From Pirellulales bacterium (GTDB lineage Bacteria; Planctomycetota; Planctomycetia; Pirellulales; Thermoguttaceae), in assembly GCA_016931995.1 (NCBI GenBank), contig JAFGDS010000148.1, positions 1 to 51,117 on the forward strand: a DNA stretch of 51,117 nucleotides. Reading direction: 5' to 3'. Of this stretch, positions 1-51,117 are shown piece after piece. The translations under genes and the position numbers were made by a program. The notes beneath the pieces are model-generated. The model had not been told where the DNA came from, did not search any database, and was given only the letters and a program-made list of their open reading frames with translations. The stretch's first letter is position 1, and each line of letters begins with the position of its first letter.

Positions 1-12
1 CAAATCACAAAA

Positions 13-84
13 TCGTGAGCGAAGGACTTCAGTCCGAAGCCACGATTCTCAACGAACCCACCGCCTTGCAGGCGGTGGTGGTTC
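13..84. repeat. Palindromic intergenic repeat
   Basis: Two adjacent imperfect hairpins precede the first gene. In the first, AATCGTG pairs with CACGATT around GGACTTCAGTCC. In the second (54-84), GAACC and ACCGCC pair with GGCGGT and GGTTC. The second ends 5 nt before the GAGGGGG ribosome binding site of the next gene. It resembles the other gene-flanking palindromes in this window. No function is assigned. Confidence 0.5.
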
Positions 85-104
85 AGTGAGGGGGACTTCT
101 TATT

Positions 105-1076
105 ATGCACGCCACGTCTTCCTTTGGTAGCCTGTTGATTCTTCTGGTCCTCATATCGTTGGCCTATGCCGATCCGAGTGACGCCATGCACAAGTCGGAC
201 AGCGGCCGGCGGCCGCGGCTGGCATTCATCACCACCTGCAAGGACGCCGTGTTTTTCGAGCCGGTCCAGAAGGGCATGAACGACGCCGCCGAGAAGATGG
301 GCGTGGATTGTACGTGGCTGGGCACCGAAGGCGTGGACGTGAAGGCGCAGGCCCAGATGGTCCGTCGGGCCGTGGCCGACGGCTACGACGGCATTGCCCT
401 GAACCTGATCGACCCCGTGGCGTTCGACGACGTCGTGGCCGAGGCGATCCGCAAGGGCGTGCCCGTGGTGGGCTTCAACGTGGACGACCACGCCACGCCC
501 AACGCCCGGCTGAGCTGCGTGAACCAACGGCTCCACGAAGCCGGCCAGGCCCTGGGCAAGCACGTCGCCCCGCACGTGGCCGAGGGAAGCCACGTGCTTT
601 TGACCATGCACGACGAAGGCGTCTCCGCCCTGGAGGATCGGCGGCGCGGGATTCAAGAGGCGCTCCAGGGCAAAAACGTCCGCTGGACCGTCCTCGTCAC
701 CGGCAACGACGCCGCGAAAGGGGCCGACGTCGTCGCCAAGACGCTGCGCGAGAATCCGGACGTGCGGATCGTCCTTGGCACGGGCCAGGCCGACACCGAG
801 GCCGCCGGCCGGGCGATCGAGGCCCATTTCGCCGACAAAGGCTATTGGGCCGCCGGGTTCGACCTCTCGCCCACCACGCTGCGGCTCATCCAGGCCGGCG
901 CCATCCGCGCCACGGTTGACCAGCAGCCCTACGTCCAAGGGTTCTATCCCGTCATTCAATTGACGCTCTTCCTCCGCTACGGCATCATGCCCTCCGACAT
1001 GGACGCCGGCGCGATCTTCGTCACCAAGGACAACGTCGAAAAGGTGATGGAACTGACCAAACAGAAGTATCGCTAA
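105..1076 (+). CDS. Sugar ABC transporter substrate-binding protein
   Basis: Predicted periplasmic sugar-binding protein of the ribose/galactose-binding type (Peripla_BP_4-like), 323 aa. Residues 1-22 form a signal peptide, with likely cleavage after SLAYA. The mature part follows the family pattern: a first strand (LAFITTC), EPVQKGMNDAAEKMGV, the DGIALNLIDP segment and a late AGFDLSP segment. The ATG is preceded by GAGGGGG at 9 nt. No permease or ATPase lies downstream, so any transporter partners are left of the window or elsewhere; it could also be a sensor-linked binding protein. The family call is firm; the ligand cannot be read from the sequence. Confidence 0.8.
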   Translation: MHATSSFGSLLILLVLISLAYADPSDAMHKSDSGRRPRLAFITTCKDAVFFEPVQKGMNDAAEKMGVDCTWLGTEGVDVKAQAQMVRRAVADGYDGIALNLIDPVAFDDVVAEAIRKGVPVVGFNVDDHATPNARLSCVNQRLHEAGQALGKHVAPHVAEGSHVLLTMHDEGVSALEDRRRGIQEALQGKNVRWTVLVTGNDAAKGADVVAKTLRENPDVRIVLGTGQADTEAAGRAIEAHFADKGYWAAGFDLSPTTLRLIQAGAIRATVDQQPYVQGFYPVIQLTLFLRYGIMPSDMDAGAIFVTKDNVEKVMELTKQKYR

Positions 1077-1157
1077 GCTACTGACGGAAACTCCCGCATG
1101 GTGTCGAGGACATCAGTGGAAACGGCAGGCACGACCCTTGCCGGGCAAGTCACGTGC

Positions 1158-1344
1158 CTTTTCTCTAGCCCAGGCGTTCACGCCTGCGGATCGAAGGGGC
1201 GCTAATGCGTCTTTTTTGTTTGAAGTCCCCTTCAGGGGACGAAATCACCGCACAATCAAGTCATCGCCCCTGAAGGGGCTGACAAAAAAGAGAACGGCAT
1301 TTCGATTCACGACCGCAGGCGTGAACGCCTGGGCTAGAGAAAAG
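1158..1344. repeat. MITE-like nested palindromic element, 32-nt perfect arms
   Basis: The segments 1158-1189 and 1313-1344 are perfect 32-nt inverted repeats. Each arm holds its own small palindrome, CAGGCGT/ACGCCTG. Inside lie a TTTTTTG/CAAAAAA pair and two CCCCT-based hairpins near 1223-1280. The whole 187 bp could fold into one long stem or a cruciform. There is no open reading frame of note and no obvious target-site duplication. It fills the 373-bp gap between the binding-protein gene and the symporter gene. Confidence 0.8.
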
Positions 1345-1449
1345 AGGACCTGTGGAAAACCAATACGCCATGGACCGCAATCTCCACTCCAGTGGACCTT
1401 GCAGGCATCACTTGTTTCAGCTTAACTTAATGGGATCCCGGAGTCGAGC

Positions 1450-3462
1450 ATGCACATCCACCCGATCGATCTGGCGATCATCGCGGCGTACCTGGTGGGA
1501 ATCACCGGCGTGGGCATCTGGTTTTCGCGCCGTCAACGCGACACCAGCGCCGGCTACTTCCTGGCCGGCCGATCGCTCAGTTGGGTCACCGTGGGCCTGG
1601 CGCTGTTCGCGACGAACATCTCCACGGTCCATCTGATCGGCCTGGCCAGCACCGGATTCAGCGAGGGCATGGTCGTCGGCAACTTCGAATGGATGGCGCC
1701 GCTGCTCTTGATCCTGCTTGGCCTCGTCTTCGCGCCGTTCTATTTCCGCAGCGGCGTGACCACGCTGCCGGAATACCTCGAAGGCCGCTACGGGCCGAAC
1801 TCCCGCACCGTGCTGGCCTTCATGGCCGTCGTGGGCGCGTTGTTCATCCACATCGGCGTGACCATCTACGCCGGCGCCGAAGTGATGAAGGAAATCATCC
1901 GGATCGATGCGCCCGACTGGTGGGCGCCGGTGACGCCCTACGTCGATTTCAACATCGCCGTGTCGATCAGCATCGTGTCGGTTTTAACGATCCTCTACAC
2001 CGTGCTGGGCGGACTGAAAGCCGTGGTTGTCACGGAGTCCATCCAGACCGTGCTGCTGCTCTTGGGCGCGGCCGCCGTGACGGGCTTCGGCCTGGCGCGG
2101 CTGGCCGAAAACGACACGACCTCCTTGAGCCAACTGCACCAGCGCTGCGCGGAGCAACAGGCCGCCGACGCCGCGGGCGCGGCGGACAGCCTCCGCCTGA
2201 CCGCCGCGACGTTTGCCGAAATCGAACGCCTCCAGCGCGACGGCCGCGCGGACGACGCCCAGGCGGCGCTGGGCCGCCTGGCCGACAAGCTCACGGAGCG
2301 CCAGACGACCAAGGTCGTGCTCGCCGTGCTTGCCCGCAACGGCGCGGACACGCTGGCCCACCGCGCGCTCGACGCGCGTCTCAAGGGCGACCGCTCTCTA
2401 TCGTGGACGGCGGACACGCCGCTGGCCGACCACGTCGAGGCCCTCGGCGAGGCGGCGGAAGAACGATTGGTCCTCCGGCAGGATCTCGCGACCAACGCCG
2501 GTTCCGAGAAACCCTACTCAACCAAGCTGAGCATGATCCGCCACGACGGCAAATTCACGTGGTGGATCATGTTGTTGGGTTATCCCGTCATCGGACTTTG
2601 GTACTGGTGCGCCGACCAGACGATCGTGCAGCGGGTGCTCGGCGCGCGGAGCGAGTGGGACGCGCAGACCGGCCCGATCTTCGCCGGATTCATCAAGGTC
2701 CTGCCGGTCTTTCTCATGGTGTTCCCCGGCGTGATCGGCTACGTGCTGTTGCGCAAGGAGATCGGAGAGAACCCCAATGCGACGCTCAGCGTGCTCATTC
2801 GGAACCTCCTGCCGGTCGGCATGCAAGGGCTCGTGCTGGCCGGGCTGTTGGCCGCGTTGATGAGCACGGTCGCCGGAGCGCTCAATTCGGCGGCGACACT
2901 CGTGAGCGTGGACATCGTCCAGCGGCTTCGCCCGCGAACCTCGGACCGCGCGCTCGTGCGGATCGGCCAGATCACGGCCGTCGTCGTCATGATCGTCGCG
3001 GTGGCCTGGTCCACGCAGGGCGATCGCTTCGGCGGCATCTTCGAAGGCATCAACCAGATGATCTCGGTCCTTGCCCCGCCCATTACCACCGTGTTCTTCT
3101 GGGGAATCTTCTGGCGGCGCGGCACCTCGGCCGCCGCGCTGGCCACGCTTCTGGCGGGCTTCGCCCTGGGCATCGTCGTTTTCGTGATCGACTTCCCGGC
3201 GTTCGGTCTCGAGATCGTGACGAAGCAGTGGGGAATGCCGTTCATGCTCCAGGCGTTTGTCCTGTTCGCAATCTGCAGCGTGGTGTTCATCGCGATGAGC
3301 CTCTTCACGCCGCCGCCCAAGCCCGAGCAGGTGGAGAAGTACTGCTGGAAAAACCCGCTTGCGGCGCTCACCGAGAAGCGCGTGACCGGCCTGTCCGATC
3401 CCCGCGTGCTGGCCGTGATCCTTCTGGCGGTGATGGCGGTGTGCTATTGGGTTTTCGCGTGA
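1450..3462 (+). CDS. Sodium:solute symporter (SSS family) with large loop insertion
   Basis: Integral membrane cotransporter of the SSS/SGLT family, 670 aa, with about 13-14 hydrophobic segments. Family landmarks are GYFLAGRSLSW (35-45), ATNISTVHLIGLA near 54-66, GGLKAVVVTESIQ (187-199) and GLWYWCADQTIVQRVLGA (382-399), a hallmark of the glucose-like subgroup. It probably imports a sugar or related solute with Na+. Residues about 220-358 are a hydrophilic, Ala/Leu/Arg-rich helical stretch between two membrane segments, where relatives have a much shorter loop. The ATG follows GGAG at 6 nt. Its neighbours (binding protein, glycosidase-like protein) fit carbohydrate use. Substrate unknown. Confidence 0.88.
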   Translation: MHIHPIDLAIIAAYLVGITGVGIWFSRRQRDTSAGYFLAGRSLSWVTVGLALFATNISTVHLIGLASTGFSEGMVVGNFEWMAPLLLILLGLVFAPFYFRSGVTTLPEYLEGRYGPNSRTVLAFMAVVGALFIHIGVTIYAGAEVMKEIIRIDAPDWWAPVTPYVDFNIAVSISIVSVLTILYTVLGGLKAVVVTESIQTVLLLLGAAAVTGFGLARLAENDTTSLSQLHQRCAEQQAADAAGAADSLRLTAATFAEIERLQRDGRADDAQAALGRLADKLTERQTTKVVLAVLARNGADTLAHRALDARLKGDRSLSWTADTPLADHVEALGEAAEERLVLRQDLATNAGSEKPYSTKLSMIRHDGKFTWWIMLLGYPVIGLWYWCADQTIVQRVLGARSEWDAQTGPIFAGFIKVLPVFLMVFPGVIGYVLLRKEIGENPNATLSVLIRNLLPVGMQGLVLAGLLAALMSTVAGALNSAATLVSVDIVQRLRPRTSDRALVRIGQITAVVVMIVAVAWSTQGDRFGGIFEGINQMISVLAPPITTVFFWGIFWRRGTSAAALATLLAGFALGIVVFVIDFPAFGLEIVTKQWGMPFMLQAFVLFAICSVVFIAMSLFTPPPKPEQVEKYCWKNPLAALTEKRVTGLSDPRVLAVILLAVMAVCYWVFA

Positions 3463-3491
3463 GGATGGGTTGACCGACCTCAAACGGTGCG

Positions 3492-3508
3492 CGGGGGCGC
3501 TGCCCCCG
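3492..3508. repeat. G/C hairpin after symporter gene
   Basis: CGGGGGC and GCCCCCG flank a 3-nt loop about 30 nt after the symporter stop and are followed by AACCCCCGGGATTTTG. It could help end transcription, but the T-run is short and distant, so a repeat element is equally likely. Confidence 0.45.
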
Positions 3509-3618
3509 AACCCCCGGGATTTTGGGAGGCATGACTCCGGTGTCCAATGGTACTTGTGACGAGAAAGCGATCGCGCGTGACTGGGGGTGTCCGCGAGAAA
3601 CGGAGTCGGGTTTTGCGC

Positions 3619-3675
3619 GTGTGCCACTGGCTCCGCCAGTGCATGGGCAGCGCACTGGCGGAGCCAGTGGCACAC
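3619..3675. repeat. Palindromic element, CCACTGGC family
   Basis: Perfect 24-nt inverted repeats at 3619-3642 and 3652-3675 with a 9-nt spacer; the arm core is TGCCACTGGCTCCGCCAGTG. The element ends 26 nt before the likely start of the next gene and may sit in its leader. Members of the same family occur near 6193, 21796, 25017, 28188 and 33418. Confidence 0.85.
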
Positions 3676-3701
3676 GGCGTTGGCGGCGCACGACCTTCGT
3701 C

Positions 3702-6011
3702 ATGTTGTTTTGCGGGTGTTGGCTCGCCGTGGGATGGTCGGCATCAGCCTTGAGCCAAACCGCCGCCGCGCCGTTGCCGCCGCCGAGCCAGCCGACGGCC
3801 CGTCCGCTCGTTGACGCCGGCCCACCCTGGGGACCGCTGCCGCTGGTGGTCGAAGTCAACTGCGCCGAGCAAACGCCGGATCGGGAGGACCCGCCAGACG
3901 CTAGCCGCGTCGAAAGCATCCTCGGCCGGCCCTGCCGCGTGCTGGCTCCCGCCCAGGGCGAGGCGTCCTACTTCTCCTACCGCATCGGCCGGGGCGCGGG
4001 CCTGGCGCCCGGCGCGGCCTACGTGCTGGCCGTCGAGTATCCCGAGGACGCCCCGCGCGCGATCCTCGTCCGCAATGGCGGCAACGAGTGCTCCCGCGGA
4101 TTCCACACCGGCGCGACCTTCGGCGACGCCTTCCACCCGAAGTACGTCAATAACAACAACGAGTCGCTCCGCGTCCCGTTGTCGAATCGCTACGAGACCT
4201 GGGCGACGCTGTTCCGGCTGCACGACCGGTTTCCGGACCTCGCGTTTCCGCGCGGTGAGGGGCCTCGACCGCTCGTGCCGGCCGACGGCTTCGACGTGAC
4301 GATCGCGCAGTTCTCGGCGGCCGACGCGCCGGCGTCGCAGGGCGCGGCCGTGGCGCGGATCCGCCTGTTTGAGGTACCCGACGTGGCCCGGTTGAAGCTG
4401 CCCGTCGCGTGGCCGCCCGCCGGATTGCCGCGCCGGCACGTCTTCTGGCGCGAGGAAATGGCCGATGGCGTCATCGCCGGCAACAAGGAAGAGGAGCGAG
4501 GGCTGCGCGAGCCCTTGGACTGGTATCGCCACAAGGCCGACTTGATGGACGCGCTCGGGATCGACACGTTCGGCAAGGACCTGCTCGAATTTGGCGCGTG
4601 CCAGCACTGGGACTCGACCGACGGCGGCGGAAATAAGTGGGTCCATTTCGACTGGAACAAGAAGGGCCTGTGGGTCCGGATCGTCGAGCTGATGGGCAAT
4701 CGCGGGTTCTCGATTTTGCCCTATTACGAATACGCCGGCAGCAAGGGCGACGCGGGACTGGGCTACCAGCGTAGGGCGAAACCCCTATCGCGCGACGACG
4801 CCTTTACCCACATCGAGTGGATCGAATCGGCCAACGCCGACGTGACCGATCCCGAAGCGATCGCCGATCTCCAGAAGATTCTCGATCTGACGATCATCCG
4901 CTTCAAGGACAAGGCGCACTTCCTCGGGGCGTGGATCCGGCCGCGGAGCCAGCTTCCCATCGGGTTTGGCGAGCCGACGCTGGCCCGATTCGCCCAAGAG
5001 GCCAACCAGGGCCGCCCCGTCACCCGCGCGATGCTCCGCGGCGACAAGGCCTTGCTCGGGCGATACCACGACTGGTGGTACGGCAAGCGACGTGATTTTC
5101 TCGTGGCCATGCGCGACCATCTCCGCCGCGCGGGCGTCAACCCTCGGGCGGTGGTCCTCTTCACCGCGTCGGCCGCCGAGCCGGGCGTCTCCTTCCCGAC
5201 GTGGGAGAAGCAGTTCGTCACCGACGACGTGCCCGGCTGGACCGAGCGGCTCCGCCAGCCGGACGTGTCGCAGGGCAAAACGATCGTGCCGCAAGACATC
5301 CAAACAATCGTTGCCGAAGGCCGCTATCTCGACGCCCTGCTCTCGGCCCCCTTGAACTGGGGCGGCTGGGAAGTGGACCACGCCAACCCGCCGGCCGATC
5401 CCGACCGATACCGCGACGTGGACGGCGTCCTCTTGACCTATTGCTTCAATCGGGCGTACACGGTGGGCTCGCCCGCCGTGCTCGACCGGTTTCGCGGGCC
5501 CTCGGGGCTTGCCCTGGTGCGCCACTACACGCTCAACGAGAACATGCTGTTCGACAAGCAGGACCAGCCGAAGCTCGGCTATTTCGTGGCCGACGTCGAG
5601 CGTGCCGGGCCGTGCTGCATGTTGGCCGAGGCGAGGGCGGTGGCCCACGGCGATCCGAACTACCTGGGCTATCTGGTCGGGTCGAGTTTCAACCGCGGCT
5701 TCGCCCGCCACGTCCGCGATTTCCACGCGGCCTATCTCTCCCTGCCCGCCCTGCCCAGCCGCGTGCTGCCCGGCGCCGCCTCGGACGCCGAGGTGGTGGT
5801 CCGCGCGATCGGGACGCCCAGCGCGGGCACGTTCTTCGCCGTGGTGAACACGGGCCTCGACGCGAAACGCGACGTGGCGATTCGTTTGGGCGCCACCGGC
5901 CAGGTGACCGACGCGGCCACGGGAGAGCCCCTGCCCGCCGAGGGCGGCCGCGTCACGCTGTCGTTCCACCCTTGTCAGCTCCGGGCGCTGCGCGCAGCCC
6001 CGGCAAAATGA
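3702..6011 (+). CDS. Large secreted glycoside-hydrolase-like protein
   Basis: Not assigned to a named family. With the ATG at 3702 the product is 769 aa and begins with a hydrophobic stretch (LFCGCWLAVGWSASALS) fitting a secretion signal. The N-terminal 230 residues look like a beta-rich domain. Residues about 235-650 are rich in Trp/Tyr/Asp motifs (HVFWREEM, GACQHWDSTDGGG, ILPYYEYAGSKG, HFLGAWIRPRS) that resemble a TIM-barrel glycosidase. The last ~60 residues resemble a beta-sandwich. The reading frame stays open upstream to 3522, but that part runs through a palindromic repeat and has no good ribosome binding site, so the later start is preferred. Role in polysaccharide breakdown is inferred from fold-like motifs and neighbours. 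Confidence 0.6.
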   Translation: MLFCGCWLAVGWSASALSQTAAAPLPPPSQPTARPLVDAGPPWGPLPLVVEVNCAEQTPDREDPPDASRVESILGRPCRVLAPAQGEASYFSYRIGRGAGLAPGAAYVLAVEYPEDAPRAILVRNGGNECSRGFHTGATFGDAFHPKYVNNNNESLRVPLSNRYETWATLFRLHDRFPDLAFPRGEGPRPLVPADGFDVTIAQFSAADAPASQGAAVARIRLFEVPDVARLKLPVAWPPAGLPRRHVFWREEMADGVIAGNKEEERGLREPLDWYRHKADLMDALGIDTFGKDLLEFGACQHWDSTDGGGNKWVHFDWNKKGLWVRIVELMGNRGFSILPYYEYAGSKGDAGLGYQRRAKPLSRDDAFTHIEWIESANADVTDPEAIADLQKILDLTIIRFKDKAHFLGAWIRPRSQLPIGFGEPTLARFAQEANQGRPVTRAMLRGDKALLGRYHDWWYGKRRDFLVAMRDHLRRAGVNPRAVVLFTASAAEPGVSFPTWEKQFVTDDVPGWTERLRQPDVSQGKTIVPQDIQTIVAEGRYLDALLSAPLNWGGWEVDHANPPADPDRYRDVDGVLLTYCFNRAYTVGSPAVLDRFRGPSGLALVRHYTLNENMLFDKQDQPKLGYFVADVERAGPCCMLAEARAVAHGDPNYLGYLVGSSFNRGFARHVRDFHAAYLSLPALPSRVLPGAASDAEVVVRAIGTPSAGTFFAVVNTGLDAKRDVAIRLGATGQVTDAATGEPLPAEGGRVTLSFHPCQLRALRAAPAK

Positions 6012-6028
6012 ATGGGCGGTCCGGATCG

Positions 6029-6059
6029 GGTGCCATGTCCACGCTTGCCGTGGACATGC
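6029..6059. repeat. Short palindrome, TCCACG family
   Basis: ATGTCCACG and CGTGGACAT flank CTTGC, preceded by GGGTGCC, 18 nt after the preceding gene. The same core, ATGTCCACGCTTG, recurs at 43972-44049. It has no T-run, so it is called a repeat and not a terminator. Confidence 0.6.
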
Positions 6060-6192
6060 CGGCGGGGTGACAAACGTGCTACACGACGCGCGTCGCGTGG
6101 CGACGCTTGACGGGCAGGCAGAATCACCCCCGCGATGGTGGAAACCCGCCAAAACGCCCCCCTTTCGCGCGGAGGGACGTGCTGGGTAAAAT

Positions 6193-6306
6193 AGGGTGAA
6201 CGTCCAGGGTGCCACTGCTGGCTTGTCCGGCAGTGCCGGACACGAAGACACTATGCCACGCACTGCTGGAAAAGCCAGCAGTGGCACCCCCTTTTTTGTT
6301 CACCCT
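6193..6306. repeat. Composite palindrome with T-run, CCACTGCTGG family
   Basis: Outer arms AGGGTGAAC (6193-6201) and GTTCACCCT (6298-6306) enclose a longer imperfect inverted repeat built on TGCCACTGCTGGCTT and its complement. The right arm is followed directly by CCTTTTTTG, so the folded transcript would look like a terminator for the secreted protein gene. The element ends 25 nt before the rsfS start codon. Confidence 0.75.
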
Positions 6307-6331
6307 CATATCATCCCCAACGAGGTCCCAC

Positions 6332-6730
6332 GTGGAAGAGTCTAGCGCCCGAGCCGTGCCGCCGGAGGCGGACGCGGTCGATCCGGCGCGTCGCCGGGCA
6401 CAAATTGCCGCCCGGACCGCCCGCGACAACCGCGCCACCGACGTCCTGGTGCTCGACATGCGCGCGTTGACGCCCGTGTTCGATTATTTCGTCGTGGCGA
6501 CGGGCACGAGCCGGCGGCAGTTGCACGCGATCAGCGACGAAATCGAACTGGCGCTGAAGCACGAGCCGGGCGGCGCGCGGCTGGGGATCGAAGGCTACAC
6601 CGAGGGTCGTTGGATCCTCGTGGACTTCGGCGACGTGGTGGTCCACCTGTTCGATCCCGAGGCGCGGCGCTACTACGCCCTGGAGGACCTCTGGAGCACG
6701 GCCGTCCGCGTGCCGCTGGAGGGCGCATGA
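6332..6730 (+). CDS. rsfS: Ribosomal silencing factor RsfS
   Basis: 132-aa RsfS/Iojap-family protein, which binds ribosomal protein uL14 and blocks subunit joining when nutrients are short. The family core is visible: ATDVLVLDMRALTPVFDYFV, ATGTSRRQLHAISDEIE, GYTEGRWILVDFGDVVVHLF and RRYYALEDLW. The GTG at 6332 is chosen because GAGG lies 6 nt upstream; the open frame to its left is the palindromic repeat read as protein. The stop overlaps the argS start by 4 nt (ATGA), implying translational coupling. Confidence 0.9.
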   Translation: MEESSARAVPPEADAVDPARRRAQIAARTARDNRATDVLVLDMRALTPVFDYFVVATGTSRRQLHAISDEIELALKHEPGGARLGIEGYTEGRWILVDFGDVVVHLFDPEARRYYALEDLWSTAVRVPLEGA

Positions 6731-8691
6731 ACGTCTTGACGGAATTGAAGCGGCGGCTTGCCGGCCCCCTGGCCGCGCTCACCGATCGGCCCGGCGAGGC
6801 GCTGGATCTGGTGCGCCGCGGCCAGGACCCCAAGTTCGGCGACTACCAGGCGAATTTCGCCATGCCGCTGGGCAAGCAGCTCGGCCGGCCGCCGCGCGAG
6901 ATCGCCGCGGAAGTCGTCGCGCGGCTTGACGTCGCCGATTTGTGCGAGCCGCCCGAGGTGGCCGGGCCGGGGTTCATCAACCTGCGGCTGAGGACCGCGT
7001 GGATTGCCGAGCGCCTCGCGGAGGCCGTGCGCGACGAACGTCTGGGCGTGCCGCCGGTCGCCAAGCCGCGAATGTTTGTCGTGGACTATTCCGCCCCAAA
7101 CGTGGCCAAGCCGATGCACGTGGGCCACATCCGCTCGACGGTGATCGGCGACGCCTTGTGCCGGATGCTCCGGTTCGCGGGCCACCGCGTGGTGAGCGAC
7201 AATCACCTGGGCGACTGGGGCACGCAGTTCGGGATGATCCTGTACGGCTACCGGCACTTCCGCGACGAGGCGGCGTATCGAGCCGGTCCGGTCGGCGAAC
7301 TCGCGCGGCTGTACCGGTTGGTCCGCCGGCTGATGGACTACCATGAAGGCAAGGCCCTGTTGCCGAAGCTCCGCGAAAAGCTCTCGCAACAACAGGCCGC
7401 CCTGGCTGCCGAACGCGACGCGGCGGGCGCGAAGCCCGACAAGGGCGCGGCCAAGGCGATTCGCCGCGCCGAGTCCGACGTGGCCCAAACCGGCGACCAG
7501 ATAGCCCAGATCGAGGCGCAAGTCAAGGCGGTGGACGACGACCCCGCGCTTGCGCAACTGGCCGCCCGGCACGCGGAGATTGGCGCGGCCGTGCTGGCCG
7601 AGACGGCCAAGCTGCACGCCGGCGACGCCGAAAACCTCCGGCTGTGGCGCGAGTTCCTGCCGCACTGCCGCGACGAGATCGACCGCGTCTACCGCCGGCT
7701 GGGAGTGACGTTCGACCACGTGCTCGGCGAGAGCTACTACCACGACCGGCTCGAGGCGACCGTCGCGGATCTGCTGCGCCGCGAGATCGCCCGCGAGAGC
7801 AACGGCGCGATCTGCGTCTTTCTCGAAGGCCAGCCGGCCCCGATGATCGTCCGCAAGCAGGATGGCGCGTTTCTCTACGCCACGACCGACGTCGCGACGA
7901 TCGAATACCGCATGGAAACGTGGCGGCCGGATGCGATTCTCTACGTGGTCGATCACCGCCAGAGCATGCACTTCGCGCAGTTGTTCGCCACGGTCAAACG
8001 GCTGGGCTACTCGGACGTCGAACTCCAGCACGTCAGCTTCGGCACCGTGATGGGCGACGACGGCCGGCCGTTCCGCACCCGATCGGGCGACACGGTCGGG
8101 CTCGAAGGGCTTTTGGACGAAGCGGTCGAGCGCGCGGCCCGGATCGTCAACGAGAACGACGACGCCAAGCCCGGCGGACCGGAGCTCCCGCCCGAGGCCC
8201 GGGCCCAGGTGGCCGAGCGGGTGGGCATTGCGGCGCTGAAGTACGCCGATCTCGCGCAGAACCGCACGAGCGACTACGTGTTCAGCTACGATAAGATGTT
8301 GGCCATGAATGGCAACACGGCCACGTACATGCAATACGCCTACGCCCGGGTGAGGAGCATCTTCGCCCGGGGCGGGATCGACGTGGACGCCCTGCGGGCT
8401 TCCGGCGCGGCGATCCTGTTGGACACGCCGGCCGAGCGGGCGCTGGGGTTGGAGATCCTGCGGTTCGGCGAAGCCCTGGACCTGGCGCTGTTGGACTACC
8501 GCCCGAGCCAACTGACCACGTACCTGTTCGAGCTGGCCGGCTGCTACTCGACGTTCTTCGAGCAGTGCCCCGTCCTCAAGGCCGAGACCGACGCCCTGCG
8601 GGCCAGCCGCCTCCTCCTTTGCGACCTGACCGCCCGCGTGATCCGCCGCGGCCTGGAGTTGCTGGGGATCGAGGTGGTGGAGAAGATGTAG
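6727..8691 (+). CDS. argS: Arginyl-tRNA synthetase
   Basis: 654-aa class I synthetase that charges tRNA-Arg. An N-terminal Arg-specific domain (about 1-110) contains DPKFGDYQANFAMPLGK. The catalytic domain has the HIGH-type motif HVGH (131-134) in PMHVGHIRSTVIGD, followed by NHLGDWGTQFGM. The C-terminal anticodon-binding DALR domain has YMQYAYARVRSIF. Residues about 205-300 are a Lys/Glu/Ala/Gln-rich coiled-coil-like insertion absent from the shorter E. coli type enzyme. No canonical KMSKS is seen; TRSGDTVGL occupies the equivalent region, as is usual for ArgRS. The start overlaps rsfS by 4 nt. Confidence 0.95.
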   Translation: MNVLTELKRRLAGPLAALTDRPGEALDLVRRGQDPKFGDYQANFAMPLGKQLGRPPREIAAEVVARLDVADLCEPPEVAGPGFINLRLRTAWIAERLAEAVRDERLGVPPVAKPRMFVVDYSAPNVAKPMHVGHIRSTVIGDALCRMLRFAGHRVVSDNHLGDWGTQFGMILYGYRHFRDEAAYRAGPVGELARLYRLVRRLMDYHEGKALLPKLREKLSQQQAALAAERDAAGAKPDKGAAKAIRRAESDVAQTGDQIAQIEAQVKAVDDDPALAQLAARHAEIGAAVLAETAKLHAGDAENLRLWREFLPHCRDEIDRVYRRLGVTFDHVLGESYYHDRLEATVADLLRREIARESNGAICVFLEGQPAPMIVRKQDGAFLYATTDVATIEYRMETWRPDAILYVVDHRQSMHFAQLFATVKRLGYSDVELQHVSFGTVMGDDGRPFRTRSGDTVGLEGLLDEAVERAARIVNENDDAKPGGPELPPEARAQVAERVGIAALKYADLAQNRTSDYVFSYDKMLAMNGNTATYMQYAYARVRSIFARGGIDVDALRASGAAILLDTPAERALGLEILRFGEALDLALLDYRPSQLTTYLFELAGCYSTFFEQCPVLKAETDALRASRLLLCDLTARVIRRGLELLGIEVVEKM

Positions 8692-8722
8692 GGCGAACGT
8701 GGCAGGTCCACCGCGGAAGCTT

Positions 8723-9853
8723 TCACTCTAGGGGTGGTGGCGGGAACTCCGCGCCGCTCACGCGGGAGATGGCGTTGCCGCTCCGCTGGTCTATGATCTT
8801 GTCGCCTCGGCACAAATCCATCTTCATCAGCGAGAACTCGGAAGCATCGACCGGCTTGTTGATCACGCTGTCCAACCATTCCGTTTCCGTCACGAGTACG
8901 CGCCCGGTAAAAAAACCAGCGTCCCAGAGTCTTGTGGAACGAGGAATCCAGACACCCGAGACCAACTGTGGCTGAAGATCCCAGTCTTCCGCGAGCTTGC
9001 CTTCTCGAATCTTCTCTAAATGGACAAGCGTTGCGCCCTTGCTCATGTCAATCGTATACCGATCAAAGGATCCTTCGACGCCAACTCGCAGTGTCACCAC
9101 ATCGCCTTCCTGCTCAACACCGATTCCTCCCGTATCAGACTCCCCCGTTTTCTTGAGGTAAGCATATCGTCCCTCCATCACTTTCCTATTCAAATAGGAC
9201 GGGTACATCCGGTCAACCGGATTGAAGTGCGTCCGATCGTCACGAAGATCTTCCGGGGCACTTGCGTAGATCTCCAATGCCCGCTGCATGGTTCTTCCCT
9301 TCCTGATTTCAGCTTTGCTCCGTTCGTCCTTCTTCGCCATGACCCCAACACGGTCGTGCGGAAACGCAAGGAATCGGTGATAGACACCGTCCTTGATCAT
9401 GGTGTGGTAATCCGCTTCAAGGAACGACGACTCGCGGCCATCGGCATGGAAGTTCACGTTCTTCACGAGCCGGTGGTTGGAACGGAGGTTCCCGGCCACC
9501 AGATCATAAGCAAACTCAACCTCGATCTCCTGGCATTGTTTGACGATGTCCTGATATCCCTCCAGCTTGGACGGCGACGATTTGTCGGTGTGGTACCACC
9601 ATTTCGTGATCTTCGCCCGGCCAGTCCACGTGCGTATTCGCTCCCGGTTGGCTCGACTGCACTCGGAAATCGCTTTCAATGTCTGCAAACCGCTCGACTC
9701 TTCCGCGAGAGAGAACCGGGGACCCAGCAGGCTCAGGAACACAAGGATCCACGCAATCGCCGACATCCGGAAACGGCCGAATCGCGGGCCTTCACTCCCG
9801 TCGTTCGTCCATTGACAGCGACATGGCGCCATGGCAACGAATGAAGGCGCCAT
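8723..9853 (-). CDS. Secreted protein of unknown function, LolA-like flavour
   Basis: 376-aa protein read towards argS. The ATG at 9853 has a strong AAAGGAG site 5 nt upstream. A hydrophobic signal (SAIAWILVFLSLLG, about 31-44) ends near SLAEE, giving an unusually long n-region; a start at Met30 (9766) is possible. The mature part has motifs seen in planctomycetal proteins of the outer-membrane-lipoprotein-sorting type: RTWTGRAKITKWW early and VSGVWIPRSTRLWD late. That similarity is from memory and weak. Base composition is visibly less GC-rich than in the flanking genes, suggesting a different history. No partner gene is adjacent. Confidence 0.65.
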   Translation of the reverse strand: MAPSFVAMAPCRCQWTNDGSEGPRFGRFRMSAIAWILVFLSLLGPRFSLAEESSGLQTLKAISECSRANRERIRTWTGRAKITKWWYHTDKSSPSKLEGYQDIVKQCQEIEVEFAYDLVAGNLRSNHRLVKNVNFHADGRESSFLEADYHTMIKDGVYHRFLAFPHDRVGVMAKKDERSKAEIRKGRTMQRALEIYASAPEDLRDDRTHFNPVDRMYPSYLNRKVMEGRYAYLKKTGESDTGGIGVEQEGDVVTLRVGVEGSFDRYTIDMSKGATLVHLEKIREGKLAEDWDLQPQLVSGVWIPRSTRLWDAGFFTGRVLVTETEWLDSVINKPVDASEFSLMKMDLCRGDKIIDQRSGNAISRVSGAEFPPPPLE

Positions 9854-10312
9854 CGCTTCTCCTTTCTCAACAATGGTTCATCCGGCGGAATCGCAGGCTG
9901 ACTTGAAAAAGTGTGGACATGATGGTCCGATCTGGAATTGCTTCAACGCGTAGTGCTGGGACTCCGTTCCCGTCTTCGCGAACGTGATTGTAATACGGTG
10001 TGCAAAACACATCAATAGGTGGTAATTGCCATTAACTCCATAGGGTGGTATATGCCCTTTTTGAAAGTCAGTCAGTAGTTCCAGATTTCGGAAGCAATCG
10101 ACGCCGTCATTCTGACTCTGAGCGAAGCGAAGAATCTCCCTGGCAACCGAGATCCTTCGCTGCGCTCAGGATGACTTGCGGGGGCATATTTGGAACTTCT
10201 GAAGGCACGCCACGGTGGATGCCGTTGGTCATAATCGCCGCTAAGCTGGTAGGACAGTCCTACAAGACACTACCCAACCCGGCGAGTGCCACTCGAAGAC
10301 CGACAAGGTACC
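9854..10312. other. Intergenic region upstream of yidD
   Basis: About 460 bp without a convincing gene, and AT-richer than its surroundings up to about 10100. It holds the inverted repeat at 10107-10174 and a perfect palindrome GTAGGACAGTCCTAC near 10249-10263. Both divergent genes must have their promoters here, but no clear -35/-10 pair was recognised. Confidence 0.5.
10107..10174. repeat. Inverted repeat, TCCTGAGCG family
   Basis: Arms built on CTGAGCGAAGCGAAGAATCT and GATCCTTCGCTGCGCTCAGG are complementary with a few mismatches. Relatives occur at 26312-26382 and 48448-48513, with a single arm at 29355-29378. I know this motif as a widespread intergenic repeat in many bacterial genomes; it has no known product. 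Confidence 0.7.
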
Positions 10313-10561
10313 ATGACCGCGCTCGGAACCATCTTGAGATTCATCCTCAGCGTCCCCCGCCTTCTGGTGGTCGGTCTGGTCCGGTTCTACCAGACCTGGA
10401 TCAGCCCGATGCTGGGGCCGCACTGTCGGTTCGAGCCGACGTGCAGCGAGTACTTCGTCCAGGCGGTGCGGAAGTACGGTCTTCTGCGGGGGGGGCTCAA
10501 GGGGGTCTGGCGGATTTTGCGGTGCCACCCGTTCAGCTCTGGCGGGTACGATCCGCCTTGA
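10313..10561 (+). CDS. yidD: Membrane protein insertion efficiency factor YidD
   Basis: 82-aa YidD-family protein that assists YidC-dependent insertion of membrane proteins at the inner face of the membrane. The whole family signature is present: [26 protein letters not shown] and [21 protein letters not shown], with conserved Cys residues. The N-terminal ~20 residues are amphipathic/hydrophobic. The ATG at 10313 has AAGG 4 nt upstream; a GTG at 10286 would add nine residues. The usual neighbours (rnpA, yidC, rpmH) are absent, so the gene is displaced here. Confidence 0.9.
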
Positions 10562-10678
10562 CGGGCGGTGGGGAAAACACTATCGTCCCGCCGCGCTACT
10601 TTTCCCTTTTCCCGGTTCTCGGCCCCGCCGGCGGCGCGCGTGCGCCCGGCGAGCCAGCCCGCAAGGAGTGTGGGGACG

Positions 10679-12436
10679 ATGACACGCTGGTCCCGATCGT
10701 TGGCGATGGCGTTTTCGGTTTCGATTCTGTTGGGCTGCTCGGCCTGGAACCCGATGACGCAGCGGGGCCAGAGCCCGGACGGGATGCCCGAGAAGGGGTC
10801 GAAAACGCCGCTTGTGGGCGATCTGGCCGTGCCGTTCGGCGAATTCCCGGTCACGATCGAGACGTTTGGCCTGGTGAGCGGGCTGCCCGGCACGGGCAGC
10901 GATCCGGCCCCCTCGGCGCCGCGCGCCGCGCTGTTGCAGGAGATGCGTGCCCGGGGCGTCGCCCACGCGAGTCTCGTGCTGGCGTCGAAGGATACGGCGC
11001 TCGTGCTGGTGCGGGGTGTGTTGCGGCCGGGTATTCAGGAGGGCGATCGTTTCGACCTCGAGGTCCGCGTGCCGGGTCAGAGCGAAACGACGAACTTGCG
11101 GGGCGGCTGGCTACTGGAGGCGCGGCTGAAGGAGCTGGCCGTGCTCGGGGACGGCGGACTGCACGAGGGGCGCGAATGGGGTATCGGCGAGGGTCCCGTG
11201 CTCGTCGATCCGTCGGTCGACGCCAAAAACAACCCGGTTCTCGCGGTGCGCGGCCGCGTGCTTGGCGGCGGCCGGGCGATCCGTTCTCGCGGGCTAGGGT
11301 TCGTGCTGAAGCCCAAGCACCAGAACGTGTTCAACGCCTCGCGGGTGGCCAACGCGGTCAACCGGCGGTTCCACCGCATGGTGGGCGGCATCCAGCAGGG
11401 CGTGGCCAAGGCGATCAACGACCAGTACGTCGAGCTGGCCGTCCACCCGCGCTACAAGGACAACGTCCCCCGCTACATGCAAGTGGTCCGCTCGATCGCG
11501 ATTCAGGAGACGTCGGCGCAGCGGATCGAACGGCTGGCGCTGTTGGAGAAGCAGTTGCTCGATCCGATCTCCAGCGCGCGGGCGGCGCGGCAGCTCGAGG
11601 CCGTGGGCCGGCTTGGGGTGGACGTCCTCAAGAAGGGCATCACCTCGGACGATCGCGAGGTGCGATTCCATTCGGCCGAGGCGCTGGCTTATCTCGATCA
11701 GACCGACGCGGCCAAGCCGCTGGGCAATGCCGCCCGCAACGAACCGGCCTTCCGCGTGTTCGCACTGGGAGCGCTGGGGGCGATGGACGACTTTGCCGCC
11801 TATGAGGAGCTGTGCTCGCTGCTGGACGTGTCCAGCGCGGAGACGCGCTACGGGGCATTCCGGGCGCTGTGGACGATGAATCCGAAGGATGGCCGCATCC
11901 GCGGCGAAACGTTCAAGGACGGGTTTGCCTACCACGTCATTGACACGCAGGGGCCGCCGATGATCCACGTTAGCCGCAGCCGCCGGCCGGAACTGGTGGT
12001 GTTTGGCCGCGACCAGCGCCTGGCGACGCCGTTGCTCCTGGAGGCGGGACCGCGGATCCGCGTGACCGGAACGCAACCGGACGAAATCGCCGTGAGCCGG
12101 TTTGTCGTGGGCGAGCCGGACCAGAAGCGGATCGTCTCGACCAAGCTCGACGACGTGGTCCGCGCGATCGTCGATCTGGGCGGGTCCTATCCGGACGTGG
12201 TGCAGGCCCTGCAAGAGGCCAAGGCCAAGGGGTCTCTGCCGGGCCGATTCGAGGTGGACGCCCTGCCCGAGGCCGGCCGCCTCTTCGAGCGGGACGAACC
12301 CGCCGGGGACGAACCGGTGGCGGAAGCGCCGGTCGAGAAGCCGGGATTATTCTCCCCGAGCCGGCTGAAGAGCCTGTTTGGCGGCAAGGCCGACGCGGAC
12401 CCCGCGGAGGGGGCAGCACCCGCCGAGCCCGAATAA
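10679..12436 (+). CDS. FlgI-like lipoprotein with HEAT-like repeats
   Basis: 585 aa. The signal ends in a lipobox (SILLGC), so a lipid-anchored exported protein is predicted. Residues about 45-270 resemble flagellar P-ring protein FlgI: TFGLVSGLPGTGSDP, then ASLVLASKDTALVLVRGVLRPGI, DRFDLEVRV and TTNLRGGWLLEARLK. The middle (about 285-390) has helical repeats resembling HEAT units (FHSAEALAYLDQTDAAKPL, FRVFALGALGAMDDFAAYEEL). The C-terminal ~45 residues are acidic and Pro/Ala-rich. The ATG has AAGGAG 10 nt upstream; a GTG three codons earlier is an alternative. No flagellar gene is nearby, so a role outside the P-ring is likely. Confidence 0.7.
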   Translation: MTRWSRSLAMAFSVSILLGCSAWNPMTQRGQSPDGMPEKGSKTPLVGDLAVPFGEFPVTIETFGLVSGLPGTGSDPAPSAPRAALLQEMRARGVAHASLVLASKDTALVLVRGVLRPGIQEGDRFDLEVRVPGQSETTNLRGGWLLEARLKELAVLGDGGLHEGREWGIGEGPVLVDPSVDAKNNPVLAVRGRVLGGGRAIRSRGLGFVLKPKHQNVFNASRVANAVNRRFHRMVGGIQQGVAKAINDQYVELAVHPRYKDNVPRYMQVVRSIAIQETSAQRIERLALLEKQLLDPISSARAARQLEAVGRLGVDVLKKGITSDDREVRFHSAEALAYLDQTDAAKPLGNAARNEPAFRVFALGALGAMDDFAAYEELCSLLDVSSAETRYGAFRALWTMNPKDGRIRGETFKDGFAYHVIDTQGPPMIHVSRSRRPELVVFGRDQRLATPLLLEAGPRIRVTGTQPDEIAVSRFVVGEPDQKRIVSTKLDDVVRAIVDLGGSYPDVVQALQEAKAKGSLPGRFEVDALPEAGRLFERDEPAGDEPVAEAPVEKPGLFSPSRLKSLFGGKADADPAEGAAPAEPE

Positions 12437-12463
12437 CGCCTCCCCAGGTGGCGTGAGGTCGTC

Positions 12464-12469
12464 TACAAT
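12464..12469 (+). promoter_or_regulatory. Possible -10 element for smc
   Basis: TACAAT lies 66 nt before the smc start codon, in the only short gap before that gene. No matching -35 hexamer is seen at 16-18 nt, so this is weak. The same hexamer occurs before 28445 and 35711. Confidence 0.25.
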
Positions 12470-12534
12470 GGCAAGGCTTGGGCGGCGCGGGCCGCCCGGC
12501 TTTGCCACGGCTCCGCTCTTTTCGTGATTCGTCC

Positions 12535-15500
12535 ATGCTCAAGGCGCTTGAAATCGTCGGCTTCAAGAGTTTCGCCGACAAGACGCGGTTTGTCTTTCCG
12601 CCCGGCATCACGGCCGTGGTGGGTCCCAACGGGGCGGGCAAGTCGAACATCGTCGACGCGATCAAGTGGGTTCTGGGCGAGCAGAGCGTCAAGAGCCTCC
12701 GCGGCAGGGAGATGGCCGACGTGATCTTCAACGGGTCGCCGAGCCGTCGGGCGACCAACTCCGCCGAGATCACCGTCACGTTCGACAACCAGAACCATCT
12801 GCTGCCGATCGACACGCCCGAGGTTCACATTACCCGCCGCGTCTACCGCAGCGGTGAGGGCGAGTACCTCATCAATCGGCAGCCCAGCCGCTTGCGCGAC
12901 ATCCGCGAGATCCTCAGCGGCACGGGGATGGGCACGCAAGCCTATAGCGTGATCGAACAGGGCAAGGTGGACGTCCTCCTGCAATCCTCGGCGAAGGACC
13001 GCCGGCTGATCTTCGAGGAGGCCGCCGGCATCAGCCTGTTCAAGGCGAAGAAGATCGAGGCCCTGCGGCGGCTCGAGCGGGTCGAGCAGAATCTGCTGCG
13101 GCTGTCGGATATCGTCGACGAAGTGGATTCCCGCTTGCGCGGCGTCCGCGCCCAGGCCGGCAAGGCCCGTCGCTACAAGGAGCACACCGATCGGCTGCAG
13201 GAACTCCGCACGCAGGTCGCGATGGTGGATTGGCACCGGCTGAGCCAGCGGCTGGCCGCCGTCGAGGCGGAGCTGGCGGAGCTCACCGCCTCGCACAATC
13301 AAAAGACCGCCGAAGGCGAGACGATCGAAGTTCGCCTGCTCCAAATCGACGCCGAGGTAGGCGAAATCAACGAGAGCATCCGGACCTCCGAAGCGCGGCT
13401 GGCCGAAAACCGCGAACGGATCGCCGGGCGCGAGGCCGCGCTCGAGCACGAGCGTCGCCGCGGGCGGGACCTCGAGCAGGAAATCGCCCAATGCCGCCAG
13501 CGGCTCGTCCAGATGAACGCCCGCGCCGGCAATCTGGCCGAGCAGTTTGCCCAGACGAGCCAAGCGGTGGCCGACGCCCGGGAGCATTGCCGCCGGACCA
13601 GCCAGCGGCTGGCCGAGGACGAGCGGGCTTTGGCGGAAACGATCGACCGGATCGTCGGCCTTCGCGCGGAGCACAAGCGGCGAGAGGCCGTTCATCTGGA
13701 TCAGCTCCGCGGCGCCGGGGAGCTTGGAAACCAGCTTTCCGCGCTGGTCGGCCAGGCCGAAGCGGCCACCGACGCCTTGCGACAAGGCGAAGCCCGGCTG
13801 GCGGAGTTGGATCGGCAGATTGCCGAGCTCGACGAGCAGTCCGCGCGTCTCGGGCGGAAGGCGGACGAGGCGGCCGACGCGTCTCGCCGGCGCGAGGACG
13901 AACTGGCCGAGGGCCGAAGCCAACTCGTCGCGATTCAAGACCAGTTGACGGCCGCCCAGGACGAACTGGCCGAGCGCCGGGCGCAGCACGGCGGCGCTAC
14001 CCAGCGCGTGGCCGTCTTGGAGGACCTCGAACGACGCCGCGAGGGGCTCAACGCGGGCGTGAAGGAGGTACTTTCCCAGGCGCAAAACGCCGGGGATGGG
14101 CCGTTCTCGGAAGTGGTCGGGCTGGTGGCGGATCTCATCCGCGTTAGCGTCGAGAGCGCTCCGCTGGTGGAGGTTGCCCTGGGCGGCGCCGCGCAGCGGG
14201 TCGTGCTCCGCGACAGCGGACGCATGAGGCAGTACCTGGCGGAGGGGACGCATCGCTTCGCCGGGCGGGTGGGTTTTCTCGCGCTGGACGGTCCGGCGGC
14301 GCCCGCGACGGCGGATCTGGACGGGCAGCCCGGCGTGCTGGGCCGCGCCGACCGATTCGTCGAAACCGACCCCGCGCATGCCGCCCTGGCTCGCCGGCTG
14401 TTGGGTGGCACTTGGCTCGTCGAGACCCTCTCCGAGGCGATGGCCCTGATCGGACCGGAGCATCCGGGCGTGCGCCTGGTTACGCTGGCTGGCGAGTTGA
14501 TCGAAGCCGACGGCACGATCGTGGTGGGGCCTCCGCGGGCCGTCGCGGGGCTCATCTCGCGCCGGAGCGAACTGAGGGAATTGAAGACGCAACTGGCCGA
14601 CCTGGAAAACGACGTCCGGCACGCGACGGTCGTCGTCGAGGAGTATCAGTCGCGGCGGGCGGATCAGCAGCGGCGGGTGGCCGCGTTGGAGAACGATCGC
14701 CGGCGGGCCGCCGACGCGTTGGCCGAGCAGCGTCACCAGGTGGTCGCCGCGGATCAGCGGCGCGCGCAGCTTGACGGCCAGCGCCAGAACCGCCAGGCGG
14801 AGTTGGCCGCCGCCCGGGCACGGCTGGACAAGGCGCAACAGGTCCAAGCCGGCTTGAGGGCCCGGCGCGAGCAGGCCGAGGCCGCGTTGGCCGACGGCAA
14901 GGCGGCTCTGGACGCCCTAAGCGCCCAACTGGAGACGCTCGACGCGCAGCGTCAGCAAGAGCATCATGCCGCGACCGAGGCGAAGGTCGAATTGGCCAAG
15001 AGCCAGGAACGGCTCCTGAACCTCCAAACCCGGCTGCGACAATGCGAGGAGACCCAGCAGGAACGCGACCGGGCCGTGGCCGAAGGCCGCCAGCAGCTTA
15101 CCCAATGCCGCCACCGGGCCGGGCAGTCGCAGTGGAGCATCCTGCGGGCCGAGTCGGAGATTGCCGAGCTGTACCTCCGCAAGGAATCGTTCGCCACGGC
15201 CACCGGCGCGTTGGTGCAGAAGCGCGACGAGTTGGGCGCGGCCCGCGGCCAATGGACGAGCGATCTCCAACGGCTTCGCGCGAAGCTGCGGAAGGTGGAG
15301 GAGCGGATCCACGCGGCCGAACTGGCCGCCGGCGACGTCCGCCACGAGCGCGGCGCCCTGGCCGACCGGATCCGCGAGGCCTACCAGATCGAACTGGCCG
15401 AGCTGGACGTCGCGCCGACCGCCGAGGAGCAACAGCGCCGCGAGCAAGCCCAGCAGGAAATTGACGACCTGCGCCGCCGGATCGACAACCTGGGCAACGT

Positions 15501-16188
15501 GAATCTCGAGGCGCTGGCGGAGCTTGAGGAGCTGGAAGCCCGGCACGCGCACCTGTCGGCCCAGCACAAGGACCTTTCCGACGCGAGGAACGAGCTGGTC
15601 CGGATCATCGAGCGGATCAACGCGGACAGCCGGCGGCTGTTTTTCGAGACGCTGGAGACGGTTCGCGGGCACTTCGTGCAGCTTTTCCGCGACCTGTTCG
15701 GCGGGGGGCAGGCCGACATCGTTCTGGAAGAGGACGTCGACGTGCTGGAAAGCGGGATCGAGATCGTCGCGCGGCCGCCCGGCAAGGAGCCGCGAAGCAT
15801 CTCGCTTTTAAGCGGCGGCGAAAAGACGCTCACGTGCGTGGCGCTGCTGTTGGCCATATTCCGCAGCCGTCCGAGCCCCTTCTGCGTGCTCGACGAGGTG
15901 GACGCGGCGCTGGACGAGGCCAACATTGGCCGATTCACCGAGGTGCTCAAGGGCTTCCTGACGTGGACGCAGTTCATCATCGTGACGCATTCGAAGAAGA
16001 CGATGACCTGCGCCGACACGATTTACGGCGTGACGATGCAGGAATCGGGCATCTCGAAGCAAGTGTCCGTCCGCTTCGAGGACGTCAGCGAGGACGGCCA
16101 CTTCCAGTACGCCGACGAGGAAGACGCCGCCGCGTCCGAGCCCTCGCCCGATCGCGCCGCCGCGAAGGATGGGACCCAGGCGGCGTAA
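12535..16188 (+). CDS. smc: Chromosome segregation protein SMC
   Basis: 1217-aa SMC ATPase that compacts and segregates the chromosome as a homodimer with ScpA/ScpB. The N-terminal head has Walker [10 protein letters not shown] (30-38) and the family start [16 protein letters not shown]. Two long Glu/Arg/Ala/Gln-rich coiled-coil arms flank a hinge at about 510-665 ([22 protein letters not shown]). The C-terminal head has the ABC signature LSGGEKTLT (about 1092-1100) and Walker [16 protein letters not shown], then the switch THSKKTM. The ATG at 12535 is chosen because the conserved sequence begins exactly there. scpA/scpB are not in the window. Confidence 0.97.
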
Positions 16189-16194
16189 GGGCCG

Positions 16195-17103
16195 TTAGAC
16201 GTGGAAGAGGTTGGCGTTCGCCTGCAGCTCCGCCTCGAGGTCCTCCAGCAGCACGGCGAGGTCTTGCTTGCTCAGCGACAGGCTGTTGAAGGCCGGCTGG
16301 GAAAACTTGACGAGGTTCGCGCCGACGGACGTTATGTCCTTGATCGAACAGACGAGGTTGGCCACCTCGACGCAGCGAACGATCCTCACCTCGGGGCCGT
16401 GGTAGTTGCACGAGACGTGATGGTGGCGGATGGCGGCCTTGACGCCCTCCGGAAAACCCCATATCTCGGCCAGGCGGAAGCCCAGCGTCGTGTGGTCGAA
16501 ACCCAGCGCGTTGCGTTCGTTGGCGCACAGGGTCATGTCCGTCCGCAGCGAGAGGATCATCTTGCGGAAGCTGTCGTGGATCTGCTGATCCTCGATGACG
16601 ATCCCGATATCGTGCAGCAATCCGGCGAGAAACATATCCTCGAAGTTGGGATACTTCTTGCGTTTGGCGAGCATCCGGGCACAGACGCCCACGGCGACCA
16701 GGTGCCGCCACAAGCCGGGGCGATCGTACGTGCCGATCCGCGTTTGCGCCGCGAAGAGCTCGCTCACGCTGGCGGTGACGGCCAGGTTGCGGATCTGTTT
16801 CATGCCGAGGTACGCGATGGCCTGCTGAAGATTCGTGATCTTCTGCCGCAAACCGCACGCCGACGAGTTGACGTACCGCAGCACGCGCGCGCTCAGGGCC
16901 GTGTCGCTCTCCATCGCCTGGGTGAGATCGCCGGCCCCGGAATCCGGGTCGTTGGCGATTTGCATCACGCGGATGGCCACCGCCGGCAGGGTCGAAATCT
17001 CCTCGGTTCGACGCACAATGGCGTCCTCGGCGGATCCACCGTCGCGCGTGGGTGTCTGCAACACTGCCATGGGAGAATCCGCCTCGGGGCCCGACCGGGC
17101 CAT
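16195..17103 (-). CDS. HDOD-domain signalling protein
   Basis: 302-aa protein made almost entirely of an HDOD domain, a catalytically relaxed relative of HD phosphohydrolases found in bacterial regulation. Visible motifs are LPAVAIRVMQIANDPDSGAG, SARVLRYVNSS, AIAYLGMKQIRNLAV, GLLHDIGIV and AIRHHHVS. HD-type residues (HDIG, HHH) are partly retained. It converges on smc with a 6-nt gap, so the two transcripts probably run into each other. The start is uncertain: Met1 at 17103 has GAAGAG close upstream, and Met12 at 17070 has GAGG at a long spacing. Partner and signal unknown. Confidence 0.85.
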   Translation of the reverse strand: MARSGPEADSPMAVLQTPTRDGGSAEDAIVRRTEEISTLPAVAIRVMQIANDPDSGAGDLTQAMESDTALSARVLRYVNSSACGLRQKITNLQQAIAYLGMKQIRNLAVTASVSELFAAQTRIGTYDRPGLWRHLVAVGVCARMLAKRKKYPNFEDMFLAGLLHDIGIVIEDQQIHDSFRKMILSLRTDMTLCANERNALGFDHTTLGFRLAEIWGFPEGVKAAIRHHHVSCNYHGPEVRIVRCVEVANLVCSIKDITSVGANLVKFSQPAFNSLSLSKQDLAVLLEDLEAELQANANLFHV

Positions 17104-17191
17104 TCTCTTCGGGGATGGCCCGCCTACTTAAGGCCTACCATACAAAAGGCTTAAGGGCCAAGCGGAGGGGACGGGACAGCCAACGGCGGGG

Positions 17192-18388
17192 CTACAGCCA
17201 GGTCGATGGCATGGATTGTGCCGAAAAAGACGGGCTTGGCGGGGACGTCGCCTCCCCGGCCGTCTCGTCACCTGGCTCCAGCAGATACCGCAACAGCGGA
17301 AGACGGAACTCCCGCGAGTCGATGGCCTTGCGGATCGCCTTGTTGGCCTGCTCGCGGATCTTGGCCTCCTTGCGCCGAAGCTCTTCGTTGGCCAGGTCGC
17401 GTATCGCCTTGCGGGCGGAGTTGAGCAGGTCGTTGGAAATATTGAGTGAAAGGAGCCGGACCTCCATGGCGAGCACTTCGGGCGGATTCAGCGTCACGGT
17501 CGCGCCCGACCGGACCGCCGTGATCTGGCTCGTCAACGAAAGCCGCACGCGAGCGCGGAAATTCGTCGATGCGTCGAGAACGCGGGGAATCTTGTAGCCG
17601 ACGCGTCCCAGAACGGGCACCTCGGCGTCGACCGCAAGCGTCAAGGCGCCTTGCCCCGGCTGGCGATAGCCCTTCAAAACGGCCATGCGCGGGATGGCGA
17701 TGGACGGCTGCCCGTCCAACTCCGCCCGGACGCGCGTCTCCTCGTCCGTGGCCAAAACCCGGCGCCGCTTCACGCGGCGGGGGTCCTTGAGGGTCGGGGC
17801 CGGCAGGGTAACGTACTCCTCCTTCTTGCGGCGGCGCGTCTTGTCGTACGTCTTGCCGGCCAACTCGTGGGCGACCAGGGCGCTTATGGCCTGGGCCAGC
17901 ATGGCGCGCGTCGCGTCCGGAATCGGAACGACGTGGAAGATCGCGATGGTCCGTCCTCGATCGGGTCGGCCACCTGGATCGGGCGGCGACTCCGGCGGCG
18001 CCGCGAAACGCACGAGTTCGCCGGCCGGCCCGCACCCCAGCGCCACGCGGTTGCCTTCCACCGGCACGATGGCGAGCTTCGCGCCGGGGAGTTCGAGCGT
18101 CGCGTCGGCGGCGTTCGCGGCGCCGATGCGAAGCTGGCGGGCGCCGGGCGGCCCGAAAACCGCCACGCGGCCGCGGGCGTGTGTCAACACCACGCGGCCC
18201 GCCGAATCGGCCTCGAGGTCGAAGGTATCCTCTTCGCCGGGGCATCGCGGGCCGGGGCGCAGGACGCCGTCCTCGGCGGGCCGGAGGAACCGCCCGTCAT
18301 CCATCCGCAGCGCGACCGTCGCGTCGGCCCGGGCCAACGCGGCCGCGCCCAAAACCGCGACGAGGCACCCCATGCGAAAAAGGGTCAT
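17192..18388 (-). CDS. Secreted protein of unknown function
   Basis: 398 aa with a signal peptide (MTLFRMGCLVAVLGAAALARA). Residues about 24-130 have a repeated pattern of short hydrophobic strands (VALRMDDGRFLRP, DTFDLEADSAGRVVLTH) that recalls a fascin-like beta-trefoil; this is inference. The middle contains a very basic patch (DKTRRRKKEEYVTL, DPRRVKRRRVL). The C-terminal third is a charged helix (LLNSARKAIRDLANEELRRK). The ATG has GAGG about 6 nt upstream. It lies 55 nt downstream of the GH57 gene on the same strand, so the two may be co-transcribed. No recognised catalytic motif. Confidence 0.65.
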   Translation of the reverse strand: MTLFRMGCLVAVLGAAALARADATVALRMDDGRFLRPAEDGVLRPGPRCPGEEDTFDLEADSAGRVVLTHARGRVAVFGPPGARQLRIGAANAADATLELPGAKLAIVPVEGNRVALGCGPAGELVRFAAPPESPPDPGGRPDRGRTIAIFHVVPIPDATRAMLAQAISALVAHELAGKTYDKTRRRKKEEYVTLPAPTLKDPRRVKRRRVLATDEETRVRAELDGQPSIAIPRMAVLKGYRQPGQGALTLAVDAEVPVLGRVGYKIPRVLDASTNFRARVRLSLTSQITAVRSGATVTLNPPEVLAMEVRLLSLNISNDLLNSARKAIRDLANEELRRKEAKIREQANKAIRKAIDSREFRLPLLRYLLEPGDETAGEATSPPSPSFSAQSMPSTWL

Positions 18389-18443
18389 CCGTGCCCTCGC
18401 GTTTGTCTACCTGCCGACGTTCCGTGGCTCGGGTTCGACGCGC

Positions 18444-20627
18444 TCAGGTTGTGGCGACGGCCGCGGGGCCGCGCGTATGATTGGAGGCGCGGCTGGTGTC
18501 GACGTCCACGTGCAACGTCACGCCCCAGCGACCCTGCGCGTCGGCGACGACGTGCCAGTGCGGCTGGACGACGACGGACTGGTGGACCAACTCGAAACCG
18601 CCCTCCGATTGGCTCACGGTTTCGATCGGGTAGGTCCAGAAGTTGGTCGCGCGGGAGGGTCTCAGATCGACCTGGATCCCAAGCCACTCGTCGACCAGGC
18701 CGAGCCCTTCGACGTTGGTCAGGTCCAACTGGGCGCCAAGCTGGCCGATCGCCTGGCGGTGGGCATCGCGGAAGTAGCGGTCGTCCTGGCCGGCGGGCAG
18801 CCCGGCGAAATTCATCTCCACCGCGAAGTGCAGCCGGCTCTCCGGCGGCATCCCTTCGAGCAGGTACGCCACTTCGAGCGTCGCGCCGCCCGCGCTCAGG
18901 GTGATGCCCTTGGTGAGCTTGACGGGCAGGTTGCCCACGCGGCCGTTGCGGAAGAGCTGCACCTGGATACGGTCCGGATTGCGGCGCACGCGGGCGTCGT
19001 AGTGGCTCTCGACGAAGTCGCCGCGCTGCGCCGCCTCGCCCAGGACGATGGCATCCAGCGAGACGTCGTCGTCGTAGAACGTGTCCATCAGGCTCTTGCG
19101 GGCGTGGGCGTCGTAGATCAAGCGTTCGTCGAGCCCTTCCTGCTTGAAGATCACCTGATCGTGGATGCTCGCGCATTGGCCGCCGGCGCCGCGGGCGCCG
19201 CCGCGGACCTTTTCGTGGTAGGCCTCGGGCCGGCGGGCAAGCGTGGCCAGCAGGTTGTGCCGGATGGCGCGCACGTCCAGTTCGTAGAGCCGGCCGCCGC
19301 GGGCCGGCGCGATCAGCGCCACGAGCTTGTCGTTGGCCAGGCGGATCTCCTGCCGCGCGTCGAAGTCGAAGTCGTCGACGGTCGCCTCGATCCAGGTTTC
19401 CGGCTGGCCCACGGCTTGATCCAACAAGTTATCCGCCGCGATCACGTGCTCGTAGATCGCGTTGCGGAGGTGCGGAAGGTAGATCCCGCCAAACGCGCCG
19501 TGCCAATAGGCGCAGTTGCACTGGGCACGGTAGAGCTCCGTGCGGGCCTCGTCCGCGCGCTGGACGTCGATCGCCTGGCCGTGCGCCGCCGCCTCGACCG
19601 TCTCGCAAAGCCGCCGGCTGACCTGCATCATCCGCGAGTACATCTCGTCCGACTCAGGATACTTCACCTTGAAGTTCCGCCAGAAACCGCCGCGGATGAA
19701 CGACTTGATCTCGGCCCAGTGCGGGTTGTCCTTCATCGCGCGGATAAGATGCTCGTATTCGGCCAGGCGGTCGGCGGGCAAAGCCCACTCGGTCATCTCG
19801 CGATAACTGCTGTCGGGTAGATACACCTTGCCGGCCGGGGCCACTTCGTCGGCCGCCTCGGCCAGCGTCACGGTGTGCAGCCAATCCTGGTTTTCGACCA
19901 GCGACCTGAAGAACCATTCGAGCCAGCCGTCCTCGTAGACGTGCTTGTGCGTGCCCGGCCACGTGCCAAACTTCTCCCCGTCGTCGCCAAAAACGACCAC
20001 GGCGTCGGCGTGCTCCTGGGCGAAACGGCGCAGATGCTCGATCGTTTGGTCCGGGCTCGCGAAGGGAATTAGATAGCGAAGCCGCTCGCTGCCGGGAAAT
20101 ACCAACATCACCCGGCCGTCGTCCTCCGTGATGAAGTGGCCGACGAGCTGGCTTTCCTTCAGGCCCGCGTTCTTGAAATGGAAATCATCGAGGATCGTGT
20201 ATTCGATGCCTGCCTCGACCAGGTCGCGGACGTAGGTTTGCTCCCAGATGCGTTCCGGCATCCACATCCCGCGGACCGCGGCACCGAGTCGCTTCCGCAG
20301 CCATTCGGTATAGCGGAGAATTTGCCCCACGCGGTCGCGGCTGGGAACCATCGCCAGGATGGGCTCGTAGTATGCCCCGCCGAGCACCTCAATCCGCCCC
20401 TTGGCCACCAGGTCGCGAAGCTGGTCCACGTATTCCGGGTGGTGCGCGTCGAGCCACTCCATCAGGGAGCCGCTCGTGTGCAGGCTCATGCGGAGCGGTT
20501 CGTATCGGGCAAAGACCTCCAGAAGAGGTCGGTAGCTGTCTTGATAGGCTTGCTCAAAGACGTGGTCAAAGTTGCCAACAGGTTGGTGGTTGTGCAGGGC
20601 CAGGGCAAATCGGATGGGGTTGGGCAT
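18444..20627 (-). CDS. GH57 alpha-amylase / 4-alpha-glucanotransferase
   Basis: 727-aa family GH57 enzyme acting on alpha-1,4-glucans. Family regions in order: HNHQP (12-16), LGGAYYEPIL (82-91), WMPERIWEQ (122-130) with E125 as the expected nucleophile, and VVFGDDGEKFGTWPGTH (211-227) carrying the acid/base Asp. The C-terminal half has the all-beta extension typical of the 4-alpha-glucanotransferase subgroup (DUF1925/DUF1926-like). No signal peptide, so cytoplasmic. It is co-directional with galT and glgA, fitting glycogen or maltodextrin turnover. Whether it transfers or hydrolyses cannot be told from sequence alone. Confidence 0.9.
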   Translation of the reverse strand: MPNPIRFALALHNHQPVGNFDHVFEQAYQDSYRPLLEVFARYEPLRMSLHTSGSLMEWLDAHHPEYVDQLRDLVAKGRIEVLGGAYYEPILAMVPSRDRVGQILRYTEWLRKRLGAAVRGMWMPERIWEQTYVRDLVEAGIEYTILDDFHFKNAGLKESQLVGHFITEDDGRVMLVFPGSERLRYLIPFASPDQTIEHLRRFAQEHADAVVVFGDDGEKFGTWPGTHKHVYEDGWLEWFFRSLVENQDWLHTVTLAEAADEVAPAGKVYLPDSSYREMTEWALPADRLAEYEHLIRAMKDNPHWAEIKSFIRGGFWRNFKVKYPESDEMYSRMMQVSRRLCETVEAAAHGQAIDVQRADEARTELYRAQCNCAYWHGAFGGIYLPHLRNAIYEHVIAADNLLDQAVGQPETWIEATVDDFDFDARQEIRLANDKLVALIAPARGGRLYELDVRAIRHNLLATLARRPEAYHEKVRGGARGAGGQCASIHDQVIFKQEGLDERLIYDAHARKSLMDTFYDDDVSLDAIVLGEAAQRGDFVESHYDARVRRNPDRIQVQLFRNGRVGNLPVKLTKGITLSAGGATLEVAYLLEGMPPESRLHFAVEMNFAGLPAGQDDRYFRDAHRQAIGQLGAQLDLTNVEGLGLVDEWLGIQVDLRPSRATNFWTYPIETVSQSEGGFELVHQSVVVQPHWHVVADAQGRWGVTLHVDVDTSRASNHTRGPAAVATT

Positions 20628-20713
20628 GCTCGGATAGGTGCTGGGCTGAGGGTGAAAAAATGGACTCCGTGCCGCAACGGCACTAAGAACCTCATCGGCA
20701 GCAACAACCCAAT

Positions 20714-21754
20714 TTATCCAGTCCGCCTCGACGGAATACCTTCCGCCGACGGCGTCTTCGACTCAGCTTCGCGCAGCACGTCGGCCGCATCCTCCGGCCG
20801 AACCGGATTGATGTAAAAACCGGTACCCCATTCGAAACCGGCCGCCCTCGTCAAGCTCGGCATAACCTCTATATGCCAGTGATAGTGCCCAAGCTCCGGT
20901 GTGTCAAAGGGTGCGGTGTGGACGAGGTAATTGTACGCAGGCCGGTCCAACGCGGTTTCGATCTTGCCGATCACCCGCCGCAATACACCCGATAGCTCCC
21001 CCACCGCCCCATCCTGGACACACTCGAAATGGCTGCCGTGGCCCTTGGGCAGTATCCACGTCTCGAACGCAAACCGGCTGGCGAAGGGGCAAAAGGCCAC
21101 AAAGCCGGGGGCGTCCAGCACGATCCGACGCCCGTCGACCAGCTCCTGCCGGATCACGTCGCAAAAGACGCACCGTCCCCGAGAATGGGCAAACTCGAGC
21201 GAACCGGCCATTTCGGCCCGCACGCTCTCGGGCACGATTGGCGTGGCGATCAACTGGCTGTGGCCGTGCTCGATCGACGCCCCGGCGGCTGGGCCAACGT
21301 TCTTGAAGATCAACCCATAGGCCAGCCGCGGGTCCTTGCCCCGGTCCACCAGCCGGTCGCGATACGCCCGGAGCACCTCGCGGACCTCGGACTCCGACAG
21401 GTCGGACGTGCTCACCACGTGCCGAGGGCTCTCGATGATGACCTCGTGGGCGCCAACGCCCCCCATCGCGTCGTAGAGTCCCTCGGCCCGCCGGTCCGGA
21501 TGGCCCTGGACTTCCAGGGCGGGAAACATGTTCGGCACGACGCGAACCCGCCAGCCGGGCCCGTCGGGCTGGGTTCCCGGTTCGCGGTAGGCGAGGATCT
21601 CCGGCGGCGTGCAATGTTCGTTGCCGCCGCAGAACGGGCACGGCGCAGGCCGCCGTCGCGGCGCCGCCGTCTCAAACTCGTGCGGCCGCTCGGCGCGCCC
21701 CTCCGCCACAATCACCCACCGGTCGACAATCGGGTCCTTTCGCAGCTCGGGCAT
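20714..21754 (-). CDS. galT: Galactose-1-phosphate uridylyltransferase (GalT family)
   Basis: 346-aa HIT-superfamily nucleotidyl transferase that exchanges uridylyl between UDP-glucose and a hexose-1-phosphate. The N-terminus reads [17 protein letters not shown], as in GalT. Zn-site residues CPFC (about 39-42) are present, followed by [10 protein letters not shown]. The active-site region is [15 protein letters not shown], and a second metal/His segment is [11 protein letters not shown] near the C-terminus. The start at 21754 is chosen by homology; an upstream ATG at 21802 would add 16 unconserved residues. It sits between glgA and the GH57 gene, so ADP- or UDP-sugar supply for glycogen is as likely as classical galactose use. 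Confidence 0.88.
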
Positions 21755-21795
21755 GGAACGGGGGGCGAGGGGTTGGGGACGAGGGACAACCATGA

Positions 21796-21925
21796 GTGCC
21801 ACTGGCTTTGCCAGTGTCGCGATTCACGCACTGGCAAAGCCAGTGGCACACGTTGCAAAAGATCCCGTCGGCGTGAGACACTACGCTTCCGGCTTCGCAC
21901 AATGCCGCCTGCGGCTTCGCAATAA
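21796..21925. repeat. Palindromic elements between galT and glgA
   Basis: A perfect inverted repeat with 21-nt arms (21796-21816 and 21829-21849; core CCACTGGCTTTGCCAGTG) is followed by two copies of a CGGCTTCGCA motif (about 21889-21922). The second motif belongs to the family best seen at 35161-35218. Together they fill the 174-nt gap between glgA and galT. Confidence 0.8.
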
Positions 21926-21928
21926 CCG

Positions 21929-23416
21929 TCAGGAAACGACCGCTTCCTTCCGCCGGGCGACGGTCTTGCCGTAGAGGCGGGCGTATTCCGCGGCGCTGCG
22001 GCTCCAGGACCAATCCTGCTTCATGCCGGTTTGGATCAATTGATGCCAGAGGTCCTTGCGGCGATAGGCGTCCAGGGCGCGGCGGAGCGTCTCGGCCAGG
22101 GCGAGGTCGCTGTACTCCGTGAAGCTGAAGCCCGTGGCCGTCTTCTCGCGGATCGACTCCTCCGTGGCGTCGATCACCGTGTCGGCGAGCCCACCGGTGG
22201 CACGGACCACCGGCACGGTGCCGTAGGCCAGACTGTAGAACTGGTTTAATCCGCAGGGCTCGAAGCGGCTGGGCATCAGAAACATGTCGGCCCCGGCTTC
22301 GATCCGGTGGGCGAGCTCGGCGTCAAATTCGAGCCGCACGGCGACGCGCCGCGGGAACCGCTTGGCCAGGTCGGTCAGTTGGGCATGGTACGCCGCGTCG
22401 CCCGTGCCCAACACGCCCCACTGCATCTCCTGGTCCGGCGCCCACGTCTGCATCACCTTGGCAATCAGATCCACGCCCTTCTGATCGCACAGCCGCCCGA
22501 TGAAGGCCACCAGCGGCACGCCCGCCGCGACCGGCAGCCCAAGCTCCTTCTGCAACGCCGCCTTGCAGATGGACTTGCCCTCGGAGACCGTCGTGGCGTT
22601 GTACCGGGCGGCGAGGTTCGGGTCGGCGGCCGGATCCCAATGGAACGTGTCCATGCCGTTGAGGATGCCCGACAAGACGTTTCGGCGATGCTGCAGCGTG
22701 CCTTCCAGCCCGCAGCCCAACGCGGCGTTCTGGATCTCTTGCGAATAGCGTGGGCTGACCGTGTTGATCGAGTCGGCGAAGACGATGCCGGTCTTCAGGA
22801 GATTCAGGTGGCCGTGGAACTCCATCTGCCGCCAGTTGAAGTACTTCCAATCCAGGCCGGTCAGGAGCATGTCCCAGTGCCAGAACCGCCCTTGATAGGC
22901 CAGGTTGTGGATGGTGAAGAGCGAGGCGATCTGCTCGTAGCGGGGGATGCCGCGGTATTCGACCTTGAGGTAGGCGGGAACAAGGCCCGTCTGCCAGTCG
23001 TTGGCGTGGATCACGTCTACCTGCAAGTCCAACAGACGGATCGTCTCCAGGACGGCGCGGGAGAAGAACACGAACCGTTCGCAGTTGTCGACGTAGTCCT
23101 TGCCGTCGGCCTGGTACAACCCCTCGCGTTCAAAATAGTGGTCCTGTTGTATGAGGTACACCGGGACGTCCGCTTCCGGCAGTTTGCTCTGGAGGAGGTG
23201 ACCGGTGACGGTCTTGCTGCCGATGGGGACGATGAAATCGATCCCGAGCGGTTCGATGGGCAGTCCGCAGCACGAGGACTGGCGATGGGCGGGCACAATG
23301 ACGGCAGGGTCGTGCCCCAGCCGGGCCAGCTCGACCGGCAGCGCCCCGCAGACGTCCGCCAGGCCCCCCGTCTTGGAAAAGGGGACCGCCTCGCTCGTGG
23401 CCAAAAGGATCTTCAC
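21929..23416 (-). CDS. glgA: Glycogen synthase GlgA
   Basis: 495-aa GT5 glycosyltransferase that extends alpha-1,4-glucan from ADP-glucose. The nucleotide-binding KTGGLADVCGALP motif is at 15-27, followed by DVIHANDWQTGLVPAYLK and FTIHNLAYQGRF. The C-terminal domain has FIGRLCDQKGVDL and the catalytic RFEPCGLNQFYSLAYGT. Length matches the family (about 480-500). GGGGAG lies 10 nt before the ATG. It is the first gene of the minus-strand run glgA-galT-GH57, with palindromic repeats between the genes. No glgC or glgB is in the window. Confidence 0.96.
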   Translation of the reverse strand: MKILLATSEAVPFSKTGGLADVCGALPVELARLGHDPAVIVPAHRQSSCCGLPIEPLGIDFIVPIGSKTVTGHLLQSKLPEADVPVYLIQQDHYFEREGLYQADGKDYVDNCERFVFFSRAVLETIRLLDLQVDVIHANDWQTGLVPAYLKVEYRGIPRYEQIASLFTIHNLAYQGRFWHWDMLLTGLDWKYFNWRQMEFHGHLNLLKTGIVFADSINTVSPRYSQEIQNAALGCGLEGTLQHRRNVLSGILNGMDTFHWDPAADPNLAARYNATTVSEGKSICKAALQKELGLPVAAGVPLVAFIGRLCDQKGVDLIAKVMQTWAPDQEMQWGVLGTGDAAYHAQLTDLAKRFPRRVAVRLEFDAELAHRIEAGADMFLMPSRFEPCGLNQFYSLAYGTVPVVRATGGLADTVIDATEESIREKTATGFSFTEYSDLALAETLRRALDAYRRKDLWHQLIQTGMKQDWSWSRSAAEYARLYGKTVARRKEAVVS

Positions 23417-23884
23417 GTCGCCGTTCTCCCCACAACCGCCTTGAGACTACCAAATTACCCGGGAAACTCAACGGGCGCAACAACCACAGAGGATCCTTCC
23501 GGCTCTTCGCACGCTTCCCAGATTGCCCCATTCGTGCAATCGGACCCGGCGGGAACCCGCGTTCAGCTTTTCACACCTGTTGTTCATCAATCATAGGACC
23601 CCGGAGAAGTAGGGGCGGAAAGCGCGGGTTAGTGGGGCGGTGAGATCCCCGACGGAACCCCCACGCGGGGTGGTTCCGCGACCGCATGGAGGTCGCCCAT
23701 ATCCTCATTCCGGGGAATCCTGTATAGTGTGCCCGGTAGAACAAGGTCGCCCGCGGCGTCACGCGGTGGAATGTCGGCGTCGGACTCTCCGAGGATGCGC
23801 CCGGCGTTTCGCTTTGGTTAGCGTCGTCACGGCGATGGCACGGGCGGAGATTGCGCGGCGGTCATTAAAAAGGAGTTGTCGGCA
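23417..23884. other. Divergent intergenic region glgA / secreted protein
   Basis: About 470 bp with no supported gene. It contains a hairpin at 23653-23677 (GGAACC pairing with GGTTCC around CCC/GGG). TATAGT at 23723-23728 could be a -10 for the rightward gene but lacks a good -35. AAAAAGGAG at 23867-23875 is the ribosome binding site of that gene. Confidence 0.4.
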
Positions 23885-24949
23885 ATGAGCATGGGCGTGA
23901 GATTGCGGTTCGCCGTGGTTTTCGCGACGTTCTGGTGCGGCCTTGGCTGGGTGGCCGCCGCGGGCGACGAGCCGGCGGCCACGCGCGAGTTCGGGATCCG
24001 CGGCGATCGAGCGTGGCTGGGCGGGCACGAGGTGGACTTGTGGGGACTTCGCTGCGGCAACGCCCTGGCCAGCGAGGCCATCACCGAGCGGCACGTCCGG
24101 AACCTCGACAACATGGCCGCCCACGGGATCAATCTGATTGGCGTGTACATTCAGGGCAGCAACGCGGGCTGGCCGGACGCGAACGCCGCCCCCAACGGCT
24201 TCACGCGCGACGGCCGGCTCAAGCCCGCGACCGCCCGGCGGCTCGAGACGCTCATCCGCGAGGCGGACAAGCGGGGGATGGTCGTCATGGTCGGCCTTTT
24301 CACGCACCGCAAGGACCAGGAGTTTTACGACGACGCGTCGATCCGCCGCGCGGTCGAGGCGTCCGCCCGATTCCTCGCCGAGCGGAAACTCAAGAACGTG
24401 TTCGTCGATATTTGCCACGAGTTCAGCCATCCCGAACGGATGGACAAAGAGCTTCTGCGGGAGCCAGACGGCGCGGCCAAGAAGGCCAAACTCACGGCCT
24501 GGTTCAAGGCCGTCGCGCCGGATATCGAGGTGGGCGTGTGTCCCGACGCCGACTCGGGCACGGCCGATGCCTACCCCGGCATGGACGTGCGGATCATCCA
24601 GAAGGACATGCCCATCCCGGCCGAGGGCTTCGTCGTGAACGTCGAGACCCTGCGGCAAGACGTGTATCAGAACGACGGGATCTTCGCCCCCTCGGGCATC
24701 GAGTACGTTCTCGATGATTGTCGGCGATACCAGCAGGCGCCCAACGCCGTGATGCTGTTCCACGCGGCGTTCATTCAGGGGATCACGAACCATGGTGGCA
24801 GCGCCCCGCACGCCGAGATGGGCGGCCACGGCACGGGCCGCGACGACCGCGGGGTGCGGTTCTACTACGAATGGGTCCGCGACCACGTCGGCCGGTGGGA
24901 ATACCCCCGGCACGTGCCGGCGGAATCGGCGGCGCAAGTGGGCAATTGA
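23885..24949 (+). CDS. Secreted TIM-barrel, cellulase-like protein
   Basis: 354 aa with a signal peptide (VRLRFAVVFATFWCGLGWVAAAG). The mature part has the flow of a GH5/cellulase-like TIM barrel: VDLWGLRCGNALAS, LDNMAAHGINLIGVYIQGSN, LIREADKRGMVVMVGLFTH, LKNVFVDICHEFSHPERM and late VMLFHAAFIQGITNHGGS. The HEFSHP segment stands where glycosidases carry an acid/base Glu after Asn; here the residue before Glu is His, so catalysis is uncertain. The ATG at 23885 lies 9 nt after AGGAG. No neighbour shares its strand closely. Confidence 0.65.
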   Translation: MSMGVRLRFAVVFATFWCGLGWVAAAGDEPAATREFGIRGDRAWLGGHEVDLWGLRCGNALASEAITERHVRNLDNMAAHGINLIGVYIQGSNAGWPDANAAPNGFTRDGRLKPATARRLETLIREADKRGMVVMVGLFTHRKDQEFYDDASIRRAVEASARFLAERKLKNVFVDICHEFSHPERMDKELLREPDGAAKKAKLTAWFKAVAPDIEVGVCPDADSGTADAYPGMDVRIIQKDMPIPAEGFVVNVETLRQDVYQNDGIFAPSGIEYVLDDCRRYQQAPNAVMLFHAAFIQGITNHGGSAPHAEMGGHGTGRDDRGVRFYYEWVRDHVGRWEYPRHVPAESAAQVGN

Positions 24950-25016
24950 CTGGATTGAGATGGGGGAGTCTATCGGTGGCTGATGCGATGCTTGGGTGAC
25001 ACGGCCGGAGAGACGA

Positions 25017-25093
25017 GTGCCACTGCTGGCTTGTCCAGCAGTGCGTAGTGGATCCTACGCGAGAGACACTGCTGGACAAGCCAGCAGTGGCAC
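25017..25093. repeat. Palindromic element, CCACTGCTGG family
   Basis: Perfect 27-nt inverted repeats at 25017-25043 and 25067-25093; the core is CACTGCTGGCTTGTCCAG. The 23-nt spacer has its own palindrome, GCGTAG/CTACGC around TGGATC. It ends 17 nt before the GAGGAGG site of the prepilin-like gene and so lies in that gene's leader. Confidence 0.88.
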
Positions 25094-25120
25094 CCCGCGG
25101 GATTTCGAGAGGAGGCACAC

Positions 25121-26143
25121 GTGCGGCGACGAGGATTCACGCTGGTTGAGCTGTTGGTGGTGATCGCGATCATCGGGTTGCTGCTGGCGCTCTTGGTGCC
25201 GGCGGTGCAGGCGGCCCGCGAGGCGGCCCGGCGGATCGAGTGCGCCAACAACATGCGGCAGATCGCGCTGGCGGTGCAGAATTACGAACTCACCTTGGGC
25301 GGCTTGCCGCCCTTGGCGCTGGTGGTTCGCCTGGGCGACGGCTCGACCTGGACGAGCTACCTGGGCCCGCACGCCCGGGTGCTGCCGTTCCTGGAGCAGG
25401 GCGGCATCCACGGGCACATGGACACCGACACGTATTACGCCGATCCGCTGAACCGAGAGATCGTCGGCCGCGTGGTCGAGGGGTTTCTCTGTCCGAGCGA
25501 AGTGAACCGCGATCCACTCGCCCACAAGGAGTTCGGCAACGTCGGCGGGGTGAATTACGCATTTTGTTGCGGCGACTGGTACGTGTGGAACGGGCTGGGC
25601 CGGCCGGACGTGCCGCCGCGAAGCGCCTTCGGCGTGAATTTGAGCCGGCGGTGGGACGAATTCACGGACGGGTTGAGCCATACGCTGATCCTGTGCGAGG
25701 TGAAGAACTACCAGGTGACGATCCGCGACTGCGGGCCGTTTTCGAGCATCGACGATCCGGACAACGTGCCCCCGCCGGACGCCCATCCGCTGGCCGTGTG
25801 CCCCGAGTACCACGGCGCCGGATGCAAGATCTTCGCCAAGGCGCACACCCAATGGCCGGAGATGTCCGTCCACCACAACGGGTTCACCACGGCCTGGCCG
25901 CCGAACTTCGTCACGCCGGGCGGAGCCGATCTGGAGTATCCGGACGTGGACGTGTTGAGCGTGCGCGAGCGGATGGGCGGGCCGACGTTCGCGGCGATCA
26001 CCGCGCGGAGCTACCACGCCGGCGGCGTTCAGGCCGCGCTGGCCGACGGCTCCGTCGAGTTCACCTCGCAAGAGATCGAAGGCCGCGTCTGGCGGGCCCT
26101 GGGCACGGTGGCCGGCGGCGAAATCGGCCTGAAACGGCCGTAA
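25121..26143 (+). CDS. DUF1559 prepilin-like protein
   Basis: 340-aa type II pseudopilin-like protein of the DUF1559 group, greatly expanded in planctomycetes. The N-terminus is the prepilin peptidase site and helix: RRRGFTLVELLVVIAIIGLL, with cleavage after G5 and E10 as the conserved Glu. Then comes the family segment VQAAREAARRIECANNMRQIALAVQNYE. The C-terminus has the H-X9-DG-like end SYHAGGVQAALADGSVEF. GTG start with GAGGAGG about 6 nt upstream. It is exported and probably assembled or anchored by a T4P/T2SS-type machine such as the secretin locus at 44-51 kb; that link is inference. Confidence 0.92.
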   Translation: MRRRGFTLVELLVVIAIIGLLLALLVPAVQAAREAARRIECANNMRQIALAVQNYELTLGGLPPLALVVRLGDGSTWTSYLGPHARVLPFLEQGGIHGHMDTDTYYADPLNREIVGRVVEGFLCPSEVNRDPLAHKEFGNVGGVNYAFCCGDWYVWNGLGRPDVPPRSAFGVNLSRRWDEFTDGLSHTLILCEVKNYQVTIRDCGPFSSIDDPDNVPPPDAHPLAVCPEYHGAGCKIFAKAHTQWPEMSVHHNGFTTAWPPNFVTPGGADLEYPDVDVLSVRERMGGPTFAAITARSYHAGGVQAALADGSVEFTSQEIEGRVWRALGTVAGGEIGLKRP

Positions 26144-26149
26144 ACGAGA

Positions 26150-26539
26150 TTCACCACGGAGACACGGAGGGCACGGAGAAGACGTAAGCAGCCACCGATG
26201 AACACAGACGGAGGGAGGAGAACCGCGGATGAACGCGGATGGACGCAGATAGAGTTGAGGAAAAACGGAAACAGTCGAGAACGTATCCCGACACTGTCGT
26301 GCCGACGACAGGTCATCCTGAGCGCAGCGAAGGGTCTCCTTGAGGCGCATAAGGGGGAACACTTCGTTTCGCTCGGCGTGACAGCTCGTGCTGGGTGCGG
26401 GGAGTCGCTCTTTGAGATTTGCCCCGTCTCCTTCTTCATCCCCCGTCATCTGCGTCCATCCGCGTTCATCCGCGGTTTCTCTCCCGTCATTCTTGGTTGC
26501 TTGTCCTTCTCCGTGTTCTCCTCGCCTCCATGGTGAATC
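26150..26539. repeat. Nested inverted repeat of about 390 bp
   Basis: Three families are stacked. The outer arms are TTCACCACGGAGACACGGAG (from 26151) and a complementary CTCCGTG...CATGGTGAA (26507-26538). The middle arms are CGCGGATGAACGCGGATGGA (about 26226-26245) and its complement at 26448-26476. The inner core is the TCCTGAGCGCAGCGAAGG repeat (26312-26382). It separates the DUF1559 gene from the zinc-ribbon gene. No gene is supported within it. Confidence 0.8.
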
Positions 26540-26586
26540 CCATGAGGCGTGATGGAATGTCTTCGCAGAAACTCGACGGGGCCAAT

Positions 26587-27006
26587 ATGTCCAACGCAAC
26601 GATCGACTTTTGTTGTCCGCATTGCGGTAGGTTCACTCGGGTCGACGCGCGGTTCGCCGGGCAGACGGGGCCGTGTCGGGAGTGTGGGCAGACGATCACG
26701 ATCCCCCGGAGCGCGAACCCGTTTCTCGCCCAGGCCGCGCCTCCCCCGCTCGGCGACGACGCCGGCATGCGGATGCTGCTGCCGGTGGGCCGATCGGTCT
26801 GGGCCATCATCGCCGGCTACCTGGGGCTCTTCTCGGTGCTGTTCTTCCCGGCGCCGCTGGCAATCGTTGCGGGTATCCTGGCCATCCGCGACATGCGGCG
26901 TCATCCAGAATTGCACGGCATGGGCCGCGCCGTCTTCGGCCTGGTGATGGGCGCGCTCGGAACGATTGTGCTGATCTTCGTTGTGATTGCCGCCATCGCG
27001 GGATAG
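26587..27006 (+). CDS. Small zinc-ribbon, DUF4190-like membrane protein
   Basis: 139 aa. The N-terminus is a zinc ribbon with CPHC (about 9-12) and CREC (about 31-34). After a linker come two hydrophobic helices (SVWAIIAGYLGLFSVLFFPA and AVFGLVMGALGTIVLIFV) with the intervening AIVAGILAIRDMRRHPELHG typical of DUF4190. It is a cytoplasmic-ribbon inner-membrane protein of unknown role. The ATG at 26587 is chosen because the conserved ribbon begins just after it; in-frame ATGs to the left lie in the repeat arm. It converges with the UroD-like gene, 20 nt away. Confidence 0.75.
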   Translation: MSNATIDFCCPHCGRFTRVDARFAGQTGPCRECGQTITIPRSANPFLAQAAPPPLGDDAGMRMLLPVGRSVWAIIAGYLGLFSVLFFPAPLAIVAGILAIRDMRRHPELHGMGRAVFGLVMGALGTIVLIFVVIAAIAG

Positions 27007-27026
27007 CCGGCTCGACTCGATCCGCC

Positions 27027-28109
27027 CTACGGCGCGGCGTACTCCCGGCGAAGCGCGGCGACTTCCTCGAGGATGGCGGTGACCTGCTCGTCGCGGACCT
27101 GGTGGTCCATGTTGATGCAGCATACGCCGGTCAGATAAGGGTTGTCCGAGGCGCGGACCAGCCGGCGGATCGTCTGGCGGATCGCGTCGGGCGTCTGGTG
27201 GATGATGTCCACCGGGCTGTAGCGGATGTTCATGAACGTGTCCGGAAGATGGCGCCGCAGCACGGCCACGTCGCCGCCCCAGCCCACGTCGAGAAAATCC
27301 AGATGCGGCAGCTTGGCGAACGTCGCGGCGAAGCGATGGGGATCCTCGCCGCAGTAATGGATGCCGTAGGGCCGATACCTCTTGCTCCACTCGACGTCGA
27401 ACGGCATCAAGAGCCGCTCGTAGGCCGCCGTGGAGATCATCACGTGCGAGCATTCGCTGTGCAGCATCACCGGCCGGGCGAGGTGGCGGACGACGCGGTT
27501 GACCGTGATCGAGGTCGTGCCCGACGCCTGGGCCACTTCGGCGGTGAAGCGTTCGATCACCCGGGCGATGGCCGCGGCGAAGCGATCGGCGCCCTCCGGA
27601 TCCTCGATCATGTCAATCAGGTACGCCTGACCGCGCAGATCCAGCGCGAGGTTCAGGATGCCGCCCCAGTTCACGTCGCCGGTGACGTGGCCGAAGCGGG
27701 TTTTCAGATCGTCGTGCATCGCCGCGAACTGCTTGTACGACCGGCTGGCGAACGCGGCGTCGGGGTCCAGGGCCAGATCGTCCCGCCCGGCGGGGATCAC
27801 CTGCGGCGGGCCGTCCTCGAAGAAATCGACGCGGCAGCCGAGCATCGCCGAAAGAAGCCAGCCGGCCGCGAGATGGACCGGCCCCAGCTCGGGCCGATCC
27901 TCGCCGCGATGATCACCCAACCCAAAGCGGCCCCACCGCTCGAAGAGAGCCCGCTCCATCTTCCGCTCGACCTCGACCCGTTTCGCTGGATGGAGGAAGA
28001 AATCCTCGTCGAACGTGATGCCCTCGTGATGGAACCACCACGAAGGATGCAGCACGATGTCCACCGGCAGCATCGCGTCGCCGAGCAGGTCGTTTCGTCG
28101 GTATGTCAT
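27027..28109 (-). CDS. Uroporphyrinogen decarboxylase-like (URO-D/MtaA) protein
   Basis: 360 aa. It resembles the URO-D superfamily, which includes HemE and corrinoid methyltransferases such as MtaA. Visible elements are HLAAGWLLSAML, FASRSYKQFAAMHDDL, YGIHYCGEDPHRFA (compare the conserved HxCG of MtaA-type proteins) and LDFLDVGWGGDVAVLRR. The HemE N-terminal Arg-rich motif is not seen, so the methyltransferase-like branch is preferred. The start at 28109 has GGAG about 6 nt upstream; the frame to the left enters a palindromic repeat. No heme or corrinoid genes are adjacent, and the substrate is unknown. Confidence 0.75.
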   Translation of the reverse strand: MTYRRNDLLGDAMLPVDIVLHPSWWFHHEGITFDEDFFLHPAKRVEVERKMERALFERWGRFGLGDHRGEDRPELGPVHLAAGWLLSAMLGCRVDFFEDGPPQVIPAGRDDLALDPDAAFASRSYKQFAAMHDDLKTRFGHVTGDVNWGGILNLALDLRGQAYLIDMIEDPEGADRFAAAIARVIERFTAEVAQASGTTSITVNRVVRHLARPVMLHSECSHVMISTAAYERLLMPFDVEWSKRYRPYGIHYCGEDPHRFAATFAKLPHLDFLDVGWGGDVAVLRRHLPDTFMNIRYSPVDIIHQTPDAIRQTIRRLVRASDNPYLTGVCCINMDHQVRDEQVTAILEEVAALRREYAAP

Positions 28110-28187
28110 TCGAGTCTCCAGGCAAGGGAGGCGCCTCGCCAAGGACATGTTCCGAGGTTGTTGGATCGCATGGGAGGCTGTTTTTGA

Positions 28188-28254
28188 GTGCCACTGGCTT
28201 TGCCCGTGCGCGCCGCATCCCGCCACGCGACGGCACTGGCAAAGCCAGTGGCAC
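28188..28254. repeat. Palindromic element, CCACTGGC family
   Basis: Arms of 21 nt at 28188-28208 and 28234-28254 match the galT-glgA element with one mismatch (CCCGTG for CCAGTG). It lies in the 335-bp gap between divergent genes; the rest of that gap has only a possible -10 at 28382. Confidence 0.8.
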
Positions 28255-28381
28255 ACACGCGGCTCCGCAACGCGGCACGTCGCGTTCCCTTTCCCGAAAG
28301 TCTACTCGGGTCGCGGACTTGGCACAAGTCGCGCGGGGCTGTTGCGGGGGCATGCTTCTTCGCGTGCCGCAAACGATCGTG

Positions 28382-28387
28382 TACAAT
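28382..28387 (+). promoter_or_regulatory. Possible -10 element for RlmI-like gene
   Basis: TACAAT lies 58 nt before the GTG at 28445. The region 17 nt upstream (TTCGCG) matches the -35 consensus only at the first two bases. Weak call. Confidence 0.25.
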
Positions 28388-28444
28388 GCTCTTAGGCGTT
28401 CGTCCGCTGGGACAATTGCCCGCCATGCCGCGTTGGATGCCGCC

Positions 28445-29302
28445 GTGTTCGAGCCCGACCAATACCGATTGATCGACTTTGGCGCGGGCCGGCGGCTGGA
28501 GGCGTTCGGCCCGTGGCGGCTGGACCGGCCGTGTCCGGCGGCCGAGGGGCTTGCGCGCGAGGACGAGCCCGCCTGGGCCAAAGCCGACGCGCGATACGAG
28601 CCCGGCGCCGAGGGCCAGGACGGTCGCTGGCGCCGGAGGCCGGACATGCCGGAACGTTGGACTGTTGCCCACGGACCCCTGCGGCTGGAATTGAAGCTCG
28701 GCCCGGTGGGCCACGTCGGCGTGTTTCCCGAGCAGGCCGTGAATTGGGATTGGCTCGCGGGCCAGATCGCCGCCGCGCCGCGGCCGGTCGAGCTGCTCAA
28801 CCTCTTCGCCCACACCGGCGGCAGCACGCTGGCGGCCGCGGCGGCTGGAGCGAAGGTGGTTCACGTCGACGCCGCGCGAAACACGGTCGCCTGGGCACGG
28901 CGCAACGCCGAGCTATCGGACCTGGCCGCCGCGCCAATCCGCTGGATTGCCGAGGACGCGGCCAAGTTCGTGCGACGAGAATTGAAACGGGGGCACGGTT
29001 ACGACGCGGTGATCCTCGACCCGCCCAGCTACGGCCACGGACCCCGCGGCGAAGTATGGCAACTGGCGAAACACTTGCCGGACCTTTTGGCGGCCTGCGG
29101 CCCGTTGACGGCCGGGCGTCGCCGGTTCATCCTATTGACGTGCCACACGCCCGAGTTCGACGCGGACCGGCTTGGCCGGATGATGCGCGAGGCCCTCGGC
29201 GGCCCGTCGTCCGGCGCGATCGAGGCCGGCGAGCTGGCGATCCAGTCAACCACCGACCGCCACCTGCCCAGCGGCGTCTTCGTCCGCTGGACGGCGACGT
29301 GA
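28445..29302 (+). CDS. RlmI-like SAM-dependent RNA methyltransferase
   Basis: 285-aa class I methyltransferase related to RlmI/RlmK-type 23S rRNA cytosine-5 methyltransferases. Motifs are LLNLFAHTGGSTLAAAAAGAKVVHVD (SAM-binding), AWARRNAELS, IRWIAEDAAKFVRRE and the catalytic-loop-like VILDPPSYGHGP. The N-terminal ~95 residues have YRLIDFGAGRRLEAFGPW and GHVGVFPEQ instead of a full PUA domain. The GTG at 28445 is chosen because conserved sequence starts there; an ATG at 28352 would add unconserved residues across the possible promoter. It is followed by a second RNA methyltransferase gene on the same strand. Confidence 0.82.
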   Translation: MFEPDQYRLIDFGAGRRLEAFGPWRLDRPCPAAEGLAREDEPAWAKADARYEPGAEGQDGRWRRRPDMPERWTVAHGPLRLELKLGPVGHVGVFPEQAVNWDWLAGQIAAAPRPVELLNLFAHTGGSTLAAAAAGAKVVHVDAARNTVAWARRNAELSDLAAAPIRWIAEDAAKFVRRELKRGHGYDAVILDPPSYGHGPRGEVWQLAKHLPDLLAACGPLTAGRRRFILLTCHTPEFDADRLGRMMREALGGPSSGAIEAGELAIQSTTDRHLPSGVFVRWTAT

Positions 29303-29314
29303 GGACAATGCCAC

Positions 29315-29451
29315 TCCCCTCTCCCGCCTGCGGGAGAGGGTCGGGGGTGAGGGGATCCTCCGCTTCGCTCAGGATGACCATTGTACAAGAGCTGACGAAA
29401 CCGCTGTTGACGTTGAACGAACTCTGGGAATAGCCGCTTGCGGCTTCGCGC
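29315..29451. repeat. Cluster of three repeat motifs between methyltransferases
   Basis: Between the two methyltransferase genes lie CTCTCCCGCCTGCGGGAGAG with GTCGGGGGTGAGGGG (29320-29354), one arm of the TCCTGAGCG family (29355-29378), and GCCGCTTGCGGCTTCGCG (about 29433-29450). All three motifs recur elsewhere in the window. No gene is seen. Confidence 0.7.
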
Positions 29452-29452
29452 G

Positions 29453-30250
29453 ATGAAACCCATCACAAGCGTTCAGAACCCCCGGATCAAGGCCGCCGTC
29501 CGCCTGCGCGACGGGCGTCATCGGGCGAAGCAAGGGCGGTTTCTCATCGACGGCCTGCGCGAGATCCACCGCGCCGTCGAGGCCGACGTCGACCTTTGCG
29601 AGGTTTACGTTTGCCCCGCCCGCTGCACGCGGCGGCAACAGATGGAAATCGCCGGTCTGGTCGGCGACGTCGATGGCCCGTTCTTCGAGGTCGCGCCCGA
29701 GGTGTTCGACAAGCTCGCCTTCGGCGATCGGGCCGAGGGCATCGTGGCCGTCGCCGAGCGGCCCGACTGGCGGCTTGAGGATTGCGCGCTATCCGCCGCG
29801 CCGTTGGTGGCGGTGATCGAGGGGATCGAGAAACCAGGTAATATCGGCGCGGTGGTCCGCAGCGCGGATGCGGCCGGCCTGGACGCCGTCATCCTGGCCG
29901 ACTGCCGCACGGATCTGGTCAATCCCAACGCGATCCGCGCGAGCCTCGGCACGGTGCTGTCGTTTCCCGCTTTCGAGGCGACCACCGAAGAGGCGCTCGC
30001 CTGGCTCGGGCAGAACAAGCTGCCGATCTACGCCGCCCGGGTGGACGGGGCGGTTCCCTACGATGAAGTGGACTTCCGCCCCGGCGGCGCGATCGTCTTG
30101 GGCAGCGAGGCCGGGGGCTTGAGCGCCGCGTGGTCGGGCGCGGCGGTCACGCCGATCCGCCTGCCCATGCTCGGCCGGGCCGACAGCCTGAACATCTCCG
30201 CCACGGCCGCCGTCCTCTTCTACGAAACCCTCCGGCAGCGGTCCGTGTAG
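29453..30250 (+). CDS. TrmH/SpoU-family RNA 2'-O-methyltransferase
   Basis: 265-aa SPOUT methyltransferase that methylates ribose 2'-OH in rRNA or tRNA. The N-terminal substrate-binding domain (about 1-100) has SVQNPRIKAAVRLRDGRHR and GRFLIDGLREI, as in TsnR/RlmB relatives. The knotted catalytic domain has motif 1 EKPGNIGAVVRSADAAG, then NPNAIRASLGTVLS, motif 2 IVLGSEAGGLS and motif 3 IRLPMLGRADSLNISATAAV. The ATG at 29453 gives the normal family N-terminus. The exact RNA target is not readable. Confidence 0.92.
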   Translation: MKPITSVQNPRIKAAVRLRDGRHRAKQGRFLIDGLREIHRAVEADVDLCEVYVCPARCTRRQQMEIAGLVGDVDGPFFEVAPEVFDKLAFGDRAEGIVAVAERPDWRLEDCALSAAPLVAVIEGIEKPGNIGAVVRSADAAGLDAVILADCRTDLVNPNAIRASLGTVLSFPAFEATTEEALAWLGQNKLPIYAARVDGAVPYDEVDFRPGGAIVLGSEAGGLSAAWSGAAVTPIRLPMLGRADSLNISATAAVLFYETLRQRSV

Positions 30251-30263
30251 CCGTTTTTGGAGC

Positions 30264-30281
30264 GCGGCGACTTGTCGCCGC
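30264..30281. repeat. Perfect 8-bp hairpin between convergent genes
   Basis: GCGGCGAC and GTCGCCGC flank TT. The hairpin sits between the stop codons of trmH-like (+) and the TOPRIM-like gene (-). There is no T-run on the correct side for either strand, so it may be a repeat or a weak bidirectional stop. Confidence 0.5.
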
Positions 30282-30307
30282 ATTATGGCGGTCGTGACCG
30301 AGGATCG

Positions 30308-30946
30308 TTACCAGCCTTGGATCCGTCGGGCCAACGCGCCAAAACCTCCGCGGAACTGTTGTTCGAGGCGGCCGAGCCAGCCGTTCGTCACGATTTCTTG
30401 GGCAGCACGGACCAGACATTGCTGCTGGAGGTCGAGCGAAGGTCGGTCGGTTCCGTACAACTGCTTCTTCAGTTCGTTTTTTGTGTAGGGCAATCGTCCG
30501 GACTGACAACCGAGCAGCCATGCCGTTTCGTTGACCCGATGATCCTTTGCGACAAGACCCCAAGCTTCGATTGCGGGGACAGCCAATGCAACCGCCGTCT
30601 TGATGGGCCCCCGTCCCTTCCGAGACCGAAGTTGTCGCTGCGTTTGGTCGATGCTCGTCTGGAGTTGACACAGTCGACAATTCGGGTCCAGACCGCCTAG
30701 TTTCTCGTGTCCCTCGGAATGGAGCACGGTCTCATCCGAGTCAAGCCCAACCACGAAGGCGTCGGCGTCGGACTGGTAATGAAGATACTTCAGCACGTGT
30801 GGCGTCGTTTGAAGCACACTCATCCAGCCACGAGTGCGAAGCGGAGGAAGGGCGACCGGCTCTGTCTCCTGCCCAAGGAGCCCTCCCGCCAGAACACGAA
30901 GGGCCGCCTCGTCCGCTGGAGACTCGCTCAGGATGGCAACCTTCAT
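30308..30946 (-). CDS. TOPRIM-like partner of OLD/AAA_21 ATPase
   Basis: 212 aa, not matched with certainty to a named family. The N-terminus MKVAILSESPADEAALRVLA resembles the TOPRIM start (E8, D12), and FVVGLDSDE (64-72) supplies a DxD (D69, D71). VPAIEAWGLVAKD (123-135) resembles the Pro-x-x-Glu-Ala-Trp segment of DUF4276/RloB-like proteins. CRLC (90-93) is an odd extra. The last 45 residues are helical and basic. The ATG overlaps the ATPase stop as ATGA, so the two are translationally coupled. By context it is a candidate nuclease or effector of a split OLD/PARIS/RloAB-like defence pair. Function is inference; the open frame is secure. Confidence 0.7.
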   Translation of the reverse strand: MKVAILSESPADEAALRVLAGGLLGQETEPVALPPLRTRGWMSVLQTTPHVLKYLHYQSDADAFVVGLDSDETVLHSEGHEKLGGLDPNCRLCQLQTSIDQTQRQLRSRKGRGPIKTAVALAVPAIEAWGLVAKDHRVNETAWLLGCQSGRLPYTKNELKKQLYGTDRPSLDLQQQCLVRAAQEIVTNGWLGRLEQQFRGGFGALARRIQGW

Positions 30947-31962
30947 GATTGGCTGGGCACTCCGCCGAGAATGCCGGAGAACCAAGCGTCGCCCAAGGGA
31001 GCGCTACCAAGAATATCCTGAAGGTGGGGCTGATCGGCGACTCGCCGGAACCGCACAGTGTCATCCACCCGATCCGCAACGATAATCTCCTCCGGATGAT
31101 CCCGAAAGAGATCGAGGAAGTAGGGGGAGTGGGTTGTAGCGATCACCTGCACCGCCGCGCGATCCTCGCCCAGCGCCTCCGGATGAGACAAGCGGTACAT
31201 GGCGTCCTGAACGCACCGCAAGAGCCGCGGGTGGATGCCCCGGTCCGGCTCCTCCAGACAAACGATCGGCGGCGGAGTTGGAAGATACGCGAGCGTCAAG
31301 AGAGCCAAGACAATCAGCGTACCATCGGATAGATCGCACGCTGGCAATTTCTCCGGACTGCGCGCCAGCCCCAGAACCAGCGACTTGCTCCCCTTCTTTC
31401 CCGTCGGCCGATCGAAATGGATCCGGTCGAACTCCGGCAACCAGTGCCGTATCTGTTCGCTCAGGGCCTTGAAGCGATCGGGGTGATCGTCCCGCATTGC
31501 GTCCATCACGGCGACCAGGCCGCCGCCGTTGCTGTCAAGGACGGGAGCGTGGGTTACGTCGCCCGGTTTCGCGATGGCCTGTGCGTCCAGGGAGAACACT
31601 TGGATCTGAGCGAGCAAGCCCTTGATGTCATCCGGCAACCAATGATCAACGCCGTGGGAGAACGTGTTCTCCTGCCGGTAGCCTCGCCTATCAGTACAAT
31701 CCCATCGTATGTGCGTGTGAACGCCGTGGCGGGCCCCTCCCCAATGCAGCGTCAACTCGACAAGCGGATTCTCTTTCGCGCGTTCGCCGAGCGAGGCGAA
31801 CTCCGGACCACGGTGCTCGCCGGGTTTTCCCGCCGCGGCCAACGCCTGCAGGACCGTGGACTTACCGCTTCCGTTGGGCCCAACGAGGATGTTGCACCAA
31901 TCCAACGGCAATGTGGCATCCCGCAATATCTTGAAATTGCGGAAGTCGATGGCCTCGATCAT
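30943..31962 (-). CDS. OLD/RecF-like AAA_21 ATPase
   Basis: 339-aa stand-alone ABC-type ATPase of the AAA_15/AAA_21 group. It starts MIEAIDFRNFKILRDATLPL. Walker A is GPNGSGKST (28-36), the signature is LSDGTL (about 212-217), Walker B is PIVCLEEPDRGIHP (about 233-246) and the switch His is in TTHSPYFLDLF (about 277-287). No TOPRIM domain is fused; a TOPRIM-like protein follows with a 4-nt overlap. A GGGAGG site precedes the ATG by about 7 nt. Such ATPases drive defence systems (OLD, Gabija, PARIS, RloAB) or DNA metabolism. Base composition is somewhat less GC-rich than in neighbours, consistent with transfer. Confidence 0.85.
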   Translation of the reverse strand: MIEAIDFRNFKILRDATLPLDWCNILVGPNGSGKSTVLQALAAAGKPGEHRGPEFASLGERAKENPLVELTLHWGGARHGVHTHIRWDCTDRRGYRQENTFSHGVDHWLPDDIKGLLAQIQVFSLDAQAIAKPGDVTHAPVLDSNGGGLVAVMDAMRDDHPDRFKALSEQIRHWLPEFDRIHFDRPTGKKGSKSLVLGLARSPEKLPACDLSDGTLIVLALLTLAYLPTPPPIVCLEEPDRGIHPRLLRCVQDAMYRLSHPEALGEDRAAVQVIATTHSPYFLDLFRDHPEEIIVADRVDDTVRFRRVADQPHLQDILGSAPLGDAWFSGILGGVPSQS

Positions 31963-32287
31963 CGGACTACCTCCCTTCTTCCTTTATTCTACCAAACGCT
32001 CTGACTGAATGGAGACCCCCCTGCTGAGGGTCCGCTCCGTCATTGTTCTCGCCGACCCGCGTGAATCGCTCGGCCCGAGGAAATACCGGCGCGAAACAAG
32101 GACGACCGTTCCCGTTCTTTGTGTCGCGGCGCACGAGCGGAATCGTTGAACAAGGACGATCATGCCACTTGCGCCGTCCTTGCCCGCCGCGAAAGCCTTG
32201 TCGCCGCGTGCCGGCGACGTTCACGCACGGCCCGCGCCGGCGTCGAAGAGAAGCAAGAGCACCCTCCCTCCCGGCGGGCACGGTGAC
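31963..32287. other. Divergent intergenic region ATPase / protease
   Basis: About 325 bp. It holds the possible promoter of the ATPase operon near 31986 and a small hairpin at 32011-32033 (GACCC/GGGTC). AACAAGGACGA occurs near 32094 and again near 32149 as a short direct repeat. An in-frame ATG at 32162 extends the protease gene but has no signal-like start. Nothing else was recognised. Confidence 0.4.
31986..31991 (-). promoter_or_regulatory. Possible -10 of the ATPase/TOPRIM operon
   Basis: On the minus strand, TGGTAGAAT gives a -10 (TAGAAT) 24 nt before the ATPase start codon, leaving room for the GGGAGG site. The hexamer 17 nt upstream (CTCCAT) is a poor -35. Suggestive only. Confidence 0.3.
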
Positions 32288-33295
32288 GTGAGAACCGCAT
32301 TGTCGATTGCGATCGCTTTGATGGCGACGGCCGTCGCGTTTGCGCGGCCCGTCTCGCCCGTGCGCGCGCATCCGGCGGTGGTCCGCATCGTCGTGCCCGA
32401 GCCCGGCGGCGCCACGCTTGGCTCGGGAGCCCTCGTGGCCGTCAACCAGACGCACGGGCTGGTGGTGACCAACTGGCACGTGATCCGCGACAGCCGGGGT
32501 CGGGTTGACGTGCTCTTCCCCGATGGATTTCGCTCCCGTGCCACGGTGCTTCGCGCGGACCGCGACTGGGACCTCGCGGCGCTGGTGATCTGGCGGCCGC
32601 CCGTCGCGCCCATCCCGTTGGCCCAACGCGTGCCCCAGCGGGGCGAGCCGCTTTCGATCGCGGGATACGGGCGGGGAAGCTACCGGTTGGCCACGGGCCG
32701 GTGCCTTCGATACTGGTCGCCCGGCGGACACCTGCCCAATGAGGTGATCGAACTGTCGGCCGGGGCCCGCAACGGCGACTCGGGCGGGCCGATCCTCAAC
32801 CAGCAAGGCGAACTGGCCGGCGTGCTCTTCGGCGCGTCCTGGGGAAAGACCATGGGCAGCCACTGCATGCGGGTGCGGCAGTTTCTCACGCCGGTCACGG
32901 GCGACATTTACGGCGCGTCGGGCATCGACCCGGCGACGGTGGCCCGGCAGTCGGCAAACACGGGGCACGCGCCGCAGGTCTCCCTTCCACCTGCTCCGCC
33001 CGTTGTTGCGTCCGTGCCCACCGCGCAACGACGACCAGAGCCAGAATCGCGGCTGGCGGCGCCGCCAGCCACCGGCGGCGCGGCGCTGGACGCGGGCGGA
33101 TGGACCGCCTCGCGCGACCGGCCAGCCGCACCGGCCACCGCCGCGAACACCCCGGCCAGCGCGGCCGACGCGGCGGGCGCGCCCCAGGCTTCTCCGGCCT
33201 CGCCGACGGATGGGACCGACCAGACCGAGACGTTTTTGGCCATCGTCGGCCTGGCCGCCCTGCTGGTGGGCGGGCTGCGGGCGCTGACCCGATGA
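32288..33295 (+). CDS. Secreted trypsin-like serine protease
   Basis: 335-aa chymotrypsin-fold protease. The catalytic triad is visible: His in VVTNWHVI, Asp in DRDWDLAALVI and Ser in ARNGDSGGPIL. From the GTG at 32288 the protein begins RTALSIAIALMATAVAFA, a plausible signal peptide; an ATG at 32162 would add 42 Pro/Lys-rich residues and is disfavoured. After the protease domain (about 30-220) comes a Pro/Ala-rich linker. A C-terminal hydrophobic helix (FLAIVGLAALLVGGLRAL) then anchors it in the membrane. No PDZ domain, so it is not a full HtrA. It lies divergent from the ATPase pair; no functional link is claimed. Confidence 0.82.
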   Translation: MRTALSIAIALMATAVAFARPVSPVRAHPAVVRIVVPEPGGATLGSGALVAVNQTHGLVVTNWHVIRDSRGRVDVLFPDGFRSRATVLRADRDWDLAALVIWRPPVAPIPLAQRVPQRGEPLSIAGYGRGSYRLATGRCLRYWSPGGHLPNEVIELSAGARNGDSGGPILNQQGELAGVLFGASWGKTMGSHCMRVRQFLTPVTGDIYGASGIDPATVARQSANTGHAPQVSLPPAPPVVASVPTAQRRPEPESRLAAPPATGGAALDAGGWTASRDRPAAPATAANTPASAADAAGAPQASPASPTDGTDQTETFLAIVGLAALLVGGLRALTR

Positions 33296-33417
33296 ACCGG
33301 CCGACGGGTTCGCCCAAGGAAACGCGGGACGCGGCGAATACGGGGAGGGGGATCGTTCCTGGGACGGTCGGCCGCGACTTTGCGCATCCGGCCGGGCGCG
33401 GTAGGATGTGATGTGCC

Positions 33418-33513
33418 TGGGCGCCATTGCTGGCTTGTCCAGCAGTGTGTTTATGTGAAGAAGCCGCGTTGCACGCCCTCACCCCCGACCCCTCTCCCAT
33501 AGAGAGAGGGGAG
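33418..33513. repeat. Partial palindromic elements
   Basis: 33418-33449 is a single arm of the CCACTGCTGG family (TGCTGGCTTGTCCAGCAG). 33476-33513 holds CCCTCACCCCCGACCCCTCT with a complementary GAGAGAGGGG, the same motif family as 29320-29354. GCGAAGCCACAAGCGG follows at about 33523. The 359-bp gap contains only repeats, with no gene. Confidence 0.7.
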
Positions 33514-33593
33514 ATAGTTGTTGCGAAGCCACAAGCGGCGGGTTAGGTCGGAGATTGGAATTCGGAGGTCGGACACTCAGAACGTATCCTCAT

Positions 33594-33649
33594 CCCGAAC
33601 CCCGAACCCCGAACCCCGAACCCCGAACCCCGAGTCCCGAGTCCCGATC
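33594..33649. repeat. Heptamer tandem repeat, eight copies
   Basis: Five exact copies of CCCGAAC, two of CCCGAGT and one CCCGATC run without spacers and end 5 nt before the ATG at 33655. A related sentence-like stretch (GGAATTCGGAGGTCGG) lies just upstream. It displaces any normal ribosome binding site. Slippage could change the distance between promoter and start codon. Confidence 0.9.
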
Positions 33650-33654
33650 CCACC

Positions 33655-34488
33655 ATGCGATTCGCCATCTGCAACGAGACGTTTCAGGACCGGCCCCTTG
33701 AGCAAGGTTTCACCTTGGCGGCGGAGTGCGGCTACACGGGCATCGAGATCGCGCCGTTCACGATTGCCACGCGTGTGACCGACGTGTCGGCCGCCGCGCG
33801 CGAGGAGATCCGTCGCCGGGCGGACGAGGTGGGCTTGGACGTGGTCGGCGTGCATTGGCTCCTGGCCAAGACCGAGGGGTTCCATCTGACCAGTCCCGAG
33901 GCCGACGTCCGCCGCCGCACGGCCGACTACTTCGCCGAGCTGGCGCGGTTCTGCGCCGACGTGGGCGGACGGGTGATGGTGCTCGGCTCGCCGCAACAGC
34001 GCAACCTCCTGCCGGGCGTGTCACTCGAACAGGCCACCGACTACGCCGCCGAGGTGATCGAGGCGTTCCTGCCGGTGCTCGAGGAGACGCAGGTGACGCT
34101 GGCCCTGGAGCCGCTCGGGCCGCAAGAGGGCGATTTCCTGCTCACGGCGGCCGAGGCGGTCCGGCTGGCCGAGCGGATCGGCTCGCCCCAGGTCCGGCTC
34201 CATCTGGACGTGAAGGCGATGTCGAGCGAGTCGATCCCGATCGACGAGATCATCCGCCGCAACGGGCGGATGGTGGCCCATTTCCACGCGAACGACCCGA
34301 ACCGGCAGGGGCCGGGATTCGGCGACGTGGATTTCCTGCCCATCTTCGAGGCGCTGGGCGAGATCGACTATCGCGGCTGGGTTTCGGTCGAGGTGTTTGA
34401 CTACACGCCGGGCGCGGAGCGCCTGGCGCGTGAGAGCATCGAGTACATGCAAGAATGTCTGGCTCGTTTGACCGACGACGCGGGGTGA
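33655..34488 (+). CDS. Sugar phosphate isomerase/epimerase-like protein
   Basis: 277-aa xylose-isomerase-like TIM barrel (AP endonuclease 2 superfamily). Metal- and substrate-site segments are CGYTGIEIAPF, VVGVHWLL, VTLALEPLG, VRLHLDVKAMSSE, MVAHFHANDPNRQGPG and WVSVEVFDYTPG, which place Glu, Asp, His and Glu at the expected strand ends. It is soluble, with no signal peptide. The natural sugar is unknown. The ATG follows the heptamer array directly and has no recognisable ribosome binding site. The next gene begins 5 nt after its stop. Confidence 0.87.
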   Translation: MRFAICNETFQDRPLEQGFTLAAECGYTGIEIAPFTIATRVTDVSAAAREEIRRRADEVGLDVVGVHWLLAKTEGFHLTSPEADVRRRTADYFAELARFCADVGGRVMVLGSPQQRNLLPGVSLEQATDYAAEVIEAFLPVLEETQVTLALEPLGPQEGDFLLTAAEAVRLAERIGSPQVRLHLDVKAMSSESIPIDEIIRRNGRMVAHFHANDPNRQGPGFGDVDFLPIFEALGEIDYRGWVSVEVFDYTPGAERLARESIEYMQECLARLTDDAG

Positions 34489-34493
34489 CGGCC

Positions 34494-35120
34494 ATGAAAT
34501 GCGCAAGTTGCGGGGCGGAGATTGCCCCGGGCGCCGTGCGGTGCGAGTTCTGCGACTCGGTTTGCGCGCCGGTCGAGAGTCTCGCCCGCGCGAACGTCTT
34601 CGAGCAGGTCAAACGATCGCCGCAGTTCGCCCGGAAGGACAATCCCTCGCGCCGCTCGACGCTGGCCGGGTATCCCGTCCTGGCGGTCGCGGGGCCGGTG
34701 GGGTTCTTCATTCTCTTCATTGGCGTGGCGCTCTTCATGGCGACGCAGGCGGGCAGCCACGGGGCGCCGACCATTTTCGTGCTCTTCCCGATGATCTTCG
34801 TCGCGGTGGGCGTCTTCGCCGCGTTCCACGTCATAAGAAAGTACATGCGTTTTCAGGACGCGCCGATCATGGCCCGGGCGGCGGTCATCGCTGGCAAGCG
34901 GCTGAGCGTGACGGGCGGATCGGGCGACAGCAACGCCTCGACGTTCTACTTCATCACCGCCGAATTCGACGACGGCTCGCGCGAGGAATACGCCGTGCTC
35001 AAGTCCGGCTTGTACGGCCGGGTGAGCGAGGGCGACGCCGGCGTGATCTTCACCCGGGCGGATTCGGTGCTGGATTTCGACCGCGTGACGGGCGGCGTCG
35101 CGGGCGGGCACGCCTCCTAA
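34494..35120 (+). CDS. Zinc-ribbon membrane protein with DUF2500-like domain
   Basis: 208 aa. The N-terminal zinc ribbon has CASC (3-6) and CEFC (about 17-20). Two membrane helices follow (VLAVAGPVGFFILFIGVALF and TIFVLFPMIFVAVGVFAAFH). The C-terminal ~85 residues resemble DUF2500: RAAVIAGKRLSVTGG, TFYFITAEFDDGSREEYAVL and YGRVSEGDAGVIFTR. The combination of ribbon and DUF2500-like domain is the notable point. It is 5 nt downstream of the isomerase-like gene, so probably co-transcribed. Role unknown. Confidence 0.75.
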   Translation: MKCASCGAEIAPGAVRCEFCDSVCAPVESLARANVFEQVKRSPQFARKDNPSRRSTLAGYPVLAVAGPVGFFILFIGVALFMATQAGSHGAPTIFVLFPMIFVAVGVFAAFHVIRKYMRFQDAPIMARAAVIAGKRLSVTGGSGDSNASTFYFITAEFDDGSREEYAVLKSGLYGRVSEGDAGVIFTRADSVLDFDRVTGGVAGGHAS

Positions 35121-35160
35121 TGTCTCCTCCACCGGATGGGTGCGTGCGTCTTCCCCGTTG

Positions 35161-35218
35161 CGAAGCCGCAAGCGGCTCCATGACGCGGCGCGTTGTCGCA
35201 GAGCCGCTCGCGGCTTCG
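35161..35218. repeat. Palindromic element, GAAGCCGC family
   Basis: CGAAGCCGCAAGCGGCTC (35161-35178) and GAGCCGCTCGCGGCTTCG (35201-35218) are 18-nt inverted arms with one mismatch. Single copies occur near 21889, 29433, 33523 and 40283. Confidence 0.75.
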
Positions 35219-35477
35219 CGGCATGCGCGTCTCTCCAACGCGGAGCACCGTCCAACGCCGACGCCCTGCCATTTTGACAGGTTACAAAACCTCCGACGTG
35301 CCCAAACGCTCCGGATGTAACGGTCGGAAGATATTTCACGCGGCGGTCCACCCCGAAATAGGGGATTGCGCGGTTGGTGTCGAGCGGGTGTCGTCCATCC
35401 GAACTGCTTTCCACGGAAGCAATTACGCGACAGGCCGAGGGAAGGGGTATGTGTACGTAGGGAACGTTTGTACCGAT

Positions 35478-35494
35478 TTGGCACGGCACCTGCA
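35478..35494 (+). promoter_or_regulatory. Sigma-54-type -24/-12 promoter candidate
   Basis: TTGGCACG-GCAC-CTGCA has GG and GC exactly 10 nt apart, as in the RpoN consensus TGGCACG-N4-TTGCA, with one mismatch (C for T). It lies about 217 nt upstream of the ECF sigma gene. No enhancer-binding protein is in the window, so this is a sequence match only. Confidence 0.35.
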
Positions 35495-35597
35495 ATGTTG
35501 CGAGAACCGTGGTGGGCCTGACCGGCCAGCCCTCTTCGCCTTTCCCGCGGCCCAAAAGAATCCAGCCCCGCCAGGCGGCGGGGTGGTGAATCGCTGG

Positions 35598-35603
35598 TAC
35601 AAT
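35598..35603 (+). promoter_or_regulatory. Possible -10 element for ECF sigma gene
   Basis: TACAAT lies 107 nt before the sigma factor start, without a recognised -35. Same hexamer as at 12464 and 28382. Confidence 0.25.
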
Positions 35604-35710
35604 GCGCGCGTGGGGTCGAGAGGACTGAACCGAGCCGGGCACGCCGGGCCACCGAGGCGTCTTTTCCCACGATCCGGCCGAACTCTCGACCTCATGGATG
35701 CGTAACAGAA

Positions 35711-36364
35711 ATGAACAGCACGATGGAACTGGACCGAAAGGCCGTTGCCCTCTTCGCCCCCTCGGATGAGCGGACCGACGAGGAGCTTCTCCTCGAGTAC
35801 CGCGACCGGGGGAACCGCGAGGCATTTGAACGGCTGGTCCATCGGTACGAACGGGAGCTGTACAACTACCTGCGCCATTACCTGGGCGATGCCCAGATGG
35901 CCGACGACGCCTTCCAAACGACGTTCCTCCAGGTTCACCTCAAGTGCGACACGTTCGAGCCGGATCGAAAGTTCCGACCCTGGCTCTACACCGTGGCGAC
36001 CAACCAGGCGATCGACGCCCAGCGGCGCAACCGACGCCATCGGATGGTGAGTCTGGACCGGCGTTTCGGAGCGGAGTCGGGCGACGACGTGACGGCGCTG
36101 GTCAACTTGCTGGACGCGCAAGAGGTCGATCCGCTGGACCAACTCGAGGCGGACGAGCGGGCCCGCGTGGTCCGCGACGCGGTGGACCGGTTGCCCGACG
36201 CCCTGCGGGAGGTGATCGCTCTGGTCTATTATCAGGGAATGAAGTATCGCGAGGCGGCCGACGTGCTTTCGATTCCCGTGGGAACCGTGAAGAGCCGTCT
36301 GCACGCCGCGGTGTACCGACTGAATGAAGCCTTGGCGCGAAGCCCACTTGCCGAAAATGAGTGA
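35711..36364 (+). CDS. ECF-type RNA polymerase sigma factor
   Basis: 217-aa sigma-70 family protein with only regions 2 and 4. Region 2 (about 28-98) has AFERLVHRYERELYNYLRH, DDAFQTTFLQVH and RPWLYTVATNQAIDAQRR. Region 4 (about 155-210) has LPDALREVIALVYYQGMKYR and IPVGTVKSRLHAAVYRL. The 25-residue N-terminal extension and the linker are ordinary. Its last codons overlap the next gene by 8 nt, so an anti-sigma-like partner is translated with it. Signal unknown. Confidence 0.93.
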   Translation: MNSTMELDRKAVALFAPSDERTDEELLLEYRDRGNREAFERLVHRYERELYNYLRHYLGDAQMADDAFQTTFLQVHLKCDTFEPDRKFRPWLYTVATNQAIDAQRRNRRHRMVSLDRRFGAESGDDVTALVNLLDAQEVDPLDQLEADERARVVRDAVDRLPDALREVIALVYYQGMKYREAADVLSIPVGTVKSRLHAAVYRLNEALARSPLAENE

Positions 36365-37355
36365 TCCCACGCGAGAACTTTTGCTCGGTTACCTGCTCGG
36401 GGCCCTCGAGGAGGACGAGCAGGCGGCGGCGGAAAGGAATTTGGCGAAAGACGCGGCTTTGCGGCGGGAGCTAACGGTGTTGAGCCGGTCACTCGCGCCG
36501 TTGGACGCGAGCCGCGCGCGGCACGAGCCGCCCGCGGGACTGGCCGAGCGGACGTGCCGATTCGTTTGGGCGAGCGGTCAAGCCCGAGCCGCCGCGCCCG
36601 TCCAGCCGCGGCGCGAGGCCCGGCCGACCCGGATGCGGCCCGTCACCTTGCCGGCGGTGGGCGAGGTTCAATACCGCTGGCAAGACGTGCTGGTGGTGGC
36701 CGGGGTGATCGTTGCCGCCAGCGTGCTCCTGTTTCCGGCGATCCACGGCAGCCGCGTGCAGGCGCGGCTTCTGGCGTGTCAAAACAACCTTCGCGAGCTA
36801 GGCGCGGCGCTGACGGAGTATGGCGAGCTCAACCACGGCTACTTCCCCCGGGTTCCGGCCCAGGGCAATCTGGCCGTCGCGTCGGTGTTCGCGCCGATCT
36901 TGAAGGACAGCCAGCTTCTGCCCAGCTTCCAGATGCTCGTGTGCCCCGATTCGCCCGCGGCCGAAGGCCCGGCGATCGACGTTCCGTCCTTGGCCCGGCT
37001 TGCCTCGATCGCGCAGCCCGACCAGCTCAAACGGCTTCAGGACCAGATGGGCGGGAGCTACGGATACACGCTGGGCTACCGCGACCGCGCCGGTTACCAC
37101 GGCACGCGAAATCTACGACGATCGCAATTTGCGTTGGCCTCCGATGCGCCCGCGCCCGGGCTTCCCGGCCGGCAGAGCCACAACCACGGCCGGCACGGGC
37201 AGAACTGCCTGATGGAGGACGGCCACGTGCGGTTCTTCGTCACGCCGCGGCCCGCGACCGACGACTTCTTCCTGAACGACGACGGCGCGGTCGCCGCCGG
37301 CGTCCACGTGAACGACTCCGTCATCGGCGCCGGCGCGACCCCGCCGCTGCCGTAG
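36357..37355 (+). CDS. Anti-sigma-like protein with DUF1559-like ectodomain
   Basis: 332 aa. The N-terminus (1-70: SDPTRELLLGYLLGALEEDE, then helical and charged) looks like a zinc-free anti-sigma domain. One membrane helix follows at about 110-128. The region after it, RVQARLLACQNNLRELGAAL then YFPRVPAQ, matches the segment that follows the pilin helix in DUF1559 proteins, and the end has HGQNCLMEDGHVRFF, an H-x-DG-like motif. So it joins a cytoplasmic sigma-binding part to an exported prepilin-like domain. The ATG at 36357 overlaps the sigma gene by 8 nt. Sigma regulation is inferred from position and domain order. Confidence 0.75.
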   Translation: MSDPTRELLLGYLLGALEEDEQAAAERNLAKDAALRRELTVLSRSLAPLDASRARHEPPAGLAERTCRFVWASGQARAAAPVQPRREARPTRMRPVTLPAVGEVQYRWQDVLVVAGVIVAASVLLFPAIHGSRVQARLLACQNNLRELGAALTEYGELNHGYFPRVPAQGNLAVASVFAPILKDSQLLPSFQMLVCPDSPAAEGPAIDVPSLARLASIAQPDQLKRLQDQMGGSYGYTLGYRDRAGYHGTRNLRRSQFALASDAPAPGLPGRQSHNHGRHGQNCLMEDGHVRFFVTPRPATDDFFLNDDGAVAAGVHVNDSVIGAGATPPLP

Positions 37356-37378
37356 GGCGACGTGGTCGACTCTTCAAC

Positions 37379-39481
37379 CTAACGTCGCCAGGTTAACTGC
37401 GCGAAGACGGTCCGCCGGACGTCCATGGCGCCGTAGGCGGCACTGACGAGATTGAACTCGGGGTGTCCCTGATCGAGCAGGTTCGTGCCGACCACGGCCA
37501 CTTCGAGATCGCGGCGGGGCGTCCACGCCAGCCGCAGGTCCATCGTGAAGTAGTCCGGAATGGACTGGCCGACGATCGTGTCCACGTAGCGGAAGCCCGC
37601 GTCGGCCTGCCAGCGGTTGCCGAGGTCCCACTGGGCGCCGAGCCGTGCCTGGTTACGGGGATAGCCCTCGATGCCCATCGACCCCGCGTCGGCGGCCCAC
37701 CACTCGTACGACCGCAGGAAGCTGTAGGATCCGTCGAGTCGCCACGTGTCGGAGACGGCCCACTGCGCGGCCCACTCGAAGCCGTACGTGTGGCCGCGTC
37801 CGGCGTTGTCGTGGATGACCGGATAAATCCAATAGCCCGGCCCCACGTACCGATCGCCGGAGCGGGGACCGATCATCTCCTCGTAGACGTTGAAGAACAA
37901 AGCGACGTCCCACGCGAAGCGCTCCGTGGTCTGCTCGCGGTAGCCGAGTTCGTACGCCATGAGCGTTTCGGATTTGACGTCCCGATACGGATTGTACTGC
38001 TGGAACGCGGTGGACGGCGGGTCGGCCACGAACCACGGACCGTAGCGGAAAATGCTGTCGCGTTCGACCCGCGACGGCAGCCGCACCGCCCGCGACACCG
38101 CGCCCCACACGGCATGCTTCTTATCCGGCGCCCACAAGAGCCTCGCGCTGGGCTGAACCTCGAAACCCGTGTAGGAGTTATTCTCGAGCTTGGTTCCCAC
38201 GGTGAAAAACAGTTCGTCCTCGCGCAACGTGATTTCGTCCTGGATGAAACCGCTAAAGAGACGATACGTGTCCGCCGGCGGGACCATGGTGACGAGGAAT
38301 GTGCTGTTGGGCATCCGGTTGTGGATCTGCCGCGAGTCCAACCCCCAAATGCACTGCTGGCGGTCGGTCAGCGGGAAACGGTGTTGGAACTCCACGTCAA
38401 ACGCCGTGGTTTCCTGTTTGAAGGCGTACGAGTCGCGGAACGTGCGATCGTAGTACATCTGGATCGTGTAGTCGGAGTCATCGCTGAACTTGTGCGTCCA
38501 GCGCCACAGCAGATTGGCCCCCGTGACGCCTTCGTCCTCGGTGTAGGGCTCGAAGTAGGGCGGAGTGGGAAACATGCGCGCGCCGAAGTTGCCGACGTTG
38601 CCGCCGTAGTAGTCGCCCAGCACCGTGAGCGTGTCCTGGCCGTGGCGATCCAAGTCGTAGTCCACCCGGAAGCCGCCGTGCCCCATCCGCCAATCATCGT
38701 AGTCAAAGGTCGGATGCAGCTCGTGTCCACGCTCGAAATGGCGGCCGTAGATCCGCCAGTTCAGCCCCTGGCCGTTGTTGCCGCCGACGCGGACGCTGCT
38801 TATGGACTTGTCGAGATTGCCGCCGCCGGTTTGAACCAACGCGCCCTGGGTGTCTTGCGCCTTTTTGGTGATGACGTTGATGACGCCGTTCACCGCGTTG
38901 GCGCCCCAGAGGGTGCCGCCGGGACCGCGGATGATCTCGATCCGCTCGACGTCCTCCAGGAGCAGGTCCTGCGCGTCCCAGTAGACGCCGGAACAGTATT
39001 GGTTGTACACCGTGCGGCCGTCGATTAACACGAGCAGCTTGTTGGCGAAACGACCTTGCGCGCCGCGAATACTGATCGCCCAGGTGTACGAGTTGACGCG
39101 GGCGACGTTGACGCCGGGGGCCAGGCGGAGCACTTCGGGCACGCTGGTGGCGCCGCTGCGGCGGATCATCTCGTTGCTGATGACGAACACGGCCGCCGGC
39201 GAGCGGCCCACCGTGCTCTCGTGCTTGGCGACGCTGGTGACCTCGACGTCCATCGAGGGGACTTTGACGTCCACCTTGCCGAGCTGGTCGATGTCCATGT
39301 CGAGGATGTCGCTCTTCGCGGCTGGATCAATCGCGTCGCTCGGCAGCGGCGCCGGGGCCACGGTCTCCATGTTGGGCGATTGCGCCGCGCCCGGCAAGAC
39401 GGTGGCGACAAGAATCCCAAGCGAAGAGGCCAGCCCAATTAGCGTCTGGCGCGTCCACGCCCCATTCGTCGTTGCGAACAT
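37379..39481 (-). CDS. TonB-dependent outer-membrane receptor (1)
   Basis: 700-aa receptor that pulls a ligand through the outer membrane using TonB energy. A signal peptide is followed by DILDMDIDQLGKVDVKVPSM and a plug domain with VFVISNEMIRRSGATSVPEV, LRLAPGVNVARV, LLVLIDGRTVYN and EIIRGPGGTLWGANAVNGVI. The rest is a beta barrel with alternating aromatic strands, ending VFAQLTWRR. GGAG lies 4-5 nt before the ATG. It is the third gene of a minus-strand run behind receptor 2 and a YfiR-like gene, and shares domain plan with receptor 2. Ligand unknown. Confidence 0.92.
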   Translation of the reverse strand: MFATTNGAWTRQTLIGLASSLGILVATVLPGAAQSPNMETVAPAPLPSDAIDPAAKSDILDMDIDQLGKVDVKVPSMDVEVTSVAKHESTVGRSPAAVFVISNEMIRRSGATSVPEVLRLAPGVNVARVNSYTWAISIRGAQGRFANKLLVLIDGRTVYNQYCSGVYWDAQDLLLEDVERIEIIRGPGGTLWGANAVNGVINVITKKAQDTQGALVQTGGGNLDKSISSVRVGGNNGQGLNWRIYGRHFERGHELHPTFDYDDWRMGHGGFRVDYDLDRHGQDTLTVLGDYYGGNVGNFGARMFPTPPYFEPYTEDEGVTGANLLWRWTHKFSDDSDYTIQMYYDRTFRDSYAFKQETTAFDVEFQHRFPLTDRQQCIWGLDSRQIHNRMPNSTFLVTMVPPADTYRLFSGFIQDEITLREDELFFTVGTKLENNSYTGFEVQPSARLLWAPDKKHAVWGAVSRAVRLPSRVERDSIFRYGPWFVADPPSTAFQQYNPYRDVKSETLMAYELGYREQTTERFAWDVALFFNVYEEMIGPRSGDRYVGPGYWIYPVIHDNAGRGHTYGFEWAAQWAVSDTWRLDGSYSFLRSYEWWAADAGSMGIEGYPRNQARLGAQWDLGNRWQADAGFRYVDTIVGQSIPDYFTMDLRLAWTPRRDLEVAVVGTNLLDQGHPEFNLVSAAYGAMDVRRTVFAQLTWRR

Positions 39482-39574
39482 AAGCTCCTGCCCCTTCCGT
39501 GAGTGAATGTCGCCACGGCACGTTTCCCCTTATCGTATCGGGAGGATCATCCGGCGCATTGGCGAATGTCAGGC

Positions 39575-40192
39575 TTATCGCACCACTTGGGCGACCTGAA
39601 GCAGCTTGGAACTGATCTTGAGGCTCTCGCGTTCGGCCGCCTTCAGGGCGACGATGAGCCGCACCTTGTTCTCCTGGATGACGAAGTCGATCACCCCGCC
39701 GTGATCCAAAAATTCCGACGTCTGGCCAACGAAGAGGACGTGGCTCCCGGCGAGCCGGCGCATGACGGCGCGTTGGTCCTCGGGGCTGATGGTGGGCGAA
39801 AGAAAGAGAATGTGGCAGGGGCGGACGTCGCCGGGTTGCTCGAACCGGGCAAGATGGATGGCCCGGTTGTCCACGGTTTTCGTTTGCGCGATGCGCTCCA
39901 GATCCGCATTGATCGGGTCGACGCCCAGCACGCCAATGACGAACGGGGCCTCGGCGTGTTCGAAGGCGCGATCGGGCCACTGGACGTATCGCGCGATGTT
40001 GTAGAGGTAGGCCGCCTTGATCTTGTGTTCGCGGCTAATGAAGCCCTGTTCGTCCGGCGACTGCGCATTCGTCTCCGCGGAAAACGATGACGCCGTCAGA
40101 ATCGCCGCCGTCCACGCCAGGGCTCTCGCGGCCCGTCCCGCGCGGCCTGCCGGCCGTCGATGTCGTGGGTCTCCAAAAACGGACGCTCGCAT
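39575..40192 (-). CDS. YfiR-like (DUF4154) periplasmic protein
   Basis: 205 aa. A basic n-region and hydrophobic segment (ALAWTAAILTASSF) direct export. The mature protein has the DUF4154 pattern: EHKIKAAYLYNIARYVQWPD, FVIGVLGVDPI, CHILFLSPT, VLFVGQTSEFLDHGGVIDFV and a LKISSKLLQVAQ end. YfiR in Pseudomonas restrains the diguanylate cyclase YfiN; here no cyclase gene is in the window. The start at 40192 is chosen since the frame further left is antisense-like sequence within receptor 2. It lies between two TonB receptors, an arrangement seen with this family. Confidence 0.88.
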   Translation of the reverse strand: MRASVFGDPRHRRPAGRAGRAARALAWTAAILTASSFSAETNAQSPDEQGFISREHKIKAAYLYNIARYVQWPDRAFEHAEAPFVIGVLGVDPINADLERIAQTKTVDNRAIHLARFEQPGDVRPCHILFLSPTISPEDQRAVMRRLAGSHVLFVGQTSEFLDHGGVIDFVIQENKVRLIVALKAAERESLKISSKLLQVAQVVR

Positions 40193-40322
40193 GGTTATCT
40201 CGTTTCGTTCAAGGACCGGGCGTATAGGATATGTCTTTTCGGTTTCCCCAAATCGCGGCGTTGGCGTTTGTCGTCGCGAAGCCGCTGGTGGCCCGTCGGC
40301 CGCCCGGCGTTCGTTCTTCGCC

Positions 40323-42281
40323 CTAGTAGCGCCACGAGACCATTCCGTAGACGCCGGGCTCGACCTCCGTGGGGATGGAAACGTAGTCGTCCGCGAATTC
40401 GTAGTGCGCGCCGGCAAGCAGATTCTGTCCCACGACGGCCAGTTCGAGGTTCTTCCGCGGCTGCCAGGCCAGTCGCACGTCGCCGGCGAGATAGCTGGGC
40501 ACTCCAATCGCCAACGCGTCGACGTAGCGGAGGATCGCGTCGAACGTGACGTTCGCGCCCAAGTCCCAGCCGGATTGGGCCGACCACATGTTCCGCGGCG
40601 TGCCCCCGGCAAAATAAGTCGGAAAGTAGCCCGCGGCGTAGTCGACGTCTTGCACGAAGAATGTGTACGATCCGGACAGATGCCAGTGTTTGGTCGCCTG
40701 ATACGTGGCGTTGCACTCGAACCCGTACGTGTCGGCCTTGCCCACGTTGTAGTAGTAGAAAAAGGACGGCGTGCCCAGCAGGCTGTCGTAGCGGCTGAAG
40801 AAGGTGGTGAACTCCCAGAAGAAGCGGTCGGTGGGCTGCTGGCGGACGCCGAGCTCGTAGCTCAGGGCGTTCTCCGATTTGGGAAGGATGAAGACGCGCT
40901 CCATGAGCGAGGGCGTGCGCACCGCGCGGCTGATGGCGCCCCAGAAAGACGTCCGCTCGCTGGGCGTGTAGGTGAGCCGCGCGGTGGGTTGATACTCGAA
41001 GTCGGTGACGCTGTTGTGGTCGAACTTCGAGCCGAACGTGGCGAACCACCGGTCTTCGACCAGCGTGATCGTGTCCTGGACGAAGTAGCTGGGGATCTGC
41101 TCGCCGTCGTGGACGGTAATGATCCCCGGCCCCATCACCCATCGTTCATCCGAATTCCGGTAACCCAGCCCCCAGACGATGTCGTGGCGGCCGCGGATCA
41201 TGTGGTACTGATAGTCGAAGTCGAACGTCGCGACGTTGTTCAGGTTGGCGCCGAGGGCATAGGGATTGTAGTAGTAGAGCTGCACGGCCCAGTCGGTGTC
41301 TTCGTCCACCTGACGGCTCCAGCGGGTGAGGATCCGCGAGGTCTTGAAATCCATGGGCGCGACGGGCGGATCCGGCGGCGTGTGGACGCCGGTCTGGTTG
41401 TCCTCGCCGGAGTAGAAGTCGCCTTGGATGGTGAAGGTGTCGCGGCGGGTGGGCGTCCAGTCGGCGCGGAAGCCGCCCTGGTTGAGCCGCGGGTCGTCGG
41501 CCGCGCGCGCCGGGCCGGCGAGGTGGCCCTTGCCGTCCTCCAGGTTCATGCCGTACATACGCCAGTGCAGATTGCCGCTCTGGCCGCCGACGCGGGCGTT
41601 GGTGAACTGCCGGTGCTCGGTCCCGCCACCGCCGTCGACGTGGATGCCGTGGGTGTCCTTGGCCTGTTTCGTGACGATGTTGATGATGCCGTTGACCGCG
41701 TTGGCGCCCCAGACCGTGGCCCCGGGACCGCGGATCACCTCGATCCGGTCGACGTCCTCGAGCATCACGTATTCGCGTTCCCAGAAGACGCCGCTGTGCG
41801 TGGGGCTATAGATCGCCACGCCGTCGATCTGCACCAGCAGCTTATTGGCGAATCGGGCGTTGAACCCTCGGATCGAAATCGCCCAGGCGCTGGCGTTGAT
41901 CCGGACGACGCTCACGCCGGGCACCAGGCGCAAGGCCTCGGGCACGCTGCGGGCGCCGCTCCGCTTGATCATCTCGTTGGTCAGGACGTAGACGGCCGCG
42001 GCCGAGCGCCCGATGGGTTGGGCCGTCCGCGAGACGCTCGTCACCTCGACCTCCATCGAGGGGACCTTCACGTCCACGCGGGCCAACTGGTCGATGTCCA
42101 TGTCGAGGATGTCGCCCTGGGCCGCGGGCGCATCGCCCGGCATTGGCGCGGGGGCCACCGCGCCGGCCGTTCCTGTTTGGGCCGCACACCAGGAAGCCGG
42201 CAACACGATAAGAATCGCCAACGGAATGGCCAGCCAGGCCGACACCCGAGTCTTCCGCACGCCGTCGCTTGTTGCGAACAT
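40323..42281 (-). CDS. TonB-dependent outer-membrane receptor (2)
   Basis: 652 aa, same plan as receptor 1: signal peptide, DILDMDIDQLARVDVKVPSM, plug (VYVLTNEMIKRSGARSVPEA, LLVQIDGVAIYS, EVIRGPGATVWGANAVNGII) and a beta barrel ending YGMVSWRY. The two plugs are close enough to imply duplication; the barrels differ more. The start at 42281 is chosen because both receptors then begin MFAT; an ATG at 42308 would add nine residues. First gene of the receptor-YfiR-receptor run. Ligand unknown. Confidence 0.92.
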   Translation of the reverse strand: MFATSDGVRKTRVSAWLAIPLAILIVLPASWCAAQTGTAGAVAPAPMPGDAPAAQGDILDMDIDQLARVDVKVPSMEVEVTSVSRTAQPIGRSAAAVYVLTNEMIKRSGARSVPEALRLVPGVSVVRINASAWAISIRGFNARFANKLLVQIDGVAIYSPTHSGVFWEREYVMLEDVDRIEVIRGPGATVWGANAVNGIINIVTKQAKDTHGIHVDGGGGTEHRQFTNARVGGQSGNLHWRMYGMNLEDGKGHLAGPARAADDPRLNQGGFRADWTPTRRDTFTIQGDFYSGEDNQTGVHTPPDPPVAPMDFKTSRILTRWSRQVDEDTDWAVQLYYYNPYALGANLNNVATFDFDYQYHMIRGRHDIVWGLGYRNSDERWVMGPGIITVHDGEQIPSYFVQDTITLVEDRWFATFGSKFDHNSVTDFEYQPTARLTYTPSERTSFWGAISRAVRTPSLMERVFILPKSENALSYELGVRQQPTDRFFWEFTTFFSRYDSLLGTPSFFYYYNVGKADTYGFECNATYQATKHWHLSGSYTFFVQDVDYAAGYFPTYFAGGTPRNMWSAQSGWDLGANVTFDAILRYVDALAIGVPSYLAGDVRLAWQPRKNLELAVVGQNLLAGAHYEFADDYVSIPTEVEPGVYGMVSWRY

Positions 42282-42925
42282 GGCGGCTGTACCCCCAATT
42301 GAATCCAATGTGGCGCCGACGGAATGTCACCCCCCAGGCGTGCATCCGTCCGAGCTGCCGCTCCACGGATCCCCGCTATGGCGGTGTGCTGCCCGTCGCG
42401 ACCGCCACCCCTTGCCGTACCCGCCGAACGGGACTCGCTTCATTCCTCCTATCGGGAACATCCCTCAAAGCCATGAGAGTCAACAATCCAACCCGCAAAC
42501 TCACCGCCGAAACGAAAGGGGACATGTGGCCCGCGAAAGATGCGGAGTTTTTAGGGCCTCCGCGGCGAGAGGCCGACGGCCGTCGCCGCGGAACGCCTCG
42601 GCCTCGACCCGGTTGGCTTTCCCCATAATTCCGCGAACCCGACCGCCCCCGGCCGTGTCTAAAGCCCATTAGCGGACCATTTGGAGCGGAAAATACCCCC
42701 ACTGGGGAATGTCGCCCATCACGTGTTGACTTCCGGGGCGTTTTCCGTCATTGTAGAAAATGGTGGGGAGTTGCCGGGTGTTTGGGGTAGGGCGCCGTGG
42801 CAAATGCCCAGCGACCCTTACGAATAGGGAAACAGGACGCCGATCTTCCTTGAAAGGGAAGCGAAGCGTTGGGGCTTCTTTTTACCCACTTCTTTTTTTA
42901 CCGCGCGAGGCGCAGAGGTAGTGCG

Positions 42926-43216
42926 ATGCGTACGACGACGATCTCGAATCTGACGAACAACGTGGCGATTGTCCGCGGGATCCAGATTGCGGTCGTCCGT
43001 ACGTTCCAGTCCCTGCGCCGTTGCTTGCTTGACGCGCGGTATCTATTGCCGCGGCTTGCCGGCCTTAAAGCCGGGCGTGCCGAGGCGGGCGTCTGTTTTG
43101 GACAACCCGCCATGGGCATGCGCCGCCGAGACAAGCGGGTCGGCGTTACCCGCTTGTGCCACGTTACGTGGCACGCCGGCGGGCCGGGCTCATGCGGCGT
43201 CTGGAGTACCTTCTAA
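42926..43216 (+). CDS. Small hypothetical protein, doubtful
   Basis: 96 codons with AGAGG about 8 nt before the ATG. The first ~45 residues (MRTTTISNLTNNVAIVRGIQ, then LRRCLLDARYLLPR) read like coding sequence. The last third is encoded over the hairpins at 43132-43174 and is Arg/Gly/Cys-rich, as expected for non-coding repeats. It may be a short gene fused by chance to repeats, or nothing. Confidence 0.2.
   Translation: MRTTTISNLTNNVAIVRGIQIAVVRTFQSLRRCLLDARYLLPRLAGLKAGRAEAGVCFGQPAMGMRRRDKRVGVTRLCHVTWHAGGPGSCGVWSTF
43132..43174. repeat. Two tandem perfect hairpins
   Basis: CAAGCGGGT/ACCCGCTTG (9-bp stem, 7-nt loop; 43132-43156) shares its last base with GTGCCACG/CGTGGCAC (8-bp stem, loop TTA; 43156-43174). 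They lie about 200 nt before the sigma factor start. Arm content links them to the GTGCCAC palindrome families. Confidence 0.7.
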
Positions 43217-43374
43217 GCCCCCGCTTGGAAGCCCTCGCGACAGACAACGCTTGACCGCCTGACCGCCGGCGCCGGTGCCCGGGGAGATCGCGCTAGCGCG
43301 AACACCCCTTTGGGCACGGCTCTCGGACGCGGTCCGTTCCCCGTTTCCACGCTTCCCAAAAAAACAACACGACC

Positions 43375-43953
43375 ATGAACGTTTGCCAAGACGACCCAAC
43401 TTCCTTCGACACGGAGCTGGTCCGGTTGGTCCGGGCCGCGCAGGCGGGGGATCCTCGCGCGTTCGACCGGCTCCTCGAGCGGTTCGAGCCCACCGTGCAG
43501 GCCATCGTATTGCGGCGGCTGCACAATCGGGCCGACGCCCAGGAGCTGTGCCAAGAGGTCTTCATCCAAGCCCTGCGGAAGCTCCACCAGTTGGACGACC
43601 CCCGCTGCTTTGCCGGCTGGTTGCGAGCCATTGCCGTGCGGATGGCGATCAATCGGGCGGTCCGGCGCGGGCCAGTGGCCACGATCGAGCCCAGCCGGAT
43701 CGAGGCGGGCTACGCGGAGACCGAGACCCCGCTGGGCGCCGCCCTGGCGCACGAGCGCCGCACCCAGGTCCATCGCGGGCTGGGCCGGCTCCAGTCGCTC
43801 GATCGCGATACGCTCGTGGCGTTCTACTTCCGCGGGCAATCGCTGGTCCAGATGAGCGACGAGTTCCGCTCGCCGGTGGGCACGATCAAGCGTCGGCTGC
43901 ACGTCGCGCGGAAACGCCTGGCCAAGGAGCTGGCCGAGCTCGCCCCGGCGTGA
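43375..43953 (+). CDS. ECF-type sigma factor (second)
   Basis: 192 aa. Region 2 has AFDRLLERFEPTVQAIVLRRL, DAQELCQEVFIQALRKL and FAGWLRAIAVRMAINRAVRR. Region 4 has RLQSLDRDTLVAFYFRGQSL and SPVGTIKRRLHVARKRLAKE. It differs clearly from the 35711 sigma factor, so they are not recent duplicates. No anti-sigma gene follows; a palindromic element and then the convergent secretin gene come next. Region-4 wording (SLVQMSDEF, SPVGTIKRR) resembles planctomycete-specific ECF groups. Confidence 0.9.
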   Translation: MNVCQDDPTSFDTELVRLVRAAQAGDPRAFDRLLERFEPTVQAIVLRRLHNRADAQELCQEVFIQALRKLHQLDDPRCFAGWLRAIAVRMAINRAVRRGPVATIEPSRIEAGYAETETPLGAALAHERRTQVHRGLGRLQSLDRDTLVAFYFRGQSLVQMSDEFRSPVGTIKRRLHVARKRLAKELAELAPA

Positions 43954-43971
43954 GCGGGGGGCGCCGCTGCT

Positions 43972-44049
43972 GGGTGCCATGTCCACGCTTGCGTGGCCAT
44001 GCATTGGCAACGTGGTTCACATGTCCACGCAGGCGTGGACATGGCACCC
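43972..44049. repeat. Palindromic element, TCCACG family
   Basis: 25-nt arms at 43972-43996 and 44025-44049 with one mismatch; the core is TGCCATGTCCACGCTTGCG. It lies between the convergent second sigma gene and the secretin gene. It is a fuller version of the short copy at 6029. Confidence 0.82.
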
Positions 44050-44146
44050 TACGAGCCGCGTTTTCGAAAGAAAAAGGGTCGCCGTCAACTCCCGGAGGAG
44101 TCGGCGGCGGCCCGAGCGATTGGACGCGTGGCGACGCGAGAGCCGT

Positions 44147-47100
44147 TTACGATCCCGCGGAACCGGTGGCGAGTCGTTCTTCCTCTTCGCGCTGGATGAT
44201 GATCCGTGGCGTGACCATCATCATCAGGCTTTGCGTCTCGCGACCGATACCCACGTTCTTGAACAACCGGCTGATGTAGGGAATCTTGTTGAGGATGGGC
44301 ACGCCGGCCTCGGTGCGGCCCTCGCTGAGGCGTTTGATGCCGCCCAGGAGCACGGTGCCTCCGTCGGGCACGCTCACGGTCGTGCTCACCGAGACGAACG
44401 AGTAGGTCGGCAACTGGACGGTGGTGCCCTGCGAGGTCGTCGACGCGATGTTGTTCGCCTTCGTGTTGTCGTCGGGCACGTCCTGGTTGCCTTCGGTGGA
44501 CGTGTCCCTCGTGGTGGTCGTTTCGCCGGTGAAGGTGAACGTGTTCACGTCGCCGATCTGGCTGAAGAACGGCACGACGGTGAGCCGGACGAAGCGTCGG
44601 TCGGACGAGACCACGGCCTGCACCGAGAGGAACGTGCCCTCGGACAAGATGACGATCACCGGTTGCTGGGCGGCGGCGAAGTCGCCGACCACCGGGACCA
44701 GGCCCATGACGAAGGGGCTTTGGGATTGGTCCATCACGGAGGCGATCTGGCCGTCGAAGAGGGTGACCTTTGGGGCCTGGAGGACGTTGGTCCGGCGATC
44801 GCTCTGCGCGGCGTTGATGAAGAAGAAGGCCTCTATGTCGCTCAAGATGGCGAAGCCCATCGAGGCGCCCGCCGTGGCGTCGAACCCGCCGAACTGCGGC
44901 ACGGCCAGCCCGTAACTGTTCTGGGTGAACGGAATGTCCAGATCGGCCGAGAAGACGCCTGGGGCCGACATGCCCACGGTCACACTGCGGCCGTGGTCCT
45001 TATCGGTCAGGTCGCGGGCCGGCTCCTGGTTTTCGGTGTCGTCATCGTCATCATCATCGTCGTCATCGTCACCGGTGGTTTGATCCTCCAGAGGCTGGCC
45101 GAACACCTGGAGGGGCCCGTCGATGTCGTCGTCGATGTTGAAGTCGAAGTCGACGCCGATCCGCTCGAAGAAGTTGTCGTTGAGCGTGATGAAGCGGACT
45201 TCGATGGTCACCTGGAGGTCCTGCAGCCGACGGAGCTGGTCCAAAAGGTCGACGATCTCCTCGTGGACGTCCTCGGTTTGGGTAACAACCAGGGTGAGAT
45301 TGGTTGGATATTCGCGGATTTGTCCCGGCCCGCCGTGCACTTCGGCCCAGCTTTCCGGCTCGATGGTGGTGGTAATCAGTTCGATGAGGGTGTCGAAATC
45401 GGCGTTGGCGCCGCCGCCCAGTCCGCCGGGTCCGGCGCTCATGGGCGCGTCGCCGCCCGCCGTGCCGCCGGCCATCGGACCCTGCCTGGTCATTTGGGCC
45501 AGCACGGCGCTATCGATCGTGGCGTTGGGCAAGGAGTCGGTGGCGGAGACGAATCCCAGGGGCGGCGCGCCGCCGAACGAGGCGTTGTTGAACCCGGCGC
45601 GGCCCATGGCGTCGTTGTACGCCCCGTTCATGCCCATCCTCGAGTTCGGGATGAAATTCGGAATCGGCACCACGAGGTCGGCCACGTGGTACGTCCGCGT
45701 GTACGTCACGCCGGCGCGGTGTTGTTCGCTGGTGATTTTCAGCACGTCGTCCTCGATGACGTAGCTCAGGTGATGCGGCTTGAGAATCAGGTTCAAGGCG
45801 CTGGAGAACGGGATGTCCTGGGGAAGATTGACCGACACCCGCTTATCCGAGCCGACGCCCTCCTCGGCGAAGCCTTGCGGATCGAGGTACATGTTCACGC
45901 CGGCCAGTTGGGCAAGCTGCTCGAGCACCGCGGCCAGCGGCGCGTCGGGGAACTGCAGCGAGACGGGCGTCTTGAGCTTCTGCTCGATTTCCATCTCCCG
46001 CTCCGTCCGCCGGCTGCGTTGTTCGGCCAGCCACTTCGATCGGAGCTGCGTGATCTCGTTCCAATGCCTCGCGTCGGGGAAGATCAAGGGGTTGCGGTCG
46101 TCGTAGGGCGTGGACGCGACGTCCACCGATTCCAGCGCGTCGAGGAACCCTTGCTCCTTGTCCGCGGCGATGGAGCGATTATTCATCACGCGGCGGATGA
46201 ATTTCGCGTTCAAGGCGATCTGCAGCGCCACGGGATCCTCGGGCGCCAGCTCGACGGCCTGTTTGGCCACGACCTCGGCCTCGGGGTACCGCTGCTCCTC
46301 GATGAGGCGGTTGTACTCGGAGACGAGGTTTTTGAGCTTCTCCTGCACCTCGAGGCGGTACTGCTGATCCCGCTCGATCTCGTCGCGGGTTTGCTGGTTC
46401 TTCCGCGTCAGTTCGATCCGCCCGCGGTTGTCCTCGATGAATTGCCGCATTTCCGCGATGCTCCGGTCGATCCGGCGGAGGATGGCGGTCCGCGCGGCGG
46501 GCTCCAGATTCGTCACTTCCACCCGGGCGCGCGTTTGCTCGAGAATCGTTAGCGCGGTTTGCGGGTCGGATTCGCGAAGCTGCGCGGCGCGGCGCTCCTG
46601 ATGGGCCACGTCGCTGTTGACCTGGCGGGCCAATAGCTGCTGTGCCGTCGCGGCGTCGGTGGCCAGCGAGGGCGGGGCCGACGGCGCGGACGCCGGCGCC
46701 GAGAGCAATTGCAGCCGCTCCTGGAGCTTCTGCCGCGTGAGCGGGTCAAGCTGATCGCGGTACTGATTTGCCTGGCGATAGTAATCCAACGCCTGGTCGG
46801 CGTTGCGGGCCTTGAGCGCGGCCTCGCCTTGTTTGAACAGGAGCATGGCGGGATCTCCGCCGGCCGAAGGCATGTCCATCACGGGCGCGGGCGTGGGCAG
46901 GTTCTGCGCGATCTCCAGCGGCCGGGGAGGCGGCGGAGGCGTCAGGTTCGTCGCCTGGATGATTCGCGTGGGATCGTTCGCGCCGTCGTACACGGCGTGC
47001 GACGCCCGCGGGTCCACGTCCGCCGGCGCCGTGGCCGGCGTGACCTGCGTGGCCGTGGCCTGCACGACGCCGGCGCCGGCCGAGCGGGCCGCGTCCTGCC

Positions 47101-48046
47101 GTCGGGCGTGGCCGATCCGCGCCAAGAGCGTGTCGGGGCTCGCGTCCAGCGGGCCGTAATTCAGCCCCTGGGCCCTCGCCTGGTTGGCCAGCCGTTCCGC
47201 CTCGTCGTAGTCGCCCCAGTTCAATAGGGATTCGGCTTGCTCCATCATGGTCCGGGCGAATTGCCAGCGGTAGGTTTCGGTGTTGCGCCGCTCGGCTTGC
47301 TGGGCCATGAGGTCGCTGTATTTCGCGATGGCGGTTTCCACCAGATGCGGGCTGTCGTCTCGCGGGCCGTAGGGAACGCCGTACGTCTTCGCCTGCCGAA
47401 TCATGTCGGTTGCCCGGCGGACGTCGCCCATGGCTAGGGCTTGCCGGGCCGACAACAGCAGCCGATCGCTGGCGGCCCGGGTGGCCGGATCGACGGGGAC
47501 CGCGGGCGGCGCCTCGGCGGAGGCCATGGCGTAGCCGGCCGCGCCGGTCGAGGCCGGGTTGGTCGGCGAGAACGGCGTGGCGCTGGGGGCGCCCGCCGCG
47601 GACATCGCGCCGTGTTGCAGGAAGGGATCGGGCGAGGAGGCCGGCGTCGCGCCGCCGGAAAAAGGAATCGCGCCAAACGGAGATCGGGAGCCCGCCGCCG
47701 CGCTGCCGGGGGCCGCGCGCCGCCGGTCCAGATCGCGACGCGCCTTGGCCGGCGTGTCGGCCAACGGATTGAACGAGCCGGCCGTTACGCCGAGCGATTC
47801 GGCGCGGGCGATCAATTGCTCCGCGACGTCCAGGTGGCCTTCGCTCATGGCCTGACGCGCCCGGACGAGCAGGTCGTCCATCCGCGGGCGTTGGGTCTCG
47901 GCCGAAACGCCGCCGGCCGACGCGGACGTCGCGGCGGGGAACGAGGCCGCGGGGGCGATTGTCCCGGATTGAGCGAAAGTGAGCGTTGCCGCGAGGCAGC
48001 ACGCCACGGCCAACATGCCCGTCAGGGTTCTTGCGGTCGTGTTCAA
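44147..48046 (-). CDS. Large secretin (GspD/PilQ-like) with N-terminal helical repeats
   Basis: 1299-aa outer-membrane secretin. A TTG start at 48046 is proposed: GAGGAG lies 8 nt upstream and it gives a full signal peptide (TLTGMLAVACCLAATLTFA); the next Met is 11. Residues 58-110, 195-245 and 264-316 are three copies of a ~50-residue helical repeat (A-x-G-D-x-x-x-A pattern, ending YGP-x-D-x-SP). A fourth TPR-like unit follows, then long coiled coil. An STN/N0-like domain lies near 690-760 (LAAVLEQLAQLAGVNMYLDP). The secretin domain ends with VPILNKIPYISRLF and SLMMMVTPRIII. An acidic poly-Asp run lies within it (DNA 45036-45078). It forms the outer ring of a T2SS/T4P-like machine. Confidence 0.9.
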   Translation of the reverse strand: MNTTARTLTGMLAVACCLAATLTFAQSGTIAPAASFPAATSASAGGVSAETQRPRMDDLLVRARQAMSEGHLDVAEQLIARAESLGVTAGSFNPLADTPAKARRDLDRRRAAPGSAAAGSRSPFGAIPFSGGATPASSPDPFLQHGAMSAAGAPSATPFSPTNPASTGAAGYAMASAEAPPAVPVDPATRAASDRLLLSARQALAMGDVRRATDMIRQAKTYGVPYGPRDDSPHLVETAIAKYSDLMAQQAERRNTETYRWQFARTMMEQAESLLNWGDYDEAERLANQARAQGLNYGPLDASPDTLLARIGHARRQDAARSAGAGVVQATATQVTPATAPADVDPRASHAVYDGANDPTRIIQATNLTPPPPPRPLEIAQNLPTPAPVMDMPSAGGDPAMLLFKQGEAALKARNADQALDYYRQANQYRDQLDPLTRQKLQERLQLLSAPASAPSAPPSLATDAATAQQLLARQVNSDVAHQERRAAQLRESDPQTALTILEQTRARVEVTNLEPAARTAILRRIDRSIAEMRQFIEDNRGRIELTRKNQQTRDEIERDQQYRLEVQEKLKNLVSEYNRLIEEQRYPEAEVVAKQAVELAPEDPVALQIALNAKFIRRVMNNRSIAADKEQGFLDALESVDVASTPYDDRNPLIFPDARHWNEITQLRSKWLAEQRSRRTEREMEIEQKLKTPVSLQFPDAPLAAVLEQLAQLAGVNMYLDPQGFAEEGVGSDKRVSVNLPQDIPFSSALNLILKPHHLSYVIEDDVLKITSEQHRAGVTYTRTYHVADLVVPIPNFIPNSRMGMNGAYNDAMGRAGFNNASFGGAPPLGFVSATDSLPNATIDSAVLAQMTRQGPMAGGTAGGDAPMSAGPGGLGGGANADFDTLIELITTTIEPESWAEVHGGPGQIREYPTNLTLVVTQTEDVHEEIVDLLDQLRRLQDLQVTIEVRFITLNDNFFERIGVDFDFNIDDDIDGPLQVFGQPLEDQTTGDDDDDDDDDDDTENQEPARDLTDKDHGRSVTVGMSAPGVFSADLDIPFTQNSYGLAVPQFGGFDATAGASMGFAILSDIEAFFFINAAQSDRRTNVLQAPKVTLFDGQIASVMDQSQSPFVMGLVPVVGDFAAAQQPVIVILSEGTFLSVQAVVSSDRRFVRLTVVPFFSQIGDVNTFTFTGETTTTRDTSTEGNQDVPDDNTKANNIASTTSQGTTVQLPTYSFVSVSTTVSVPDGGTVLLGGIKRLSEGRTEAGVPILNKIPYISRLFKNVGIGRETQSLMMMVTPRIIIQREEEERLATGSAGS

Positions 48047-48546
48047 CTCCGTTTCTCCTCTGCTGGAAAGACTCGCGGGAGTCCTGGTGCGATAGGCGAC
48101 TTTTCGCGTGCGTACCGTCGGCGCGTGCCGCGAGTGGATGCGCGCAGCGGATGCTCCGGGGAGACCCCCGGCCGCTTGCCACCCATCCCGGCGGGACACC
48201 CGAAGGCGCGCCAACCGCGATCGGTTGTTCGATTAGGTCTTCAGGGATTCGGTAGAAGAGTGCGGGATGAATACTCGGACGGCGAGGCCGGGTCAAGAGC
48301 ATTTCCCGGCCATTCAGTCCCGCGGCGGGATTTTTTTGCCAAGGGGGGAAGACAAGACACTAGCCGGCTCGGGTCGGGACCCCGCCGCGGCAATAAAAAG
48401 TGGCCGTGGCCCGCCCGAGGGCACGTGCCGTCCAGGGCAAGAAGAAGTCATCCCGAGCGCCGCGAAGGACCTCGCCGACCAAGGAGGTTCTTCGCTTGCG
48501 CTCGGACTGCCCGGGTAAATCGCTCGTTGACGCGGCGTGCGCGGCG
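48047..48546. other. Gap between GMG-repeat gene and secretin
   Basis: About 500 bp with no supported gene. It contains the inverted repeat at 48448-48513 and an A/T run near 48330. The latter follows CCCGCGGCGGG on the plus strand and so does not fit as a terminator for the minus-strand genes. The secretin ribosome binding site GAGGAG is at its left end. Confidence 0.4.
48448..48513. repeat. Inverted repeat, TCCTGAGCG family
   Basis: Arms CATCCCGAGCGCCGCGAAGG and TTCTTCGCTTGCGCTCGG are complementary with mismatches, a diverged copy of the family at 10107 and 26312. Confidence 0.6.
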
Positions 48547-50577
48547 TTATTCGCCCATACGGGGCGGCATGACGGCGCCTCCGCCCGCTCCCGGCATGCC
48601 CATGCCCATGCCCGGCATGCCCATTCCCGGCATGCCCATGCCCGGCATGCCCATGCCCGGCATGCCCATGCCCGGCGCGCCCAGGGCGCCGGTCGCGGTG
48701 GATTTCTGTTTTTCAACCTCTGGCTGATCGTCGACGTCGGAACGGACTTGCAGAACGCCGTCGGGATCCATGAGGAGGATCTCGCCGGGATAGGTCAGGT
48801 CACGGTTTTTGCCGGGCAGCCGCTGGCCGCCCTGCATGTCCAGGACGAGCATTTTGGTCATGTAGTCGATCTTCTCGGGCACCGGCGGCATGGGGAACCC
48901 GGGGATGGGGGGAGCGCCCGCGCCGGTGCCCCGGGCGGCCCGGGGCGTGCGCCGCCTCCCGCCGCGGTCCGGCGCGGCGTCGCCGCCCTCGGGCAACGCC
49001 GGCCCGAACGGGCCCGGCGCCATGCCGCCTTGCGCGGCCGTGGGTTGTGGCGGATCCTGATCGGGGAAATCCACCACCATGCCAAGCTTGACCGGGAACT
49101 CGCTCGACACTTCGGCGCCCGTCTGCTCGTCCCAGTGGATGGCCAGGATCGTGGCCGAGGGTTCGACGTCCACCTGGCTGGGAGACGAAACGGAGACGGC
49201 CAGGAGCCGATCGTCGCGCGGGACGAATACCACGTCGCTCGGATCGCTCCAGGGCGAGACGATGTGCGCCTTCTTGTCGTCGCCGCGCTCGCGGAGCTGG
49301 CGGGCAAGGTATTGTGGCGGCACGTTGTAATTGGGGTTGGCGAAGTAGATACGAACGCGATAGCGGTAGCGTTTGCCGGGTTGGGCCGTGAAATCGAAGA
49401 ACCGGAAAAGCCTGTAGGGCGAATACGTCTGCCCGGCCATGCCGCCGCCGGGCATGCCGGCCCCAGGTCCCATTCCCATGCCGGGACCGCCCATTCCCAT
49501 GCCGGGCCCACCCATGCCCATGCCGGGCATTCCCATGCCGGGACCGCCCATGCCCATGCCGGGACCGCCCATGCCCATGCCAGGACCGCCCATGCCCATG
49601 CCCATGCCGGGTGCGCCGGGTCCGCGGGCCCCAGGCTCATCCGTTCCGGGGACATCCGGATCGTCCGAGCCGGGTTCGTCGCCGGGCGCGCCGGCCGGTT
49701 TGGTCGGATCGTGGCCGGGCATGCCGGGCATTCCTTCGGGGGTCATCGCCATAAGCGGAATCTCCGGCGGATGCGCCACCTCGTCGCCCCAGTTCCGGTC
49801 GGCCCGCTGCGGCAGGAAGGACGTCAGCCACAAATCGGTGAACTGCGTGGGAACGACCTCCGTGCCCGCGCCCAGCGTCATACGTTGTTTCTCGATGTAC
49901 TGGTTCAGCCGTCCGTACGGAATCGCCCATTTCAGATTCTCGACGTCGTCGTCCTCCGACTCGACTTCGGCGCGTTCGACCTGATAGTACGTGACGGTGG
50001 GGAGAAGGTCGTTCGGGAACCGTTTCGCGGCGTCGCGGAAGCAATCCTGATAGGATCGGAACAGCTTTTCGGCGCTCACCAGTCCGGTCAGTAGAACCCA
50101 GCGGCGTCCCTGCGGCGCCTGGCTGACGTTGCCCCCCGCGCCGACCGCCCCGCCCATCATCCCTCCCCCGGCGCCGCCCACCAGAGTGAAACGGCCCACG
50201 CCGGCCGACGCGCGGAGGTCCTCGACGGTGAACAGCGCCGGCTCGCCCCGGGGATTGAGCGGGTCGGGTACGGGCGGGTTCCACGCCTGCTCCAATTGGT
50301 AGGGCTTCACGGCGACGGGGTTGACGATCTTCGCGATCTCATCCGTGAATTCCTTCGTCTTGGGCACCTCCGGCCCGTCCGAGTTCTCGATGCCCTGTTG
50401 TATCTTCTCGGCGGCGGCGCGAAGATCGTCCGGCGTCTTGTCGAAACGATCGCGCCCGACGCCGGCGTAGACAAAGCCCAGGAAGCAGAGCACGACCGCG
50501 CCGAAGAGGATCTTCTCCCCGTTGCGGGCGAGGAATCCAACAATCGCCTGCTTGTCGAACTTCATTTTCACTTTCAT
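48547..50577 (-). CDS. Membrane protein with (MGMGGPG)n repeats, secretin locus
   Basis: 676 aa. A short basic N-terminus is followed by one membrane helix (ILFGAVVLCFLGFVYAGVG, about 23-41). Most of the protein is then predicted periplasmic, with a fibronectin-like stretch around 385-480 (KRYRYRVRIYFANPNYNVPP). Two low-complexity arrays are encoded: MGMGGPG-type (DNA 49439-49612) and MGMPG-type near the C-terminus (DNA 48590-48672). The ATG has GGAGG 7 nt upstream. Position before the secretin suggests a PilO/PilP-like or planctomycete-specific structural part of that machine. Known homologues are not recalled by name. Confidence 0.75.
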   Translation of the reverse strand: MKVKMKFDKQAIVGFLARNGEKILFGAVVLCFLGFVYAGVGRDRFDKTPDDLRAAAEKIQQGIENSDGPEVPKTKEFTDEIAKIVNPVAVKPYQLEQAWNPPVPDPLNPRGEPALFTVEDLRASAGVGRFTLVGGAGGGMMGGAVGAGGNVSQAPQGRRWVLLTGLVSAEKLFRSYQDCFRDAAKRFPNDLLPTVTYYQVERAEVESEDDDVENLKWAIPYGRLNQYIEKQRMTLGAGTEVVPTQFTDLWLTSFLPQRADRNWGDEVAHPPEIPLMAMTPEGMPGMPGHDPTKPAGAPGDEPGSDDPDVPGTDEPGARGPGAPGMGMGMGGPGMGMGGPGMGMGGPGMGMPGMGMGGPGMGMGGPGMGMGPGAGMPGGGMAGQTYSPYRLFRFFDFTAQPGKRYRYRVRIYFANPNYNVPPQYLARQLRERGDDKKAHIVSPWSDPSDVVFVPRDDRLLAVSVSSPSQVDVEPSATILAIHWDEQTGAEVSSEFPVKLGMVVDFPDQDPPQPTAAQGGMAPGPFGPALPEGGDAAPDRGGRRRTPRAARGTGAGAPPIPGFPMPPVPEKIDYMTKMLVLDMQGGQRLPGKNRDLTYPGEILLMDPDGVLQVRSDVDDQPEVEKQKSTATGALGAPGMGMPGMGMPGMGMPGMGMPGMGMGMPGAGGGAVMPPRMGE
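49439..49612. repeat. In-gene repeat encoding MGMGGPG
   Basis: Repeats of about 21 nt (unit CCCATGCCCATGCCGGGACC plus one base) run with small variations inside the membrane protein gene. The same unit recurs in the next gene from 51017 to the window edge. Confidence 0.85.
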
Positions 50578-50613
50578 CGTCTCGCCTCCGTTTCGGTTGG
50601 TCCTCGGCGACCG

Positions 50614-51117
50614 CTAGGGTTGTCCGCCGGGCGCGGCTGCCGCAGGCGCCGGGCCGGGCGGTGTCGCCGGCGCGGCGGGCGGCATCCCAGGCGCGCTGGG
50701 CGCGACCGGCGGCCCAGCGGGCGCCACGGGGCCCGGCCCTGCCGGCGGCGCGCCAGGGCCAGGTGCGACCGGCGGCACGCCAGGCGGCGCGGCGGCGGGT
50801 GGTGTACCGGCCGGCGGTTGATCCGCGGGCACACCGGGCTGGGTCGCGGGTTGTTCGGTCGGCGCGGCGGTCGCCTCGGTTGTCGGTTCACCCGCCGTTC
50901 CGGTGCCCAGCTTGCTCCAGTCGGGCGGATTGTAGAGGTAGATGATGCCGTGGAGCTCGAGGGTGACCGCGTAAGGGCTAACCTCTTCGGCCTGGCTTGG
51001 GTCGCCGCCGAGGGCGCCCGCGCCCATGCCGGGGCCGCCCATGCCCATGCCGGGGCCGCCCATGCCCATGCCGGGGCCGCCCATGCCCATGCCGGGACCG
51101 CCCATGCCCATGCCGGG
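50614..51117 (-). CDS. Gly/Met/Pro-rich protein, 5' end off window (partial)
   Basis: Only the last ~167 residues are inside the window. They start within an MGMGGPG array (at least four units) that continues past the edge. Next comes a short folded-looking segment (VSPYAVTLELHGIIYLYNPP), then about 100 residues of Pro/Ala/Gly-rich tail. The segment YAVTLELHGIIYLYNP recalls the C-terminal part of PilO-like or related pilus assembly proteins in planctomycetes; this is inference. Its stop is 36 nt before the start of the next minus-strand gene, so they are probably one operon with the secretin. Confidence 0.65.
   Translation of the reverse strand, partial: PGMGMGGPGMGMGGPGMGMGGPGMGMGGPGMGAGALGGDPSQAEEVSPYAVTLELHGIIYLYNPPDWSKLGTGTAGEPTTEATAAPTEQPATQPGVPADQPPAGTPPAAAPPGVPPVAPGPGAPPAGPGPVAPAGPPVAPSAPGMPPAAPATPPGPAPAAAAPGGQP
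51017..51117. repeat. In-gene 21-bp tandem repeat running off the edge
   Basis: A near-perfect 21-bp period (CCCATGCCCATGCCGGGGCC plus one base) of at least four units continues to the last base. Copies are more alike than those at 49439-49612, suggesting recent expansion. Confidence 0.9.

Follow-up and report, generated by a model that had tools for sequence, protein, structure and literature searches.

The envelope stress response of Escherichia coli is the RpoE (sigma-E)–RseA system, the subject of earlier papers (PMC3306311, PMC8081527). Class I anti-sigma factors are already known to carry a variety of outer domains. According to part of a study of these proteins (PMC7406223), the class I anti-sigma domain (ASDI) is laid out as a three-helix N-terminal bundle with a separate fourth helix, about 44% of such domains are without a zinc motif, and the domains fused to them are conserved within groups.

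For planctomycetes, sections of a study of R. baltica report that RB2302, called rpoE by its authors, was not regulated under heat shock, and read the DUF1559 genes of this organism as encoding solute-binding proteins (PMC2754498). In Planctopirus limnophila, bamA is essential and a group of 68 DUF1559 paralogues is present, according to part of PMC10632474. In the accessible portions of the open-access literature we found no description of a DUF1559 and anti-sigma pair or of a pilin-type sensor, and the main ECF classification papers may mention one.

Here we describe a sigma/anti-sigma gene pair from a Pirellulales bacterium. Like RpoE–RseA, it comprises an ECF sigma gene with a membrane anti-sigma gene downstream, a predicted autoregulated promoter with an AAC-type -35 element, and candidate targets in the envelope, BamA and a DegP-type protease among them. 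Unlike RpoE–RseA, the pair has a pilin-like outer half instead of the RseA C-terminal domain and a CGTA -10 element, and beyond the pair no adjoining gene is conserved. What is new here is the promoter motif. PilS is a histidine kinase that senses the pilin PilA. This PilS–PilR system, the subject of PMC6058289, would offer a parallel if a pilin helix takes part in inner-membrane signalling; there the pilin is the ligand, whereas here the pilin fold would be the sensor itself.

Results

A sigma factor gene overlaps the gene for a predicted membrane anti-sigma factor

The window, the whole stretch of 51,117 nucleotides that was analysed, carries a predicted ECF sigma factor gene at 35711..36364 on the + strand. 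Its product of 217 residues scored over the Pfam cut-offs for Sigma70_r2 (E 5e-19, 68.4 bits) and Sigma70_r4_2 (E 3e-14, 52.8 bits); regions 2 and 4 were the only Sigma70 regions found, which assigns it to the ECF type by sequence. A second gene follows on the + strand, from the ATG at 36357 to the stop at 37355, and encodes a protein of 332 residues. An alternative in-frame ATG lies at 36324; alignments with relatives start at 36357. A sequence-only reading of this DNA had placed a sigma-overlapping gene at 36357-37355, and both the coordinates and the overlap, which is 8 bp, proved right.

In the 332-residue protein, a class I anti-sigma domain takes up residues 1-78; a single membrane helix links it to an outer domain. 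A single hydrophobic segment stands out, at residues 111-129, and residues 5-98 match two NCBIfam anti-sigma models (E 7e-9 and 1e-8). The cytoplasmic anti-sigma-like part and single membrane helix that had been described from the letters alone were thus both recovered, and the observation of the fusion as a whole was confirmed.

A class I anti-sigma domain without a zinc motif

The class I anti-sigma domain occupies 36357..36590 (+ strand, residues 1-78) and is identified by the NCBIfam match with E 7e-9, the modelled helices and matches to solved structures. The curated family cut-offs were not reached by the window protein, with 35.9 bits against 100 for NF052375 and 34.9 against 225 for NF010501, both of which are whole-protein models of other anti-sigma factors. 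Among 50 aligned proteins, the window protein included, 49 matched the model with E 7e-9 at E <= 0.01. Model helices span residues 4-14, 19-31 and 33-53, plus a separate one at 62-78. Together with the solved-domain matches, this corresponds to the class I layout of a three-helix bundle and a separate fourth helix, and the gene adjoins that of its ECF sigma factor, as in class I. Residues 79-105 (36591..36671, + strand) form a presumably cytoplasmic linker modelled with low confidence (pLDDT 54-77 over ten-residue blocks).

The full-length AlphaFold model, built with 50 sequences, had a mean pLDDT of 90.8 and a pTM of 0.68, and showed the anti-sigma helices, followed by the weak linker, a single helix of 51 residues (108-158) and the head. 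In this model residues 2-74 matched the solved anti-sigma domains of RslA, RsiW, MucA, the SigK partner and ChrR with Z 4.1-6.8. The matches to the systems B. subtilis SigW–RsiW, M. tuberculosis SigL–RslA, the SigK partner and P. aeruginosa AlgU–MucA had Z 5.5-6.8; unlike the present family, these have another outer half, and the main family described here has no zinc motif. The helix-4 arrangement of the free model differs from that of RsiW and the SigK partner (rmsd >8 Å). The anti-sigma domain would bind the sigma factor, and the structural evidence for this contact consists of the match, in a predicted model, to domains solved with their sigma factors.

The Hx3Cx2C zinc motif was found in 0/51 members of the main family, which rules out a zinc switch there; Cys67 is kept in 36/51. 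Pairwise distances (66 pairs) gave no extra co-evolution signal for sigma and anti-sigma domains, with r 0.57 vs 0.63 for sigma and ectodomain.

The outer half has the helix register of DUF1559 prepilins

The pilin-type alpha-1 helix lies at 36672..36830 (+ strand, residues 106-158, pilin positions 1-53), as placed by its register and the models. With residue 106 as position 1, the window protein has Asp at position 5, Pro at 22 and Cys at 36. This register is, without gaps, that of 21/21 DUF1559 prepilins sampled from the same genome, all of which have Gly or Ala at -1, Phe at 1, Glu at 5, Pro at 22 and Cys at 36; placement of the helix in this sample relied on residue -1, F1, E5 and P22, and C36 was not used. 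The register is thus that of the DUF1559 helix with Asp replacing Glu at position 5. Throughout the fusion family, Asp5 is present in 50/51 members, Pro22 and Cys36 in 51/51 each; in 44/51 the first position is Trp or Phe.

Position -1 differs. In the fusion family it is Arg in 20, Gly in 9 and Ala in 2 of 51 members, and Gln in the window protein, so that the Gly or Ala recognised by prepilin peptidase is absent from 40/51, the window protein included; the sampled prepilins have 18 Gly and 3 Ala (n = 21). Prepilin processing is thereby ruled out for most members. Because the spacing is the same ungapped one as in prepilins, the anti-sigma part ends at the point where prepilin peptidase would cut, and the site itself has mostly been lost.

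Profile searches gave weaker signals in the same direction. DUF1559 (PF07596) matched the window protein at E 6e-4 with 20.4 bits, under the gathering cut-off of 23.3, and matched 27/50 aligned family proteins, the window protein included, at E <= 0.01. The H-X9-DG model (TIGR04294) gave 15.6 bits against a cut-off of 19, and matched 12/50 aligned proteins, again with the window protein, at E <= 0.01. The motif CQNNLRELG, noticed in the sequence-only reading as typical of DUF1559 proteins, is present at 36777..36803 (+ strand, residues 141-149), and its C141 is the invariant Cys of pilin position 36. The H-DG end noticed with it is also there, yet as H277-X10-DG (37185..37223, + strand), a family variant one residue longer than H-X9-DG that occurs in 49/51 members, and the scores of both models stay below their cut-offs. 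The motif lies within the helix and the variant within the globular head (36831..37352, + strand, residues 159-332), which also carries an invariant C196. Many residues of the outer part are invariant, among them C141, L182, C196, G240, D263, H277, N283, G315 and D320.

Predicted structures agreed with this assignment. From residue 105/106 on, the full model matched type IV pilins, and where the pilin was full-length the match set in at its residue 1 or only a few residues away. Residues 106-332 modelled alone had a mean pLDDT of 95.0, and alpha-1 was one long helix in both models. For this part, all 11 PDB entries listed with Z >= 2 were type IV pilins or pseudopilins, including PulG and the Xcp pseudopilus; the best match, at Z 5.9, covered 116 residues at 3.1 Å. 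The models thus show a long alpha-1 helix and an alpha/beta head, as in pilins, with structural Z scores that are moderate, at best 6.8 for the anti-sigma part and 5.9 for the pilin part. Foldseek by itself gave no match with E <= 0.001 for either model, and its top rows for the pilin-like part alone were unrelated proteins; the matches came from a second aligner only.

The register, the weak profile matches and the predicted structure together support a pilin-derived outer half, and the pseudopilin origin proposed from the letters alone holds on these grounds. The fusion shares with planctomycete DUF1559 (PF07596)/H-X9-DG proteins the Asp/Glu5-Pro22-Cys36 register, the CxNNL motif and the H...DG end. 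Unlike them, it has an anti-sigma domain fused at the cleavage point, has mostly lost the cleavage residue, scores below the Pfam cut-off and, among the matches listed, has one strong match per genome that is tied to a sigma gene. Residues 106 to about 306 have the same fold as the type II secretion pseudopilin PulG and the type IV pilin PilA4 (Z 4.8 and 5.9, respectively); unlike these, the fusion has no processing residue, a larger head and no filament gene among its conserved neighbours.

The fusion gene is widespread and tied to its sigma gene

The fusion gene was present in at least 49/60 related genomes (match from the first 10 residues, E <= 1e-8), or 50 with genome G052, which was added because its locus aligns from residue 1; the genomes were tallied by hand. 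These 50 genomes cover all 20 sampled families of the order. Some match was found in 60/60, many of these being merely DUF1559 proteins. In a phylum-wide sample, 127/392 genomes matched the family profile at E <= 1e-12. Among the matches listed, 12 span nearly the whole profile, 11 from the same order and one (G432) from the same class; most of the others cover the pilin half only, while those in G024, G134 and G090 reach well into the anti-sigma half. A set of 54 named loci came from planctomycetes throughout, bar one record titled only 'bacterium'; 20 of the 54 bear the name Pirellulales, Pirellulaceae or a genus of the latter in their titles, and two lie in the complete genomes of Planctomycetales bacterium 10988 (CP043547) and Planctomycetes bacterium Pan216 (CP036279).

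The sigma gene lies upstream on the same strand in 30/30 loci, the window included, and its product is 50-75% identical in the 29 others (locus L028 holds only part of the gene). With this linkage in 30/30 loci, the fusion and its pairing with the sigma factor are not due to chance. The sigma gene is also upstream in 52/54 named loci, with a gap to the anti-sigma gene of -11 to 77 bp in 49/52 and 207-454 bp in three; in the other two the fusion gene starts no more than 30 bases from a contig end. No homologue away from a sigma gene, which would have spoken against the sequence-only reading, turned up in these loci, the two exceptions abutting contig ends.

When 21 neighbourhoods were compared, some on contigs that stop near the gene pair, only the sigma and anti-sigma genes were common to all. 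No other neighbour gene was common to more than 3/20 other loci, further ECF sigma genes excepted; three loci have such a gene nearby, 27-35% identical to this sigma family. Neither the TonB-receptor-like genes that follow the pair nor the sugar-isomerase-like gene that precedes it, all named by eye, are widely conserved. A shared neighbourhood function was discarded.

In two genomes of the phylum that lie outside the class (family f52, loci L064 and L380), the sigma gene precedes a shorter anti-sigma factor bearing an Hx3Cx2C domain; zf-HC2 scored over its cut-off in L064. The outer part resembles that of the main family in helix and head; Pro22 and Cys36 are kept, position 5 is, as read by eye, Gly or Ala, and GAAC-N16-CGTA stands 14-15 bp ahead of the sigma start. 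With this zinc type as query, 392 genomes yielded at E <= 1e-10 no match beyond these two and a further two proteins from the window's family. As the same fusion and promoter occur outside the class, the arrangement is older than the order or has spread beyond it.

The sigma operon carries a conserved ECF-type promoter motif

Two-box word enumeration identified a predicted ECF-type promoter, CGAAC-N17-CGTA, at 35679..35704 (+ strand), with CGTA ending 6 bp ahead of the sigma start codon in the window. The top two-box word upstream of 28 sigma genes was GAAC...CGT/GTA, found in 26/28, whereas the best words in 20 mononucleotide shuffles of these regions reached 8-10. Exact GAAC-N16/17-CGTA is present in 28/30 loci; of the other two, L028 has no upstream sequence and L025 no motif. 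In 25/28 the CGTA box stops 3-7 bp short of the chosen sigma start, and because it lies only a few base pairs from the start, the sigma transcript is probably leaderless or nearly so. In named loci with at least 60 bp upstream, the motif occurs in 50/51 (30 with N17, 20 with N16). A set of 288 permuted words (the motif included) averaged 0.43 at these loci, the next best, a shifted form of the motif, reaching 12. On this sequence evidence the promoter of the sigma operon is predicted to be autoregulatory.

The motif is enriched upstream of envelope genes

Counted across the genome of the window, CGAAC-N17-CGTA occurs in 25 places, against 22 for the reversed pattern. Totals were also near the control in 5/6 other genomes; the sixth (G010) had 59 sites vs 26, of which 30 of the 59 were inspected, and five near-identical repeat copies add to the count. 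With totals this near to control, the pattern count was rejected as a test for a genome-wide regulon. Some of the sites in the window's genome lie shortly upstream of genes for BamA-type, DegP/HtrA-type and Prc-type proteins and an ABC-2 permease. The BamA-type protein has POTRA repeats over the cut-off and a BamA model match below it, in a fragment cut by the locus end.

Orthologues in 30 relatives were searched for the motif within 500 bp upstream, and the motif was ranked among 288 permuted words. It occurred in 7/28 regions for bamA (6/27 without the nominating genome), in 8/30 for htrA (8/21 close orthologues, 0/9 paralogues; 7/29 without the nominating genome), in 6/30 for prc, where two loci are one gene (5/29), and in 10/27 for the permease (9/26). 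For each of the four it ranked first of the 288 words; for bamA, htrA and prc the other permuted words had means of 0.31-0.38 and maxima of 2, 4 and 3, respectively. Without the window's own genome, paralogues and the duplicate, 16/75 regions (-300 to +60) contain the motif, against a background of 0.014 sites per 560 bp in the rest of the target loci. The exact motif is found in only 20-37% of loci per target family, and a few sites lie 300-440 bp upstream. In silico, then, sites are predicted at bamA, htrA and prc, as for a sigma-E-type factor, in a minority of loci. For lptF the motif was present in 3/29 regions (2/28 once the nominating locus is dropped); the best permuted words did equally well, and enrichment was not clear. 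Further candidate targets are genes for DksA, diacylglycerol kinase, a hydrolase, an ABC ATPase, and radical-SAM-like and recombinase-like proteins.

Discussion

We consider it likely that the pair is an autoregulated envelope-stress switch of the sigma-E/RseA type with a pilin-derived sensor. Computation shows the fusion, its pilin register, its linkage to the sigma gene, the promoter motif and the enrichment of this motif at the target genes; from these findings we infer that the sigma factor would be bound by its partner, would use the promoters described and would be released by proteolysis, in answer to a signal that probably arises in the envelope. The N-terminal class I domain would hold the ECF sigma factor at the inner membrane, and the membrane helix and outer domain, as a pilin derivative, would serve as an anchored sensor rather than a filament subunit. 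We propose that the protein stays anchored in this role because its prepilin cleavage site has mostly been lost. On disturbance of the envelope, the signal may travel inward through the pilin-like head and its helix, most likely via proteolysis of the anti-sigma factor. The freed sigma factor would then transcribe its own operon from GAAC-N16/17-CGTA, and also bamA for outer-membrane assembly, degP/htrA and prc for envelope proteolysis, and the ABC-2 permease gene. The interpretation offered in the sequence-only reading, a sensor derived from a pseudopilin, is supported in this form. Of the two things that it had suggested might be monitored, the cell envelope fits the occurrence of the motif ahead of bamA, degP/htrA, prc and the permease gene, while the secretion machine received no direct support. 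Points that count against the switch are the motif totals close to the control, the low share of target loci with the exact motif, the missing co-evolution signal, the moderate Z scores and, if RB2302 should be the R. baltica counterpart of this sigma factor, its lack of regulation under heat shock.

A different signal would be read if the anti-sigma factor monitored pilin traffic, its unprocessed helix lying in the inner-membrane prepilin pool and sensing DUF1559 load or assembly, or the secretion machine, much as PilS senses PilA. The main family keeps Pro22 and an acidic residue at position 5 with no filament role evident, and the PF07596 search of the window's genome gave 62 match segments (the window protein not among them). 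One DUF1559 region (L083) bears the motif, in the same orientation, upstream of a prepilin start. However, the motif occurs in only 2/20 DUF1559 start regions with both strands counted, where about 0.5 are expected from the background rate, and the general envelope genes are the better supported targets. The sigma gene is the sole widely conserved neighbour, and the acidic residue gives way to Gly or Ala, by eye, in the other lineage (L064, L380). On balance we regard this reading as unlikely.

The sites at bamA, htrA, prc and the permease gene might instead serve another ECF sigma factor, the pair controlling only itself. AAC-type -35 elements are common to many ECF groups, and the motif shows no genome-wide excess. 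Planctomycetes also have many ECF factors to choose from, R. baltica alone having 37 genes according to part of PMC2754498. Against this, the operon of this very sigma factor carries the same motif, in the same orientation and with the same spacer, in 50/51 loci, and of all permuted words it ranks highest ahead of the genes of four families, which makes a second sigma factor quite improbable.

We hold it for very unlikely that the pilin-like part is a passive anchor and that the switch answers a cytoplasmic cue through the anti-sigma domain. The Hx3Cx2C motif can sense redox, the relatives in L064 and L380 carry it in their anti-sigma domain, and Cys67 is kept in most of the main family (36/51); the main family itself has no zinc motif (0/51), and many of its invariant residues sit in the outer part. 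Hardly credible, finally, is that prepilin peptidase is the releasing protease, cleaving the helix at its cytoplasmic edge so that the anti-sigma domain comes free together with its sigma factor, since 40/51 members, the Gln of the window protein included, have neither Gly nor Ala at -1 where all sampled prepilins have one or the other, even though the anti-sigma part does end at the would-be cleavage point (105/106) and nine members have Gly and two Ala at -1.

The envelope-stress switch that we favour allows a wider speculation, which we offer with little confidence. A pilin may have turned into a signalling receptor when its cleavage site was lost and an anti-sigma domain was added at exactly that point; as a permanently uncut member of the inner-membrane pilin pool it would report on pilin-like load or secretion state and couple this to outer-membrane assembly and proteolysis, and the pair could be the founding envelope-stress system of a planctomycete lineage.

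The envelope of planctomycetes is unusual, and these bacteria have many ECF sigma factors as well as dozens of pilin-like DUF1559 proteins. With its conservation, its defined promoter motif and its short list of targets, the pair is a candidate sigma-E of the order and gives a handle on how these bacteria may sense trouble in their envelope. It would also be a case of a pilin fold put to new use, as the outer part of a transcription switch.

A second conserved element upstream of bamA

The element CTTG-N18/19-GTAT was found in 19 of the 27 upstream regions of bamA orthologues (for example at loci L126, L130 and L139), where a stretch resembling TCTACGCGACC often came next after it. In front of bamA, this element could be a promoter or else the coding end of a neighbouring gene.

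Other occurrences of the promoter pattern

In the related genome G010, the GAAC-N16/17-CGTA pattern sits inside a repeat with 5 near-identical copies (L302, L304, L305, L308 and G010:C164:181-206). The window's own genome (G000) contains 2 identical repeat copies carrying the pattern (contigs C113 and C114; L116 and L117), one of which precedes a gene that by eye looks recombinase-like. Also in this genome, GAAC-N17-CGTA lies upstream of the prepilin start of a DUF1559 gene, in the same orientation (L083, contig C104); this may be a chance occurrence.

Gene neighbourhood and a zinc-type version of the pair

Two genes resembling, by eye, TonB-dependent receptors (37379-39481 and 40323-42308, both minus strand) lie downstream of the sigma/anti-sigma pair and convergent with it; they showed no wide conservation at other loci of the pair. 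A further ECF-type sigma gene, 6 kb downstream (43375-43953, plus strand), displayed 27-29% identity to the sigma family of the pair. In another planctomycete family, the anti-sigma factors encoded at L064 (G134) and L380 (G090) are also of the pilin type but carry a zinc-type domain (Hx3Cx2C), and these loci have the same promoter motif, here as GAAC-N16-CGTA.
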